Shown here: piece by piece, positions 1 through 48,749 of the stretch
Layout of the letters: each line of letters opens with the position of its first letter
Numbering within the stretch: position 1 is the first letter of the stretch
Source of the DNA: a virus
Virus record (IMG/VR): IMGVR_UViG_3300033150_001344
Coordinates: 1 to 48,749 of that record
Reading direction: 5' to 3' (one strand)
DNA length: 48,749 nt
Position numbers and translations under genes: made by a program
Notes under the pieces: generated by a model
Databases searched by the model: none
Seen by the model: only the letters and a program-made list of their open reading frames with translations
Told to the model about the DNA's origin: nothing

Positions 1-2
1 TT

Positions 3-56
3 ACAAAAATATCTAATATAAATAATAAAAAAGAAAAAGTAGAGTTTATAGCGTAA
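3..56 (+). other. possible 3' end of a gene truncated by the window edge
   Basis: One frame is open from the window edge to a TAA at 54-56, giving 17 residues ending in KVEFIA. It would be the tail of a gene lying upstream. The stretch is short and AT-rich, so an open frame could be chance. Nothing identifies the product. Confidence 0.2.
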
Positions 57-71
57 AGTTTAACAATAGTT

Positions 72-458
72 ATGAATGCAATAAAAGGTGAAAATAATCC
101 AGTAAAATTAGCAAGACTATACACAGATATGGAATCACTTGTAGAAGATTCAGAAGCACTAACAAAGCTATTGCATATAACAGAAGATGAGTTAAAGAGC
201 TATAAAACACTGCTTGAAATGGCAGATAATGAAGAAGATGTTGAAAAATTACTAAAACTAACCCAAAAACCAGAAATAAATGAAGTAAAGCTAATTTTAG
301 ACAACAGACAGCTTGAAGTGTTTGAAATAGCAGTAGGCCATACTGGAATTGGAGATAAAACAGAGGCAACTATATCTATCTTTGAAGATTGGCTAAAAGA
401 GAAAAATATTGACTTCCCACAGGATTTAGAGCCAAAAGAAGGTGAAATAGATGATTGA
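72..458 (+). CDS. hypothetical acidic protein upstream of terminase genes
   Basis: A 128-residue, mainly alpha-helical, acidic protein that I do not recognise. It starts at the first ATG of the frame, with no strong ribosome-binding site visible. Its 3' end overlaps the next gene by 8 bases, so the two are probably co-transcribed. It lies two genes before the small terminase, a place where packaging accessory or DNA-binding proteins are often found, but no motif supports a specific role. Confidence 0.6.
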   Translation: MNAIKGENNPVKLARLYTDMESLVEDSEALTKLLHITEDELKSYKTLLEMADNEEDVEKLLKLTQKPEINEVKLILDNRQLEVFEIAVGHTGIGDKTEATISIFEDWLKEKNIDFPQDLEPKEGEIDD

Positions 459-795
459 GGATTATTTAAAAAAGGAAGGCAAAGATGAGCTAACAAACAC
501 TTTTACAGCCAAGATGGCTTTAGAAGGCGAAACAGTAGAGGCAGTTGTGTATTTAGATGAAGAATTAACCCTCTTTGTGATGAAAACAGGCTGTTCTTTC
601 CTTCTTTTTTCAGATGGAGCATTCAAAACCCTCGGTAGAGAAAAAACAAAAGCATTAATAGATGAATTTGAAAAACAAAATGCTAATATAACTTTAAGCT
701 ATTATAAATTAAAAAACCTTTCAATTTTTAATGCCAAGCAAGAAAGCCAAGCAAGAGAAGAAGGTAAAAATGGTGACCAAAACCCAACTACTTAA
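451..795 (+). CDS. hypothetical protein
   Basis: A 114-residue protein overlapping both neighbours (8 bases before, 65 bases after). It has a beta-rich core around residues 20-55 (hydrophobic strands ending in SFLLF) and a charged C-terminal tail rich in Glu, Lys and Gln. No family is recognised. The long overlap with the terminase small subunit candidate suggests translational coupling, although the next gene could begin later at an internal ATG. Confidence 0.55.
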   Translation: MIEDYLKKEGKDELTNTFTAKMALEGETVEAVVYLDEELTLFVMKTGCSFLLFSDGAFKTLGREKTKALIDEFEKQNANITLSYYKLKNLSIFNAKQESQAREEGKNGDQNPTT

Positions 796-1348
796 TTTAA
801 AACCAATAAAAGATAGCAAAAGAGCAAGAGAATTAGGTAGAATAGGTGGTAGAAAAAGAAGTTTAAAAAAGAGATTAGCCGCTGTTCTAAATGCCACTAA
901 ACATGCCAAATATACAAAAAATGAGATAGTGATAAAAGCTATCACTCCAACACCAGCAGAGAAAGCCGCAGGCATAACCAAAGATGATAAATTAGAGATT
1001 ATTAAAAAAATAGCACCTGCCCTTACAGCAGAGAACGCTATGGAGTTTTTTAAATACAATGCCGAAACACTTGCTACAATAAAAACAAAAATAATACAAT
1101 TAGAAAGAGAGTATGAAAAGTTAAGTGAGAAAGAAAAGCAATCAAAGAAAGGCAGAATGATAAGAACAGCACTCTGGTGGTGGTTACAATATTATGATAG
1201 AGAGCAGAAGTTTGGAGAGGTTAAGTTTGGTTTGAATAAAATAAACATACAACAAAACCAAATCAATATAGACCAAAAAATAAGCATAACAGAGCTTATG
1301 CACGAAATTTGTGGTAATCCAGATGATGATGACTACCTTGATGAATAA
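731..1348 (+). CDS. putative terminase small subunit
   Basis: A 205-residue protein directly before the large terminase and overlapping its start, the normal place for the small packaging subunit that recognises viral DNA. The N-terminus is strongly basic and contains an RARELGRIGGRKRS stretch, a motif type common in small terminases and in DNA-binding tails. The middle is helical and charged (residues ~115-140), and the C-terminus is acidic (NPDDDDYLDE), which could contact the ATPase. No helix-turn-helix can be assigned by eye. The internal ATG at 773 (MVTKTQLL) is an alternative start that would shorten the overlap with the preceding gene. Function is inferred mainly from position and composition. 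Confidence 0.6.
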   Translation: MPSKKAKQEKKVKMVTKTQLLNLKPIKDSKRARELGRIGGRKRSLKKRLAAVLNATKHAKYTKNEIVIKAITPTPAEKAAGITKDDKLEIIKKIAPALTAENAMEFFKYNAETLATIKTKIIQLEREYEKLSEKEKQSKKGRMIRTALWWWLQYYDREQKFGEVKFGLNKINIQQNQINIDQKISITELMHEICGNPDDDDYLDE

Positions 1349-2960
1349 AATAAAATGCCTACCAAGTTGGTATGGTGATGAAGTTGAGCTAACTGAAAAA
1401 GAGAGTAAGTATTTAAAGTTAGTTACTCGGCTGTTTAATGTCAAGACAGAAGCAGGAACAAAAATTCCTTACAGGCCTACAAAATACCAAGCAGAGTTCC
1501 ACGCAAACTCTATTAACATAAAAAAACAACACGCAAAGGATATTTTATTTATAAAAGCAAGAGGTGTCAGCTTTACAACATTAAGCTGTATGGAGTTAAT
1601 ACTCTCTGCTTTTCAATTCAAATCACAAATCTTCCCAATAATAGCCCAGAGGCAAGACTCTGCCATACAAATAGTGAATTTATGCAAATGGTTGATTAGA
1701 AATGCAAATGTTCCTTTAGAGAATGAAGTTGATATTAAAGAGATGGAGATAAGGTTTTTAAGAACAAACTCAAGCATAAGGGCTTATCCAAGTGGCAGTG
1801 CAAGTGACGCTGTAAGAGGTTTAAGGTTGATTAGAGCATTGATTGATGAGTATGCCTTCCAGCAAAGGGATAAAGAATTGTTGGCAAGTGTTCAAGACGC
1901 AATGATTGGTAAATTAGGGCAGATAATAATTGGCTCTACACCTTGTGGAAGAAACAACCACTTTTTTGAGCTTGTGCAAAATCCAGTTGGATTTAGAGTG
2001 TTTAGACTACCTGCTTTTGATGAGAGAAAAATTGACTTACATAAATCCCTTTTTGAGCAGAATTTAAAACCTATTGCTCCTTGGATTAATTTAAGGAATT
2101 TAGAAACAAAGCGAATGAGGGATTTAGAAATCTTCAAGCAAGAACATATGTGTGACTTTTTAGATGATAGCTTGAGCTTTATACCTTATAATTTAATTAT
2201 GAGCAATGTGGATAAGAGTTTAATCAACTACTTACATGTTATAAAAGAGAAGTTAGACTTTGTTTTTGAAAGCCAAAACCCAATGTATGTTGGAATTGAT
2301 GTAGCAAGAAATAATGACCTAACTGCTATTGTGATTTTTGAGAAAACCTACAATCCTGATGAGGATAAATATGTAATGGTTGAAAGATATATTGAAACAA
2401 TAAAAAATATGCCACTGCCTAAACAACAAGAATGGATAGACAGATTGTTTTTCCACTTCCCACAAATCGTAAGATGCAGGGTAGATATGACCGGTATAGG
2501 TTTGGGTTTGTTTGAGTATTTAAAAAGGAAGCATGGCAATAAGATAGAAGGAGTGCATTTTGCAGAGAAAGTAAGAACAGGACAAGGAAGAAGAAAAGCA
2601 CCCATAACAGAAAGAATGTCTGTGAATTTAAAAACACTACTCCAGGATAATGCAATCAGCTTAATTGAAGATGACCTACAAATAAAGCATTTGAATGATG
2701 TTGACTACAACTTTCAGGCAATAAGAAGGCAGGGAATGGGGCATGGAGATATATTTTGGGCTTGTGGTTTAGCCCTGCTTCCAGAAAGATTTAGGTCAGC
2801 ACAAACAAGCAGTTTTGAAACAAACATAAAGCCACAAAATAATAAATTACCAATACTCTCTACAGAAGAAGTAAGAGAATCAATGCCAACTAAACTATCT
2901 TGGGAAGAACATTTAAAATATTTGAGAAGGCAAAGGCAGAAAGGCAGTAGAAGGTGGTAA
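1341..2960 (+). CDS. terL: terminase large subunit (packaging ATPase and nuclease)
   Basis: The motor that pumps DNA into proheads and cuts the concatemer. From the ATG at 1341 (539 residues), an atypical Walker A reads KARGVSFTT near residue 72. Walker B is LIDEYAF at about 167-173, followed by the coupling motif GSTPCGR. The RNase H-fold nuclease follows, with acidic residues in GIDVARNND (D320), RVDMTGIG (D382) and GHGDIFWA (D470). Length and domain order match phage large terminases. The start is uncertain: in-frame ATGs also exist at 1323-1331, none with a strong ribosome-binding site. The gene overlaps the small subunit by 8 bases with the chosen start. Confidence 0.93.
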   Translation: MNKIKCLPSWYGDEVELTEKESKYLKLVTRLFNVKTEAGTKIPYRPTKYQAEFHANSINIKKQHAKDILFIKARGVSFTTLSCMELILSAFQFKSQIFPIIAQRQDSAIQIVNLCKWLIRNANVPLENEVDIKEMEIRFLRTNSSIRAYPSGSASDAVRGLRLIRALIDEYAFQQRDKELLASVQDAMIGKLGQIIIGSTPCGRNNHFFELVQNPVGFRVFRLPAFDERKIDLHKSLFEQNLKPIAPWINLRNLETKRMRDLEIFKQEHMCDFLDDSLSFIPYNLIMSNVDKSLINYLHVIKEKLDFVFESQNPMYVGIDVARNNDLTAIVIFEKTYNPDEDKYVMVERYIETIKNMPLPKQQEWIDRLFFHFPQIVRCRVDMTGIGLGLFEYLKRKHGNKIEGVHFAEKVRTGQGRRKAPITERMSVNLKTLLQDNAISLIEDDLQIKHLNDVDYNFQAIRRQGMGHGDIFWACGLALLPERFRSAQTSSFETNIKPQNNKLPILSTEEVRESMPTKLSWEEHLKYLRRQRQKGSRRW

Positions 2961-2965
2961 ATAAA

Positions 2966-3070
2966 ATGCAATGCAAAGATTGTAAGTATTTTTTCGGCGG
3001 ATATTGCAGAAAGCTAATAGCAGAAGTCAGCCCAGATTATTATTGTGAAGAATGGGAAGAAAGAGAATGA
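2966..3070 (+). CDS. mini-protein with four cysteines
   Basis: A 34-residue ORF starting 5 bases after the terminase stop. Two CxxC-like spacings (MQCKDCKYF, then GGYCRKL and YYCEEW) suggest a small metal-binding fold, of a kind common in phage genomes. The pattern MxCKDCKYF...GYCxK...W resembles known small zinc-type ORFs of unknown role. It overlaps the next ORF by 4 bases (ATGA), which supports it being translated. Confidence 0.6.
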   Translation: MQCKDCKYFFGGYCRKLIAEVSPDYYCEEWEERE

Positions 3071-3177
3071 AGGCAAAGAAAAGAAAGAAAGTGGATATTA
3101 ATAAACTAATCACTATCTTAATTAATGAGATAAACAAATATGAGTTAGACTTCCTCAAAAGAGAGGACAGGAGGTAA
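3067..3177 (+). CDS. very small basic helical protein
   Basis: A 36-residue ORF coupled by an ATGA overlap to the mini-protein before it. The N-terminus is Lys/Arg-rich (MKAKKRKKVD) and the rest is a probable amphipathic helix. Its last codons, AGG AGG TAA, supply the ribosome-binding site (AGGAGG) of the nuclease gene that follows. No function is recognised. Confidence 0.5.
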   Translation: MKAKKRKKVDINKLITILINEINKYELDFLKREDRR

Positions 3178-3180
3178 AAG

Positions 3181-3510
3181 ATGTATGAATATAAAGCATT
3201 TGTGTTAAAAATAATAGATGGCGATACAATAGATGTTGATTTAGATTTAGGGTTTAAAATCCACACAAAGCAGAGGTTAAGGCTTTATGGCATAAACACA
3301 CCAGAGATAAGAGGCGAAGAAAGAGAAGAAGGGCTTAAATCAAAAAAGTTTGTTGAAAGCCATCTTCCTGTTGGGAAAGAAATTTTGGTAAAAACACAGA
3401 AAGATAAAACAGGAAAGTATGGCAGGTATTTAGCCACAATCATTGTAGATGGTGTTAATTTAAATGAATTGCTAATAGCAGAAGGATTAGCAGAGAGGTA
3501 TAAGGGGTAA
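3181..3510 (+). CDS. staphylococcal nuclease-like (thermonuclease) protein
   Basis: A single SNase-fold domain of 109 residues with no signal peptide. The signature pieces are all present: IIDGDTIDVD (D15 as metal ligand), LRLYGINTPE (R34 and E42 matching catalytic Arg35 and Glu43 of the S. aureus enzyme) and KTGKYGRYLA (R82 matching Arg87). The position of the usual second Asp ligand is Asn39, a substitution that may weaken metal binding. AGGAGG lies just upstream of the ATG. Lacking a signal peptide, it should act in the cytoplasm; degradation of host nucleic acid or processing of DNA during packaging are possible roles. Confidence 0.88.
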   Translation: MYEYKAFVLKIIDGDTIDVDLDLGFKIHTKQRLRLYGINTPEIRGEEREEGLKSKKFVESHLPVGKEILVKTQKDKTGKYGRYLATIIVDGVNLNELLIAEGLAERYKG

Positions 3511-3512
3511 GA

Positions 3513-3782
3513 ATGGGTATAACACTTGCAGAATTAGATGAACTTTGGCAAGGTCAGAATATAGATAAATCAAACCTTAAACTTTTATGCAGAAAGTATG
3601 GACCGCATATAATAATAGAATGGATAAACAGAGGGCTTACAATACATAAAAAAGATATGGTAATAGAGTGGTATAAACAAAAACTACGAGAGCTTGGAGT
3701 TGAAATAATGGAAAAACCTAAAGAGGTAAAAGATGAAAGGTTGTTTAAAGAAGACTATGGCGACTACTTTGGAGAAGAATGA
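3513..3782 (+). CDS. hypothetical protein
   Basis: An 89-residue protein beginning 3 bases after the nuclease stop, preceded by a GGGGTAAGA ribosome-binding-like stretch. The sequence is helical and charged, with a central IIIEWINRGLTIHKKDMVIEWY segment containing repeated EW motifs. The C-terminus is acidic (EDYGDYFGEE). I recognise no family. It overlaps the next ORF by 50 bases. Confidence 0.55.
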   Translation: MGITLAELDELWQGQNIDKSNLKLLCRKYGPHIIIEWINRGLTIHKKDMVIEWYKQKLRELGVEIMEKPKEVKDERLFKEDYGDYFGEE

Positions 3783-4044
3783 GAAAAAACAACAAAAACA
3801 AGTTATGCAGAGGTTTTTAGAGTATGAGTATAAAAACAAATATGGAAGAAGGGTTGTTGGCAAACTACAAGAAAAAGATGTTCCAGCTTGTATGAGGTTA
3901 AGGAAAACACTTTCAGGCTTATATGCAGAAGGATGTAATGGTTGTGATATTAAATGCCATTTTAAAGAAGTAAGATGGGTTATGGCATATAAAGAGATTG
4001 TGAATATAAAGGATAAAAAGTTTAAAAACAAAGGAGGTAATTAA
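3733..4044 (+). CDS. hypothetical protein with Cys cluster
   Basis: A 103-residue protein. The chosen start is supported by AGAGGT eight bases upstream; an ATG at 3757 would reduce the overlap with the preceding gene. Residues ~55-75 contain CMRLR...EGCNGCDIKCHF, a cluster of four Cys and one His that could bind zinc or an Fe-S cluster. The C-terminus is Lys-rich. No family recognised. Confidence 0.5.
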   Translation: MKGCLKKTMATTLEKNEKKQQKQVMQRFLEYEYKNKYGRRVVGKLQEKDVPACMRLRKTLSGLYAEGCNGCDIKCHFKEVRWVMAYKEIVNIKDKKFKNKGGN

Positions 4045-4045
4045 G

Positions 4046-4366
4046 ATGGAAATAGGAGAAATAAGTAAACTAACACAGGATATAAAGGATTTGTTTTTCC
4101 TAACACAAAACAAAGTGTTAGATAAAGCAGAGTGCAGAAAGTTGTTAAACGAAGTTAGAGCAAAGTTAGGCTTTGCAGAAATGACAAAAGAAGATTTTGA
4201 AAGGAATTTTTCAGGAGCACCAACACAAGTAAGGCAAATACCACAGAGCAATGTAAAACATGCAGGACAACACCACGAAGTGAAGGTAAATGTCCCAGAG
4301 GGACAACAACAAGTGGTAGAAGCACAAAAACCAGAGAAGTTGAACACAACAAAACAAGAAGGGTGA
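4046..4366 (+). CDS. hypothetical protein with Gln-rich tail
   Basis: A 106-residue protein with a good GGAGG ribosome-binding site overlapping the end of the previous gene. Residues 1-55 look helical. Residues 56-106 are rich in Gln, Pro and Val (QVRQIPQSN...VPEGQQQVVEAQKP) and probably unstructured. No function is recognised. Confidence 0.55.
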   Translation: MEIGEISKLTQDIKDLFFLTQNKVLDKAECRKLLNEVRAKLGFAEMTKEDFERNFSGAPTQVRQIPQSNVKHAGQHHEVKVNVPEGQQQVVEAQKPEKLNTTKQEG

Positions 4367-4370
4367 GAAA

Positions 4371-4544
4371 ATGCAACCAATGATAGCAATGTATGGTTTT
4401 AGCTTACTAACTTTGTTTAGTTGGCTAACACTATACACAGAATTAAAGAAAGCAAAGAAGAAGTATAAAAAAGAAGTGTTAAGAGCTTACCTTTCAGCAT
4501 CTTTAATCTTAACAATAATAGCATTGTTGAGCTGGTTGTTGTGA
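4371..4544 (+). CDS. small two-helix membrane protein
   Basis: A 57-residue ORF with two hydrophobic segments (FSLLTLFSWLTLY at ~10-22 and ASLILTIIALLSWLL at ~43-57) separated by a Lys-rich loop (ELKKAKKKYKKEV). This is a helical hairpin typical of small viral membrane proteins. GGGTGAG precedes the ATG. It ends by overlapping the GTG of the zinc-ribbon gene. A role in lysis or in the virion is possible but unsupported. Confidence 0.6.
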   Translation: MQPMIAMYGFSLLTLFSWLTLYTELKKAKKKYKKEVLRAYLSASLILTIIALLSWLL

Positions 4545-4699
4545 GAATAAAGTGTCCAAAGTGCGGAAGTAAGCTGTTCAGGTTAGAGCAAACTATAGAA
4601 GGGTTGGATGTGATATGCCATAAATGTAGAGAAAAACTGCTGGGAATGAAGCGAACAATACAACAACAAACACCTTACGACCAACAATTATATGTTTGA
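4541..4699 (+). CDS. Com-like zinc ribbon protein
   Basis: A 52-residue ORF starting with GTG inside the stop of the preceding gene. It carries CPKCG...ICHKC (C-x2-C, 16 residues, C-x2-C), a classic zinc ribbon like that of the Mu Com translational activator and related phage proteins. The C-terminus is Gln-rich. The GTG start is inferred from coupling. The next gene starts inside this one by an 8-base overlap. Confidence 0.65.
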   Translation: MRIKCPKCGSKLFRLEQTIEGLDVICHKCREKLLGMKRTIQQQTPYDQQLYV

Positions 4700-5006
4700 T
4701 AGAATGAAATTAAAACTAAAGCAAGATAGAGAAGGAAATTTAAAAAGACTATGGCTAAACGACAGTGAGATAGGTTTAGATAAAACAAAAATCATCTACC
4801 TAAATATTAATATTAGTGATAATAGAAAACTAATAGAGTTAGCTTTAAACCTCAATAATCTAACATTAGATGAATTGGAAGGGTTTATAACACTGACAAA
4901 TCCGACAAAAGAAAGCATTGAAAAACTTAAACAAATAATAAAAAAATTTGAAGATGATAATAAGCAAAAACCTACTAAAAGAGTTTTGGAAGCTAAAGAA
5001 AGTTAG
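4692..5006 (+). CDS. hypothetical protein
   Basis: A 104-residue Leu/Lys/Asn-rich protein of alpha/beta character, with no recognised family. An ATG at 4704 is an alternative start. It overlaps the next ORF by about 50 bases in the +1 frame. Position suggests that it belongs to the packaging and early head transcription unit. Confidence 0.5.
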   Translation: MFDRMKLKLKQDREGNLKRLWLNDSEIGLDKTKIIYLNINISDNRKLIELALNLNNLTLDELEGFITLTNPTKESIEKLKQIIKKFEDDNKQKPTKRVLEAKES

Positions 5007-5361
5007 TTTAAAAGGATTTGAAGAAGAGTATAGTGCTTATAAAACTGCTGAAGGTTGGTTCCAAAAGAACGAAAAAGCTCTGTTTAAATTTTTAAAAAGG
5101 AGGCAATTTAGAGTGGAAGCGATAATTAACAAAACGGAAATTCAAAAATTAGTAAGAAAGCACTTTCCTTACATAAGGATAAGAAGATGGGAGGAAGACC
5201 AACTTATAGTAGAGGTGGATATATTTAAATTAAAAAGAAAGGTAGTAAGAGGTATTGAGTTGTTCTCTTTGCCAGAGGATATAAGGATAAGAAAAGGAAG
5301 CTATACACTTTGTCCTGTGTTGAAAGAGAAAGAAACAAAACTCTACCTGCTTACAAGATAA
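4954..5361 (+). CDS. hypothetical basic protein
   Basis: About 135 residues, rich in Lys and Arg (FKFLKRRQFRVEA, IRIRRWEEDQLIVEVDIFKLKRKVVR). It appears to be an alpha/beta protein with several strands in the second half. The start is uncertain because the 5' part overlaps the preceding gene and no strong ribosome-binding site is visible. It ends just before a TATA-like element, so it probably closes the first transcription unit. Confidence 0.5.
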   Translation: MIISKNLLKEFWKLKKVSLKGFEEEYSAYKTAEGWFQKNEKALFKFLKRRQFRVEAIINKTEIQKLVRKHFPYIRIRRWEEDQLIVEVDIFKLKRKVVRGIELFSLPEDIRIRKGSYTLCPVLKEKETKLYLLTR

Positions 5362-5362
5362 C

Positions 5363-5382
5363 AATTATTTTTATATATAAAG
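5363..5382 (+). promoter_or_regulatory. archaeal-type promoter box at the start of the head module
   Basis: AATTATTTTTATATATAAAG follows the previous stop by one base. It is a variant of the AATTATTTTTAAATAC motif found at other gene junctions here and resembles an archaeal TATA box with T-rich upstream bases. The next gene begins 25 bases downstream after GGAGG. Confidence 0.5.
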
Positions 5383-5407
5383 AAGTAGTAAAAAGAAAGG
5401 AGGAAGA

Positions 5408-5662
5408 ATGAAAATAAAAGAATTTTTAAATATGAGGCTTTTAATTTTGAAAGCCAGAGTTAAGAGGTTAATAGATAGCAAGTTAATACAATATTTTTTA
5501 AGCTTTGATATAACATTTATATTTGTTTTCTTATCATTAAAACTACTTAATTATAACTGGAATTTAGAAACACTACTTGCATCATTTGGATTATGGATAG
5601 TAGTAAAAGAAGTATTTAAATATTTAAGAGGTATAGCGTCTGAAATAAGACCGAAAAGATAA
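5408..5662 (+). CDS. putative membrane protein before the portal gene
   Basis: An 84-residue protein with a basic N-terminus, one clear hydrophobic segment (FDITFIFVFLSLKLL, ~36-50) and a weaker one (LLASFGLWIVVKEVF, ~57-71), followed by a basic tail. GGAGG lies at a good distance from the ATG. No family recognised. It precedes the portal by 12 bases. Confidence 0.6.
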   Translation: MKIKEFLNMRLLILKARVKRLIDSKLIQYFLSFDITFIFVFLSLKLLNYNWNLETLLASFGLWIVVKEVFKYLRGIASEIRPKR

Positions 5663-5674
5663 GAGGTGCTTAAA

Positions 5675-8011
5675 ATGAATTTTAAAGAGTTTTTTACTCC
5701 AGAAAGAGTAATTACAAAACTTGGAGCAATTAAGTTTCCAACTAACATATTTAAGGAAGAAAAAAGAACACCACATTATGAGATGGATAAAGCTCTTACG
5801 CTTTATGAAACAAGACCAATGGTTAATAGTGGTGTTAAGCAACTTGCGAGATTTATGACAGGAAATGAAATCTCTGTCCAGAGTGGAGATGAAAGAACAC
5901 ACAACTTCTTAAACAAATGGATAAGAATGAGGCCTAACTTTGATAATGAAGTGTTTAATATGATAATTAGTGGTTTAGTAACTGGTAATATATTTATAGA
6001 GAAAGCTTGGAAAAAGATGAGCAATGGCATGTTGTGTTTGGATAATATTTATAATATAAATGATTGTAGTAGGGTGTATTATAATTTAGATTATAGAGGA
6101 AATGATGATGAGTTTTGGCTTTATGAAGTGCCTATTGAAATTAAAGCTTTTCCAATAATGGGGGAGATGAAAACACCTAAATTCTATAAGGTTAATTATG
6201 TTTATGGCTCTTACTTATTCCAAAAAATGATTTGGGCAGTTCCTATTCATAAAAACAAAATAGCCCATTGTAAGTTAGGTTGGAGCAGGGATAATATTTA
6301 TGGCAGAAGTTTTCTTGCATCTGCAATAGATGATGGCGAGGTATTAACAGAAATTTTGAAGAATTATAGTGTGATAGCAAGGTATAGAGCAATAGGCAGA
6401 AAGATATTCAGCATAGGAACACCAGAAGACCCTGCTGGACCAGATGATATTGATAAATTAGAAAGTGATTTAAAAAACATAGAGGATAAAGACCATATTA
6501 TAATTAATAAAGAGATAAAGTCAGAACCACTTTCCTTTACAGGCGAGAATGACCCTATGGATACACAGATAGAGTTCTTGAGAAGGGATATAAGCAGTGG
6601 GATTATTCCAAACTTCTTAACACCTTGGAATTCTGAAGTAAATAGAGCCACAGCAGGTGAGGTAAAAATACCATTTGAATTGGAGATTAACTCATTCAAA
6701 TCCGACTTAATACAATTCCTCAATAAAGTTGTTATAGATGAGTTAAGAAAGGTATATCCTTGGATTGCTGAAGATGCTACATTCACTTTCGGTGTGATTG
6801 ATTTAGAAAGCAAAGAGGAAAAGATAAACTATGGTAGTAGTTTATACCAACTTAACATCATCACTTTAAATGAATTAAGAAAGTTAGCAGGTTATGAGGC
6901 AATAGAAGGCGGAGATGTATTTTATAAAGATTTGGCAGGAACACCTATGGGAGAAAGTGTAAACCTTACAATACCAAAAAAGATGGTAAAGGTTGAGTTA
7001 AAAGAACAGGCCACAGTAGACATAAGTGATGATGAGTGGATGAGAAAGATGTATAGAAAAGGAATGTTCAAGGAAGTGAGTAATCCAAAAATAGTAAGAG
7101 GGTTTAATATAAATGGAAGAAGGATAAGAATGTTAAGCTCTGATGAGGGTTATTTTATTTATGATGGTATTACCCTTTTAAATAAATTTGAGAAAGATGA
7201 AAAAGATGTTGCTGACTTTTATTTTAATAAAGTGAAAGAAAAGAGGCAGAAAGCATTAGATGAATTTTATGATGAAGAACTACCAGAGCATAAGGTTATG
7301 GACGATTTTTATAAAGAGATAAAAAGGTTAAACGCAGAAGTAATTAATGAAGTGTTTAAAGAGATACCAAAAAATAAGGTAAAAGCAGAGAGTTGGTTTA
7401 AAGAGCAAACAACATTAGGAGCAGGTATGCTTCCAAAATTAGATGGTATATTTTCTAAATTCAATGATAGGATAAGCAGTATTGTTGATGATGTTACAAA
7501 TAAACTCTTTGGCATAGTGGTTGGAAAAACAACACTGCTTGGACCAGATGTAGAAGCAGATGAAGCAGTAAAAAGAGAGCTAAAAGCAAGAGCAGATATT
7601 CTAAAACAGAGAACAATACAAGAGCTTAAAACAATGAATGAAAAGATGAAAACAGATATTTTTAGAAGTTTAAGTGATGGCATAACTGCTAGGAGTAAAA
7701 TATCTGACATACAACAAGAGTTAAAAGATAAGTATGCAAGTTTCAAAACAAAGGAGAATCCACAAGATTGGCAAATAAGCAGAGTTGTAAGAACAGAGCT
7801 TAACAACTCAACTATAATGATGAAGTTATTAAAGTGGAAAGAAATGGGCTTTGATAAAGTAGAGCATATCACAAAAATTGATGATAAAACAGGAGAGAAA
7901 GATAGAAAATTCAACAGAAGAATTTTTGATATTGAATACTTACTAAACAATGAAGAAGATAGAATCCCACTTCACCCTTCATGTCGTTGCACTTATGTGG
8001 CTTATGAATAA
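5675..8011 (+). CDS. portal protein fused to a Mu-F/SPP1 gp7-type minor head domain
   Basis: A 778-residue protein starting at the ATG after GAGGTG. The first ~460 residues have the character of phage portals, the dodecameric DNA gate at the capsid vertex: 'TRPMVNSGVKQLARFMTG' near the N-terminus, then alpha/beta wing regions. The last ~200 residues match the Mu F/SPP1 gp7 minor head family: RVVRTELNNS (~704-713), HITKIDDKTGEKDRKFNRR and the terminal HPSCRCTYV motif with its paired Cys. A charged helical linker (~480-600) joins them. In most phages these are two adjacent genes; here they form one polypeptide with no frameshift or internal stop. The minor-head part would sit inside the head near the portal. 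Confidence 0.85.
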   Translation: MNFKEFFTPERVITKLGAIKFPTNIFKEEKRTPHYEMDKALTLYETRPMVNSGVKQLARFMTGNEISVQSGDERTHNFLNKWIRMRPNFDNEVFNMIISGLVTGNIFIEKAWKKMSNGMLCLDNIYNINDCSRVYYNLDYRGNDDEFWLYEVPIEIKAFPIMGEMKTPKFYKVNYVYGSYLFQKMIWAVPIHKNKIAHCKLGWSRDNIYGRSFLASAIDDGEVLTEILKNYSVIARYRAIGRKIFSIGTPEDPAGPDDIDKLESDLKNIEDKDHIIINKEIKSEPLSFTGENDPMDTQIEFLRRDISSGIIPNFLTPWNSEVNRATAGEVKIPFELEINSFKSDLIQFLNKVVIDELRKVYPWIAEDATFTFGVIDLESKEEKINYGSSLYQLNIITLNELRKLAGYEAIEGGDVFYKDLAGTPMGESVNLTIPKKMVKVELKEQATVDISDDEWMRKMYRKGMFKEVSNPKIVRGFNINGRRIRMLSSDEGYFIYDGITLLNKFEKDEKDVADFYFNKVKEKRQKALDEFYDEELPEHKVMDDFYKEIKRLNAEVINEVFKEIPKNKVKAESWFKEQTTLGAGMLPKLDGIFSKFNDRISSIVDDVTNKLFGIVVGKTTLLGPDVEADEAVKRELKARADILKQRTIQELKTMNEKMKTDIFRSLSDGITARSKISDIQQELKDKYASFKTKENPQDWQISRVVRTELNNSTIMMKLLKWKEMGFDKVEHITKIDDKTGEKDRKFNRRIFDIEYLLNNEEDRIPLHPSCRCTYVAYE

Positions 8012-8025
8012 TTATTTTAAATAAT
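8009..8025 (+). promoter_or_regulatory. TATA-like motif overlapping portal stop codon
   Basis: TAATTATTTTAAATAAT includes the portal TAA stop and is a one-T-shorter version of the recurring TAATTATTTTTAAATA motif. The next gene starts 38 bases later after AGGAGG. It could be a promoter, a T-rich terminator, or both. Confidence 0.4.
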
Positions 8026-8062
8026 ATAGAAGAAAAATTGCGAGAAGCAAAAAGGAGGAAAA

Positions 8063-8383
8063 ATGCCAAAGTTGATAAAGAATTTTAGAGAAGTTGTAAA
8101 AAGAGGAGATAAGATTATCTTCAAACTAACACAAGAGCAAGAATACGAACCAAGTGTAAGAGAAAACCTACTCAAAGAGTGGGAAAAAGAGCTAAAAGAA
8201 AAGAAAGAATGGCTCAAAAAGTTTGAAGAGCATAAAAAACTTGCTATGGAAGAAACATCAAAACAGATGGACATGCTAAAAGAGAAGATTGAAAGGGATA
8301 TAAAAAATCTAAACGAAGGCATAGAAATTTGGAAGAATGTTAAGGATGAGAGCATAGCAGGTGGTCAAACCCTTACACCATAA
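8063..8383 (+). CDS. coiled-coil protein of the head module
   Basis: A 106-residue protein, very rich in Lys and Glu from residue ~25, with heptad-like spacing (LLKEWEKELKEKKEWLKKFEEHKKL...MDMLKEKIERDIKNLNEG) predicting a long coiled coil. The N-terminus (PKLIKNFREVVKRGDKIIFKLTQ) is beta/alpha. AGGAGG precedes the ATG. Its place after the portal suggests a head assembly accessory role, but no family is recognised. Confidence 0.6.
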   Translation: MPKLIKNFREVVKRGDKIIFKLTQEQEYEPSVRENLLKEWEKELKEKKEWLKKFEEHKKLAMEETSKQMDMLKEKIERDIKNLNEGIEIWKNVKDESIAGGQTLTP

Positions 8384-8404
8384 GTAAGATAAGAGGAGTT
8401 AAGA

Positions 8405-8608
8405 ATGTCAGAGCTAAACATAAACAAAGTTTTGGAGTATTTGAAAAAATTTAGAACAAGAAAGGAGATAGAAAAAAAATTTAATTTAAGCAACACAGAA
8501 AGCTATCATTTAGTTACATGGCTAAAAAAGAGTAAGTTGATAGAAGAAGAATTCATAAGAGTAAGTGGCAAAACAAACAGACAGTGGTTGTATAAAGCAA
8601 AGAATTAA
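8405..8608 (+). CDS. small winged-helix DNA-binding protein
   Basis: A 67-residue protein with a helix-turn-helix (RTRKEIEKKFNLSNTESYHLVTWLKKSKLIEE, residues ~17-45) and a two-strand wing ending in TNRQWLYKAK. This is the minimal MarR/ArsR-like wHTH architecture common in archaea and their viruses. It sits between structural genes, so it may regulate the head module or act in another way. AGAGGAGTT lies upstream of the ATG. Confidence 0.7.
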   Translation: MSELNINKVLEYLKKFRTRKEIEKKFNLSNTESYHLVTWLKKSKLIEEEFIRVSGKTNRQWLYKAKN

Positions 8609-8626
8609 TTATTTTTAAATATAAAG
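8607..8626 (+). promoter_or_regulatory. TATA-like motif overlapping stop codon
   Basis: AATTATTTTTAAATATAAAG begins inside the TAA of the winged-helix gene and is one of the close copies of the recurring motif. The next plausible start is the ATG at 8644, preceded by GAGGTAAT; the earlier ATG at 8629 is too close to the motif to carry its own ribosome-binding site. Confidence 0.55.
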
Positions 8627-8643
8627 GAATGGTTAGAGGTAAT

Positions 8644-8817
8644 ATGGGATTGTTTGATGAAGTAAAAAAATTTGTAAAAAAGTTTGTTAAAAATCCAATT
8701 AAAGCTGGTGTAGTTGCTTATCTTATATGGGATATTCTCAAAAAACATAGTGAAAGTGTTGAACCAAATCCCATAGATGAGAGTTTGAAAAAATTAAAGG
8801 AAAGGTATAATAAATAA
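8644..8817 (+). CDS. small single-pass membrane protein
   Basis: A 57-residue protein. The ATG at 8644 was chosen because GAGGT precedes it. A basic amphipathic N-terminus (EVKKFVKKFVKNPIK) is followed by one hydrophobic segment (AGVVAYLIWDIL) and a charged tail. No family recognised. Confidence 0.5.
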   Translation: MGLFDEVKKFVKKFVKNPIKAGVVAYLIWDILKKHSESVEPNPIDESLKKLKERYNK

Positions 8818-8818
8818 A

Positions 8819-9151
8819 ATGGTAACACAACCTAATTGGAATTTAGAATTTGATAGAATTGTTGAAGCTATGAGAAAAGCTTGGTTTGAGAATAAAATAC
8901 AAGATTTCTTACAGTGGCATTTGAGGTTAAACCAACTCTTTACACATAAACTACAAAGCACAATAGATAACAAAGACCATATAACACATGAATATAAATT
9001 CAACATTCCTAACGAAGTATTGAAAAAAATTGATGATTTTAACAACAATTTTCAATCCCTACAAAACGAGATTACTGCATTAAAACTTGACGCTTTAAAA
9101 AACAAAGAAAAAGATGTAGTGAAAGATGGCAAAGAAAGTAAAAGGATTTGA
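8819..9151 (+). CDS. hypothetical protein
   Basis: A 110-residue, mainly helical protein starting one base after the preceding stop. The N-terminal half is Trp- and Phe-containing (WNLEFDRIVEAMRKAWFENKIQDFLQWHLRLNQLF); the C-terminal third looks like a coiled coil. It overlaps the next gene by 26 bases. No family recognised; head accessory by position. Confidence 0.55.
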   Translation: MVTQPNWNLEFDRIVEAMRKAWFENKIQDFLQWHLRLNQLFTHKLQSTIDNKDHITHEYKFNIPNEVLKKIDDFNNNFQSLQNEITALKLDALKNKEKDVVKDGKESKRI

Positions 9152-9701
9152 AAGCCCAGAACCAGGTAATTTGCCAAAGAAAGGAGCAGACTTACTTGCT
9201 AAAGTGTATGCAGATTGTAGGGAGAAAGGAAATGATAAAGAGAAATGTGCAAAAATAGCCTGGTCAGTTGTTAAAAAGGCAGGTTATAAGGAGGTCAAAA
9301 TGAAAGAGAAGTTAGATAAATTATATCAAAACACTGTTGGAAAAAACCCAGAAATTGAAAGGTTTAAATCCCAACTAAAACTTGCATTAAAAGAGATAGC
9401 AAACATAAAAACACTAAAACATTTATTTGAGAGTTATAAATGTGAGAGGATTAAAAAACTAGTTGCAGAGAGGTTGGCAGAGCTTGGAAAGAAAGAGTTT
9501 TTAGAAAAAATAGAGGAAAGCCAAAATTTTGAAGAACAAGATGGCAGACCACCTAAAGCAGGTTGGGAGAAATGTATTGATTGGGCAAGTGGATGGGCTG
9601 ATGACCCTTCTGCTGTTTGTGGTGACCTTTACTTTAACCCAGAAACTTGGAAGTATGGAGAACGTGGAGAAACTATGAGAAAGAAGTTTTGGGGCAGTTA
9701 A
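9126..9701 (+). CDS. ChaB-like domain protein of the head module
   Basis: 191 residues in three parts. Residues ~15-55 (LPKKGADLLAKVYADC...KIAWSVVKKAGYK) resemble the ChaB-type fold often found next to phage prohead proteases. A charged helical middle (~60-135) follows, then a C-terminal Trp/Cys module (GWEKCIDWASGWADDPSAVCGDLYF). An in-frame ATG at 9300 is preceded by a perfect GGAGGT at 9290-9295, so a second, shorter product of 133 residues lacking the ChaB part may be made. The function is unknown; its neighbours suggest capsid assembly or maturation. Confidence 0.6.
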   Translation: MAKKVKGFESPEPGNLPKKGADLLAKVYADCREKGNDKEKCAKIAWSVVKKAGYKEVKMKEKLDKLYQNTVGKNPEIERFKSQLKLALKEIANIKTLKHLFESYKCERIKKLVAERLAELGKKEFLEKIEESQNFEEQDGRPPKAGWEKCIDWASGWADDPSAVCGDLYFNPETWKYGERGETMRKKFWGS

Positions 9702-9706
9702 ATTTT

Positions 9707-9724
9707 AATTATTTTTAAATACCA
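9707..9724 (+). promoter_or_regulatory. TATA-like promoter motif
   Basis: AATTATTTTTAAATACCA lies 6 bases after the preceding stop. An AT-rich leader of ~45 bases leads to the next ATG. It is one of the full-length copies of the recurring motif. Confidence 0.5.
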
Positions 9725-9768
9725 ACACATCATAACAATAAATATAACTATGAACAAGGTAGATAAGT

Positions 9769-9957
9769 ATGCCATTCGGTCCTTACAAAGACTTTACTGA
9801 CTGTGTGAAAGATGTAATGAAGAAAAAAGGTTTTAGTAAAGACAGAGCTTCGGCATATTGTGCTACTATTCATAAAAAAATCACAGGCAAGTGGCCTACT
9901 GAACAAAGCTATAAAAACAAACTTAATAGCCTTTACAAAGAACTTATACGGAGGTAG
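9769..9957 (+). CDS. small head-module protein with paired cysteines
   Basis: A 62-residue protein: DFTDCVKDVMKKKGFSKDRASAYCATIHKKITGKWP. This 'DCV...G.SKDRA.AYCA.IH' module resembles short domains found in or beside phage portal and prohead protease proteins. Two Cys about 18 residues apart may pair or bind metal. The C-terminus (YKNKLNSLYKELI) is similar in style to the helical part of the ChaB-like protein before it. Function unknown. Confidence 0.6.
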   Translation: MPFGPYKDFTDCVKDVMKKKGFSKDRASAYCATIHKKITGKWPTEQSYKNKLNSLYKELIRR

Positions 9958-9962
9958 TTAAA

Positions 9963-10118
9963 ATGGAAGTTATGAAGCCTGCTGTTTTTAAAGATGAAAC
10001 CACAAAAAATGAGCCAGTTCCTAAAAAAACAAAGCTTAAACCTACTATCAAATCTGATAGTAAAAAAACAAAAGCGGGAAAAAAGAAAGGAATTGTTAAA
10101 AAGCTACTCAAAAAATAA
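9963..10118 (+). CDS. small Lys-rich basic protein
   Basis: A 51-residue ORF with GGAGG just upstream of the ATG. After residue 14 it is dominated by Lys, Pro and Thr (KKTKLKPTIKSDSKKTKAGKKKGIVKK), probably disordered and nucleic-acid binding. It might neutralise DNA inside the prohead or assist assembly; this is inference from composition and position only. Confidence 0.5.
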   Translation: MEVMKPAVFKDETTKNEPVPKKTKLKPTIKSDSKKTKAGKKKGIVKKLLKK

Positions 10119-10132
10119 TGGGGTAAGGTAAG

Positions 10133-11293
10133 ATGAAGGAAACAGTTTTAATGAAAGAAGTTTGGGTTCCATCAGAAAGCCCATTTAGATTTGTAGAGAA
10201 AGTAGACCCGAAAACAGGGGAAAAGAGATATGTGCTTTCTGGATTAATGCTACCATTTAATAAAATAAGCAGAAATTCTGTCATGTATAATGTGGATAGT
10301 GTTAAGGCAAAACACAAACTTCTTGTTGGCAAACCATTAATGTATAACCACAAAGTTGATACTGATATGCTTCCAAAGGGGCATTTTATAGATAGTTGGT
10401 GTGAAGAAGATGGTTGGCATTACAAAGCAGATGTTGACCCAGCAGAAAGAGATTTAATTAGAAAGTTAGAAAGAGGAGATTTAAGGCATGTTTCTATACA
10501 ATTAATTGGAGGAAAAGTAGTAGAAAGAGTAAATGAGAATAATGAAACATTCACAGAAGCTTGGGTAGATGATATAATTGAGGGAAGTATTGTTCCGGCA
10601 CCAGGATTTTTAGACACAACTGCTACTTTTGCAGAGGCACTACACCCTAAACCATTGTTAGAACAAAGAGGACAAGGCAGAGGATTAGGAAGTGGTAGAG
10701 GATTGTATCCAGGAGCTGGTTCTGGAATAGGTGCACGAGCAAAACAATTCTTAATTGATAAAGGTATAGCACCAGATGAAGTTGTTGCTATGACACCAGA
10801 TGAAGCAATAGCAAAAGCAAAAGAAATAGGATGGGAGTTAGAATTTGCCATTGGGGATAAAGTAGTAGTATCAGACACAGGTGAAGAAGGAGAAATAGTA
10901 GATATTTTAGAGGGAGAGCCAGTGTTTTTAGTTCAGTTAGCAGAAGGCATAAAGAGGTTTATGAAAGAAGATATTACAACAACCACTGGCAAAGGAGCAA
11001 TGGCACCAGCAAAGATTGTAAAGAAGAAAGATGAGGAGAGTGTAAAGATAGCAGAGGAGATTTTAGAGAATTTAAAAGAGGAAGAATTAATTAATATTTT
11101 AAAAGAGTTTAAATACAAAGTAGGAGATGTTGTCAGAATACCTTATGGCATCAGTGGTGTAGCAGTGGCAAAGTATGTAGGGCAAGTAGGAATGATTATT
11201 GGCGAAGATGAGAAAACCTATAATATATTATTCCAAGATGGAAAAAAATTGAAAGTAGAGAAGGATTTGATTGATATTAGTGTGGCAGAATAA
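10133..11293 (+). CDS. XkdF-type prohead maturation protease with C-terminal SH3-like domains
   Basis: A 386-residue protein before the scaffold and capsid genes. Residues ~30-165 match the XkdF/S78-like family: SGLMLPFNKISRN, KPLMYNHKV (His73, candidate general base), RGDLRHVSIQL (Ser121, candidate nucleophile) and IEGSIVPAPGF. A Gly/Arg-rich linker follows (~180-200), then two SH3/KOW-like segments (~240-275 and ~325-380: YKVGDVVRIPYG...VGQVGMIIGEDEKTYNILFQDG). Between them lies KEDITTTTGKGA (278-289), nearly identical to residues 52-63 of the capsid protein. The enzyme should trim scaffold and capsid during maturation. The catalytic residues are assigned by eye. Confidence 0.8.
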   Translation: MKETVLMKEVWVPSESPFRFVEKVDPKTGEKRYVLSGLMLPFNKISRNSVMYNVDSVKAKHKLLVGKPLMYNHKVDTDMLPKGHFIDSWCEEDGWHYKADVDPAERDLIRKLERGDLRHVSIQLIGGKVVERVNENNETFTEAWVDDIIEGSIVPAPGFLDTTATFAEALHPKPLLEQRGQGRGLGSGRGLYPGAGSGIGARAKQFLIDKGIAPDEVVAMTPDEAIAKAKEIGWELEFAIGDKVVVSDTGEEGEIVDILEGEPVFLVQLAEGIKRFMKEDITTTTGKGAMAPAKIVKKKDEESVKIAEEILENLKEEELINILKEFKYKVGDVVRIPYGISGVAVAKYVGQVGMIIGEDEKTYNILFQDGKKLKVEKDLIDISVAE

Positions 11294-11307
11294 TTATTTT
11301 TAAATAC
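11292..11307 (+). promoter_or_regulatory. TATA-like promoter motif before scaffold/capsid genes
   Basis: AATTATTTTTAAATAC begins inside the TAA of the protease gene. It is an exact copy of the consensus. The scaffold-like gene begins 38 bases downstream after AAGGTGAT. A promoter here would give extra transcripts for scaffold and capsid, the most abundant products. Confidence 0.55.
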
Positions 11308-11345
11308 TAAACAAAATTATAAAACTATGAAGTAAGGTGATAAGT

Positions 11346-12047
11346 ATGAACGCAAAAGAGAAATTAATCAATATTTTAGAAGAAAATAAAAAACTGAAGG
11401 AGGAGCTAAAGATGGTAAAAGAAAATCTTAAAGAAAACGAAGCTAAAAAAGACCAACAGGTTACTCCGCCTCAACCAGTTTCTACTGCTTCTGGAACTCC
11501 TTTAGAGCCAAAAAAGGCTTCACAGGACGACCTTGAGAAGAAGTATGAAGAAAATGAGGCAGAGAAAGATACACAAATAACACCAGAAGAACCAGTAAAA
11601 CCAGCTGATGGAACTGCTTTAGAGCCACAAGGTGCTTCCCAAGATGATTTGGAAGCAAAGCAGGGCAAAGAAGCAAGCAAGATGGAACAAGCACCAGCAG
11701 AGGAAGAAGAAAAACCTAACGATGAAGAAGAAAAGAAAGAAGAACAAATCAACAACAACGATGAGGAAAAAGAAGAGGAGAAGCCAGAAGAAAAAGAAAG
11801 CTGGAAAGAACAGATTGAAGCGGATATGAGTAAGTTGGTTGAGATTGTAGAAGTTTTAAAGAATAAAATTGATACTCTTGAAAAAGAGGTTGAACAACTC
11901 AAATCAGGCGAGGAAAAGCCGGAAGAAGAGGAAGAAGAACCTTTGCCACCTATGACTGAATCTGCTCAACTACGAGATGTATTTGTTGAGACAATAAGTC
12001 AGCAGAAAGATGATTTCGGAAAAATTGTAAAGGAGGTTATTTATTGA
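11346..12047 (+). CDS. putative capsid scaffolding protein
   Basis: 233 residues from the ATG after AAGGTGAT. Extremely acidic and low-complexity, with predicted coiled coils at residues ~1-30 and ~165-200 (LVEIVEVLKNKIDTLEKEVEQL). Position between protease and major capsid protein and this composition are typical of scaffolds. Residues ~31-108 are two tandem 39-residue copies of a Pro/Thr-containing unit. The C-terminus (LRDVFVETISQQKDDFGKIVKEVIY) is a plausible helix for capsid binding. It ends in GAGGTG, the ribosome-binding site of the capsid gene. Confidence 0.65.
   Translation: MNAKEKLINILEENKKLKEELKMVKENLKENEAKKDQQVTPPQPVSTASGTPLEPKKASQDDLEKKYEENEAEKDTQITPEEPVKPADGTALEPQGASQDDLEAKQGKEASKMEQAPAEEEEKPNDEEEKKEEQINNNDEEKEEEKPEEKESWKEQIEADMSKLVEIVEVLKNKIDTLEKEVEQLKSGEEKPEEEEEEPLPPMTESAQLRDVFVETISQQKDDFGKIVKEVIY
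11436..11669 (+). repeat. two tandem 117-bp repeats inside the scaffold-like gene
   Basis: Unit 1 (11436-11552) and unit 2 (11553-11669) encode aligned 39-residue segments. Shared positions include NEA-KD-Q-TP--PV---GT-LEP--ASQDDLE. The copies have diverged at the nucleotide level, so the duplication is not recent. Confidence 0.75.
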
Positions 12048-12057
12048 GGTGAAAAAA

Positions 12058-13056
12058 ATGAGAGGAAAAATAAAAATTGAACAAGTAAAAGCACCTAACT
12101 TTTCCAAGTATGGAACACAGCTAACAGAGGAAGCAGGAAAAATGCTTTCTGAAGCCTTTAAAGCTAAAGGCCAAGAAAAAGTATTGAAAGAGAAATTCGG
12201 AATAACATTTAAAGAAGATATAACAACCACAACAGGTGCAGGGGCATACACAACTATGCTTTCTACAACCTTGTATAGTGCCGCAGTAGAGAATATTAAA
12301 GACATTCTTGAACTGGTCTTTATAAACGAAGACCTAAAAAACAAAGGTGGATTTGGTGCTTACCAAATACCAAGATTACAGCCAACCATTGCTTACGAAG
12401 TAGCAGAAGGAGCTGTTGTTAACTACTTTGATGAAGGTGTAGATGCAATAACTGTAACACCAAGACCTGTTGTTGCAGGAACAGCTATTACATGGCAGAT
12501 AATGAAAAGAGGTATGACAGACTTTGTAAAGTTTGTTTTACAAAATGCCGCAGATGCAATAACAAGAAAGTTAGCATCTGATATAATAAACGGTTTGGCA
12601 GTTGGAGCAGGACATACACAAACAGGCGGAACAACTTATGATAATATCATAGACGCAAGAGCAAAAGTTGAAAGTGCAACATACGGCAATGGAGTTCCTT
12701 ATGGCTTTTTAGCAACACACCTTGTGTTGAACACCAATGAAGCCGCAATATTGCAGAAGACAACAGAATGGAAACAACATGTGTATTATGCAAATGTCAG
12801 ACCAGGTGAAGAAGTTGTAATCGGCAGACCTGCATTGATGTTTGGTAATATGAAGATAGTAATGACACCATTCCTAACAGAGGCAAAGTATTTGGTATTA
12901 GACAGCAAGAAAGCTGCAATGCTTATCAAAGAAAGTGATTTAGAAACCTTTGAAGGAGCAATACCTGGAAGACCTTACGACAGAGAAGTTGTAGGATTGA
13001 TGTCTTACATCTTGGCAGTGATATATCCAAAGGCTATCTGCAAAGGAACAAGTTAA
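12058..13056 (+). CDS. major capsid protein, HK97 fold
   Basis: 332 residues from the ATG after GAGGTG. The position after protease and scaffold, and the sequence character (N-terminal arm, DILELVFINEDLKNKGGFGAYQIPRLQP, then alternating A- and P-domain segments, ending DREVVGLMSYILAVIYPKA), fit an HK97-type capsid. A helical N-terminal stretch (~15-50) precedes KEDITTTTGAGAY (52-64), which may mark a proteolytic maturation site because the same motif occurs in the protease. The mature protein would then be ~275 residues. The exact cleavage point is inference. Confidence 0.85.
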   Translation: MRGKIKIEQVKAPNFSKYGTQLTEEAGKMLSEAFKAKGQEKVLKEKFGITFKEDITTTTGAGAYTTMLSTTLYSAAVENIKDILELVFINEDLKNKGGFGAYQIPRLQPTIAYEVAEGAVVNYFDEGVDAITVTPRPVVAGTAITWQIMKRGMTDFVKFVLQNAADAITRKLASDIINGLAVGAGHTQTGGTTYDNIIDARAKVESATYGNGVPYGFLATHLVLNTNEAAILQKTTEWKQHVYYANVRPGEEVVIGRPALMFGNMKIVMTPFLTEAKYLVLDSKKAAMLIKESDLETFEGAIPGRPYDREVVGLMSYILAVIYPKAICKGTS

Positions 13057-13068
13057 AGCACTGCATAA

Positions 13069-13085
13069 ACAAAATTTTTTATTTT
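13069..13085 (+). terminator. T-rich tract after the capsid gene
   Basis: AAAATTTTTTATTTTCC lies shortly after the capsid stop in a 94-base gap without a gene. Archaeal transcription stops at such oligo-T runs. Read-through into the decoration gene is likely because no clear promoter follows. Confidence 0.45.
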
Positions 13086-13150
13086 CCACTTTGTGTATAT
13101 CCCAGCAGGGAGTTATCCAAATAGGAGTTAAACCAAATGGAGGTGTAAAA

Positions 13151-13498
13151 ATGAAATCATATATATTGAGTGCAACCGCAGGAACAGGCGGAGTAGAAGC
13201 AGGAAAGTTTGTAAAGCAAGATGGTAGTGGTGGAGTTATAGTAAATGATGACCCAACAACTGCTAAAGGAATAGCAAACGCAACAAAAAGTGCAGGCGAT
13301 AAAGTAGGAGTTATAAAGAAGGGAATTGTAAAAGTTCCTGCAACAGTAGTAGGAACATACAACATCTTTGATGATGTTGAACTTGACACAGATGGACAAA
13401 CAGTAAAAGTTGGAAGCACAAACAAAATAGGCGTTGCTGTTGAAACAAAAACCACAACCGCTGACGATAACTCACTATATATTTTAGTTGATTTATAA
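13151..13498 (+). CDS. DUF2190-like capsid decoration protein
   Basis: 115 residues from the ATG after GGAGGTG. The whole chain is beta-rich with Gly, Val and Thr: ILSATAGTGGVEAGKFVKQDGSGGVIVNDD...GIANATKSAGDKVGVIKKGIVKVPAT and a terminal NSLYILVDL. Phage decoration/stabilisation proteins of the DUF2190 type have this 'GD.V.V...G...V' layout and sit directly after the capsid gene. It probably binds the mature capsid surface. Confidence 0.7.
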   Translation: MKSYILSATAGTGGVEAGKFVKQDGSGGVIVNDDPTTAKGIANATKSAGDKVGVIKKGIVKVPATVVGTYNIFDDVELDTDGQTVKVGSTNKIGVAVETKTTTADDNSLYILVDL

Positions 13499-13540
13499 GG
13501 GAAGTGAAGTGATTTTTACAATCTTCCTTTATTTTTCAAT
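13499..13540 (+). terminator. hairpin plus T-rich terminator after the decoration gene
   Basis: GGGAAG directly after the stop codon can pair with CTTCC at 13523-13527, followed by TTTATTTTTC. A similar 'stop-GGGAAGT ... TTCCTTTAT' arrangement follows the tail-fibre gene near 36896. Confidence 0.45.
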
Positions 13541-13573
13541 TTAAAATAAAATCCGAGAAGGAGGTAAAAGAAA

Positions 13574-13927
13574 ATGTTAAGAGTTAGATTAGCCGAAAGT
13601 TATCCAAACTGGTATTGGAATAGTGGTAGTGGAGTTACTCTACTAAAGGAAAATAGAGAAGGAATAGAAGTAAACGAAGATGACAGAATGATTAGAATAG
13701 CATTAGAGCAAGGATTTTTAGAAGTGGTAAGTGATGAAGAATTAAAGAAAGTAAAGGCAGAAAATAAGCCAAAAGATGAGAGTAAGATTATAACAGACAC
13801 TCCACAAAATCCTAAAATTATAAAGGAGATTGTAACTCCACAGAATACTGAGGAAATTAAAAAAATAAAGGAGGACGCAGTCTCCGATGGAAGTTATAAT
13901 CAAGAATCCACAGATAAAGGAAATTAG
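13574..13927 (+). CDS. hypothetical head-completion-region protein
   Basis: 117 residues. AAGGAGG precedes the ATG. Residues 1-60 (MLRVRLAESYPNWYWNSGSGVTLLKEN...RIALEQGFLEVVSDEEL) look like a small alpha/beta domain of the type found beside decoration genes; the remainder is a charged, probably disordered tail (NPKIIKEIVTPQNTEEIKKIKED). It overlaps the next gene by 41 bases. Function unknown. Confidence 0.55.
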   Translation: MLRVRLAESYPNWYWNSGSGVTLLKENREGIEVNEDDRMIRIALEQGFLEVVSDEELKKVKAENKPKDESKIITDTPQNPKIIKEIVTPQNTEEIKKIKEDAVSDGSYNQESTDKGN

Positions 13928-14207
13928 TTTTAAAGACTATGAAAAATATTTCATGGAAGGATTGAGAAATCCTGACCAACCTTTTCATATTTTATTCTAT
14001 AAAAAACTTCCAGATGGTATAAGAATTTCTTTCTCTTGGGATAATTTTATAATCACTACTTTTGTTTCTTACTCACAAATAGTTGAGATTTATAAAAATC
14101 AAAACCTAAATGTAGCTGATGTAGTTCTCTCTAATAAAGAAGACCATCCTATCCTGCTTAAATTTTATAGCGATTACCTTTTCAATAGAGGTATTCCGGA
14201 AAAATGA
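13887..14207 (+). CDS. hypothetical protein
   Basis: A 106-residue alpha/beta protein with aromatic-rich strands (FHILFYKKLPDGIRISFSWDNFIITTFVSYSQIVEIYKN). GGAGG lies upstream within the preceding gene. Its stop overlaps the holin start (ATGA). No family recognised. Confidence 0.55.
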   Translation: MEVIIKNPQIKEISFKDYEKYFMEGLRNPDQPFHILFYKKLPDGIRISFSWDNFIITTFVSYSQIVEIYKNQNLNVADVVLSNKEDHPILLKFYSDYLFNRGIPEK

Positions 14208-14704
14208 GGTCAATGGTAATGATTGAAGCAAAAAACACATCAAATATAGTTATACATAACCTTGGAAATATTTTTAAAAATAATGTTTTTAAACTACCTA
14301 TTGCCATATTGATTGGGTTATTTGGCGAGGTAAACACTTTAATTTATGTTTTGTTTGGTTTAGTGTTTTTGGATATTATATCAGGAGTTTGTGTTGCTAT
14401 AAAAAATAAAAGGTTCAGCAGTTATGGTTTTAGCAGGGCAGTATGGAAACTACTTGCTTATATTTTTGTTATATTTGCAGTAAGGTTAATGGAGATAGGA
14501 GCATTGAATGAAACTACTGCTTTTATATCACTAATAATTGGTATGTTATGTATGACCGAAGGTATTAGTGTGATAGAGAACTCTGTCTTGTTAGGAGTTC
14601 CTTTACCCAAAACTGTTTTAAAATTGATGAAGAATGATAATCATTACAAAGCCAAAAAGTTAAGGGCTGATGGAAAAAACCAACAAAGATTGAGGTTGTA
14701 TTAA
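14204..14704 (+). CDS. holin, phage_holin_4 (phi29/Cp-1-like) family
   Basis: 166 residues with three or four membrane segments: KLPIAILIGLFGEVNTLIYVLFGLVFLDIISGVCVAIKN, WKLLAYIFVIFAVRLMEI and FISLIIGMLCMTEGISVIENSVLLGV. The 'LD..SG...A.KN..FSS.G' and 'TEGISVIENSVLLGVPLP' motifs are hallmarks of this holin family, which permeabilises the membrane at lysis. The C-terminus is basic. An ATG at 14219 is an alternative start that could give a dual-start pair. Its location in the head region, ~5 kb from the first candidate lysin, is unusual. Confidence 0.8.
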   Translation: MRSMVMIEAKNTSNIVIHNLGNIFKNNVFKLPIAILIGLFGEVNTLIYVLFGLVFLDIISGVCVAIKNKRFSSYGFSRAVWKLLAYIFVIFAVRLMEIGALNETTAFISLIIGMLCMTEGISVIENSVLLGVPLPKTVLKLMKNDNHYKAKKLRADGKNQQRLRLY

Positions 14705-14705
14705 A

Positions 14706-15362
14706 ATGGCAACTGTCTTAACTGATATAAAAGGCGAAAGATTTGTTGATACAGTTTTGAGAACAGATGGTAGAAATGCCCTTTGTGTTGATATGAGGGC
14801 AGATGTTCAAATAGGGGCAGTTGAGATTAAGGATAGAGATAGTGATGATAGATGTGATGTTGTTTTAAGGGATGATGGCAAGTATGCTTTAGCAGTAGAT
14901 ATGCAGTCAGATATTGAGATAGGAGCAGTAGAGATAAAAGATGCCATCACTGACAACAGAGCAACTGTAATACAACAAGGCAGTGTAGGAGCATTAGTTG
15001 TTAGCCAATTAGATGATGTTTTGAAAGCCACTGTTAATATTTATGGAGATGCTTCTGTCAGCTATGATTCAACAGTTACACTTGCGAGCTATACAGTTCC
15101 TACTGGCAAGACATTTAAGTTTAGTGGCGTGATTGTTGGGGGAAATGCAGATGGGGAGTTTTATGTTGAAGTTGGAGGAACAAGAATAGCTTTGATAAGG
15201 AATAGCATTAGTGCAAGAACAATAATGGCAAAATTTTGGAACGACATCACGGTGAATAGTGGAGGAGTAGTTGAGGTAAAGGTAAAGAATATAAGTTGGG
15301 TTAAAAAAAGCACAAAACAGTTTGAAGCTACTATAAATGGCTATACTGTTGTAAGTGCATAA
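14706..15362 (+). CDS. beta-rich repeat protein, probable virion or surface protein
   Basis: 218 residues. The N-terminal half holds two adjacent copies of a ~43-residue unit (RFVDTVLRTDGRNALCVDM...VQIGAVEIKD, then RCDVVLRDDGKYALAVDM...IEIGAVEIKD) and a third partial copy. The C-terminal half (~110-218) looks like a beta sandwich (VTLASYTVPTGKTFKFSGVIVGGNADGEFYVEVGG). Such DG-x-x-A-L-x-V repeats occur in phage structural proteins. It starts one base after the holin stop and may form spikes or fibres, possibly on the capsid. Confidence 0.6.
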   Translation: MATVLTDIKGERFVDTVLRTDGRNALCVDMRADVQIGAVEIKDRDSDDRCDVVLRDDGKYALAVDMQSDIEIGAVEIKDAITDNRATVIQQGSVGALVVSQLDDVLKATVNIYGDASVSYDSTVTLASYTVPTGKTFKFSGVIVGGNADGEFYVEVGGTRIALIRNSISARTIMAKFWNDITVNSGGVVEVKVKNISWVKKSTKQFEATINGYTVVSA

Positions 15363-15372
15363 GGAGGTTTAG

Positions 15373-15585
15373 ATGGAAAGTTTAAAAATCAAGAAAGCAC
15401 AACTTCAAAAGAAAAGGCTTGAACTCCAAATTGATGAGTTTGAGGTTAGGATTTTAGACTTACAAACAGAAATTGATAATATTAAAAATAAAATAGAAAA
15501 AACTCGGGAAGAGATTTTACTAAAAGAGGAAGAAATTAAATCTATGAAGAAGGAAAAAGAAGAAAATATAGATGGAGGTAATTGA
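15373..15585 (+). CDS. small coiled-coil protein A
   Basis: 70 residues, nearly all heptad-like (LKIKKAQLQKKRLELQIDEFEVRILDLQTEIDNIKNKIEKTREEI). AGGAGG precedes the ATG. It is paired with the beta-repeat gene that follows, and a similar pair comes next, so it may be a stalk or assembly partner. Confidence 0.6.
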   Translation: MESLKIKKAQLQKKRLELQIDEFEVRILDLQTEIDNIKNKIEKTREEILLKEEEIKSMKKEKEENIDGGN

Positions 15586-15587
15586 AA

Positions 15588-16352
15588 ATGGCAGAAGAAT
15601 ATGATTCCGCTTTAGCTGTAAGAGGAAATGTTTTAGATGGCGACACAATATACCCAGAAAACACTATTTTAATATCCGGTGGAAGCGATGGAACAAACTA
15701 CAAACAAATAAGTGTTGATTCAAGTGGTAGGCAGTTAGTTGTTGGACCAGCTGATGATGGCAGTGCTGTTGTCGGAAGTCCTGTTTTAACTGCTGGTAAA
15801 TATGAAGCAACACCAGATAGTGTAGATGATGGAGATGTTGTAACACTTTCACTCGACAGCTATGGAAGAACAATAGTCGTTGGACAAGTAGCAGATGGAA
15901 GTGCAATTGATGCTACAGCTTACCCTGTTTTGATAGCAGGACAAGATGGAACTAATGTTCAGGCGTTGAAAACAGACAGCACAGGAAGATTAGCAGTAGT
16001 TGTTGGTGGTGGCGTAAAAGATGGTATTGACTATGCCTCAGCTAACTTGGTAAAAGATACACCTACTACTGTTATTAGCAAAGCAGGTGCTTGTGTTGTA
16101 ACAAGAATAATGGTAAGTGGCAGTGCATTAATGAAAGTGGATGTTAAGTATGGAACAACTCTATCAGAAACAACAAAGTTTGTAAAGTATAATTCACCAG
16201 CAAATCCAAATGTTGAGTTTATCTTTCCAAACGGTTTGGAGATAGGAACTGATGAAACAATACTTGTGGAATGCACTAATTTAGAGAACAGAGCAAGTCC
16301 AGCATCAGATTTCACTGCACACGCAACAATCTTCACAGAAGTTACAGTATAA
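15588..16352 (+). CDS. beta-repeat structural protein
   Basis: 254 residues from the ATG after GGAGGTAATT. Residues ~25-140 contain three D-S-x-G-R-x-x-V-V repeats (ISVDSSGRQLVVG, LSLDSYGRTIVVG, LKTDSTGRLAVVV), each following a 'pv..aG.dGtn' strand. The remainder (SANLVKDTPTTVISKAGACVVTRIMVSG...) looks like a beta sandwich similar in style to the C-terminal half of the protein encoded at 14706. Probably a virion surface or fibre protein; related in repeat type to the proteins on either side. Confidence 0.6.
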   Translation: MAEEYDSALAVRGNVLDGDTIYPENTILISGGSDGTNYKQISVDSSGRQLVVGPADDGSAVVGSPVLTAGKYEATPDSVDDGDVVTLSLDSYGRTIVVGQVADGSAIDATAYPVLIAGQDGTNVQALKTDSTGRLAVVVGGGVKDGIDYASANLVKDTPTTVISKAGACVVTRIMVSGSALMKVDVKYGTTLSETTKFVKYNSPANPNVEFIFPNGLEIGTDETILVECTNLENRASPASDFTAHATIFTEVTV

Positions 16353-16359
16353 AATTAAA

Positions 16360-16366
16360 TTTTTTT
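16360..16366 (+). terminator. T7 tract between structural cassettes
   Basis: Seven T residues flanked by AATTAAA and AATTAAAAATT lie in the 39-base gap after the stop. Weak archaeal-type terminator candidate. Confidence 0.3.
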
Positions 16367-16391
16367 AATTAAAAATTAGTTAGGAGGCGAG

Positions 16392-16631
16392 ATGCCAGAC
16401 AAAGGAGAGTGGGACTTACCCACTTATAAGATAGAGAAAAAGAAGTTAGAGAATAAAAAAGAGCATTTATTGATAGAGTTAGAAAAGGCAAAGCTAACCA
16501 AAAGAGAAGTAGAGCTTACACTATCAGAGTATGACACAAAAATCCAAGAACTCAACTATCAAATAGAGCAGATAGAAAAACAAATATCTTGGTGTATGTC
16601 AAGAATAAAAGCAAAAGAAAATGGTCTATAA
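16392..16631 (+). CDS. small coiled-coil protein B
   Basis: 79 residues with heptad character throughout (YKIEKKKLENKKEHLLIELEKAKLTKREVELTLSEYDTKIQELNYQIEQIEKQI). AGGAGGCGAG precedes the ATG. Equivalent in size and position to coiled-coil protein A; its 3' end overlaps the next beta-repeat gene by 11 bases. Confidence 0.6.
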   Translation: MPDKGEWDLPTYKIEKKKLENKKEHLLIELEKAKLTKREVELTLSEYDTKIQELNYQIEQIEKQISWCMSRIKAKENGL

Positions 16632-17358
16632 AGGCACAGGGGATGTAAGTATAAGAGATGAGTATAGTGATGTTTATGCAGATGTTGATAATAGAACTAC
16701 AACTGCTAAAGGTTTAAACACACTAACAATAGGTGAGTATAGGTCATCTGCTTTTACACTTACAGATGGCCAAGTTGCACCTTTACAAATCACAAACAGT
16801 GGAAGGTTGAAGGTAGATGCCGAAATTACAGCAGGAGTTAGCAATCAAATACAAGTAAAAAATAGTAGTGGAACAAGTATTGATGTCAGCTGGGAGCAAG
16901 GAGAAAATAGAATGCCTATTCCAGTTGGAATAGTAGATGCTTATAACTTTCAAAACGCCGCAAATGTAGATGCTTCTGGAAGATTACAAGTTATGATTCC
17001 ACCACCTGCAACACCAGAAGGAAAAACACGTGTTGTTAAAACTGAATATTCAAACCTTGATGGAACTCAAGATAATGTATATGTAATACCAAATGGCGAA
17101 ACACTTACACTGCAGAGGTTTAATGCAGGAGGAGAATGTGATTCAGACACAGGAAATGTTGTTGAGCTTTGGTATGACCCGAATGGAAATGGTGCAGATA
17201 TGGAGATAATTGATGTTATTTTTTGCAGTGGAACTTCATCACAACATGATTTAAATGTGGATTATGTTGGAGATGGAGTAAAAGCAATAAGAATGAGAAG
17301 AAAAAGGTTAAGTGGTGGAGCTAAATGGGTATTCGGCAGATGGGAGGGCTTCTACTAA
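16621..17358 (+). CDS. beta-repeat structural protein
   Basis: 245 residues. The first ~135 have repeats of the same kind as its neighbours (QITNSGRLKVD, VKNSSGTSIDV, VDASGRLQVMI). The C-terminal ~110 (TRVVKTEYSNLDGTQDNVYVIPNGETLTLQRFNAGGEC...) form a beta-sandwich-like domain ending WVFGRWEGFY. Two Cys (GGECDS, VIFCSG) could form a disulfide. Probably a virion protein in the same assembly as the preceding two. Confidence 0.6.
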   Translation: MVYKGTGDVSIRDEYSDVYADVDNRTTTAKGLNTLTIGEYRSSAFTLTDGQVAPLQITNSGRLKVDAEITAGVSNQIQVKNSSGTSIDVSWEQGENRMPIPVGIVDAYNFQNAANVDASGRLQVMIPPPATPEGKTRVVKTEYSNLDGTQDNVYVIPNGETLTLQRFNAGGECDSDTGNVVELWYDPNGNGADMEIIDVIFCSGTSSQHDLNVDYVGDGVKAIRMRRKRLSGGAKWVFGRWEGFY

Positions 17359-18705
17359 ATGGAGATTAAAACAACTTGGTCGGAAGTGAAAAGTAGGGTA
17401 GATAACTACTCACTTAAACTCCAATACACAGAGGTAGAAAGCACTAATGTAGGAACTATCTACAATATATGGGTAATTGAGCCAGGCACAACAAGATGGT
17501 GTCAGATAGATGATGTTAACAACTCAAATGATGTAAGTGATTTTGAAACCAATTATAAAGCCAATGCAAATAAAAAAATAGACATTCCAGTCAGGCTTAC
17601 AGATGGCGTAAATGATGTTGATATTATACTACAAGATGGAGTAAGCAGGTTAGCAACAGATAGTGTAGTTACTGTTAAAGAATTGTTAAGCTTTGATGAT
17701 TATGCTGATAGCTTTTTTAGGATAACAAACGCAGGCAGTGCTGGTGATACAATTAATGTAAAGATAGACCAGCCAGCAATAGTTGATGTTACTTCAACAC
17801 TTACCTCAACAGAGGCAGGTGATGTTGAAAAAACCGCACAACTAATTATGAATGACTTAAACAACGATAGCAGTTTTAAAAACAATTTTGTTGCTAAATC
17901 CCTCTACAATATGGTTTTCATTATCTCCAAAAACCAAGGAGAGGAAGGCGAGTATCCAGAAGCAGGAGATTTAACAATCACTCCAAGTGGAACAACAACT
18001 GTGCAGGTAGAAACAAATTTTGATAGAATAATTAGAAGGCAGAAGCAAGTATTGGGTGAGGCAGATAGTGTAGATAATAGATATGTAAGATTGGGGATTT
18101 ATGGTGAAGTTGGAAGCAGAACAAAAGCAGACCATCCAATAAATGTTAGTGTGAGAAAAACACTTGCCACCAAAGGCCAGATAGTGTTTGTGGATAAGTC
18201 AGTTCCAACAAACCAGATATGGTTTATAGGAGGAGTAGCAGTTGCAGATGAAGTGGCCTCAGAGTTTAGTGTATGGGAAGGCAAAGAAAGGGATAGAGTA
18301 GAAAGCTGGACAGCAGATGGCACACTCTTTACCCATGTTTTAGACTACCAATGCCTAACACATTCAAACTATCATAATATAACTGTAAATGGAGTTGGTG
18401 GCTATACAGAAGGAGATGATTATGTTATAGAGGACTACCCAGATGATGAAACAAAATCACAATTAAGATGGATAAACACATCCAATACACCAGCAAGTGG
18501 TGATGTAGTTGAAATCACATACGATGCTGTGATAAGAAGGGTAGCATTGTTTGTTCAAGCAGAAAGCTCACAAGAGTATTATTTCCAAGCACCAATTAAA
18601 TTAGAGCCAAATGGCTTTATATTGGCAATAGTTGAGAACAAATCGGCGAATGCGGCTGTTGTAATTTGTAATATTTCAGGATTTTATGAGGAGTTGATAG
18701 TATGA
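17359..18705 (+). CDS. large beta-rich structural protein
   Basis: 448 residues starting right after the preceding stop. The N-terminal ~75 (TWSEVKSRVDNYSLKLQYTE...DFETNYKANANKKIDI) is paralogous to the N-terminus of the next protein. Further on there is a module of the type 'NGVGGYTEGDDYVIED...SQLRWIN...GDVVEITYDA' (~345-395), also seen in the baseplate J protein of this virus. The rest is beta-rich. Likely a fibre or surface protein; exact role unknown. Confidence 0.6.
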   Translation: MEIKTTWSEVKSRVDNYSLKLQYTEVESTNVGTIYNIWVIEPGTTRWCQIDDVNNSNDVSDFETNYKANANKKIDIPVRLTDGVNDVDIILQDGVSRLATDSVVTVKELLSFDDYADSFFRITNAGSAGDTINVKIDQPAIVDVTSTLTSTEAGDVEKTAQLIMNDLNNDSSFKNNFVAKSLYNMVFIISKNQGEEGEYPEAGDLTITPSGTTTVQVETNFDRIIRRQKQVLGEADSVDNRYVRLGIYGEVGSRTKADHPINVSVRKTLATKGQIVFVDKSVPTNQIWFIGGVAVADEVASEFSVWEGKERDRVESWTADGTLFTHVLDYQCLTHSNYHNITVNGVGGYTEGDDYVIEDYPDDETKSQLRWINTSNTPASGDVVEITYDAVIRRVALFVQAESSQEYYFQAPIKLEPNGFILAIVENKSANAAVVICNISGFYEELIV

Positions 18706-19490
18706 ATAATATAAATTTAACTTGGACAGAGTTTAAAAATATGGTAGAAAAGAAGAAGTTGAAAATCCAATACGAGGAGTTGGATAATTTATATAAACTC
18801 TTTGCTTCAGAAGATGGAATAACATACACAGCTCAAATATTTAAAAACATAGACTGGCTAACAGAAGCACCAGATTGGGATTGGGAATCAGATAAAACTG
18901 ATTTTGAAACTAACTACAAACCAAATGCAAATGAGCCAATAAAATTAAAATCCCCAGATGGAAAGGAAAAACTGCTATCTTTAAGCCGACCAGAGAACAC
19001 AACAACATTCTTCACAACATCTGGTGATGATACAACCAATAATTTAATAGGCGAAGGCAAAAGAATTGAATGGGACTTCTCAAACACAGATGATGAGGTA
19101 ACTGCTCCAACTGGGTATAAGAGAAAGAGGATAGAATTTAAATTTATAGACCCTGTTTGGATTAAAGAAGGAACAGTTTATTTTTACAATGCAAAGAAAG
19201 GAAGCTATATTGATTTTTTTGTAGTATGTCCAGCAGGGGAGTATTATTATGATAATAGTGGTAGTTTAAAACAAGCCACTGAAGATACAAAAATAACCCA
19301 TTGGGTTGTGAAGCATCCAATGCAAGATAGTGTTCCAATGGGAGATGAACTCAACACAGAAGCCGCAACAGAAAACGCTGTGCCAACAAATTATAAGTTT
19401 TGGGTAGAGGTAACTGTTCCAGATAGTGATACAGATAGCAATGGTGTTGTTGAGTTGGAAATGTATAGGGAAAGAACTGTAGTGTTGTAG
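18702..19490 (+). CDS. beta-rich structural protein paralogous to its neighbour
   Basis: 262 residues, overlapping the preceding gene by 4 bases (ATGA). Its N-terminal TWTEFKNMVEKKKLKIQYEE...DFETNYKPNANEPIKL matches the previous protein, so the domain arose by duplication. The remainder has Trp/Tyr-rich strands (RIEWDFSNTDDEVTAPTGYKRKRIEFKFIDPVW, GTVYFYNAKKGSYIDFFVVCPAGEYYYD). Candidate receptor-binding or surface protein. Confidence 0.6.
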   Translation: MNNINLTWTEFKNMVEKKKLKIQYEELDNLYKLFASEDGITYTAQIFKNIDWLTEAPDWDWESDKTDFETNYKPNANEPIKLKSPDGKEKLLSLSRPENTTTFFTTSGDDTTNNLIGEGKRIEWDFSNTDDEVTAPTGYKRKRIEFKFIDPVWIKEGTVYFYNAKKGSYIDFFVVCPAGEYYYDNSGSLKQATEDTKITHWVVKHPMQDSVPMGDELNTEAATENAVPTNYKFWVEVTVPDSDTDSNGVVELEMYRERTVVL

Positions 19491-19502
19491 AGGTAGGTTA
19501 AA

Positions 19503-20018
19503 ATGCCAATTTATAATATAGAGGAATTGAAAAAAATACTAAAACCAGGAGATGTAATAAATGTTCATGGAGATAGCTTAATTAGTAAGATAATTAGAGT
19601 GATAACCCAGAGCTACTGGAACCATAGTGTGATGTATATTGGTGATGGAAAGATAATAGGAGCTAATGCAAGATATGTAGAGATAGAAGATTTAAATAAA
19701 TATAAAAACCACGAGATAAGAATTTACAGGCATAAGTATGCAAAGAAAGCTGATTTGGATAAAATAGTGGCAATGGCAATGGGTTATGAAGGTAGAAAGT
19801 ATGATTACTGGCAATTGCTATATTTAGGCTGGCTATTTATCACTGGAAAGCGAGGCAATGCTAGAGAAATAGGCAGTAAGAATAGATTTATCTGCTCCGA
19901 GTTAGTAGCAAAACCTTACTACACTTTTGGCTATCCTGTTATTAAAAAATATGACTACACACAAATAAGCCCAGCTGATTTTGATTTAAGCAAAAACTTT
20001 AAAAGGTTAGAAATATGA
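19503..20018 (+). CDS. permuted NlpC/P60 (YiiX/C92-like) cysteine hydrolase
   Basis: 171 residues. The opening LKPGDVINVHGDSLISKIIRVITQSYWNHSVMYIGDGKIIGA and the later FICSELVAKPYY are signatures of the circularly permuted papain-like amidase group, with His41 (WNHSVMYIGDG) before Cys131 (ICSEL). Such enzymes cut amide bonds in cell-wall peptides or lipids. No signal peptide is seen; with the holin 5 kb upstream it is a candidate lysin, or a virion-borne entry enzyme given its structural neighbours. AGAGGTAGGTT precedes the ATG. Confidence 0.75.
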   Translation: MPIYNIEELKKILKPGDVINVHGDSLISKIIRVITQSYWNHSVMYIGDGKIIGANARYVEIEDLNKYKNHEIRIYRHKYAKKADLDKIVAMAMGYEGRKYDYWQLLYLGWLFITGKRGNAREIGSKNRFICSELVAKPYYTFGYPVIKKYDYTQISPADFDLSKNFKRLEI

Positions 20019-20027
20019 GGTGTTAAG

Positions 20028-21173
20028 ATGACAAAAATAATCAAATACCCAAACCCAGATGTAAGTCAGTTAGAAGTAAGCTACTTAACAGAAGATAAAA
20101 ACGCAGGAGAAACAACACTTACTGTGCAGAATACAACTGGTTTCTCTCCAGATGATTATATTATTATAGAGCAAGTTGGAAATGAATATGCAGAAATGCA
20201 CCAAATAGATAGCATAGCAGATATATCAACTTTGGTTTTAAAAACACCAATCCAACACTCACATGGTAAGCTAACTAAAATAATAAAAACCCTTTTCAAC
20301 CAAGTAAGGTTGTATAGAAGTGCAGATGGCACTAACTACACTTTAATTCAAACTAAAGAGATAAACTGGCAGGACAAATACAACCAAGTTGTTTTTGTTG
20401 ATACAACTGGTTCTGATGAGTATTGGTATAAAGTGGAGTATTTTAACTCTACAAATAGTTTAAGTATATTTAGCTCACCAATTAAAACTCCAACAAAGAT
20501 TGGCTATCTTACAGTAGAGGAGTTTAAAAGAGAAACAGGAATAAAAGGTGATGATGATACTATTGCTCACGCACTCAAATATGGCTCGCAAGAGATATTT
20601 AGAAAGCTATTCACAGGCAGGCAGTGGAAAACAGCTACCCCTAATACAGAGTTTGAGCTTCCAGTTGAGGTTTTAGAATTTGCTGATGCTAATTTAGATG
20701 GTATTATAGATAGAGATGATTTCTTGGTTTGGGAAGAAGATGTAGATGGAGTAAGAACTTACGTGACCTCTGATATAGCAAGTATAGATGTGGATAGGCA
20801 TATAATAACCTTCAACAACCCACACCCTGCTCCTAACAAAACATTAGTGTTTGAATACCAGCTTACTTATAGAAAGTTGGTTGAGTTAGATGAGGCATTG
20901 AGAAGGTTGAATATGCTTTTCGCTGTTAATTATTTGTTTAGGAACATACCCTTCAAAAGATTGCAGAGAGGAATTGGAAGTTGGAGTATAAATGGGGTAA
21001 GTGTTAATTTTGAAAGCAGTATGCTAACTGATGTGATTAAATCCAATAGTGAGGAAATAAACCACATCATTGGTATGATTGGTAGAATATACTCCAAAAA
21101 GACAGCAATAAGAAAGCCAACTCCTGTTGGGCTATCTTATATAAAATCTACTCTTAATTTCAAATCATCATAA
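20028..21173 (+). CDS. head-tail connector protein with N-terminal beta domain and calcium-binding loop
   Basis: 381 residues. Residues ~1-155 are a beta-rich N-terminal extension (SYLTEDKNAGETTLTVQNTTGFSPDDYIIIEQ...). From ~160 on (YLTVEEFKRETGIKGDDDTIAHALKYGSQEIFRKLFTGRQW) it looks like a phage gp6/DUF3199-type adaptor that docks on the portal. Residues 220-231 read DANLDGIIDRDD, a textbook EF-hand/dockerin calcium loop. Place before closure and tail-completion genes fits the connector role. Confidence 0.6.
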   Translation: MTKIIKYPNPDVSQLEVSYLTEDKNAGETTLTVQNTTGFSPDDYIIIEQVGNEYAEMHQIDSIADISTLVLKTPIQHSHGKLTKIIKTLFNQVRLYRSADGTNYTLIQTKEINWQDKYNQVVFVDTTGSDEYWYKVEYFNSTNSLSIFSSPIKTPTKIGYLTVEEFKRETGIKGDDDTIAHALKYGSQEIFRKLFTGRQWKTATPNTEFELPVEVLEFADANLDGIIDRDDFLVWEEDVDGVRTYVTSDIASIDVDRHIITFNNPHPAPNKTLVFEYQLTYRKLVELDEALRRLNMLFAVNYLFRNIPFKRLQRGIGSWSINGVSVNFESSMLTDVIKSNSEEINHIIGMIGRIYSKKTAIRKPTPVGLSYIKSTLNFKSS

Positions 21174-21175
21174 TT

Positions 21176-21580
21176 ATGGACGAATATTATGAAGAAGACT
21201 TCGACTTAAATGTAGACGAAGTCAGAGAGGATTTTGAATACCTTTGGAGTAAGAATATAGTAGAGTGCGAACTAATAAGAGAGGAGAATCCACAAGCTGG
21301 CGACTACTTCAGAGAAGGCGAAAGCCCTGTAGAAGTAAGGCGGAAGATTTGGCTAAACATTCAAGGCATATCTTCTGATATGTATAGGAGAGTAAGTTCT
21401 GGTTTAATCACCCCTGATGCCACTTTACACGCCTTTGCCAAGTGGGATGAGGATTTGAATAATTTAGATATAATTAAAATTGGTAAATGGCAGTATAGAA
21501 TAGAAGGGTTGAATAAATCACAATACGCAGGGCAGTATGTTTTCCAAGACTTTGATTTAAAGAGGGTAGATAAGGATTAA
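21176..21580 (+). CDS. putative head-closure (stopper) protein
   Basis: 134 residues, acidic at the N-terminus. The order connector, this gene, HK97 gp10-like gene and terminator-like gene is the usual phage order, suggesting that it is the stopper joining connector and tail. The middle (VEVRRKIWLNIQGISSDMYRRVSSGLITPDATLHAFAKWDEDL) and the final strand-rich part (KIGKWQYRIEGLNKSQYAGQYVFQDFDLKRV) fit a small beta-barrel. Assigned from context, not from clear motifs. Confidence 0.55.
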   Translation: MDEYYEEDFDLNVDEVREDFEYLWSKNIVECELIREENPQAGDYFREGESPVEVRRKIWLNIQGISSDMYRRVSSGLITPDATLHAFAKWDEDLNNLDIIKIGKWQYRIEGLNKSQYAGQYVFQDFDLKRVDKD

Positions 21581-21599
21581 AGCTAAAAGCTAAATACCT

Positions 21600-21690
21600 C
21601 TCAGACCTTAAATAAAGGCCTATAACAAGAGTTTTCAAACAAATAATTAATATATATTAAAAAATTGAAAAAACCTTTCATAGCCAAAGA
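21600..21690 (+). repeat. dispersed non-coding element, copy 1
   Basis: This ~90-base gap holds no gene. It begins CTCAGACCT, contains the imperfect hairpin AGACCTT-AAATA-AAGGCCT (21603-21621), then AACAAGAGTT, an AT-rich stretch and ACCTTTC-ATAGCCAAAGA. The same ordered blocks recur at 45841-45915. Confidence 0.6.
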
Positions 21691-21692
21691 AA

Positions 21693-22205
21693 ATGGTTGA
21701 TATAAAGCTTCCAAAATTAATTGATATAAATAAGGTAGATAAGGCAATACAAAAAGCTTTAGAAACAACTTATATAAGAGAGCTGATTATACGAACTCCG
21801 AAAAAGACAGGCTTTACAGCAAGTCAGTGGAGCAGTATAGCTTTAGGGAATTTTAATTATATTATAACAAACCCAGAAGGGGATACTATAACCTTTTTAG
21901 AGGAAGGAACTAAAGCTCATACTATACTGCCAAAAACAAAGAAGATGTTAAAGTTTGAGATAGAAAAACCTCCTACTTTGCGTAGCCCAGAAGAGCAAAA
22001 ACAATTCTCAAAAAAGAATGTTATCTTCTTTTTCAATAAAAGAAAGCAGGCAGTATTAGGGTTTAGTAAAGAAGGGGGTAAGTATTACTGCTATGCAAGA
22101 AAAGTAAGGCATCCAGGTTTTGAAGGCAAAAGGTTTGTAAGAAATATCCTACAAGACGAGAGTTTGTTTAGAAAGTTTGAGCAACAAATCATTAAATTCA
22201 TTTAA
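21693..22205 (+). CDS. HK97 gp10-like tail completion protein
   Basis: 170 residues. The pattern TPKKTGFTASQWSS...YIITNPEGDTITFLEEGTKAHTILPKTKKMLKF...VRHPGFEGKRFVRNILQ is characteristic of the HK97 gp10/tail-completion family: a polar patch after 'TG' and a terminal 'HPG.....F' motif. The family joins head connector and tail tube. The start has only a poor ribosome-binding site (ATAGCCAAAGAAA), since the dispersed element lies just upstream. Confidence 0.75.
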   Translation: MVDIKLPKLIDINKVDKAIQKALETTYIRELIIRTPKKTGFTASQWSSIALGNFNYIITNPEGDTITFLEEGTKAHTILPKTKKMLKFEIEKPPTLRSPEEQKQFSKKNVIFFFNKRKQAVLGFSKEGGKYYCYARKVRHPGFEGKRFVRNILQDESLFRKFEQQIIKFI

Positions 22206-22219
22206 TTATTTTTAAATAC
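22204..22219 (+). promoter_or_regulatory. TATA-like promoter motif before the tail module
   Basis: AATTATTTTTAAATAC starts inside the TAA of the tail-completion gene. It is followed by a ~95-base leader with a hairpin before the next ATG. Confidence 0.55.
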
Positions 22220-22246
22220 TTTAACAAACTTACAATTCATATCAAC

Positions 22247-22264
22247 AAGCCGAATGACCGGCTT
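22247..22264 (+). promoter_or_regulatory. leader hairpin upstream of the tail terminator gene
   Basis: AAGCCG-AATGAC-CGGCTT is a perfect 6-bp stem with a 6-base loop, unusually GC-rich for this genome. A second weak stem, CCC-TAATGACT-GGG, follows next to the ribosome-binding site (GGGAGGT) at ~22292-22305. ATGACCGG and ATGACTGG are repeated in the two. It could be an RNA element controlling translation. Confidence 0.45.
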
Positions 22265-22315
22265 AAAATATTGTATAGAATAGTAAATCCCTAATGACTG
22301 GGAGGTTAAGATAGA

Positions 22316-22954
22316 ATGACTACCATACTAAAAGGAAGAACGCATTTGAGCTTTCAGCCAATGCAACAATTATATAATCTTATTTCTGATAAAGTTACTG
22401 ATATAAATGCAATAAGAAGGGCAAAACCAACAGCAAGAGAACGTCAGTGGATTTATCCTACTACACCAGAGGCAAATGATGAGAATTACCCAAGAATAGC
22501 GATTATAAATGAGAATGTAAGGTTTGAGGAATATGGTAGTGGAAGATGGATAGGTTATGAGAGGAATAATGTAAATGAGGTTGAGCATATTGTTTTTGGC
22601 AAGGTTGCTATACTTCCTATTACAATAGGGGTTTTTGTTAAGAAAAGGCAACGCCATGAAGTAGAATATTATGATGGCACAACTCATGTTGTTCAAAATA
22701 CAAAACAGAGTGATTATTTAGGCGAGAAGATAGCCAAAATGATAGAGATGTGGCGAGAAGTATATTTTATTCCATATAATATGGATATAACAATCACAGG
22801 AATAACAAGGAGTTATGATGATAGTGAGTATTTGATAGCAAAGAATATAGAGGCAGAGATAGTAATGTTAGATGAATGGGAGATTGATTTAACTGACCCA
22901 GATTCAACAGCAGATGTTATTAAAAACATAGACCTAACAATAAATCCATATTAA
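22316..22954 (+). CDS. putative tail terminator protein
   Basis: 212 residues, alpha/beta, with an acidic C-terminus. Placed between the gp10-like gene and the sheath, where the tail terminator is normally encoded. The central GKVAILPITIGVFVKKRQRHEVEYYDG...LGEKIAKMIEMWREV fits a small fold with strands and a helix. Assignment rests on gene order. GGGAGGTTAAGAT precedes the ATG. Confidence 0.55.
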   Translation: MTTILKGRTHLSFQPMQQLYNLISDKVTDINAIRRAKPTARERQWIYPTTPEANDENYPRIAIINENVRFEEYGSGRWIGYERNNVNEVEHIVFGKVAILPITIGVFVKKRQRHEVEYYDGTTHVVQNTKQSDYLGEKIAKMIEMWREVYFIPYNMDITITGITRSYDDSEYLIAKNIEAEIVMLDEWEIDLTDPDSTADVIKNIDLTINPY

Positions 22955-22973
22955 AAATAAATGGGGTGTTAAA

Positions 22974-23204
22974 ATGGCAAAAAAGATAAGCAAAGAGAAT
23001 GTTGAGAAAGTTGAGCCAACAAAAGAACAAGACAAACTTACAATAAATGTTCCAGAACGAGAAGTAAGTATGAAGCAAAAGAAGATGAAACCGACAGAAT
23101 GGGCTATACAATTCAATGTAGACCCAAGTTTGTTTAACTATTGGGAGAACCAACTATTAACAGAAGAAGAATTTAAAAATTTAAAGGAGGAAAGAGGTGT
23201 ATAA
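22974..23204 (+). CDS. small protein preceding the sheath gene
   Basis: 76 residues. A Lys/Glu-rich N-terminus precedes a small helical C-terminal domain (KPTEWAIQFNVDPSLFNYWENQLLTEEEFKNLKEERG) of a type seen in short phage proteins near sheath or decoration genes. GGGGTG precedes the ATG. Its end supplies the GAGGTG of the sheath gene. Function unknown. Confidence 0.55.
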   Translation: MAKKISKENVEKVEPTKEQDKLTINVPEREVSMKQKKMKPTEWAIQFNVDPSLFNYWENQLLTEEEFKNLKEERGV

Positions 23205-23205
23205 A

Positions 23206-24618
23206 ATGGTTTACTTACCAAGAATAAGGATAGAAACACAGGAAGACATTACCTTAACAACTCCTGGTGGTCCTGCTGTTATTGCCTTAATGGGAACAGC
23301 ACAATGGGGAGCAATGAATGAAGTTAAAACCTTCACATCATTTGCTAACTTGCTTGACTACTATAAGGCAGACAAAGAAGGACTAACACTTGTTAAGGGT
23401 TCAGATATAGCCTATAACAACGGTGCTTATGTTGTAAAAGCAGTTAGAATAGGCCATACTGGATATGCAAAGGCAGAAAAAGCTTTTGACAGTGGAGCAG
23501 AAACAGGTGTGCTAACATTTAAGGGATTATATGATGGAACTTATGGGAATAATATATTAGTAACAATTATAACAAAAGGCACAGGAAGAATAGTAAAAAT
23601 AACAGATGGTGTTGTAGTAGAGAACTTTACAAACAACAATGACCCTAATGGCTATACAACCAACCAAGATATTGCCAATGCAATAAATGGAGTTAGCAGT
23701 TTAGTAACAGTAGAAGTTAAGGCAGGAAGTGAAACAACAAATTTAGTTGATGCCATAACAGAAACTGCACTCACAGGTGGTAATGATGGTGTAGATGGGT
23801 TAGTATTTAGTGATTATACAACTGCATTTGATAATGTGTTGAATTTAGAGGATTTTGATATACTACTAACACCAGGTATTGATAGTGATAGCGACCATTC
23901 AACAATGGTTGGAAAGCTAAACACAAGAGCAAGTAATGAAAAGAAATACTCACTATACTTTACAGGTGTAAGCAAAGATGAAGATATAGCAACACAAAAA
24001 GCACGAACAGCAAGTGGTGAGAGGCTTGTTCTATGCTCACCAAGTATTAAATACACACCAAGCTATCAATCAACACAACTGATTTTAGATGGAAGTTATT
24101 TAGCTTGTGCAGTAGCAGGACAAGTAGCAAAAAGAGATGTAGAAGTTGCAGTAACAAGAAAAGAGATAAATGTAGAAGGATTGGTTGTTGATTCAACAAC
24201 TAACCAGCTATATTATAACAATGGAGAGATGGAAGAATTACTTGGAGCAGGAATCTTGCCTTGTAGTTTGATAAATGGAGCTTTGAAAGTAGGCAGAGGA
24301 GTAACAAGAGTTAGTGATAAATCATCAATCTACTATGAGATTAACATACAAAGAATTGTTGATAAAATAAAAGACCAAACACAGAAGGAATTAGATGGTT
24401 TCCTCGGTGACCCTAACTTGAAAAGAGTTAGAGATACAATGGCAAGAGAAGTTGATGGAATACTACAACAAAATAAGTTAGATGAAGTGATTGTTGACTA
24501 CAAACCAACAGAGATAAATGTTGGGTCAAGTCCAGACACTATAATTGTTAGTATGTGGATACAGCCAACATTTGCTATCAATTTCATTAATGTAACTCTT
24601 GCTATTAGCAGAGCATAA
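23206..24618 (+). CDS. contractile tail sheath protein (XkdK-like)
   Basis: 470 residues from the ATG after GAGGTG. Features fit XkdK/Mu-L-type sheath: an N-terminal segment ending PGGPAVIALMGTAQWG, YDGTYGNNILVTI in the variable domain, FDILLTPGIDSDSDHSTMVGKLNTRASNEKKYSLYFTGV, and a C-terminal polymerising region (DTMAREVDGILQQNKLDEVIVDYKP...VSMWIQPTFAINFINVTLAI). It makes this virus a myovirus: the sheath contracts to drive the tube through the host envelope. Position before the tube gene is diagnostic. Confidence 0.88.
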   Translation: MVYLPRIRIETQEDITLTTPGGPAVIALMGTAQWGAMNEVKTFTSFANLLDYYKADKEGLTLVKGSDIAYNNGAYVVKAVRIGHTGYAKAEKAFDSGAETGVLTFKGLYDGTYGNNILVTIITKGTGRIVKITDGVVVENFTNNNDPNGYTTNQDIANAINGVSSLVTVEVKAGSETTNLVDAITETALTGGNDGVDGLVFSDYTTAFDNVLNLEDFDILLTPGIDSDSDHSTMVGKLNTRASNEKKYSLYFTGVSKDEDIATQKARTASGERLVLCSPSIKYTPSYQSTQLILDGSYLACAVAGQVAKRDVEVAVTRKEINVEGLVVDSTTNQLYYNNGEMEELLGAGILPCSLINGALKVGRGVTRVSDKSSIYYEINIQRIVDKIKDQTQKELDGFLGDPNLKRVRDTMAREVDGILQQNKLDEVIVDYKPTEINVGSSPDTIIVSMWIQPTFAINFINVTLAISRA

Positions 24619-24631
24619 GAGGTGAAAGAAA

Positions 24632-25033
24632 ATGGTCAAACAAAGGATAAGTATAAAAGATGTTGACATATCCATTAATGGAAAAATAATAGGAGGAGCT
24701 GAAGAAGCAACATTTACAATAGCAAGAGATAACGAAGAGGCCTATGAAGCAGGAAACTATCAACCAGTAGAGATTGTAGGTGGTAAATTCCACATAACAG
24801 GCAGTTTAACAAGAGCATTTATTGATGTTGATTTGTTAAATGAGTTAATGCCAAAATCAGCAATTCCAGCAAGTGTAACAATCACAGGAACAGTTGTTAG
24901 TGGAAAAACACCAAGCAGGAATGTTACAATCTTTGGAGCAACATTTGATAGTGTAGAGATAACAGGATTAGGTTTAGACAGCTATGCAAAGAACACACTA
25001 CCATTTAAAGCATTAGACTGGAGATTTGACTAA
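24632..25033 (+). CDS. tail tube protein (XkdM-like)
   Basis: 133 residues, beta-rich. IKDVDISINGKIIGGAEEATFTIARDNEEAYEAGNYQPVEIVGGKFHITGSLTRAFID is the typical tube-protein start. It follows the sheath by 13 bases, with GAGGTG before the ATG. It forms stacked hexamers that carry DNA. Confidence 0.82.
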   Translation: MVKQRISIKDVDISINGKIIGGAEEATFTIARDNEEAYEAGNYQPVEIVGGKFHITGSLTRAFIDVDLLNELMPKSAIPASVTITGTVVSGKTPSRNVTIFGATFDSVEITGLGLDSYAKNTLPFKALDWRFD

Positions 25034-25058
25034 ATAAATTTTTTATTTTTAATTTTTC
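25034..25058 (+). terminator. T-rich tract after the tube gene
   Basis: ATTTTTTATTTTTAATTTTTC right after the stop is a strong archaeal-type oligo-T terminator. It would favour high sheath and tube levels over the following genes. The bases after it (AACCGAGAAGG) resemble the leader before 13574. Confidence 0.5.
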
Positions 25059-25079
25059 AAAACCGAGAAGGTGAAAAAC

Positions 25080-25301
25080 ATGAGGCAAATAACTGATATA
25101 AAAAGGAATAAAAGAACATTCAACCTAACTTTAGATGAATTTAGGAAAGGAGAATGGCTAAAAGAAGTTCCAGATAGTGATTTAGTTGAGATAACATATA
25201 AAAACCGCTATCTGACAATCAACGACTGCCATATAAAGAAGTTGGTTGATTTAAAGAAAAGAAAATCCGAGAAGGAAAAGGAGGGAGATAAAGATGAATG
25301 A
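25080..25301 (+). CDS. small protein between tube and chaperone genes
   Basis: 73 residues from the ATG after AAGGTG. RQITDIKRNKRTFNLTLDEFRKGEWLKEVPDSDLVEITYKNRYLTINDCHIKKLV is a compact alpha/beta domain, followed by a Lys/Glu tail. It overlaps the chaperone gene by 8 bases. No family recognised. Confidence 0.55.
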   Translation: MRQITDIKRNKRTFNLTLDEFRKGEWLKEVPDSDLVEITYKNRYLTINDCHIKKLVDLKKRKSEKEKEGDKDE

Positions 25302-25725
25302 GGTAGATAAAACAACACAACCAAAACCATTTGAAAGCAATGAAGAAAAACAGAACACTCCTATGAGTGAGGATGTTCAGGAGGCAAAAACAACCTTTGG
25401 AGAAGTAGAAGATGAAAGCTTACCAAAGTGGTTAAAGAGGACAGAGAATGGAAATTTAATCTGCAAAACCAACGATGGTGAGTTTGAATTCACTGACATA
25501 CCCTATAAAAAGATTATAAGTGCGAAAAAGAGAGCAACAAGACGACAAGCAGATGGAACAGAATACACAGATATGGATACATTTGAGATGATATTAATTA
25601 GCGAGAGTTTAGTAAAACCACAAATGGGAGAAATGCAAATAAAAGAGTTACGTGGTTCTACAGTTATGAAATTGAGAGCAACAATCTACAAATTGTATGA
25701 TATAGCAAGTTTTTTGTCAATATAG
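25294..25725 (+). CDS. tail assembly chaperone, short (unshifted) form, XkdN-like
   Basis: 143 residues. Position between tube and tape measure and the frameshift site near its end identify it as the G-type chaperone that coats the tape measure during tail assembly. The C-terminal part (LVKPQMGEMQIKELRGSTVMKLRATIYKLYDIASF) resembles XkdN-type proteins. The N-terminal ~35 residues are polar and probably disordered. Confidence 0.75.
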   Translation: MNEVDKTTQPKPFESNEEKQNTPMSEDVQEAKTTFGEVEDESLPKWLKRTENGNLICKTNDGEFEFTDIPYKKIISAKKRATRRQADGTEYTDMDTFEMILISESLVKPQMGEMQIKELRGSTVMKLRATIYKLYDIASFLSI

Positions 25726-25928
25726 GGCGACAAATAGAGAAAGGTGTTTTTGTTGAAAATTTTGAAAACAATAACTACGAATGGTTGTTAGGTGTTGTTG
25801 CCCTACGCTGGAACTTACCACTCCATGAAGTAGAGAAGTGGAACTTTCAAGATGTGTTAAGGCATTTTAAATTATATAAGTATGAGATTGAGAAGATAAA
25901 ATCCGATACGGAAAGTAAAGAGGATTAA
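25294..25928 (+). CDS. tail assembly chaperone, -1 frameshift (G-T type) product
   Basis: A 70-codon extension without its own start codon lies in the -1 frame, from 25716 to the TAA at 25926-25928. It joins at T-TTT-TTG (25710-25716) to give a 211-residue fusion. The extension (VNIGRQIEKGVFVENFENNNYEWLLGVVALRWNLPLHEVEKWNFQDVLRHF...) has natural protein composition and a start-free frame directly before the tape measure, as in lambda G-GT and Mu-like chaperones. The exact efficiency cannot be read from sequence. Confidence 0.8.
25710..25716 (+). promoter_or_regulatory. programmed -1 ribosomal frameshift site
   Basis: T-TTT-TTG in the zero frame (codons TTT TTG) is a canonical X-XXY-YYZ heptamer, 7 bases before the TAG stop of the short form. 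No obvious strong downstream pseudoknot or upstream SD-like stimulator was found by eye. Confidence 0.75.
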
Positions 25929-25937
25929 ATATAGAAG

Positions 25938-27395
25938 ATGCCAGATAGAGAAATCAACATAAATTTTAAAACAAACCTTGCAGAAGTAAACAAACTACAA
26001 GAAGGTTTAAATAAACAATACAATCTTCAAATTAAACTACTTCAACAATCACAAGGTTTGAGTAAATCCCAGCTTGGTAATTTATATAAGCAGAGAAGTG
26101 CTTGGGAAAAATTAAAGCTTACTTCTGACTTAACTAATGATGAGATAGAGTATATAAACAAAAATCTTGATAGTGTGAATAAAACCATTACTGAAACAGA
26201 GAATCCTTTTGAATCTATGCTTAAATCTGTTACTCCTTTTGGTGGTTTATTAATCTCACAAAAAAAGAAGTTTGAAGAGCTATCTACAGTAATGAAAAAG
26301 GTAGAAAAGAGTGGTGGGTTTATCAACATGCTTTCTGATTATTCTAAAAATTTCACATCAAAATTAAAAGAAGTAACAAAAAATTTAACAACAGCATTTG
26401 GAACAGGTATGCAAGGTATGATAAAAGGTTTAGGAATGACAATAACCAAAGTGACAATTCCTGCAATTAGTGGAATGATTACTGCACTTTCTCCTATACT
26501 TCCTATTATATTAGCAATAGGTGCAAGTATTTTTGTCTTACAAAGATTGTGGAAGAATAATGTTGGTGGTATGCAGACACAATTCCACAGGTTTATTGGG
26601 GCTATAAAAGACACTTGGCATAAATTTATTGTTATGTTTGATAAATTATTAAGGCAGTTAGGACCTTTGTTTAAAATAATCTTTACAACAGTATTTGTTC
26701 CACTTACAGCAAGTGTTAAATTATTGGGTGGATTGTTTAAGATGATTTTTGCTATACTCTCTCCTATTTTTAATGTAGTGAGTGAGATAGGCAAAGCATT
26801 GCTTGAACCATTTGAAATATTCACAGGAAAGAGTGGAAAAAATGCCTTAAATGTTTTTGATGCAATAGCAAACTCATTAGCTTGGATTGGTAAAGCAATA
26901 GGATTTATTTTAAAATTCTCACTAAAACCTGTTATAATTCCATTTAAATTATTAGGGGCTTATATAAAGTTTGTTGTGGATGTGTGGAAGTTGTTAATTG
27001 GCAAAGCAAAAGAGGGCTTTAATGCCTTTATGAAGTTAAGCTTTGTTCAAAAAATCTTCAAAGGAATACAAGACGCTATTTTAAAAACCAAAGACTTTCT
27101 TATGGATATGATTGCACCATTTAAATGGCTTATAGAAGGGGCAAAGAAGATAGCTCACTTTTTAGGTATAGGAACAAAAGAAACAAAAAAGCAAAGTGAA
27201 GCAACAAGAGAATTAAAGGCAATAAAATCAGCCCCTATTTCAACAACTCAAATATTCAACCAACAAAAAACATCTACTATCAATAACACAGCAAGTGTTG
27301 TAGTGCAAAGCAGTGGAGCTATAACAGAGGAGAGTGCACCACATATTGGTAATATTATTGCCTCATCACTAACAACTGGAGCAAGGGTGGTATAG
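25938..27395 (+). CDS. tail tape measure protein
   Basis: 485 residues, short for the family. N-terminal coiled coils (~1-90), several hydrophobic segments in the middle (PAISGMITALSPILPIILAIGASIFVLQRLW; FKIIFTTVFVPLTASVKLLGGLFKMIFAILSPIF) and a terminal Ala/Ser/Gly region. Located after the chaperone pair. The protein sets tail length; at ~0.15 nm per residue the tail would be about 70 nm. The ATG at 25938 follows AGAAG, a weak ribosome-binding site. Confidence 0.85.
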   Translation: MPDREININFKTNLAEVNKLQEGLNKQYNLQIKLLQQSQGLSKSQLGNLYKQRSAWEKLKLTSDLTNDEIEYINKNLDSVNKTITETENPFESMLKSVTPFGGLLISQKKKFEELSTVMKKVEKSGGFINMLSDYSKNFTSKLKEVTKNLTTAFGTGMQGMIKGLGMTITKVTIPAISGMITALSPILPIILAIGASIFVLQRLWKNNVGGMQTQFHRFIGAIKDTWHKFIVMFDKLLRQLGPLFKIIFTTVFVPLTASVKLLGGLFKMIFAILSPIFNVVSEIGKALLEPFEIFTGKSGKNALNVFDAIANSLAWIGKAIGFILKFSLKPVIIPFKLLGAYIKFVVDVWKLLIGKAKEGFNAFMKLSFVQKIFKGIQDAILKTKDFLMDMIAPFKWLIEGAKKIAHFLGIGTKETKKQSEATRELKAIKSAPISTTQIFNQQKTSTINNTASVVVQSSGAITEESAPHIGNIIASSLTTGARVV

Positions 27396-27396
27396 A

Positions 27397-27882
27397 ATGA
27401 GTTTATATATAATCAGAGCAGAAGGTGAAGACATACCATTGAATGTAGTTAGTGGGCAAACTTGGGGAGGAACACAGCAAACTGTTGTTTATGAAAGCCC
27501 AGGCACAAATGGTGGTGTAGTTGTTGTAACAGGCAGAACTACTAACACTATAACACTCACAGGCAAATTGTTGGTTAAGGATAAAACACAACCACCTTTA
27601 ATTGATTTAAATGAGCAGAAGAATAAATTTCTCCGGCTGAAAGATAAAGGCATACCTATTGTATTGCTTGCTCCTGTTGATAACAACGATACAGGTGTTT
27701 ATCTTATCACTGAATTTACAGGAAATGTTGTAGAAGGTTTGCCTAATGCCTTGCCTTTTACTATGACACTAACAGAGTATAGGCAGGCAAATTTAAAGAG
27801 AACTATTGTTAATTTAATCAGCTTTGAACCGGCTGAAGAATTCCGGAGAATATTAGAGGAAAGGGAAATACTCCCAACTTAA
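27397..27882 (+). CDS. baseplate hub-region protein (XkdP-position)
   Basis: 161 residues starting one base after the tape measure stop. Beta-rich: IPLNVVSGQTWGGTQQTVVYESPGTNGGVVVVTGRTTNTITLTGKLLV, then an alpha/beta part ending VNLISFEPAEEFRRILEER. It occupies the XkdP slot but has no LysM domain. It probably links tube and hub. Confidence 0.6.
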   Translation: MSLYIIRAEGEDIPLNVVSGQTWGGTQQTVVYESPGTNGGVVVVTGRTTNTITLTGKLLVKDKTQPPLIDLNEQKNKFLRLKDKGIPIVLLAPVDNNDTGVYLITEFTGNVVEGLPNALPFTMTLTEYRQANLKRTIVNLISFEPAEEFRRILEEREILPT

Positions 27883-27883
27883 A

Positions 27884-29215
27884 ATGTATATAAAGCAGAT
27901 AATGGAAATAGGAAGTAATGGAAATAGCATAGCCACAGAAGATGCTTTTGGGATTAGTGGAGAGTTTGATATAGATAATTTATGTGGAACTCTCAATTTT
28001 AACTTACCCTACTTTATCCCACTTCCAGATAGCACTACTCCTCAATATACTGCTTCTGGAATGTTGAAAGAAGGTGTGGATATAACAAGGCTAAAGAAGT
28101 TTGACACAGTAAGGTTGTTTTATGGAGAGTTTGAAACAGACCCTGGTGTTATAGAGCAAACAAAGAAAAGGTTTGAGGTTATAAAACCAGATGGTAATAA
28201 AGAGATTGTAGAGGAGAATGTATATAAAGCAGGTGGAGTTGAGCTTAAATTAATTTTTGATGGTTTTATTGACACAATAAAGTTGAATAAATCCAAATCT
28301 TCTATTAATTATGAAATAGGAGCATTAGGAACACTTGGTTTGGCTAATTATAGGAATTTAAGCTATGAACGTAAAGAAGGAACAGCGTATGAGTTAATTC
28401 TTACACTCTTGCAGATAAGTGGATTACAACAAGGGCAGTTTAACATATACCCAGTAGAGAGAGATTTAATTCCTGCTTATAAAATAAGGTTTATAGATGT
28501 AGATGCAAAGAATAGAGTTTTAATTACAGATGGTGGCAAAGAGTTAAAAACAGTTTTAGATGGCTTGAGAAAGAAATATGCACTCATAATCCATCAAAGT
28601 GGAGATGGTTATATTAATGTTATGACACCTTACTTTTTATTAAGTGCAGGAAGTAATGAGTTTTTGAATGTTAATGCTTGGCAGTTTGATATAAACAATG
28701 GAACTATTTATGATATAGATTATGGTGACCTCACACAAAATTATAATGCAGTAGTTGTTTTGGGAGGATTTTCTGATGCAGGAGTTGCTTATGGCATAGC
28801 AGTTGACCCTATTGCTGTGCAGAATAATGGAGGGCATATAAATTATCTCACCTTTGAGAATAGAAACCTTACAAGTGATGAGGAATGCCAACAAGTAGCA
28901 AGAGATAAATTATTGGATATGGAGAAGAATTATGTTATAACCTTTAAAACAAAATTCCACCCAGAGTTTATGGTAGGACAACCATTTAGGATAATAGATA
29001 ATGATAGATTCACAGGTGAAGAAACCCTTATATTAAAAAAATACTCTTTTACTATTGATAAAAATGATGTTAGTTGCACTGTGCAGGGTTTTGCACATGG
29101 TGCTACTATGATTCCAGAAGATATTGCACTACAACCAACAGGTGTATTGGATGTTGATATACTACAAATAAGAGAAAAGGAGTTAGATATAACCAAATGG
29201 AAGGAGTTAGCATAA
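27884..29215 (+). CDS. baseplate hub protein (XkdQ/gpD-like)
   Basis: 443 residues starting one base after the previous stop. Strand-rich regions, RFIDVDAKNRVLITDGGKELKTVLDGLRKKYALIIHQSGDGYINVMTP and VITFKTKFHPEFMVGQPFRIIDNDRFTGEETLILKKYSFTID, are characteristic of Mu gp44/P2 gpD/XkdQ hub proteins. It caps the tube and holds the spike. Confidence 0.72.
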   Translation: MYIKQIMEIGSNGNSIATEDAFGISGEFDIDNLCGTLNFNLPYFIPLPDSTTPQYTASGMLKEGVDITRLKKFDTVRLFYGEFETDPGVIEQTKKRFEVIKPDGNKEIVEENVYKAGGVELKLIFDGFIDTIKLNKSKSSINYEIGALGTLGLANYRNLSYERKEGTAYELILTLLQISGLQQGQFNIYPVERDLIPAYKIRFIDVDAKNRVLITDGGKELKTVLDGLRKKYALIIHQSGDGYINVMTPYFLLSAGSNEFLNVNAWQFDINNGTIYDIDYGDLTQNYNAVVVLGGFSDAGVAYGIAVDPIAVQNNGGHINYLTFENRNLTSDEECQQVARDKLLDMEKNYVITFKTKFHPEFMVGQPFRIIDNDRFTGEETLILKKYSFTIDKNDVSCTVQGFAHGATMIPEDIALQPTGVLDVDILQIREKELDITKWKELA

Positions 29216-29216
29216 A

Positions 29217-29840
29217 ATGGCACAAGTAAGACCACCAAAAAGGCCGTTTATTGAGCCGAATAATTTTGTAAAATTGATTAAGGAATTGATAGAGAGTGAG
29301 ATAAAGAAGAATAATTTAGGTGTAAGTATATGGCAAGTTACTGATATAAAATCAAGAGAACAAGATGGCTATATAACAAGCTATAAGTGTAATATCAAGC
29401 ATCCTAATTTTAAATACACTTTAGATGATGTTAGTATGATTGGAATTGGTTTAGGCCATATGAAAGGGATTATGAAATATCCAAATGTTGGAGATTTTGT
29501 TTTAGTTGCCTTTATGGGTGAGCAACCCTTTATTTTAGGAACAGTATTTGACTTTTTTTCAGAGCCAAAGGATTCAATACCACTTGTTAAGTTAGATGAG
29601 TTATTAATCATACAAAAAGAAAGAGGTAGCTTGATTTTAATGAAGGATAATAATGATGTTGTAGTAAGGGCAAGTGATGAGAATGGAAACTTTGATAATG
29701 GAGCAAGATTAAGAATAAACCATGATGGTAGCTTTAAATTATTTAATAAAGAGAATTATGGAATAGAAGTAGATAAAGATGGTAATATGCTTTTAAGAGG
29801 ACAAACAATAAATGCAACACAACAACCAGGTGAGTGGTAA
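29217..29840 (+). CDS. baseplate spike protein (gpV/gp45-like, OB fold)
   Basis: 207 residues. Residues ~40-120 (VSIWQVTDIKSREQDGYITSYKCNIKHPNFKYTLDDVSMIGIGLGHMKGIMKYPNVGDFVLVAFMGEQPFILGTVFD) fit the OB-fold of spike proteins, with the 'P.vGD.VlV.F..g....P.ilG.v' signature. The C-terminus (ERGSLILMKDNNDVVVRASDENGNFDNGARLRINHDGSFKLFNKENYGIEVDKDGNMLLRGQ) is a beta-helix-like shaft. It punctures the host envelope. Confidence 0.82.
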   Translation: MAQVRPPKRPFIEPNNFVKLIKELIESEIKKNNLGVSIWQVTDIKSREQDGYITSYKCNIKHPNFKYTLDDVSMIGIGLGHMKGIMKYPNVGDFVLVAFMGEQPFILGTVFDFFSEPKDSIPLVKLDELLIIQKERGSLILMKDNNDVVVRASDENGNFDNGARLRINHDGSFKLFNKENYGIEVDKDGNMLLRGQTINATQQPGEW

Positions 29841-29842
29841 AA

Positions 29843-30142
29843 ATGAAGCCAAATAGAGAATATGTTTTAAAGTGTAGAAAACGAGCTGGAAAGTATGATA
29901 AAAAATTAGAGAAATTAGTGAATGAAATGATTAGGTTAGGAGAGAGTCCAAAAGTTGTAGAAAGAGTAAGCCAGTTCGCAAAAGTAGATGCAGAATATTG
30001 TAGTGTGATGTTAGAGATGTTTCATGATAAAAAGATGCCAAGATATGTTATAGATTTTTATGAAGAAATCTATAACACAGTAAAGTCAGTGATAGAGAGC
30101 CAAAATACCGAAAATAAACTTTTGAAGGAGTATTTAAAATAA
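29843..30142 (+). CDS. hypothetical helical protein in the baseplate cluster
   Basis: 99 residues from the ATG two bases after the spike stop. Fully helical: YVLKCRKRAGKYDKKLEKLVNEMIRLGESPKVVERVSQFAKVDAEYCSVMLEMFHDKKMP. Two Cys. No family recognised; may be an assembly factor because it is not usual in this position. Confidence 0.5.
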   Translation: MKPNREYVLKCRKRAGKYDKKLEKLVNEMIRLGESPKVVERVSQFAKVDAEYCSVMLEMFHDKKMPRYVIDFYEEIYNTVKSVIESQNTENKLLKEYLK

Positions 30143-30152
30143 TGCCTTTAAA

Positions 30153-30482
30153 ATGAAAGTTGTTGTAGAAGATGCAATTTCAGAACATACAGGTTCAACA
30201 GTTGTTGGTGCTGTTAGTGGGAGTATCAGCGTTGGTAGTAACAATTTTTTCAGCATTGGATGGAAACTTGTTATGGTCGAGGACGGCACTATTGATATTC
30301 CTGACCACCAATATCAGCTTGACCCTCCTTTATATCATAGCCATAATTATCAACCAGATACGCTGAAAAACAATTATTTTTTTATAGAAGGAAAGAAAAT
30401 AGTGTTAGTAGGAGATAAATACTCACAAGATGAGAGTGAGATTAAAACAGCAGGAAGTAATGATTTTGTAGAGGTAAATTAA
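30153..30482 (+). CDS. PAAR-like spike-tip protein
   Basis: 109 residues, beta-rich. VVGAVSGSISVGSNNFFSIGWKLVMVEDGTIDIPDHQYQLDPPLYHSHNYQPDTLKNNYFFIEGKKIVLVGDKYSQDESEIKTAGSNDFVEVN resembles small spike-tip proteins: 'GS.n.f..G..lv..gd' repeats with three closely spaced His that could hold the metal ion of the sharp tip. It lies between spike and gp25 genes, which fits. Confidence 0.6.
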   Translation: MKVVVEDAISEHTGSTVVGAVSGSISVGSNNFFSIGWKLVMVEDGTIDIPDHQYQLDPPLYHSHNYQPDTLKNNYFFIEGKKIVLVGDKYSQDESEIKTAGSNDFVEVN

Positions 30483-30908
30483 ATGGTGTTGAAAAGTTAT
30501 GCAGAAGAACATCCAGAGGAATATTTAGGCAGAGATATATTCCTAAATGCAAAGAATGATATAGTTATAAACTCAAAACAAGACCTTACACAAATTAGGT
30601 ATTATGAGAATTTAAAACAAGCTATAATAAACAGGTTGAGAACATCATTTGGTGAGTTAGAACTACACCCAAATTATGGTTGTAGATTGAATGAATTAAT
30701 TGGAACAAATCCAAATGAACTTACACTTCCTATTGCTAAAATGCACGTAAGAGAGGCATTACTACAAGAACCAAGAATTGAGGAAATAATAAATATAAAG
30801 CCAAGCTTTAGAGAAGGAACAAACAAACAGGTTATTGATATAGATATAGTGGTCAAGCCAATAAAACAATTAGAGGTATTGAATTTAGTTTATTCCCTTT
30901 TTATATGA
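30483..30908 (+). CDS. baseplate wedge protein gp25-like (XkdS/GPW)
   Basis: 141 residues starting directly after the previous stop. DIVINSKQDLTQIRYYENLKQAIINRLRTSFGELELHPNYGCRLNELIGTN...MHVREALLQEPRIEEI is the gp25/GpW family signature, including the 'T..GE...p.YG....' part. It is the nucleus of sheath assembly. Confidence 0.85.
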   Translation: MVLKSYAEEHPEEYLGRDIFLNAKNDIVINSKQDLTQIRYYENLKQAIINRLRTSFGELELHPNYGCRLNELIGTNPNELTLPIAKMHVREALLQEPRIEEIINIKPSFREGTNKQVIDIDIVVKPIKQLEVLNLVYSLFI

Positions 30909-30916
30909 GGTAGAAA

Positions 30917-33004
30917 ATGACTGTGTTTAAAATAAAGAAAAAGAATGAAATTATAAATGATATTTTAATTGAGATAGTAAGCAATGTAGATGATGTAACA
31001 GATGTTAATGTAGGAAGTGTTTTAAGAACATTAGTAGAGGCATTAGGAGTTGAGTTAAGTGATTTATATAGTGAGTTAGAAACTGTTTATAAAGGAACAA
31101 GAATTGACACTGCAACAGAAGATGATTTAGAGAATTTAGGTAAGTTATTAGGTATAGAAAGAAAGCAGGGAACAAAATCACAAGGTTATGTTAGCTTTAT
31201 TAGAAGAACACCTGCTACAACTGACTTTACAATTCCAAGTGGGGCTATTATATCAACACAACCAAACACAGCAGAAGAACAGTTAAGATTTGTTGTTAAA
31301 GAGGACACAACATTTTTATCACAAATCACAGATGAGAGCAATAAATTTATAAATGGAATTTATGAGTATAGCTTGAATGAAAGGTTTATAGATAGCATAC
31401 AATCATTAACTGGAACAGCTGGTGGAGTTGCATTTACTTTCACCGAAGGAACTGACTTCTCTATTGTAAAGGATTTTGAAGGATTAGTTTTAGACCCAGA
31501 TAGTATAGTAGTTTTAGATAGTTGTGATAGCACAACAGATTGGAATGCCTCAACTGGAGCTACTGCAATAGAGTTAGATAATGCAGATTATAAACAAGGG
31601 AATGGCTCTTTAAAATTAGGCAAATCAACCACTACATCAAATGAGGTTTACTATGATAAGGTAATAGGCAGTGTAGTAGATGGCTCAAATAAAAATGGAT
31701 TTTTATGGTTAAAGATTAGTGATACAACTGCTTTGAATAAATTAAATTACATAAAACTAACCTTTGGAAGTGGTGGCAGTATAGATAACTCATATTCAAT
31801 TAAATTCTCAAAATCAGACTTATCAGTAGGTTGGAATATGATTAAAGCTGATTTCTCACTTGCTACTGTTGAAAAGCTTGGTTTCCCAAACAGAGTGGCA
31901 ATGAATTATTTAAGGATTACACTCGCAACAAATAATGCAGAGGATACACTAACAAGTGGAGATGTAAAAATGGACTTCTGGCTGTTTGGAACTTCAGAGG
32001 ATTATATAGGAGATGTTGTAAGGTTTATTCCAACAGGAACTCTGCCTGATAATAACACAAACTTTCTTACAACATATAAACCTTTAAGCAAAGAGGTTTT
32101 ATGTGAATCAGAAGCTGTTGGTAAAAAATACAATATTTCAAAATTAAAAATCACTTACAAAGTGAGTTATATAGCTAATATAGATAGTGTTAAAAACTAC
32201 AAACAACAAAAAGGCGGAACTGATGAAGAAGCAGATGATGATTTAAGAGAAAGGATTAGAAATGCAACAGAGTTAAAAGGTAAAGCAACTGTTGAAGCAT
32301 TAAGGCAAGCAGTATTGGGTGTTGAAGGAGTAACTTCTATAAGCATAGATGATATGCCAGAGAGAAGCCAAACAAACGAAGCACATACCCATATTAGTTT
32401 TGCTACTACTCCTACTATTGCTTTAGATTTTGAAGTCGCACAAGATAATGATAATTTTGTTGTAAGTGGAACAAGAGGGGGGGCAAATATCACATTTGTT
32501 AAAAACACAGACTACTACTTACAAGATAGTGTTATCCACTGGGTAGATGATAGCAAAGACCCAGATGACAATACCACTGTTTATGTTAGTTATGATTACA
32601 GATGGCTTGGTCATGTTAGAATGTTTGTAGCAGGAACATCAGCACCACTCGCAAGTGAGGTTGTTGATAATATAAACACTGCTATCAATGATACAAGAGC
32701 CGCAGGAGTAGATGTAGAATGGGCAGAACCATCTGTTGTGATAGTAGATGTTGATTGCTCTATTCTAATAGACACAGCAAGTGGTTATAGCTTTGATATT
32801 GTAAAAGAAGATGTAAAAGCAAAAGTAGAAAGTTTCCTTAACGAAAAAGGCACTGGAAAAGATGTTTATATTGCAGAGTTGGTGGATGTAATAATGGAAG
32901 TTAGTGGTGTTTTGAATGTGGTAATAAACCAACCTGCAAGCGATGTAAGTATAAATGTAGATGAGGTGGCAAGGGCTGGAAGCATTACTATAACACAAAT
33001 TTAA
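30917..33004 (+). CDS. baseplate J-like wedge protein (XkdT) with inserted domains
   Basis: 695 residues. The N-terminus (VGSVLRTLVEALGVELSDLYSELETVYKGTRIDTATEDDLENLGKLLGIERK) and the core QKGGTDEEADDDLRERIRNATELKGKATVEALRQAVLGVEGV are diagnostic of baseplate J. Compared with the usual ~350-380 residues it is nearly twice as long. Residues ~193-362 (IVVLDSCDSTTDWNAST...GSLKLGKSTTT...) look like a carbohydrate-binding or jelly-roll insertion. Residues ~495-570 hold a beta module (FVVSGTRGGANITFVKNTDYYLQDSVIHWVDD...TVYVSYDY). The insertions may contact the host surface. Confidence 0.85.
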   Translation: MTVFKIKKKNEIINDILIEIVSNVDDVTDVNVGSVLRTLVEALGVELSDLYSELETVYKGTRIDTATEDDLENLGKLLGIERKQGTKSQGYVSFIRRTPATTDFTIPSGAIISTQPNTAEEQLRFVVKEDTTFLSQITDESNKFINGIYEYSLNERFIDSIQSLTGTAGGVAFTFTEGTDFSIVKDFEGLVLDPDSIVVLDSCDSTTDWNASTGATAIELDNADYKQGNGSLKLGKSTTTSNEVYYDKVIGSVVDGSNKNGFLWLKISDTTALNKLNYIKLTFGSGGSIDNSYSIKFSKSDLSVGWNMIKADFSLATVEKLGFPNRVAMNYLRITLATNNAEDTLTSGDVKMDFWLFGTSEDYIGDVVRFIPTGTLPDNNTNFLTTYKPLSKEVLCESEAVGKKYNISKLKITYKVSYIANIDSVKNYKQQKGGTDEEADDDLRERIRNATELKGKATVEALRQAVLGVEGVTSISIDDMPERSQTNEAHTHISFATTPTIALDFEVAQDNDNFVVSGTRGGANITFVKNTDYYLQDSVIHWVDDSKDPDDNTTVYVSYDYRWLGHVRMFVAGTSAPLASEVVDNINTAINDTRAAGVDVEWAEPSVVIVDVDCSILIDTASGYSFDIVKEDVKAKVESFLNEKGTGKDVYIAELVDVIMEVSGVLNVVINQPASDVSINVDEVARAGSITITQI

Positions 33005-33019
33005 ATCATTTTTAAATAC
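33004..33019 (+). promoter_or_regulatory. TATA-like promoter motif before tail protein I
   Basis: AATCATTTTTAAATAC, one substitution from consensus, directly after the baseplate J stop; the next ATG is 38 bases further, after GAGAGGT. Confidence 0.5.
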
Positions 33020-33056
33020 TAAAAATGTTCAAATATATATACGAGAGGTAAAGAGA

Positions 33057-33671
33057 ATGAGTGAAAGAGTGCATAAAATTCTAAATAGGCTACCTACATG
33101 GTGGAGTAAAGAAAAAGATAGCCAAACAGAGCATTTGATTAAATCATTCTCTGAAGAATTTGACTCTAATTTTATTGAGATAAACAACCTACATACAGAA
33201 GTTTATGTTGAAACATCAAGTGGAAAAAGATTAGATGAATTAGGTAAGATATTTAAATTAAGCAGGAAGCCAAACGAAACTGATAGTCAGTTTAGAACAA
33301 GGATAAAAGCATTTTGGCCTGGTTTCAGTGGTGGTGGAACTATACCTGCTATCAAATCAACAGTCAGTAAGATGACTGGCATACCAGAAGAAGATGTAAG
33401 TGTTATTGAAACAACACCACATAATTTAAAATTTAGGGCAAGTATTGATATTAACGAAGAAGGCGATGATTTACTTATTCCAACAATGCGTGATGTTGTT
33501 TGGAATATTAAAGCCGCAGGAATATATCCATTTTTTAAATGGAATTTTTGTGGGGATTTAACCACAGAAAGTCTTGCAGTTGAGGATAGTGTTAGTGTTC
33601 AATATATAACACAACTAGTTTGGTTTTCATGGGAGGCAAGTTTAATTGATGGAGGAAATGTATTGTGGTGA
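33057..33671 (+). CDS. tail protein I / YmfQ (DUF2313)-like baseplate protein
   Basis: 204 residues directly after baseplate J, the standard place. ILNRLPTWWSKEKDSQTEHLIKSFSEEFDSNFIEINNLHTEVYVETSSGKRLDELGKIFKLSRKPNETDSQFRTRIKAFWPGFSGGGTIPAIKSTV matches the typical 'lp......p.l....a.....l...........sG..Ld.lG..f...R...E.D..FR.R' pattern. It connects the wedge to the fibres. Confidence 0.8.
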   Translation: MSERVHKILNRLPTWWSKEKDSQTEHLIKSFSEEFDSNFIEINNLHTEVYVETSSGKRLDELGKIFKLSRKPNETDSQFRTRIKAFWPGFSGGGTIPAIKSTVSKMTGIPEEDVSVIETTPHNLKFRASIDINEEGDDLLIPTMRDVVWNIKAAGIYPFFKWNFCGDLTTESLAVEDSVSVQYITQLVWFSWEASLIDGGNVLW

Positions 33672-33673
33672 AG

Positions 33674-34108
33674 ATGGATAATAAAGATAGTTTAAAAATA
33701 AAAGGGAAAGTAGAGATATTTGATTTAAAAACAAAAGAAAAACTCTATGAGAAAGATAATTTAGTTGTAAATACTGGGCTTACTTTAATTATAGATAGGT
33801 TGAAAACAAACACAATAAATCCTTTAAGCCATATAGCAGTTGGAACTGGCGATACACCTGTAAGTGCAACAGATACACAATTAGAGAATGAGATAATGAG
33901 AAAAGCTATATCTGACATAGATACAGTTGGAAATATACTAACTGCAAAAACACAGTTTGAAGATTGGGAAGCAATAGAACACTGGCGTGAAATTGCTATA
34001 TTTAATGCCCCAGCAGGTGGTGTAATGCTTAATAGGGTTAATATAGATTTTGAAAAAACAACACAAGATGCTGTGGAAGTTAAATTCACATTAACAATTA
34101 CGAGTTGA
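33674..34108 (+). CDS. tail-fibre-associated protein
   Basis: 144 residues from the ATG two bases after the previous stop. KGKVEIFDLKTKEKLYEKDNLVVNTGLTLIIDRLKTN...LSHIAVGTGDTPVSATDTQLENEIMRKAIS is a common phage tail module: 'dNlVvn.Gl..i...l......i..iavGtG.t......t.L..e..R'. Probably the base of a fibre. Its stop comes just before the ATG at 34114. Confidence 0.65.
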   Translation: MDNKDSLKIKGKVEIFDLKTKEKLYEKDNLVVNTGLTLIIDRLKTNTINPLSHIAVGTGDTPVSATDTQLENEIMRKAISDIDTVGNILTAKTQFEDWEAIEHWREIAIFNAPAGGVMLNRVNIDFEKTTQDAVEVKFTLTITS

Positions 34109-34113
34109 TAAAA

Positions 34114-35094
34114 ATGGTTTTAAAGTTTGAGAAAAATAAAAGAGCATATGTATCTGATTTAAATAATTTAGCCATGATGAACAGAAACGCAGTTAGAAAT
34201 GGCTGTGAAGTAGTTGCACATTCACCTGCTGATATGGGTGTAAGGGTAAGCAGTGGAAGTGTATTCTTCGGACAGAATGTTGTCAGTGTTGCAGAACAAG
34301 ACTTAACAATAAATGAAAGTCATCAAAGTTATGATAGAATAGATTTAATTGTGGTTGATAATACAGGAACTGCAAGTGTTATAGTTGGAACACCAGAACA
34401 AGAACCACATACACCTGACTATGACCCTCTTAATTATGTTGTTTTGGCAAGAATATGGGTAGATGATTTAGCCACAACTATTGAAACTACAAATATTGTT
34501 GATTTAAGGGTTTTAAATGAAGGAATTGGAACATTTGGAAAGTATGTAGAGAGTGGTATTACATCACAAACTTCTGTTTCGGTTATGCACAATTTAAATG
34601 ATTACGAACCAGTTGTTATTTGCTATGATGAATCAAATAGAGTTGTTATTCCAGAGAGTATAGTAGTAAATTCAGATGATGAGATTACAGTTACCTTCAA
34701 TCCTGCTTTCTCTGGAAAAATAGTAGTCCAAGGAGGAAGTGGAGGCACATCAGGAGGAGCTGTATCACCACTCACAATAAGAGAGCAAGATGGCTCACCT
34801 ACTGTATTGAATGTTGATGATATTAAAGTAAGTAATGGAACACTTACTGATGAAGGAGATGGAACAGTAAGTTTGGATTTAAGTGGAACACCGGGAACTT
34901 ACATACATAACCAAACAACATCATCTACAACTTGGGTTATAAACCACAATTTAGGCCAACAGGTTGTGCAAGTGCAATGTTATGATAGTAGTGGTTACTG
35001 GATACAGCCACACTCAATACAACTGAATGATGCTAACACTTGCACTGTTACTTTATTAAGTTCAGAAAGTGGTCAAGCTATTGTGAAAAAATAA
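34114..35094 (+). CDS. tail fibre protein with two HNL repeats
   Basis: 326 residues. The N-terminus (RAYVSDLNNLAMMNRNAVRNGCEVVAHSPADMGVRVSSGSVFFG...ESHQSYDRIDLIVVDN) resembles baseplate-binding fibre domains. Two ~55-residue modules follow (~150-205 and ~265-326), each starting 'T-S-x-T/S-x-x-V-x-HNL' and ending 'tVTf..a.sGkivv', separated by a Gly/Ser linker. Confidence 0.7.
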   Translation: MVLKFEKNKRAYVSDLNNLAMMNRNAVRNGCEVVAHSPADMGVRVSSGSVFFGQNVVSVAEQDLTINESHQSYDRIDLIVVDNTGTASVIVGTPEQEPHTPDYDPLNYVVLARIWVDDLATTIETTNIVDLRVLNEGIGTFGKYVESGITSQTSVSVMHNLNDYEPVVICYDESNRVVIPESIVVNSDDEITVTFNPAFSGKIVVQGGSGGTSGGAVSPLTIREQDGSPTVLNVDDIKVSNGTLTDEGDGTVSLDLSGTPGTYIHNQTTSSTTWVINHNLGQQVVQVQCYDSSGYWIQPHSIQLNDANTCTVTLLSSESGQAIVKK

Positions 35095-35108
35095 TTATTT
35101 TTAAATAA
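35093..35108 (+). promoter_or_regulatory. TATA-like promoter motif before the large fibre gene
   Basis: AATTATTTTTAAATAA begins inside the TAA of the preceding gene; the next ATG lies 48 bases further, after GGAGG. Confidence 0.5.
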
Positions 35109-35155
35109 TAAGGTAGTGTTATGGATATATAAAATAAAAAAATGGAGGAATTAAA

Positions 35156-36895
35156 ATGGTAAGGTTAATTGGTGAATTAAAATCAAAACAAATTGAAGCT
35201 CAACCTATCAACGATACAGACAACGCTTTAATTATAAAAAATTCAAGTGGTGCTGAAACTTTTGTTTTAAGAGCAGATGGTAAAGCTATAACAGATTTAA
35301 ATATGAACTCACAGGCAATTCTAAACGCAGTGATTGATGGTGACAGTAACTCACTATACTCAAAAACATACGCTGGAAGCCCAGATGGTGTTATATCTGG
35401 CTCACCTGGTGAGTTTTGCTTTGACACAACAAATAATGATTTATATATTTGTGTTACTGGAACAACTTGGCAGAATGTAGGTGGAGCATCAGGAGGAGGA
35501 GATATTACAAGTGTTGTAGCTGGTGCTGGTCTTACAGGCGGTGGAACAAGTGGAGATATAACTCTTGATATTGTGAGTGGTAATAATGCAATAGTTGTTA
35601 ATGCTGATAATATAACTCTAACTTTAAATGCAACTGCAAGTGGTTTAGAAACAACAGATGGTTTGGCAATATCAGATAGCATAGCAGGAGCAGGATTAGC
35701 TATCTCAAGCAAAGTATTGAGTGTTAATGCTGGCAATGGCCTAACAATAAGCGGTGATGATGTTGTTATTGACACAGCTATCACTTGTGATTTAACAACT
35801 GCTCAAACACTTTCAAATAAAACTCTAACAAGCCCTGTGATAAATGGAAGTGTTAGTGGAACAGCAATTATAGATGATGATACATTCGCAACTGCAAGTG
35901 CAACTACATTAGCAACATCTGAATCTATAAAAGCTTATGTAGATAGTGTAGCAAGTGGTTTGGATTTAAAAGAGTCTGTTGTTTGTGCAACTTATGCTGA
36001 TAGCAACTGGACTACTAATGTAGCAATAAGTTATTCTTCACCAACACTTACAATTAGTGGCTTACCAGCAGGAACAACTCTTGGTTTAATAGATGGTATA
36101 GAACCAACAACTGATGATAGAATTTTAATCAAAGATGCTGGAAGTGCAGGAGGAGCTGGTGGAGCAGAAAGTGATTTATATAATGGTATTTGGAAAGTTA
36201 CTGGAGGAACTACAACTTCACTAACTTTAGTAAGAACTTCTGACTTTGCTTCTGGAGATTCTGTAGCAGGAGCATTCACTTTTGTTGAGCAGGGAACACA
36301 ACATGCAAATGAAGGATTTGTATGCACCAACAATAGTGGAAGTGATGTTGTTGATACAGATAATATAACATTCACTCAATTTAGCCAAGCAGGAGATATA
36401 GTTGCTGGAAACGGTCTAACAAAGTCAGGAACAACTTTAAATGTTGGAGCAGGAACTGGTATAACAGTTAATGCAGATGATGTGGCGATTGATTTAGGAG
36501 CAAACCTAACATGGTCAGGGGCACATGACTTCACAGGTGGTTTGAGTATAAATGGAACTGCACTAACTGCAACAGCAACAGAAATAAACCAAGCATTAGA
36601 TGGCATTAGTGCAAATGTAACATACACAAACCTTAACACTCTAACAGCAAGTTCAACAAGCAATGCTGATAGCTTACATACACACCCTGCATTGTCAAAG
36701 CAATACACAGATGGTGGTTTCACAGACCAAACAAGTGTTACAGTTACACATAACCTTGGAAGGTATCCATTAGTGCAGGTATTAGACACATCTGGATATT
36801 GGATAATACCAAACAACATTCAACACACTGACTTAAACACTTTTGTTGTAACATTCGCAAGTGCAACAAGTGGAACAATCGTGTATATTGGTTAA
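35156..36895 (+). CDS. tail fibre protein
   Basis: 579 residues, rich in Gly, Ser, Thr and Ala. Contains 'NALIIKNSSGAETFVLRADGKAI', 'SPGEFCFDTTNNDLYICVTGTTWQNVGG' and repeated 'AGAGLTGGGTSGDITLDIVSGNNAIVVNADNITLTL' stretches typical of trimeric fibre shafts. The ~60 C-terminal residues (FTDQTSVTVTHNLGRYPLVQVLDTSGYWIIPNNIQ...) are an HNLG module. GGAGG precedes the ATG; a hairpin terminator follows. Confidence 0.72.
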   Translation: MVRLIGELKSKQIEAQPINDTDNALIIKNSSGAETFVLRADGKAITDLNMNSQAILNAVIDGDSNSLYSKTYAGSPDGVISGSPGEFCFDTTNNDLYICVTGTTWQNVGGASGGGDITSVVAGAGLTGGGTSGDITLDIVSGNNAIVVNADNITLTLNATASGLETTDGLAISDSIAGAGLAISSKVLSVNAGNGLTISGDDVVIDTAITCDLTTAQTLSNKTLTSPVINGSVSGTAIIDDDTFATASATTLATSESIKAYVDSVASGLDLKESVVCATYADSNWTTNVAISYSSPTLTISGLPAGTTLGLIDGIEPTTDDRILIKDAGSAGGAGGAESDLYNGIWKVTGGTTTSLTLVRTSDFASGDSVAGAFTFVEQGTQHANEGFVCTNNSGSDVVDTDNITFTQFSQAGDIVAGNGLTKSGTTLNVGAGTGITVNADDVAIDLGANLTWSGAHDFTGGLSINGTALTATATEINQALDGISANVTYTNLNTLTASSTSNADSLHTHPALSKQYTDGGFTDQTSVTVTHNLGRYPLVQVLDTSGYWIIPNNIQHTDLNTFVVTFASATSGTIVYIG

Positions 36896-36930
36896 GGGAA
36901 GTTTTTTATATTTCCTTTATCTTTTTAATA
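36893..36930 (+). terminator. hairpin/T-rich terminator after the fibre gene
   Basis: TAAGGGAAG followed by TTTTTTATATTTCCTTTATCTTTTTAAT: a weak stem AAGGGAA/TTTCCTT with T tracts inside and after it. Similar to the arrangement after the decoration gene at 13499. Confidence 0.45.
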
Positions 36931-36959
36931 TGTGAAATATCAATTGAGAGGGATAAAAA

Positions 36960-38381
36960 ATGGTTGATGTATATGGTAATCTTAACTTAAAGCAAAACCA
37001 AACGGAATTAATGGTTATACATAAAGGTAGTGTATTTCCTTCTTCGCCTTCACCATTAGCAGGACAATTATTTTATAGAAGTGATGAAAATAAACTTTAC
37101 TTTTATGATGACACGGCTTGGACAGAAATAGGAGCTGGTGCAGGGGGAGGATTAGGAAGATATACTGAAAGCTTTACCTCACAAACAGATATTACAATCA
37201 CACATAATCTTGGAGACTTAAATCCTGTTGTTCAAGTTTACGATGATAACAACGAACAAATAACTCCCGACTTAATTGATATTTTAAATAGCAACCAAGT
37301 AAGATTAATGTTTAATGTTGCTACAACTGGATTTGTTGTTGTTCATGGAGGTCAAGGAATTGATATGGGCACTACTGCTTATTATAAACAAGCTTTTACT
37401 TCAGAAACAAGCGTGACAGTTACTCACGGATTAGGTCAAAAATATGTTCAAGTTCAAGTATTTGATGATAGTGATAATTTAATAGAGCCACAAAGTGTAA
37501 CTTTAGTTGATGATAACAACCTCACTGTTACTTTTGGAACTGCTACAAGTGGTTATGTTGTAGTTGCAGGGGGAACAACTGCCGCAGACCCAGTTGGCAA
37601 AGCTGACTTCCTTCCAGATACAGATAATGCTTATGATATTGGAAGCAGTAGTTATAGATGGAAAAATGCTTACTTTGCTGGAAAGCTAACTGTTGATGGT
37701 GGAATAGACCCAACTTACTTACAACTCGAACCACAAGCATCTGACCCAACTGGTAGTTTAAACAACTGCCTATGGATAGATAGCAATGATAACTTTCTTT
37801 ATTTTAAAGACAATGCAGGAAATAAATTAAGGGTAATACATTTAGATAGCACAGGAAAACTTCCAGCAGTAGATGGAAGCCAATTAACTGGAATACAAGC
37901 AAGTAATCTTTATATTGATAGTTCAACAGTAGATACTAATGAATATATTAATGATGGTGGAAGTAATCTATGGACTATTGGTAATGAAATAACTTTCACA
38001 CCTCCAAGTTCAAATAATATTTTATTAGCAATTAAATGTGAATGTGACTTAAAAACTGATTCTCTTAAAGCTGGAGTTCAAATTACTGTTTCAGATGGAG
38101 TAAATACTTGGAAAAACTCCTATGATATATGTAGTAGCACACTACCTGCTTATTTAAATACAAGTTCAACAACTTACGAAACAAAATCTCATACTTTCTT
38201 AATTAGTCGTTGTATAAATTCGGCTAATGGTTCAAATGCTATGGCTGGTGCATCATCATATACAATTGGTTATCATGTTGCACCAACAGGAGGTAATATA
38301 GCATATATGAAAAATGTAAAGATAACATTATATTATTTAGACGGAGCTGTTGTTACAACTGATAGCAATAAATTTACATAA
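36960..38381 (+). CDS. tail fibre / receptor-binding protein
   Basis: 473 residues. N-terminal 'FPSSPSPLAGQLFYRSDENKLYFYDDTAWTEIG' is a fibre motif, followed by two tandem HNLG modules (YTESFTSQTDITITHNLGD..., YKQAFTSETSVTVTHGLGQ...). A linker 'DFLPDTDNAYDIGSSSYRWKNAYFAGKLTVDGGI' follows, then a C-terminal ~150-residue domain (ASNLYIDSSTVDTNEYINDGGSNLWTIGNEITFTPP...ISRCINSANGSNAMAGASSYTIGYHVAP) likely to bind the receptor. Confidence 0.7.
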   Translation: MVDVYGNLNLKQNQTELMVIHKGSVFPSSPSPLAGQLFYRSDENKLYFYDDTAWTEIGAGAGGGLGRYTESFTSQTDITITHNLGDLNPVVQVYDDNNEQITPDLIDILNSNQVRLMFNVATTGFVVVHGGQGIDMGTTAYYKQAFTSETSVTVTHGLGQKYVQVQVFDDSDNLIEPQSVTLVDDNNLTVTFGTATSGYVVVAGGTTAADPVGKADFLPDTDNAYDIGSSSYRWKNAYFAGKLTVDGGIDPTYLQLEPQASDPTGSLNNCLWIDSNDNFLYFKDNAGNKLRVIHLDSTGKLPAVDGSQLTGIQASNLYIDSSTVDTNEYINDGGSNLWTIGNEITFTPPSSNNILLAIKCECDLKTDSLKAGVQITVSDGVNTWKNSYDICSSTLPAYLNTSSTTYETKSHTFLISRCINSANGSNAMAGASSYTIGYHVAPTGGNIAYMKNVKITLYYLDGAVVTTDSNKFT

Positions 38382-38393
38382 AGGTGGTGTAAA

Positions 38394-39170
38394 ATGGTAA
38401 GGAAAATAAAAGGGAGTTTGAAACTTGAACCACAAAGTGCAGAACCAACTAATCCAGAAGCTGGACAGTTGTTTTATGATAGTGATGATAATTATTTAAA
38501 AGTTTATGATGGAACTGGATTTAGAAGGGTTATAAATCTTGCTGATATAACAGAAGCACAGGGTCAGATACTTTATTATGACGGCTCACAGTGGAATGCC
38601 TTAGACCCAGGCACATCAGGGCAATTCTTAAAAACTCAAGGTGCTGGGGCAAATCCTGTTTGGGACACTGTAACAATTGGTAATACATGGCGTTTAGTAG
38701 AAGAAAGGATTATTTCAACTGCTTCTACAACAGAAGATTTTACTGGTTTAAATGGAGATAATGATGGAACTTATATGCTTGAAGGTAGAATTGTGAATGA
38801 TACAGCAAGTGATTCAACTGTTTATGTAAGATTAAACCAATCAGATTGGGGTGTAAATAGACAATGTATGTGGGCTGATGGGACAAGTGTTTCAGCTCAA
38901 AGAGATACAGCAGCTGCCACATTTTCAGTGTTAGCTAATGATACTACAAGTTTTATTATACAATTTCCTTCTGTTAAAACTGGTGAACCAAGACATGCTT
39001 TTGCATATAGCCATTATGGGTCAGGCACAGGTATTAGAATCATACAGTATTATTTTCATATTACTACTCCATCCAATACAACAAACATAACTGCAGTAGG
39101 TCTTAGAAGTGATGTTACAAATGGTATTGGAGTAAATTCGGTAATAAGACTTTGGAAGAGGGTAACATGA
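38394..39170 (+). CDS. tail fibre / receptor-binding protein
   Basis: 258 residues. Starts with 'GSLKLEPQSAEPTNPEAGQLFYDSDDNYLKVYDGTGFRRV', the same fibre motif as in the preceding protein. The C-terminal ~160 residues form a beta-rich domain (NTWRLVEERIISTASTTEDFTGLNGDNDGTYMLEGRIVND...) similar to capsule- or surface-binding domains. GGTGG precedes the ATG. Confidence 0.65.
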   Translation: MVRKIKGSLKLEPQSAEPTNPEAGQLFYDSDDNYLKVYDGTGFRRVINLADITEAQGQILYYDGSQWNALDPGTSGQFLKTQGAGANPVWDTVTIGNTWRLVEERIISTASTTEDFTGLNGDNDGTYMLEGRIVNDTASDSTVYVRLNQSDWGVNRQCMWADGTSVSAQRDTAAATFSVLANDTTSFIIQFPSVKTGEPRHAFAYSHYGSGTGIRIIQYYFHITTPSNTTNITAVGLRSDVTNGIGVNSVIRLWKRVT

Positions 39171-39442
39171 CAACTTTCATAAAAACCTATGATACAGCAC
39201 AAACAGATTTAGCTATTATAACCCCTGCTACTGGAAAGAGTATTTATTTATGGCAGGTTATAGTAAAAACTGATAGTAATGTAAAACTTGACTTTGCTAC
39301 ATCAGGAATAAATATTGTTGATTTAACTAGTGCAGGAGAAGCAGGAGTAATGAATGTTGATAAACAGGGAGCAGTAGATGAATCTTTAACTCTAAACTGT
39401 GGTGCTGGAACAACTGTAAAAATACTATATGATGAAATTTAA
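39167..39442 (+). CDS. small beta-sandwich protein in the fibre cluster
   Basis: 91 residues from the ATG overlapping the preceding stop (ATGA), with GGAAGAGGG upstream. KTYDTAQTDLAIITPATGKSIYLWQVIVKTDSNVKLDFATSGINIVDLTS...SLTLNCGAGTTVKILYDEI is all-beta, similar in style to C-terminal domains of the 14.7-17.4 kb proteins. Possibly a fibre-tip or trimerisation partner. Confidence 0.55.
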   Translation: MTTFIKTYDTAQTDLAIITPATGKSIYLWQVIVKTDSNVKLDFATSGINIVDLTSAGEAGVMNVDKQGAVDESLTLNCGAGTTVKILYDEI

Positions 39443-39453
39443 GTAAGGTAAAA

Positions 39454-40470
39454 ATGGTAAAAACAATAGGAAAAAAGGAAATCACGGAAAGCATACAGTT
39501 TACTCCTACTACTGCACCGACTCCAAGCAAAGGAAAGCTTTATTATGATAGCTCTACGAATAAATTAAAAGTATGTGAAGATGGTTCTAATTTTAAAGAT
39601 ATTAGTGATGTTTCAAGTGCTGACTTTAGTGCTATTAATTTAGAGATAGCTGGACAGGCAATAGAGATTATTGAACTTCAAGCAAATGCTACTATTGACC
39701 CCTTTGACCATGATACTTTGATTTCAGAAACCTTTTCAGTAGCTGGTGGTTATAATAATTATGTTAATGTAGGAAATACAACAGCACATTTTTCTACTAA
39801 TAAATATCAAAAGAATTTGTCTTTAGATAATCCAAAAGATACTGATGCAACAGAATATTCAACAGGTTCAACTTCTTGGGTGCTTATGAAAACTTTTGAT
39901 TTATCAGGAAACCCTTATAAAATTTATAAAGTTGGTTGTCAAGCCAAATCAGATTCAACACCACCAGGATATTTTAAATTTGTTGTAACTTATGCAGATG
40001 ATAGCACAGAAACTTTAGAGCAACAAATACATACAAATAGTTATAATGTTTATTTGTGGCAATATGATTATCCCAGTGATTTAACACAGAATGTTAAAAA
40101 GGTAGAAGTTTACCTTAAAAGAGGCCAAGGAACTCAATATATAAAAGACTTAAGTCTATGGGAATATGATACTAACCCACAAATCGTAGAGATTAATTTG
40201 CCAACAATTACTGGAACAATAACTTATACACAACTAGTTGCGAATACTCCAGATAGAGAAAGTGGTGATGATGTTAAATATGATTTATATGATACAGTTG
40301 GCAATCACGATGATGATTTGGATATAAATACAAAAAATCCTTTAACAAATTGTGATGGAACAAAGATAAGTGGTGGAAAAATAAAGATAAAGCTAATCCC
40401 AAAACCAACCAATCCTACTGAAGGTTATCCGTCAATAAAATCATTTTGTTTAAAACTATGGAAGTCTTAA
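39454..40470 (+). CDS. tail fibre / receptor-binding protein
   Basis: 338 residues. It carries the fibre motif 'FTPTTAPTPSKGKLYYDSSTNKLKVCEDGSNFKDIS' near the N-terminus. A jelly-roll-like domain (~85-240: DHDTLISETFSVAGGYNNYVNVGNTTAHFSTNKYQKNLSL...YFKFVVTYADDSTETLEQQIHTN) follows, then a beta-rich C-terminal part. The central domain looks like a carbohydrate-binding fold. Confidence 0.65.
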   Translation: MVKTIGKKEITESIQFTPTTAPTPSKGKLYYDSSTNKLKVCEDGSNFKDISDVSSADFSAINLEIAGQAIEIIELQANATIDPFDHDTLISETFSVAGGYNNYVNVGNTTAHFSTNKYQKNLSLDNPKDTDATEYSTGSTSWVLMKTFDLSGNPYKIYKVGCQAKSDSTPPGYFKFVVTYADDSTETLEQQIHTNSYNVYLWQYDYPSDLTQNVKKVEVYLKRGQGTQYIKDLSLWEYDTNPQIVEINLPTITGTITYTQLVANTPDRESGDDVKYDLYDTVGNHDDDLDINTKNPLTNCDGTKISGGKIKIKLIPKPTNPTEGYPSIKSFCLKLWKS

Positions 40471-40471
40471 A

Positions 40472-40588
40472 ATGGAAAAAATAAATCCAAAAAAAGAAAA
40501 ATTAAAAAGTAAGAAAGCTTTGATAGATAATGCTACAACTCTCGAAGAGTTAAAGACTGCAATTAAAAAGGTTTTAGATTTGGAATAG
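40472..40588 (+). CDS. tiny fibre-cluster protein
   Basis: 38 residues starting one base after the preceding stop: Lys-rich, ending 'ATTLEELKTAIKKVLDLE', a helix of a kind common in small proteins after phage fibre genes. Function unknown. Confidence 0.5.
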   Translation: MEKINPKKEKLKSKKALIDNATTLEELKTAIKKVLDLE

Positions 40589-40599
40589 TTAAAATAAAA

Positions 40600-40616
40600 T
40601 CTCTTTCTGGCAGAGA
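40600..40616 (+). terminator. small hairpin after the fibre cluster
   Basis: TCTCT-TTCTGGC-AGAGA, a 5-bp stem with a 7-base loop in the 36-base gap between two tiny genes. No T run follows directly, so it may be an RNA-processing or regulatory hairpin. Confidence 0.3.
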
Positions 40617-40624
40617 GACGGTTT

Positions 40625-40753
40625 ATGAGAGGTTTCAACCTTGCAATAAAACAATTATTTTTAAAAACTAAAGAACCTTTAACTATTAATAAAGACATAT
40701 CTTGGGAAAATACAACAAAAGGCATTTTGAATGTTTTTGAAAAACTACAATGA
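40625..40753 (+). CDS. tiny protein preceding the transglutaminase-like gene
   Basis: 42 residues (MRGFNLAIKQLFLKTKEPL...NTTKGILNVFEKLQ), overlapping the next gene by ATGA. No clear ribosome-binding site. The recurring TATA-like motif lies within it, so it may be a real gene or simply leader sequence. Confidence 0.35.
   Translation: MRGFNLAIKQLFLKTKEPLTINKDISWENTTKGILNVFEKLQ
40653..40668 (+). promoter_or_regulatory. degenerate TATA-like motif
   Basis: AATTATTTTTAAAAAC differs from the consensus near its end. It lies 82 bases before the transglutaminase-like gene and inside a possible tiny ORF, unlike the other copies. Confidence 0.35.
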
Positions 40754-41625
40754 ATGTTTTGGATTTTTTGAAAAAACTACTTGGCTGTCAAGAGGAGAAA
40801 TATAGAAAGTTAGTTGGAAAACTAAATATAGAGATAGGTAAGTTAGAAGATGATATTGAAGAATTGTTAGATGAATTAAATGAGGTAAAAATGTCAGCAG
40901 ATGTTATAATTCCGGAAGATATAAAAAAGAAAGCATTAGAATTAAAAAACGAATATCCAGAGGCAAACATAATATATAAGGGTTATGTGATTAATTTAAA
41001 AACAGGTGATTTTAAACCAAGTGTAAAAGTTCAAGATTTTATACAAGTCTTACATTCCCATAGAAAGTGGATTGAAGAAAGAAACTTAACTCTTAAAAAA
41101 TATTTAGAAAAATATCCAAGTCTTTCTTTTGGTGAAGTTGTTAACAAATTAATGTTTGATATATACAAGGCTTATGCACCGATTAAGAGTTATATGTATG
41201 ATAAGGATTTATATGGCTTGGCAGAACAATGGGCACCAACAATAGATACTTGGTATTTGAAAAAGATGGATTGTGAAAACTCAACAATAGAGCTAATGGC
41301 TTTATTTGAAGCATCTGGTCTCGTTGGAGAGTTAAAAAACTTTTATTGGAATGTTTGTGGCATGTGTCAGTTAGGAGGACATTCAACCCTTTATTGTTGG
41401 GACTTTAAAAACAACTGCTGGAGGCATTTTGAAACAACTGTAAGAAAGGTTACTGCTTCTGATTTCTACTCACTACCAACAAATAAAGATAAAAATGATA
41501 AACTAAATATAACAAATGTTTGGTTTAGCTTCAACTCTGATGTAGCAAGGCATAAGTTTAAAACAGATGTTGATAAAGAGAGCTTCAAAAAGAAAGATAG
41601 GTTTAAAGATATTGTTATAAAATGA
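40750..41625 (+). CDS. transglutaminase-like cysteine protein, candidate lysin
   Basis: 291 residues. An N-terminal coiled coil (~12-50) and helical middle lead to a transglutaminase-fold core: KKMDCENSTIEL (Cys175), GMCQLGGHSTLYCWDF (His211) and CWRHFETT (Glu228 in the place of the usual Asp). Phage members of this fold include pseudomurein endoisopeptidases and other wall hydrolases. Being after the fibre cluster, it is a good endolysin candidate, but a tail-borne or protein-crosslinking role is possible. No signal peptide. Confidence 0.65.
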   Translation: MNVLDFLKKLLGCQEEKYRKLVGKLNIEIGKLEDDIEELLDELNEVKMSADVIIPEDIKKKALELKNEYPEANIIYKGYVINLKTGDFKPSVKVQDFIQVLHSHRKWIEERNLTLKKYLEKYPSLSFGEVVNKLMFDIYKAYAPIKSYMYDKDLYGLAEQWAPTIDTWYLKKMDCENSTIELMALFEASGLVGELKNFYWNVCGMCQLGGHSTLYCWDFKNNCWRHFETTVRKVTASDFYSLPTNKDKNDKLNITNVWFSFNSDVARHKFKTDVDKESFKKKDRFKDIVIK

Positions 41626-41756
41626 AATTTAAGTTAAATCTTAAATTTAAAAAAATTTTGAAAAGATTTAAGAAGTGGTTGGATAATAAATTCAACAATG
41701 GAGTTTATATTGAGATAGACCCTTTGGGAAGGGTAAAAAGAATAAGGAGGAGATAA
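41622..41756 (+). CDS. small very basic protein
   Basis: 44 residues, overlapping the preceding stop (ATGA). Strongly basic amphipathic helix at the start (MKFKLNLKFKKILKRFKKWLDNKF) and RIRRR at the end. Could disrupt membranes or bind nucleic acid. The tail of this ORF supplies AGGAGG for the next gene. Confidence 0.5.
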   Translation: MKFKLNLKFKKILKRFKKWLDNKFNNGVYIEIDPLGRVKRIRRR

Positions 41757-41758
41757 GA

Positions 41759-41956
41759 ATGAAAAGAAAAAAGAAAGATTTAAACTATTGGAAAAACTTA
41801 ATAAATGAGATAAAAGAAACAGCAATAGAAATAAAGGATTTAGTTCTACAAGTTTATAACCTAACAGTTCAGGTTATATCATTAGTAGGACAGATAATTC
41901 CTATTGTTAGAGTGATTTTTAAGAAATTAAAATCTATAAAAGCTAGAATAAAATAA
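41759..41956 (+). CDS. small protein with one hydrophobic segment
   Basis: 65 residues. Basic N-terminus, amphipathic helix (~15-35) and a hydrophobic segment (VQVISLVGQIIPIVRVIF, ~37-54), then a basic tail. AGGAGG precedes the ATG. Resembles a spanin- or pinholin-sized membrane protein; with the basic ORF and the lysin candidate it may form a lysis cluster. Function not proven. Confidence 0.5.
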   Translation: MKRKKKDLNYWKNLINEIKETAIEIKDLVLQVYNLTVQVISLVGQIIPIVRVIFKKLKSIKARIK

Positions 41957-41992
41957 AAATTTTTTATTTTTATTAATTTTTTCAATAATTAA
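41957..41992 (+). terminator. T-rich terminator closing the late region
   Basis: AAATTTTTTATTTTTATTAATTTTTTC directly after the stop contains three T runs. It precedes a promoter-like element, so it should separate the late genes from the small-gene region. Confidence 0.55.
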
Positions 41993-42042
41993 TATACTAA
42001 TTGAGATAATAATTTTACTAATTTCTATAATAATTTTCCAAA

Positions 42043-42058
42043 CAAAAATATTTAAATG
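42043..42058 (+). promoter_or_regulatory. archaeal-type promoter
   Basis: CAAAAATATTTAAATG, an A-rich BRE-like stretch followed by a TATA box, ends 30 bases before the ATG at 42089. Related to the twin promoters at 42382 and 46211. Confidence 0.5.
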
Positions 42059-42088
42059 ATTAATATTTTATTACATTTAGGTGATAAA

Positions 42089-42315
42089 ATGAAAAAAGAA
42101 AAAAATGTTGGATTTGTGGCAGAACAGAAGAAGAACTTAAAAAGATATCTCATAAACTTTCTTGGACAGAAAGTGATAAAATAAGATGGGTAGAAAACAG
42201 TTATGATTGGGGAAAGGTTTTATTTTGTGAGATTTGTGCAGGGTTTGTAAACACAGAAAATGAACAACCAACTTGGTTTAAAGAAGATAGTAATTTAGAA
42301 GTAGTTAGTTATTAA
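42089..42315 (+). pseudogene. zinc-finger gene interrupted by a frameshift in an A-tract
   Basis: AGGTGAT precedes an ATG that starts MKKEKN and then stops after 31 codons. From 42106 the -1 frame reads CWICGRTEEELKKISHKLSWTESDKIRWVEN...VLFCEICAGFVNTENEQP to the TAA at 42313, a convincing zinc ribbon (C-x2-C ... C-x2-C), but with no start codon of its own. The switch lies in AAAAAAGAAAAAAAT. One more A would restore a 75-residue protein; alternatively A-AAA-AAT is a -1 slippery sequence. Either a sequencing error, a broken gene or recoding. Confidence 0.6.
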
Positions 42316-42381
42316 TTTTTTATTTCTTTTTTCTTTTATTTATTAAAAATAATATATATGTTATATAATATATTATGAATT

Positions 42382-42401
42382 ATAAAAATATTTATAAAGT
42401 T
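42382..42401 (+). promoter_or_regulatory. archaeal-type promoter, twin copy 1
   Basis: ATAAAAATATTTATAAAGTT is identical to the sequence at 46211-46230. The A-rich upstream part and TTTATAAA centre fit BRE and TATA. The next gene starts 57 bases downstream. The surrounding 42316-42458 gap has no gene and is almost pure A/T. Confidence 0.6.
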
Positions 42402-42458
42402 TATTATATGATAATATTATATAATAAGATATAAATAAAAAATAAAAGGTGAGATAAG

Positions 42459-42641
42459 ATGAGAAAAAATAAATTAAGAAAAGATAAGAAAAAAGTTGAG
42501 GTAATACAGAAATTCTTTAGAACAATTTATGATGCAAAAATACCAAAAGAAGCAGTGCCAGCTTGTTGCAGGGTTATTAATGGAATGGTTTATTGTGGCA
42601 GTAGATATTGTCGTTTAAAAAATAAATGTGGGTTTATTTAA
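42459..42641 (+). CDS. small Cys-rich basic protein
   Basis: 60 residues from the ATG after AGGTGAG. The N-terminus is Lys/Arg-rich; the C-terminal half has VPACCRVINGMVYCGSRYCRLKNKCGF with five Cys, likely a metal site. Similar in spacing to the Cys cluster of the protein encoded at 3733. No family recognised. Confidence 0.6.
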   Translation: MRKNKLRKDKKKVEVIQKFFRTIYDAKIPKEAVPACCRVINGMVYCGSRYCRLKNKCGFI

Positions 42642-42642
42642 A

Positions 42643-42744
42643 ATGAAAAGTTGTTGGAATTGCGGAAAGAAAGAAGGTGTAAAAGAGTATGGTTGGAGGG
42701 AATTGTGTGAGGAGTGTAAGAATTATTTTGAGGTGAAAGTATGA
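42643..42744 (+). CDS. tiny zinc ribbon protein
   Basis: 33 residues: MKSCWNCGKKEGVKEYGWRELCEECKNYFEVKV, a C-x2-C ... C-x2-C ribbon. It starts one base after the previous stop and overlaps the next ORF (ATGA), supporting expression. Function unknown. Confidence 0.6.
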   Translation: MKSCWNCGKKEGVKEYGWRELCEECKNYFEVKV

Positions 42745-42887
42745 GAGATATAAACAAACTTTGTGAGGAAAGAGTAAGTGGAATTGAGGTTAATAAAGAA
42801 GGAAAAGTTATTGCATTTAAATCATATTGTAAGGCAAGGGATTTTCAATTATTAAGAGAGTTGAGAAAGTTAAGAGAATCAAGATGA
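42741..42887 (+). CDS. tiny hypothetical protein
   Basis: 48 residues, overlapping both neighbours (GAGGTGAAAGT before its ATG is a good ribosome-binding site). Helical, basic C-terminus (RDFQLLRELRKLRESR). No recognised family. Confidence 0.5.
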   Translation: MRDINKLCEERVSGIEVNKEGKVIAFKSYCKARDFQLLRELRKLRESR

Positions 42888-43003
42888 TGTCAAGAAAAAT
42901 ACCAAAAGAGGAATATAGATTACATTTATTAGAGATGGGGTTTGATGAAGAAAAGGCAAATAAAATAATAAAAAATCTTGAAGAAAAATATACTTGGAGG
43001 TGA
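42884..43003 (+). CDS. tiny hypothetical protein
   Basis: 39 residues, overlapping the preceding stop. RLHLLEMGFDEEKANKIIKNLEEKY has the look of a UBA-like or other three-helix mini-domain ('lleMGF..e.A...i'). Its terminal AGG-TGA provides the ribosome-binding site (TTGGAGGTGAT) for the next gene. Confidence 0.45.
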   Translation: MMSRKIPKEEYRLHLLEMGFDEEKANKIIKNLEEKYTWR

Positions 43004-43007
43004 TTAT

Positions 43008-43187
43008 ATGATAGGTGAGAAGGCAATAGTAGTTGAGTTAGATAATCAAGATGGATATGCAGAAGTAATAACAGTAGATGATTTGTATGAGATATTGGAT
43101 AAAATACAAGTAGAGTTGGTTAGTTTATTTGAAGGTAATGAAGAAATAGTGGAAGAAATAAAAGAATATTTTAGAGGTGTGAAATGA
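43008..43187 (+). CDS. small acidic protein
   Basis: 59 residues from the ATG after GGAGGTGATT. MIGEKAIVVELDNQDGYAEVITVDDLYEILDKIQVELVSLFEGNEEIVEEIKEYF: a strand pair followed by acidic helices. Overlaps the next gene by 4 bases. Function unknown. Confidence 0.55.
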   Translation: MIGEKAIVVELDNQDGYAEVITVDDLYEILDKIQVELVSLFEGNEEIVEEIKEYFRGVK

Positions 43188-43339
43188 AAGTAGAATTAGA
43201 TAATGTGGAAATTGTAATGGATAAAGAGATAGTAAAGGCAAAGTCAGGAACAAGTGGATATGTTTATATTCCTTTAAAGTATGTTGGAAGGAAAGTAAAG
43301 ATATGTGTATTAGATGAGGAAAAAACAAAGAAAGCTTAA
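43184..43339 (+). CDS. DUF2080-like (AbrB-type swapped-hairpin) protein
   Basis: 51 residues: MKVELDNVEIVMDKEIVKAKSGTSGYVYIPLKYVGRKVKICVLDEE. The pattern 'e......G.SG.VyvP..yvGkkVkv.v' matches the small archaeal DUF2080 'transposon-encoded' family, an AbrB-like DNA-binding fold. Overlaps the preceding gene by ATGA. A transcriptional or plasmid-like regulator is likely. Its stop lies in the following palindrome. Confidence 0.65.
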   Translation: MKVELDNVEIVMDKEIVKAKSGTSGYVYIPLKYVGRKVKICVLDEEKTKKA

Positions 43340-43365
43340 ATAATAATATAATAATATTATTTAAG
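43335..43365 (+). terminator. perfect 11-bp AT palindrome after the DUF2080-like gene
   Basis: CTTAAATAATA and TATTATTTAAG flank a 9-base loop; the stop codon lies in the left arm. The 20 bases from 43336 recur at 46008-46027. Could be a terminator, or a binding site for the DUF2080-like protein encoded just before. Confidence 0.45.
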
Positions 43366-43416
43366 TAAAAAAATAAATTCATTCCGAAGGTGAACAAAAG
43401 GAATGAGGAGGAAAAA

Positions 43417-43848
43417 ATGGAAAAAATAAAAGGAGTTGTAAGTGCCGTTAGCCAGAAATGGGATGGCGGTATAAAAATAGGAGATGTGTGGTATAACGGA
43501 AACAAAAAGACAGCAGAGTATGTAAAGAAAGTTGAGAAAGGAGTAGAGGTTGAGCTAACAGTAGATGACAAAAATAAAATACAGTTTATTAATGTGTTAG
43601 CAGAGCCAGTAAAAGAATTGCCAGAAGAAAAAATAGAAATAGAGGAGATAGATTTAACAGGGGAAGATAAAGCAGTTGTGATTGATGCAGAGGTTAAAAA
43701 GTATGGAAAGCTAATGGAGATTTGTAAGAAAGAAACAGATAGAATATTTGGCAATGATGAGAAGTATAAAGAGTTCTTGGGACAACATTGTAATAGTTTG
43801 TTTATAGCTTTAGATAGAGTGTTAAGAGAAAAAGGAATTAAACTTTAA
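43417..43848 (+). CDS. OB-fold-like small viral protein
   Basis: 143 residues from the ATG after GGAGGAAAAA. Residues 1-45 (KIKGVVSAVSQKWDGGIKIGDVWYNGNKKTAEYVKKVEKGVEVELTVDDKNKIQFINVL) look like an OB-fold, as in small single-strand DNA-binding-type phage proteins. An acidic linker precedes a helical C-terminal half (IDAEVKKYGKLMEICKKETDRIFGNDEKYKEFLGQHCNSLFIALDRVL). Possible role in DNA replication or recombination; not certain. Confidence 0.55.
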   Translation: MEKIKGVVSAVSQKWDGGIKIGDVWYNGNKKTAEYVKKVEKGVEVELTVDDKNKIQFINVLAEPVKELPEEKIEIEEIDLTGEDKAVVIDAEVKKYGKLMEICKKETDRIFGNDEKYKEFLGQHCNSLFIALDRVLREKGIKL

Positions 43849-43863
43849 AGTTTGGAGGTAAAA

Positions 43864-44202
43864 ATGCAAACAAACGGGCAATATGAAACCGGGAAAATAA
43901 AAAACATTTATTTAGAAAATTTAGGCACAGTAAATAAAAATAAAGTAACAATACAAACAGAAAAAGGGTATATAGATTTGTTTTTTAGCTACAAGACATT
44001 AGTAGGTTTTAGTGTAGCAAAAGAAGGACACCTACCAACAACAAAATGTATGAAGAATTATTGGAGTGTAACAACAGGGAAACTTCTTAATGACATAGAG
44101 CCAAACCATAAAAATAGGTTAGATAGTGAGCAGTTTAATGAGGAGTTGAATAAAGCATTTAGGGAAATTGGTTTGAATGAGAATATAAAAGTGGGGTGCT
44201 AA
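43864..44202 (+). CDS. hypothetical protein
   Basis: 112 residues from the ATG after TTGGAGGT. N-terminal beta-rich part (TGKIKNIYLENLGTVNKNKVTIQTEKGYIDLFFSYKTLVGFSV) then 'TKCMKNYWSVTTGKLLNDIEPNHKNRLDSEQF'. This resembles small phage proteins of the DUF8033 kind seen in archaeal and bacterial viruses. Function unknown. Confidence 0.55.
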   Translation: MQTNGQYETGKIKNIYLENLGTVNKNKVTIQTEKGYIDLFFSYKTLVGFSVAKEGHLPTTKCMKNYWSVTTGKLLNDIEPNHKNRLDSEQFNEELNKAFREIGLNENIKVGC

Positions 44203-44204
44203 AA

Positions 44205-44387
44205 ATGGCTGAAAAAATATATATTAAAAAAGTGGAAGTAGTAGATAGTATAACAAAACAACAAAAAATGATGTATGGGTTATATGATAGTATGGGTTTT
44301 ATTTTTAGTGCAGAACCGACTTTAAATAAAGCAATAGATTATTGTTATAAAAATAAATGTGAATATGAAGTCGTTGAAGGGGTGTAA
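44205..44387 (+). CDS. small hypothetical protein
   Basis: 60 residues, alpha/beta (KIYIKKVEVVDSITKQQKMMYGLYDSMGFIFSAEPTLNKAIDYCYKNKCEYEVVEGV). GGGGTG precedes the ATG. Four bases from the next gene. No recognised family. Confidence 0.5.
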   Translation: MAEKIYIKKVEVVDSITKQQKMMYGLYDSMGFIFSAEPTLNKAIDYCYKNKCEYEVVEGV

Positions 44388-44390
44388 AAA

Positions 44391-44822
44391 ATGGCAAGTA
44401 AATATCAATATTATAAACTAATAGAAAACGAAGCGAAAAACTTTATAGAAGAAAATAAAGAGGAATTAGAAAAATTAATTAAAGAAAATATAGAAGAAGA
44501 AGCAGAATTTATTTTTGATGAAGTGATTTATCAAGAGTGGGATTTAAATGACAAAATACACGAATATTTAGATGGAGTATGGTATGGATTTTTAAGAGAA
44601 GATGTTTTTAATGAATATAATACAGAATTTCTAACCTGTTCGGCGATTTTAGAGTTAAGTGATGAAGCAGAAACAGATACGGGGCTGTGGGAAGGGGCAG
44701 AGCCACAAGAAGCAATACAAACACAGGCATTTTTTACAGTAAAAAATGACTTGTATTTTAAAGTAGAGGAATTGATTAAAGAATTAATAGATAAAATAAA
44801 AGAGCAAAGCGAAGGGGTATAA
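44391..44822 (+). CDS. acidic helical hypothetical protein
   Basis: 143 residues, strongly acidic (FIEENKEELEKLIKENIEEEAEFIFDEVI; ELSDEAETDTGLWEGAEPQEAIQTQAFF). The acidity could mimic DNA, as some viral anti-defence proteins do, but no specific family is recognised. GGGGTG precedes the ATG; the next gene starts right after its stop. Confidence 0.5.
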   Translation: MASKYQYYKLIENEAKNFIEENKEELEKLIKENIEEEAEFIFDEVIYQEWDLNDKIHEYLDGVWYGFLREDVFNEYNTEFLTCSAILELSDEAETDTGLWEGAEPQEAIQTQAFFTVKNDLYFKVEELIKELIDKIKEQSEGV

Positions 44823-45068
44823 ATGGTAACTTTTTATAACCAATTAACAGCAGAAAAAAAGAGAAAAATAAGAGAGCAGTTAGAAATAGCAAGAGAAAAA
44901 AGACTAAAACAATTGGAGATTTTAGAAAGAACCTTAATTAAACCAATTAAACAACAAATAGAATTTATTAATAAAGTAAAAAAAAGTGAGATACCAATAG
45001 AACACTATCTTAAATATAGTAAGAAGTTTAGAAATTATATTGAAAAATGGTTTAATTTAATGGTTTAA
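44823..45068 (+). CDS. basic helical hypothetical protein
   Basis: 81 residues, Lys/Arg/Glu-rich and helical (LTAEKKRKIREQLEIAREKRLKQLEILERTLIKPIKQQIEFINKVKKSEIPIEHYLKY). Starts immediately after the acidic protein, with GAAGGGGT upstream. The acidic/basic pairing may indicate a complex. Function unknown. Confidence 0.5.
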   Translation: MVTFYNQLTAEKKRKIREQLEIAREKRLKQLEILERTLIKPIKQQIEFINKVKKSEIPIEHYLKYSKKFRNYIEKWFNLMV

Positions 45069-45088
45069 AAAATAAAAGGGGTGAGAAT

Positions 45089-45199
45089 ATGCAAGTAAAA
45101 AGATGTTCAAAATGTGGAAAAGTAAAGTATATCAGATTTGATTATGGAGAACAACCAGCACAATTTGTTCAAATGTGTAAATGTAAAGAGGTGGGATAA
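45089..45199 (+). CDS. tiny zinc-binding protein
   Basis: 36 residues: MQVKRCSKCGKVKYIRFDYGEQPAQFVQMCKCKEVG, with C-x2-C and C-x-C. GGGGTGAG precedes the ATG, and the next ATG follows its stop with no gap. Function unknown. Confidence 0.55.
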   Translation: MQVKRCSKCGKVKYIRFDYGEQPAQFVQMCKCKEVG

Positions 45200-45418
45200 A
45201 TGAAAATAAAAGATGTAAAAGTTAAGAAAATAGAAAAGAAAGATATAGAAACAGAAGAAGATGAGTTTGAAAAGTTTGTGGTTAGACTACAAGCAGAAGG
45301 ATTTAGTGGGACATTTGTTTTTGATGAAAAACCAGAGTTGGATTTCAGAGGAGGAGATACAATAGATATTGAAATACAAAACCTTCAAAAAAGATTAGAT
45401 ATTAAGCCAACAGAATGA
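45200..45418 (+). CDS. small hypothetical protein
   Basis: 72 residues (KIKDVKVKKIEKKDIETEEDEFEKFVVRLQAEGFSGTFVFDEKPELDFRGGDTIDIEIQNLQKRL): a beta-rich mini-domain. GAGGTGGGAT lies upstream. Overlaps the SWIM gene by ATGA. It may be a partner of that protein. Confidence 0.5.
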   Translation: MKIKDVKVKKIEKKDIETEEDEFEKFVVRLQAEGFSGTFVFDEKPELDFRGGDTIDIEIQNLQKRLDIKPTE

Positions 45419-45699
45419 GGATATATCTGTTCAACAGAGCAAAACAATTACTTTTAAATGGAGATGTAAAAAGAGAGGTTGTTACAGCCAACACTGAATG
45501 GTTTAAAGTAGGGAAGTATAATGTTTATTTAAAATATATAAAAAGAAAGGGCAAGAACTCACTGCTTAAATGGGGTTGTGATTGTCCTTTTATGGCCATA
45601 CAAGGTGTAGCAAATGGTGTTTTTTGCTCTCATATACTTGCTTGTATTATTTGGCATATATTTAAGCCAAAGAATGAGAAAGATAAAGATGGTAAGTAG
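45415..45699 (+). CDS. SWIM zinc-finger protein
   Basis: 94 residues. The C-terminal half carries CDCPFMAIQGVANGVFCSHILAC, a SWIM finger (C-x-C ... C-x-H). The N-terminal half (RAKQLLLNGDVKREVVTANTEWFKVGKYNVYLKYIKRKGKNSLLKWG) forms the usual beta strands. SWIM domains bind DNA or proteins and occur in recombination and transcription factors. It is the last gene before the long non-coding region. Confidence 0.8.
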   Translation: MRIYLFNRAKQLLLNGDVKREVVTANTEWFKVGKYNVYLKYIKRKGKNSLLKWGCDCPFMAIQGVANGVFCSHILACIIWHIFKPKNEKDKDGK

Positions 45700-45819
45700 T
45701 CATTTCACCCCAATGAATAGACTTTTCCCAGCTTACTATCTTTACCTCATTATTTAACTATGACATCTTAAATTAACTATGAGACCATTATAAACCTTAT
45801 TAAACATATATTACTGGTT

Positions 45820-45915
45820 AGACCTTATTTAGAAATAGGCCTCAGACCTAAAATAAGCCTCTCTGACAAGAGTTCTTTACTTACCTAATACTTTTATACC
45901 TTTTTAGCCAAAAAC
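45820..45915 (+). repeat. dispersed non-coding element, copy 2
   Basis: Two adjacent AGACCT...GCCT units (45820-45842 and 45844-45860) precede TGACAAGAGTT, an AT-rich stretch, ACCTTTTTAGCCAAAAA and ACAAGG. From CTCAGACCT at 45841 the blocks match, in order, the gap at 21600-21690. Confidence 0.6.
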
Positions 45916-46147
45916 AAGGTTTTTCTTAATATAACTATGTAATTAAAATAAAATAATAATATCTTTATTTAATTATTTATTTATTATATAATTATGACAC
46001 TTTAAGTTTAAATAATAATATAATAATCTTATTACAAACCTAACATTATATCACAATACAAATATAAATTTGATTAATTTAATTAAAAATCCTCTACTAC
46101 ATATGTATGTTTTATATGGTTTATAATGGTTCTATAGTTTTATTATA

Positions 46148-46184
46148 GTATCATAATTATAACAAAAGTATAAAATAATGATAC
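46148..46184 (+). promoter_or_regulatory. inverted repeat upstream of the regulator gene
   Basis: GTATCATAATTATA pairs imperfectly with TATAAAATAATGATAC (perfect outer 7 bases). It sits ~27 bases before the promoter of the winged-helix gene and is a candidate operator. Confidence 0.45.
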
Positions 46185-46210
46185 ATCATATTTAATATAT
46201 ATTTTACAAC

Positions 46211-46230
46211 ATAAAAATATTTATAAAGTT
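46211..46230 (+). promoter_or_regulatory. archaeal-type promoter, twin copy 2
   Basis: ATAAAAATATTTATAAAGTT, identical to 42382-42401. The TATA centre is about 27 bases before the ATG at 46250, so transcription should start at or next to the start codon, a leaderless mRNA. No ribosome-binding site precedes that ATG, in agreement. Confidence 0.7.
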
Positions 46231-46249
46231 CATCTATTTTTAATAAAAT

Positions 46250-46537
46250 ATGGTTAATCATAATAAAAGAGGAATGCCAGAAGGTCATTTGGTATATCCA
46301 AAAGAAATTGTATTAAACAGACTTTCTAATGAGTTCAAAACAACTAATGATATTTTAAATGATATTAACTCCGAAGAAAGTATAAGAAATTTAAGTTGGA
46401 ACACAATACAAAAATATTTAAAAATGTTAAGTCAAGAAGGTTTAGTTGAGATGAGAAGAATAGGTCATTACAACCTATGGAGATTGAGTTTAGATAAGAA
46501 AAATGAAATCAATAACCGAGTTAAGAGAAAAGTTTAG
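46250..46537 (+). CDS. winged-helix transcription regulator
   Basis: 95 residues. EIVLNRLSNEFKTTNDILNDINSEESIRNLSWNTIQKYLKMLSQEGLVEMRRIGHYNLWRLS is a wHTH domain (recognition helix ~50-62, wing ~70-82). Probably leaderless. First gene of its transcription unit, beside an inverted repeat, so autoregulation is plausible. Overlaps the next gene by 35 bases. Confidence 0.75.
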   Translation: MVNHNKRGMPEGHLVYPKEIVLNRLSNEFKTTNDILNDINSEESIRNLSWNTIQKYLKMLSQEGLVEMRRIGHYNLWRLSLDKKNEINNRVKRKV

Positions 46538-46814
46538 AAAGTTAAATATAAATGATTGGAAAGTATTAATCTTATTCTATAATTCATCTGACTGGGAATC
46601 AGTTTGCTATACAATAAAAGAGGTTGAAAAAACAAAAAAATTAACCCATATACAAGCAAGGCATATTCTTACAAAATTAAAATCTTTAGAGTTAATTGAT
46701 AATTTTAAATCCTTTTTATCCTTTTATCACGCAAGAAAAGATAAAGAGTTAAGGAAGTTAATTGAGAGTGAGTATAGTAAGTTGATGAAAAGTTTATTTG
46801 GGGTTGAAGAATGA
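46503..46814 (+). CDS. putative winged-helix protein
   Basis: 103 residues. DWKVLILFYNSSDWESVCYTIKEVEKTKKLTHIQARHILTKLKSLELIDNFKSFLSFYHARKDKEL resembles a MarR/TrmB-type helix-turn-helix without a clear wing. No ribosome-binding site is obvious because the start lies inside the preceding gene. Probably a regulator acting with its neighbour. Confidence 0.6.
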   Translation: MKSITELREKFRKLNINDWKVLILFYNSSDWESVCYTIKEVEKTKKLTHIQARHILTKLKSLELIDNFKSFLSFYHARKDKELRKLIESEYSKLMKSLFGVEE

Positions 46815-46885
46815 AAAGAATTATTTTTATAAGCTCAAGAAACAACAAACAGTGCATAAGTTATAGAGGTGAGTTTGATGTTTGA
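46811..46885 (+). CDS. possible leader peptide
   Basis: 24 codons (MKRIIFISSRNNKQCISYRGEFDV) overlapping the stop before it (ATGA) and the start of the next gene. It may couple translation of the regulator and the Sm-like gene, or be fortuitous. Confidence 0.3.
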   Translation: MKRIIFISSRNNKQCISYRGEFDV

Positions 46886-47090
46886 GGAGTATAAAAATAA
46901 ATTAGTTAAGGTTGTTATTAAAGATGGAGATAATATAAAAAGCTACAGAGGAACTTTTTTATCAGTTGATGATAATTTTATTGAGATTAGGTTAGAAAAT
47001 GGTAAGCGTGTAGCTTATAATAGAGAGATTGTAAGCAAGATAAGATTAGATGAGGATGATAATGAGAATGGAAGAAAGAATAGATATTGA
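46878..47090 (+). CDS. Sm-like (LSm) small beta-barrel protein
   Basis: 70 residues from the ATG after AGAGGTGAGTTTG. YKNKLVKVVIKDGDNIKSYRGTFLSVDDNFIEIRLENGKRVAYNREIVSKIRL follows the Sm1 (V.v.lkDG....GtL..vD...e..L) and Sm2 (nre.V.kI) patterns, then an acidic tail. Sm-like proteins bind A/U-rich RNA. Other SH3-like barrels cannot be excluded by eye. Confidence 0.5.
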   Translation: MFEEYKNKLVKVVIKDGDNIKSYRGTFLSVDDNFIEIRLENGKRVAYNREIVSKIRLDEDDNENGRKNRY

Positions 47091-47484
47091 AGGTTGGAAA
47101 GGTAAAGGAGATATATATGTTGGTGAGAGAAAAGATACTTATAGGATTGTTGAGCATCGAAAGAGGAAAGAAACAAATGAGATATATGAAGATGAGCATA
47201 TAATTCCAAAAGAGAATGTTAGAATTCTTTTAAAAATTCTTAAAGATAATTGTGAATTGCAGAGAGAATATAAATATAAATATTTAGTCAGAAAAGTTTT
47301 AGAGTATTATAAATTCCACGAAAAAGAAAACATACCAATAGAGATTATGATAGAGGCATTTAATGGTGGAAAGAATAGAGCAAAATATTACTTCCCATTT
47401 CTTTACTACCCATTAAAAGTTTTAGAAGCACAAGGCAAGATAGCTTATATGGGTCGGGGCGGAATTTTTTTATTGGAGCAGTAA
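47062..47484 (+). CDS. hypothetical protein with winged-helix-like C-terminus
   Basis: 140 residues; several in-frame ATGs exist (47050-47070); 47062 has GAGG at a good distance. The C-terminal half (YLVRKVLEYYKFHEKENIPIEIMIEAFNGGKNRAKYYFPFLYYPLKVLEAQGKIAYMGRGGIFLLEQ) looks like a winged helix ending in the wing. Its final ten residues are repeated at the C-terminus of the next gene's protein in recoded form. Overlaps the Sm-like gene by 29 bases. Confidence 0.55.
   Translation: MRMEERIDIEGWKGKGDIYVGERKDTYRIVEHRKRKETNEIYEDEHIIPKENVRILLKILKDNCELQREYKYKYLVRKVLEYYKFHEKENIPIEIMIEAFNGGKNRAKYYFPFLYYPLKVLEAQGKIAYMGRGGIFLLEQ
47452..47481 (+). repeat. recoded duplicate of the 48164-48193 segment (copy 1)
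   Basis: 30 bases encode GRGGIFLLEQ followed by TAA. The second copy encodes GRGGIMLLEQ. 21 of 30 bases agree; of 9 differences, 6 are silent third positions, one is a silent first position (TTG/CTG) and two fall in the F/M codon. Confidence 0.75.
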
Positions 47485-47485
47485 A

Positions 47486-48199
47486 ATGAAAAATAAAAAA
47501 GAAGTAATTTATAAGAAATATATTAAAGAAAAAAAATCACTTACAGAAATAGGTAAAGAATTGAATCTTTCCCCAGAAACCATTTGGTATCATATTCATA
47601 AATATAATATCCCAATAAGGTCAATTTCTGAATCCTTAAAAATAAAATATAAAAAAGGATTAAAACCTTATTGGAAAGGTAGAAAAAATAAAAAACTTTC
47701 TATATGGTTGAAAAAAGCATATAAATCTGGAAAAGTTAAATTAAATTCTGGTATTTTCAAAAAAGGAGAACACAGGGGAAAATCAACAGAATTTAGAAAA
47801 GGAGACCCAAGACATAAAGACAAAAAATTTCAACAATATAGATTAGAACAATTAAATAAAAAACCAAATAAGTTAGAATTAAAGTTTATAGAAATTATGA
47901 AAGAAAATAATTTGCCTTTTAAATATGTTGGAAATGGAAGTTTGTTAATTGGATATAAAAACCCAGATTTTATATTTAAAAATAAAATCATTGAATTATT
48001 TGGGCATTACCATAAAAATCCTCCTTATTGGCATCAAACAGATAAAGGTTGTATTAAATATTACACTAAATATGGTTATAAAACATTAATAATTTGGTCA
48101 AATAGAATTAGAAATAAGGATATAGAACCAATTGTTAAAAGAGTTAAAAACTTTCTAGAAAATGGTCGAGGAGGTATAATGTTACTGGAACAATGGTAA
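47486..48199 (+). CDS. free-standing homing endonuclease, Vsr/EDxHD-like
   Basis: 237 residues starting one base after the preceding stop. Residues ~5-45 form a helix-turn-helix (KYIKEKKSLTEIGKELNLSPETIWYHIHKYNIPIRS); ~60-125 is a basic NUMOD-like linker (KKGEHRGKSTEFRKGDPRHKDK). Residues ~130-225 are a PD-(D/E)xK-type nuclease: LELKFIEIMKENNLPFKYVG, NPDFIFKNKIIELFGHYHK, YTKYGYKTLIIWSNRIRN. This is the Vsr-related layout of phage homing enzymes. The last residues (GRGGIMLLEQW) are a relic or copy of the preceding gene's 3' end. Confidence 0.75.
   Translation: MKNKKEVIYKKYIKEKKSLTEIGKELNLSPETIWYHIHKYNIPIRSISESLKIKYKKGLKPYWKGRKNKKLSIWLKKAYKSGKVKLNSGIFKKGEHRGKSTEFRKGDPRHKDKKFQQYRLEQLNKKPNKLELKFIEIMKENNLPFKYVGNGSLLIGYKNPDFIFKNKIIELFGHYHKNPPYWHQTDKGCIKYYTKYGYKTLIIWSNRIRNKDIEPIVKRVKNFLENGRGGIMLLEQW
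48164..48193 (+). repeat. recoded duplicate of the 47452-47481 segment (copy 2)
   Basis: Lies at the 3' end of the homing endonuclease gene, in the same reading register as copy 1 has in the preceding gene, followed by TGG TAA. The TGG overlaps the ATG of the next gene. Confidence 0.75.
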
Positions 48200-48324
48200 A
48201 AGCAAAAAGATGTTATTTTTGTGGCAGAGTAATGAGAAAAAAGGTATGCAAGTGTGGAGCTTATGAAGTGGATAAAGGTTATGAACATCTACCTTTAAAA
48301 AAACAACCTTGGTATAAAAAATGA
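48193..48324 (+). CDS. tiny zinc ribbon protein
   Basis: 43 residues: MVKAKRCYFCGRVMRKKVCKCGAYEVDKGYEHLPLKKQPWYKK with C-x2-C and C-x-C, a compact zinc ribbon. Overlaps the homing endonuclease stop and, by ATGA, the next gene. Before the endonuclease arrived it may have followed the 47062 gene directly. Confidence 0.6.
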   Translation: MVKAKRCYFCGRVMRKKVCKCGAYEVDKGYEHLPLKKQPWYKK

Positions 48325-48749
48325 ACCAAATAATAAAAAAGAATAGTATTGCATTTTTTGGAGAGGAATGTAAGAATTGTAGTATGAGAAATGTTTGTTT
48401 AAGCCCAAGTAGAGTGCTTTCAGATAATAGAAGGTTTTTATTAGGGTTGATGGGTTATAAGCAAAAGGCAAATAAGTATATGATAGCAGGAACAAATGCT
48501 CATTTAAAACTACAAAAAGGAATAAAACAATTACACGAATATGGTGTTGTAAATTTTAAAAAAGACCTCATAAAAGGTAAAGAGATAACACTTTGTGAAG
48601 TAGGTATATGCTCACCACTTTATGGTTTTAGAGGTTATGTTGATGAAATGACATTAAAGATGGATTTATTAAAGAAGAAGTTTTATATAAAAATCACAGA
48701 TTATAAGGCAGGTTGGGATTTTAAATCTTACTTAATGCAGTTAGCTTGT
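48321..48749 (+). CDS. Cas4/RecB-like PD-(D/E)xK nuclease, truncated by window edge
   Basis: 143 codons remain open at the last base. N-terminal CKNCSMRNVC (Cys17, Cys20, Cys26) suggests an Fe-S or zinc site. AGTNAHLKLQ holds the conserved His, GFRGYVDEM the active Asp, ITDYKAG the D-x-K motif, and YLMQLAC the QxxxY-like motif of RecB/Cas4-type nucleases. It may act in viral recombination or end processing. There is no CRISPR array or other cas gene here. The C-terminus lies outside the window. Confidence 0.75.
   Translation, partial: MNQIIKKNSIAFFGEECKNCSMRNVCLSPSRVLSDNRRFLLGLMGYKQKANKYMIAGTNAHLKLQKGIKQLHEYGVVNFKKDLIKGKEITLCEVGICSPLYGFRGYVDEMTLKMDLLKKKFYIKITDYKAGWDFKSYLMQLAC

Follow-up and report, generated by a model that had tools for sequence, protein, structure and literature searches.

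A homing-endonuclease-like gene between two synonymously diverged copies of its neighbour's 3' end in a tailed virus

Genes at the locus

The window, as we call the whole stretch of 48,749 nucleotides analysed (IMG/VR record IMGVR_UViG_3300033150_001344), is a 48.7-kb tailed-virus contig with genes for terminase, portal, capsid, baseplate J and holin. Near its right end lies a compact run of a target gene, a small ORF and a Cas4-like gene, with an endonuclease gene placed between the first two; all four are on the plus strand. The target gene (47068–47484, in an ORF open from 47050) encodes a small viral protein, conserved but without an assigned function, that ends with GRGGIFLLEQ before the stop codon. 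It is followed by the endonuclease gene (47486–48199; protein P0002, 237 aa), a small zinc-ribbon-like ORF (48193–48324) and a Cas4-like (RecB-type) nuclease gene (48321–48749). The latter is cut by the window end and was used as a flanking synteny marker; its match to the cas4 family of NCBIfam is weak and below the cut-off.

P0002 appears to consist of an N-terminal helix-turn-helix, a basic linker, an EDxHD/Vsr-type domain and an appended tail. The helix-turn-helix DNA-binding segment (47486–47605) is predicted from a weak match to Pfam HTH_38 (E 3e-4, below the curated cut-off) and from three N-terminal helices in the structural model. The fold model was based on an alignment of 24 family sequences and has pLDDT values mostly above 80 in the nuclease domain (residues 126–226; 47861–48163); the single-sequence model was poor. 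Residues E131, D161 and E170 are invariant in the 24 sequences, and the histidine region is poorly aligned and not invariant. The top Foldseek match of the modelled domain is the catalytic domain of I-Bth0305I (3r3p; E 5.4e-4, probability 1.00, target TM 0.72), followed by NGO0050 and Escherichia coli Vsr (1vsr; probability 1.00, E 0.034). Thus, P0002 is best called a predicted EDxHD/Vsr-type homing-endonuclease-like protein. Among the 24 relatives, Pfam recognizes DUF559 in seven and Vsr in one. The relatives were gathered with a nuclease-domain query and then with alignments; a single-protein query returned no close nuclease relatives from viral_contigs, genome_contigs, phages or plasmids.

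Two copies of a gene end

The target gene's final ten codons (copy 1, 47452–47481, plus strand) read GGT CGG GGC GGA ATT TTT TTA TTG GAG CAG and are followed by TAA. A second version closes the endonuclease gene (copy 2, 48164–48193, plus strand) and reads GGT CGA GGA GGT ATA ATG TTA CTG GAA CAA, followed by TGG TAA. The endonuclease ends with an additional tryptophan because copy 2 runs on as CAA TGG TAA, overlapping the next ATG at 48193. The peptides, GRGGIFLLEQ and GRGGIMLLEQ(W), are identical in nine of ten residues and stand in register at both C-termini. The bases are identical at 21 of 30 positions; seven of the nine differences are silent and the other two make up a single F/M change. 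The coordinates, shared frame and alignment agree with the preliminary description of this DNA. The left edge of the repeat is sharp, since the 30 bases preceding each copy match at just 9 positions. The peptide end-match has a local score of 45, the best among 27 mismatched pairings of loci being 39. Copy 2 is also the best ungapped DNA match to copy 1 elsewhere in the window (21/30), although the DNA match alone is not decisive, since the runner-up reaches 19/30. A duplicated, synonymously diverged gene end is confirmed at this locus.

When nine random substitutions were simulated in a 30-mer, at most one residue was changed in 4 of 100,000 trials, suggesting that the differences between the copies arose while both had to keep encoding this peptide. 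At the arginine position each copy has a CGN codon that is rare in this virus (CGG and CGA account for 1.0% and 2.7% of the arginine codons of the genome, respectively), so that shared descent of the DNA is more likely than convergence. Two of the nine comparable codons are identical between the copies. In the rest of the target gene, codon identity at residues conserved with a 72%-identical relative is 62.5% (binomial P = 0.017), pointing to a modest excess of synonymous divergence between the copies over the rest-of-gene level. Unrelated draws from the codon usage of the genome would give about 3.7 identical codons of nine, with a probability of 0.21 for two or fewer.

Part of the third-base pattern of copy 1 may serve translation of the nuclease, since a GGAG lies within copy 1, seven bases before the nuclease ATG; such a motif precedes 38 of 58 starts in this virus, against a background of 14%. 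Copy 1 also gives rise to a run of seven T (ATTTTTTTATTG, window 47464–47475), and the nuclease frame, which differs from that of the target gene, is open back to 47444. A frameshift fusion of the target protein with the nuclease is therefore conceivable from the sequence.

Relatives without the nuclease gene

Searches with the target gene and with the Cas4-like gene brought up only two related records, L002 and L003, which share 72% and 68–69% amino acid identity with the target protein, respectively. Both are syntenic with the window, since the flanking Cas4-like gene matches (63% amino acid identity in L002, 47% in L003). In L002, the target gene, a small ORF and the Cas4-like gene follow one another in the same order without the nuclease gene. 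When P0002 was searched against both records, in a run that had no positive control, no match was returned, and no duplication without a nuclease gene was seen in either of them. The target gene of L002 ends with GGT AGA GGT GGC ATT ATG CTT TTA GAA CAA TGA, encoding GRGGIMLLEQ, and runs straight into the overlapping next ATG. Empty-site relatives had been proposed as the check on an insertion, and the codons expected at the junction are present.

The L002 gene end agrees with copy 2 in all ten residues and in 22 of 30 bases, versus 19 of 30 for copy 1. When the 54-base junction of L002 was slid along the whole window, copy 2 was the best position (36/54) and copy 1 the second (30/54). Three features are common to L002 and copy 2 only: the methionine as sixth residue, the codons GAA CAA, and the stop/start overlap in CAATG. 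The target gene of L003 likewise overlaps the next ATG, and copy 1 overlaps no start codon. Since the L002 end matches copy 2, the most plausible reading is that copy 2 is what remains of the native target gene end and has become the C-terminal tail of the endonuclease, with copy 1 as the incoming replacement, in line with the original proposal. With L002 being a distant relative (72% identity), this call of native versus donated depends on few positions. No donor allele was found for copy 1. We also looked upstream of copy 1 for a conversion tract peculiar to the window. None is visible, because synonymous divergence from L002 climbs across the last 40 codons generally, and does so between L002 and L003 as well.

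The small ORF downstream (window 48193–48324; L002:4411–4551) starts in both viruses with an ATG at the same stop/start overlap position; in the window this ATG overlaps the TGG TAA of copy 2. The proteins encoded are unlike, and the ORF is absent in L003.

A mirror-image arrangement at the 5' end of a portal gene

The ends of the relatives' nucleases were scanned against the neighbouring genes for end-matches. One further in-register case was found in L013, where the nuclease gene lies upstream of a portal gene. The L013 nuclease starts with MNDRINQDDLEILIREAATKIG and the downstream portal gene with MRNESELRIDDELEVLLRETAMSVSADLALED, while most of the portal relatives L043–L121 have a start of the type M...APRDELEILIREATASVEADLALED. 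The first ~20 codons of the L013 nuclease contain DELEILIREA, a motif of the portal family that recurs in about 55 relatives. In a blastn comparison, L013:246–310, which covers the nuclease 5' end and the bases before it, matches the native portal start of the empty-site relative L043 with 74% identity over 77 bp (E 1.4e-6). The body of the L013 portal gene is 81% identical to that of L043. By contrast, in portal codons 16–30, 10 of 15 residues are kept but only 2 of 10 codons are identical and nucleotide identity is 53%, rising to ~81% beyond. Among 12 comparable pairs, none has a lower 5' identity than this one, although L053–L059 comes close. The end-match score of L013 (44) is barely above the null (42); the case is carried by the DNA match to L043 and not by that score. 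Our reading is that the native portal start would have become the N-terminus of the nuclease, with a diverged second start supplied to the portal gene.

Other nuclease loci

The ~30 other relatives gave no clear gene-end replacement, so that the pattern is found in only two of about 30 family members. Candidates in L006 (score 38 vs null 29) and L036 (37 vs 30) were rejected as out of register with the gene ends. An NKLKEVK end-match in L034 was also rejected, being due to a 23-bp leader repeat before another gene and in another frame. The repeat itself is perfect (L034:1465–1487 and 2780–2802): the ribosome-binding-site leader of a capsid-like gene recurs at the nuclease 3' end, where it possibly serves the next gene. 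Three other arrangements were observed among the relatives. In L027 (1131–1198) and also in L125, a 68-bp remnant upstream of the nuclease gene matches the 3' end of a nuclease gene itself; it looks as though a homing gene had inserted into a second one, which recalls the clusters of WHO elements. In L008 (3020–5372) and L007, the nuclease ORF directly precedes an ORF that opens with a C-intein-like half (...DIISHN) and continues into terminase sequence, an arrangement that resembles a fractured gene with a split intein. In L009, the leader motif AAATtAAATATTATGAATA precedes the upstream gene, the nuclease ORF and the downstream gene (3104, 3277 and 4382, respectively), and is perhaps a repeated promoter or leader.

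Origin of the duplicated gene end

In our judgement, a free-standing homing gene of the EDxHD/Vsr type probably inserted at the 3' end of the target gene and brought the donor-derived last codons along as a unit. The nuclease would first cut the native 3' end in a nuclease-free virus, at or just before GGT CGA GGA GGT; by analogy with the known elements compared below, the break should fall at or just before the codons equivalent to position 48164 in the native allele. Repair would then copy the donor gene end together with the nuclease gene, using the body of the target gene as the left arm and the native 3' fragment with the downstream DNA as the right one. Because the donated codons are synonymous, the chimeric target gene would stay functional, and it would no longer present the native site. 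The old 3' fragment, parted from the left half of the site, would be read in frame as the tail of the nuclease. The gene-end anatomy and the polarity of this insertion appear largely supported by the sequence comparisons, with the window case resting on only 30 bp and ten residues.

The preliminary description had spoken of a silently recoded copy. What holds of this is that a near-synonymous end lies at the insertion (21 of 30 bases, nine of ten residues); copy 1 may be no more than the allele of a diverged donor. There is no need to assume purposeful recoding, since such an allele would look alike and two identical codons of nine are not significantly below the random expectation. The same codon count (2 of 9 against 3.7 for unrelated draws, P = 0.21 for two or fewer) speaks for a version in which a diverged donor contributed its gene end by ordinary homing or by one-sided illegitimate joining, the recipient's own end stayed in place, and the silent differences are ortholog divergence with no role in resistance. 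Insertion by itself would also disrupt any site, since it leaves copy 2 apart from the left half. However, allelic differences confer resistance in WHO elements, which have the same anatomy (PMC7282813), and copy 1 needs some resistance if the site lies wholly within the last 30–50 bp. We regard this version as unlikely, though as the strongest competitor of a donated end that protects its carrier.

A partial tandem duplication of the 3' end followed by drift, with the nuclease gene coming to lie between the copies by insertion or trapping and not by homing, was the alternative offered at the outset. It would account for a short direct repeat in register, and no donor is known. Nevertheless, a free tail should lose its peptide, and copy 2, although a mere enzyme tail, still encodes the native GRGGIMLLEQ exactly; nine random changes keep at least nine residues in only 4e-5 of trials. 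The exact position of the nuclease between the copies and the second, opposite-end case of L013 in the same nuclease family also argue against it, making this origin improbable. Finally, the peptide is hardly the normal conserved tail of the nuclease family, unrelated to the neighbour: in about 30 relatives the protein stops at the final helix or shortly behind it, the closing residues are unrelated and the tail is lacking, which refutes this explanation among the members available.

Returning to the insertion with a donated end, the 3' form in the window and the mirror 5' form in L013 allow a broader and more tentative proposal, for which we see somewhat less than an even chance. There may be, in tailed viruses, a class of end-replacing homing genes, each moving together with a synonymously diverged version of the end of an important neighbouring gene. 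This end would combine rescue and immunity, as in a natural home-and-rescue drive, and the host's old end would be kept in the nuclease. If true, the gene-end replacement of fungal mitochondria and yeasts recurs in prokaryotic viruses with an unrelated nuclease and at either gene end. It would explain how free-standing homing genes can target conserved coding ends without harm to the gene, odd C- or N-terminal tails of nucleases could be read as fossils of insertion sites, and exact cleavage sites could be predicted.

Comparison with known mobile elements

The solved structure closest to the window nuclease, that of I-Bth0305I, suggests a common catalytic fold. I-Bth0305I is intron-encoded, whereas the gene in the window is free-standing and carries a host-derived tail. 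The Seg and Mob nucleases of T4-like phages are free-standing homing genes between genes that spread by repair with co-conversion, according to the covered part of a review (PMC2988022). They are of the GIY-YIG or HNH type, unlike the EDxHD type in the window. A term search of the covered part of that review returned no duplicated or replaced gene ends (PMC2988022), and a literature search of limited reach brought up no phage in which gene ends are replaced.

Gene-end replacement as such is already known from yeast WHO elements and fungal mitochondrial mobile ORFs. In WHO elements of Torulaspora and Lachancea yeasts, found at FBA1, the nuclease lies between a resistant chimeric target and a fragment of the previous 3' end; resistance comes from allelic differences, as shown experimentally, and the target stays functional with no protein splicing (PMC7282813). 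Both WHO elements and the window have a donated 3' end upstream and a native 3' fragment downstream of the nuclease. WHO elements, however, encode LAGLIDADG HO-like nucleases in yeast nuclear genomes, replace longer 3' segments and form tandem clusters, with cleavage and resistance demonstrated, whereas the window element is an EDxHD-type gene of a tailed virus, involves 30 bp with the remnant fused in frame to the nuclease, and is known from sequence.

Fungal mitochondrial mobile ORFs with carboxy-terminal duplications are described, in the part of the source covered, for atp6 of Allomyces and for atp6, atp9, cox2 and nad3 of Glomus (PMC3630166). There, the inserted C-terminal end lies upstream of the endonuclease ORF and the native one downstream, their differences are mostly synonymous, the native copy matches a close relative and the inserted ends span 51 to ~240 bp (PMC3630166, same part). 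The same part places them in organelle genomes, gives a LAGLIDADG nuclease for the atp6 element and mentions no 5'-end form (PMC3630166). The window resembles these ORFs in its near-synonymous inserted end and in a native copy closer to the empty-site relative, but is a tailed-virus record and not mitochondrial DNA. The window element thus seems to work like a WHO element or a fungal mobile ORF and, because its nuclease type and setting differ, belongs to neither class. The EDxHD nuclease sets it apart from both; within the literature covered, what is new is the viral setting, the remnant captured in frame by the nuclease, and the 5' form.
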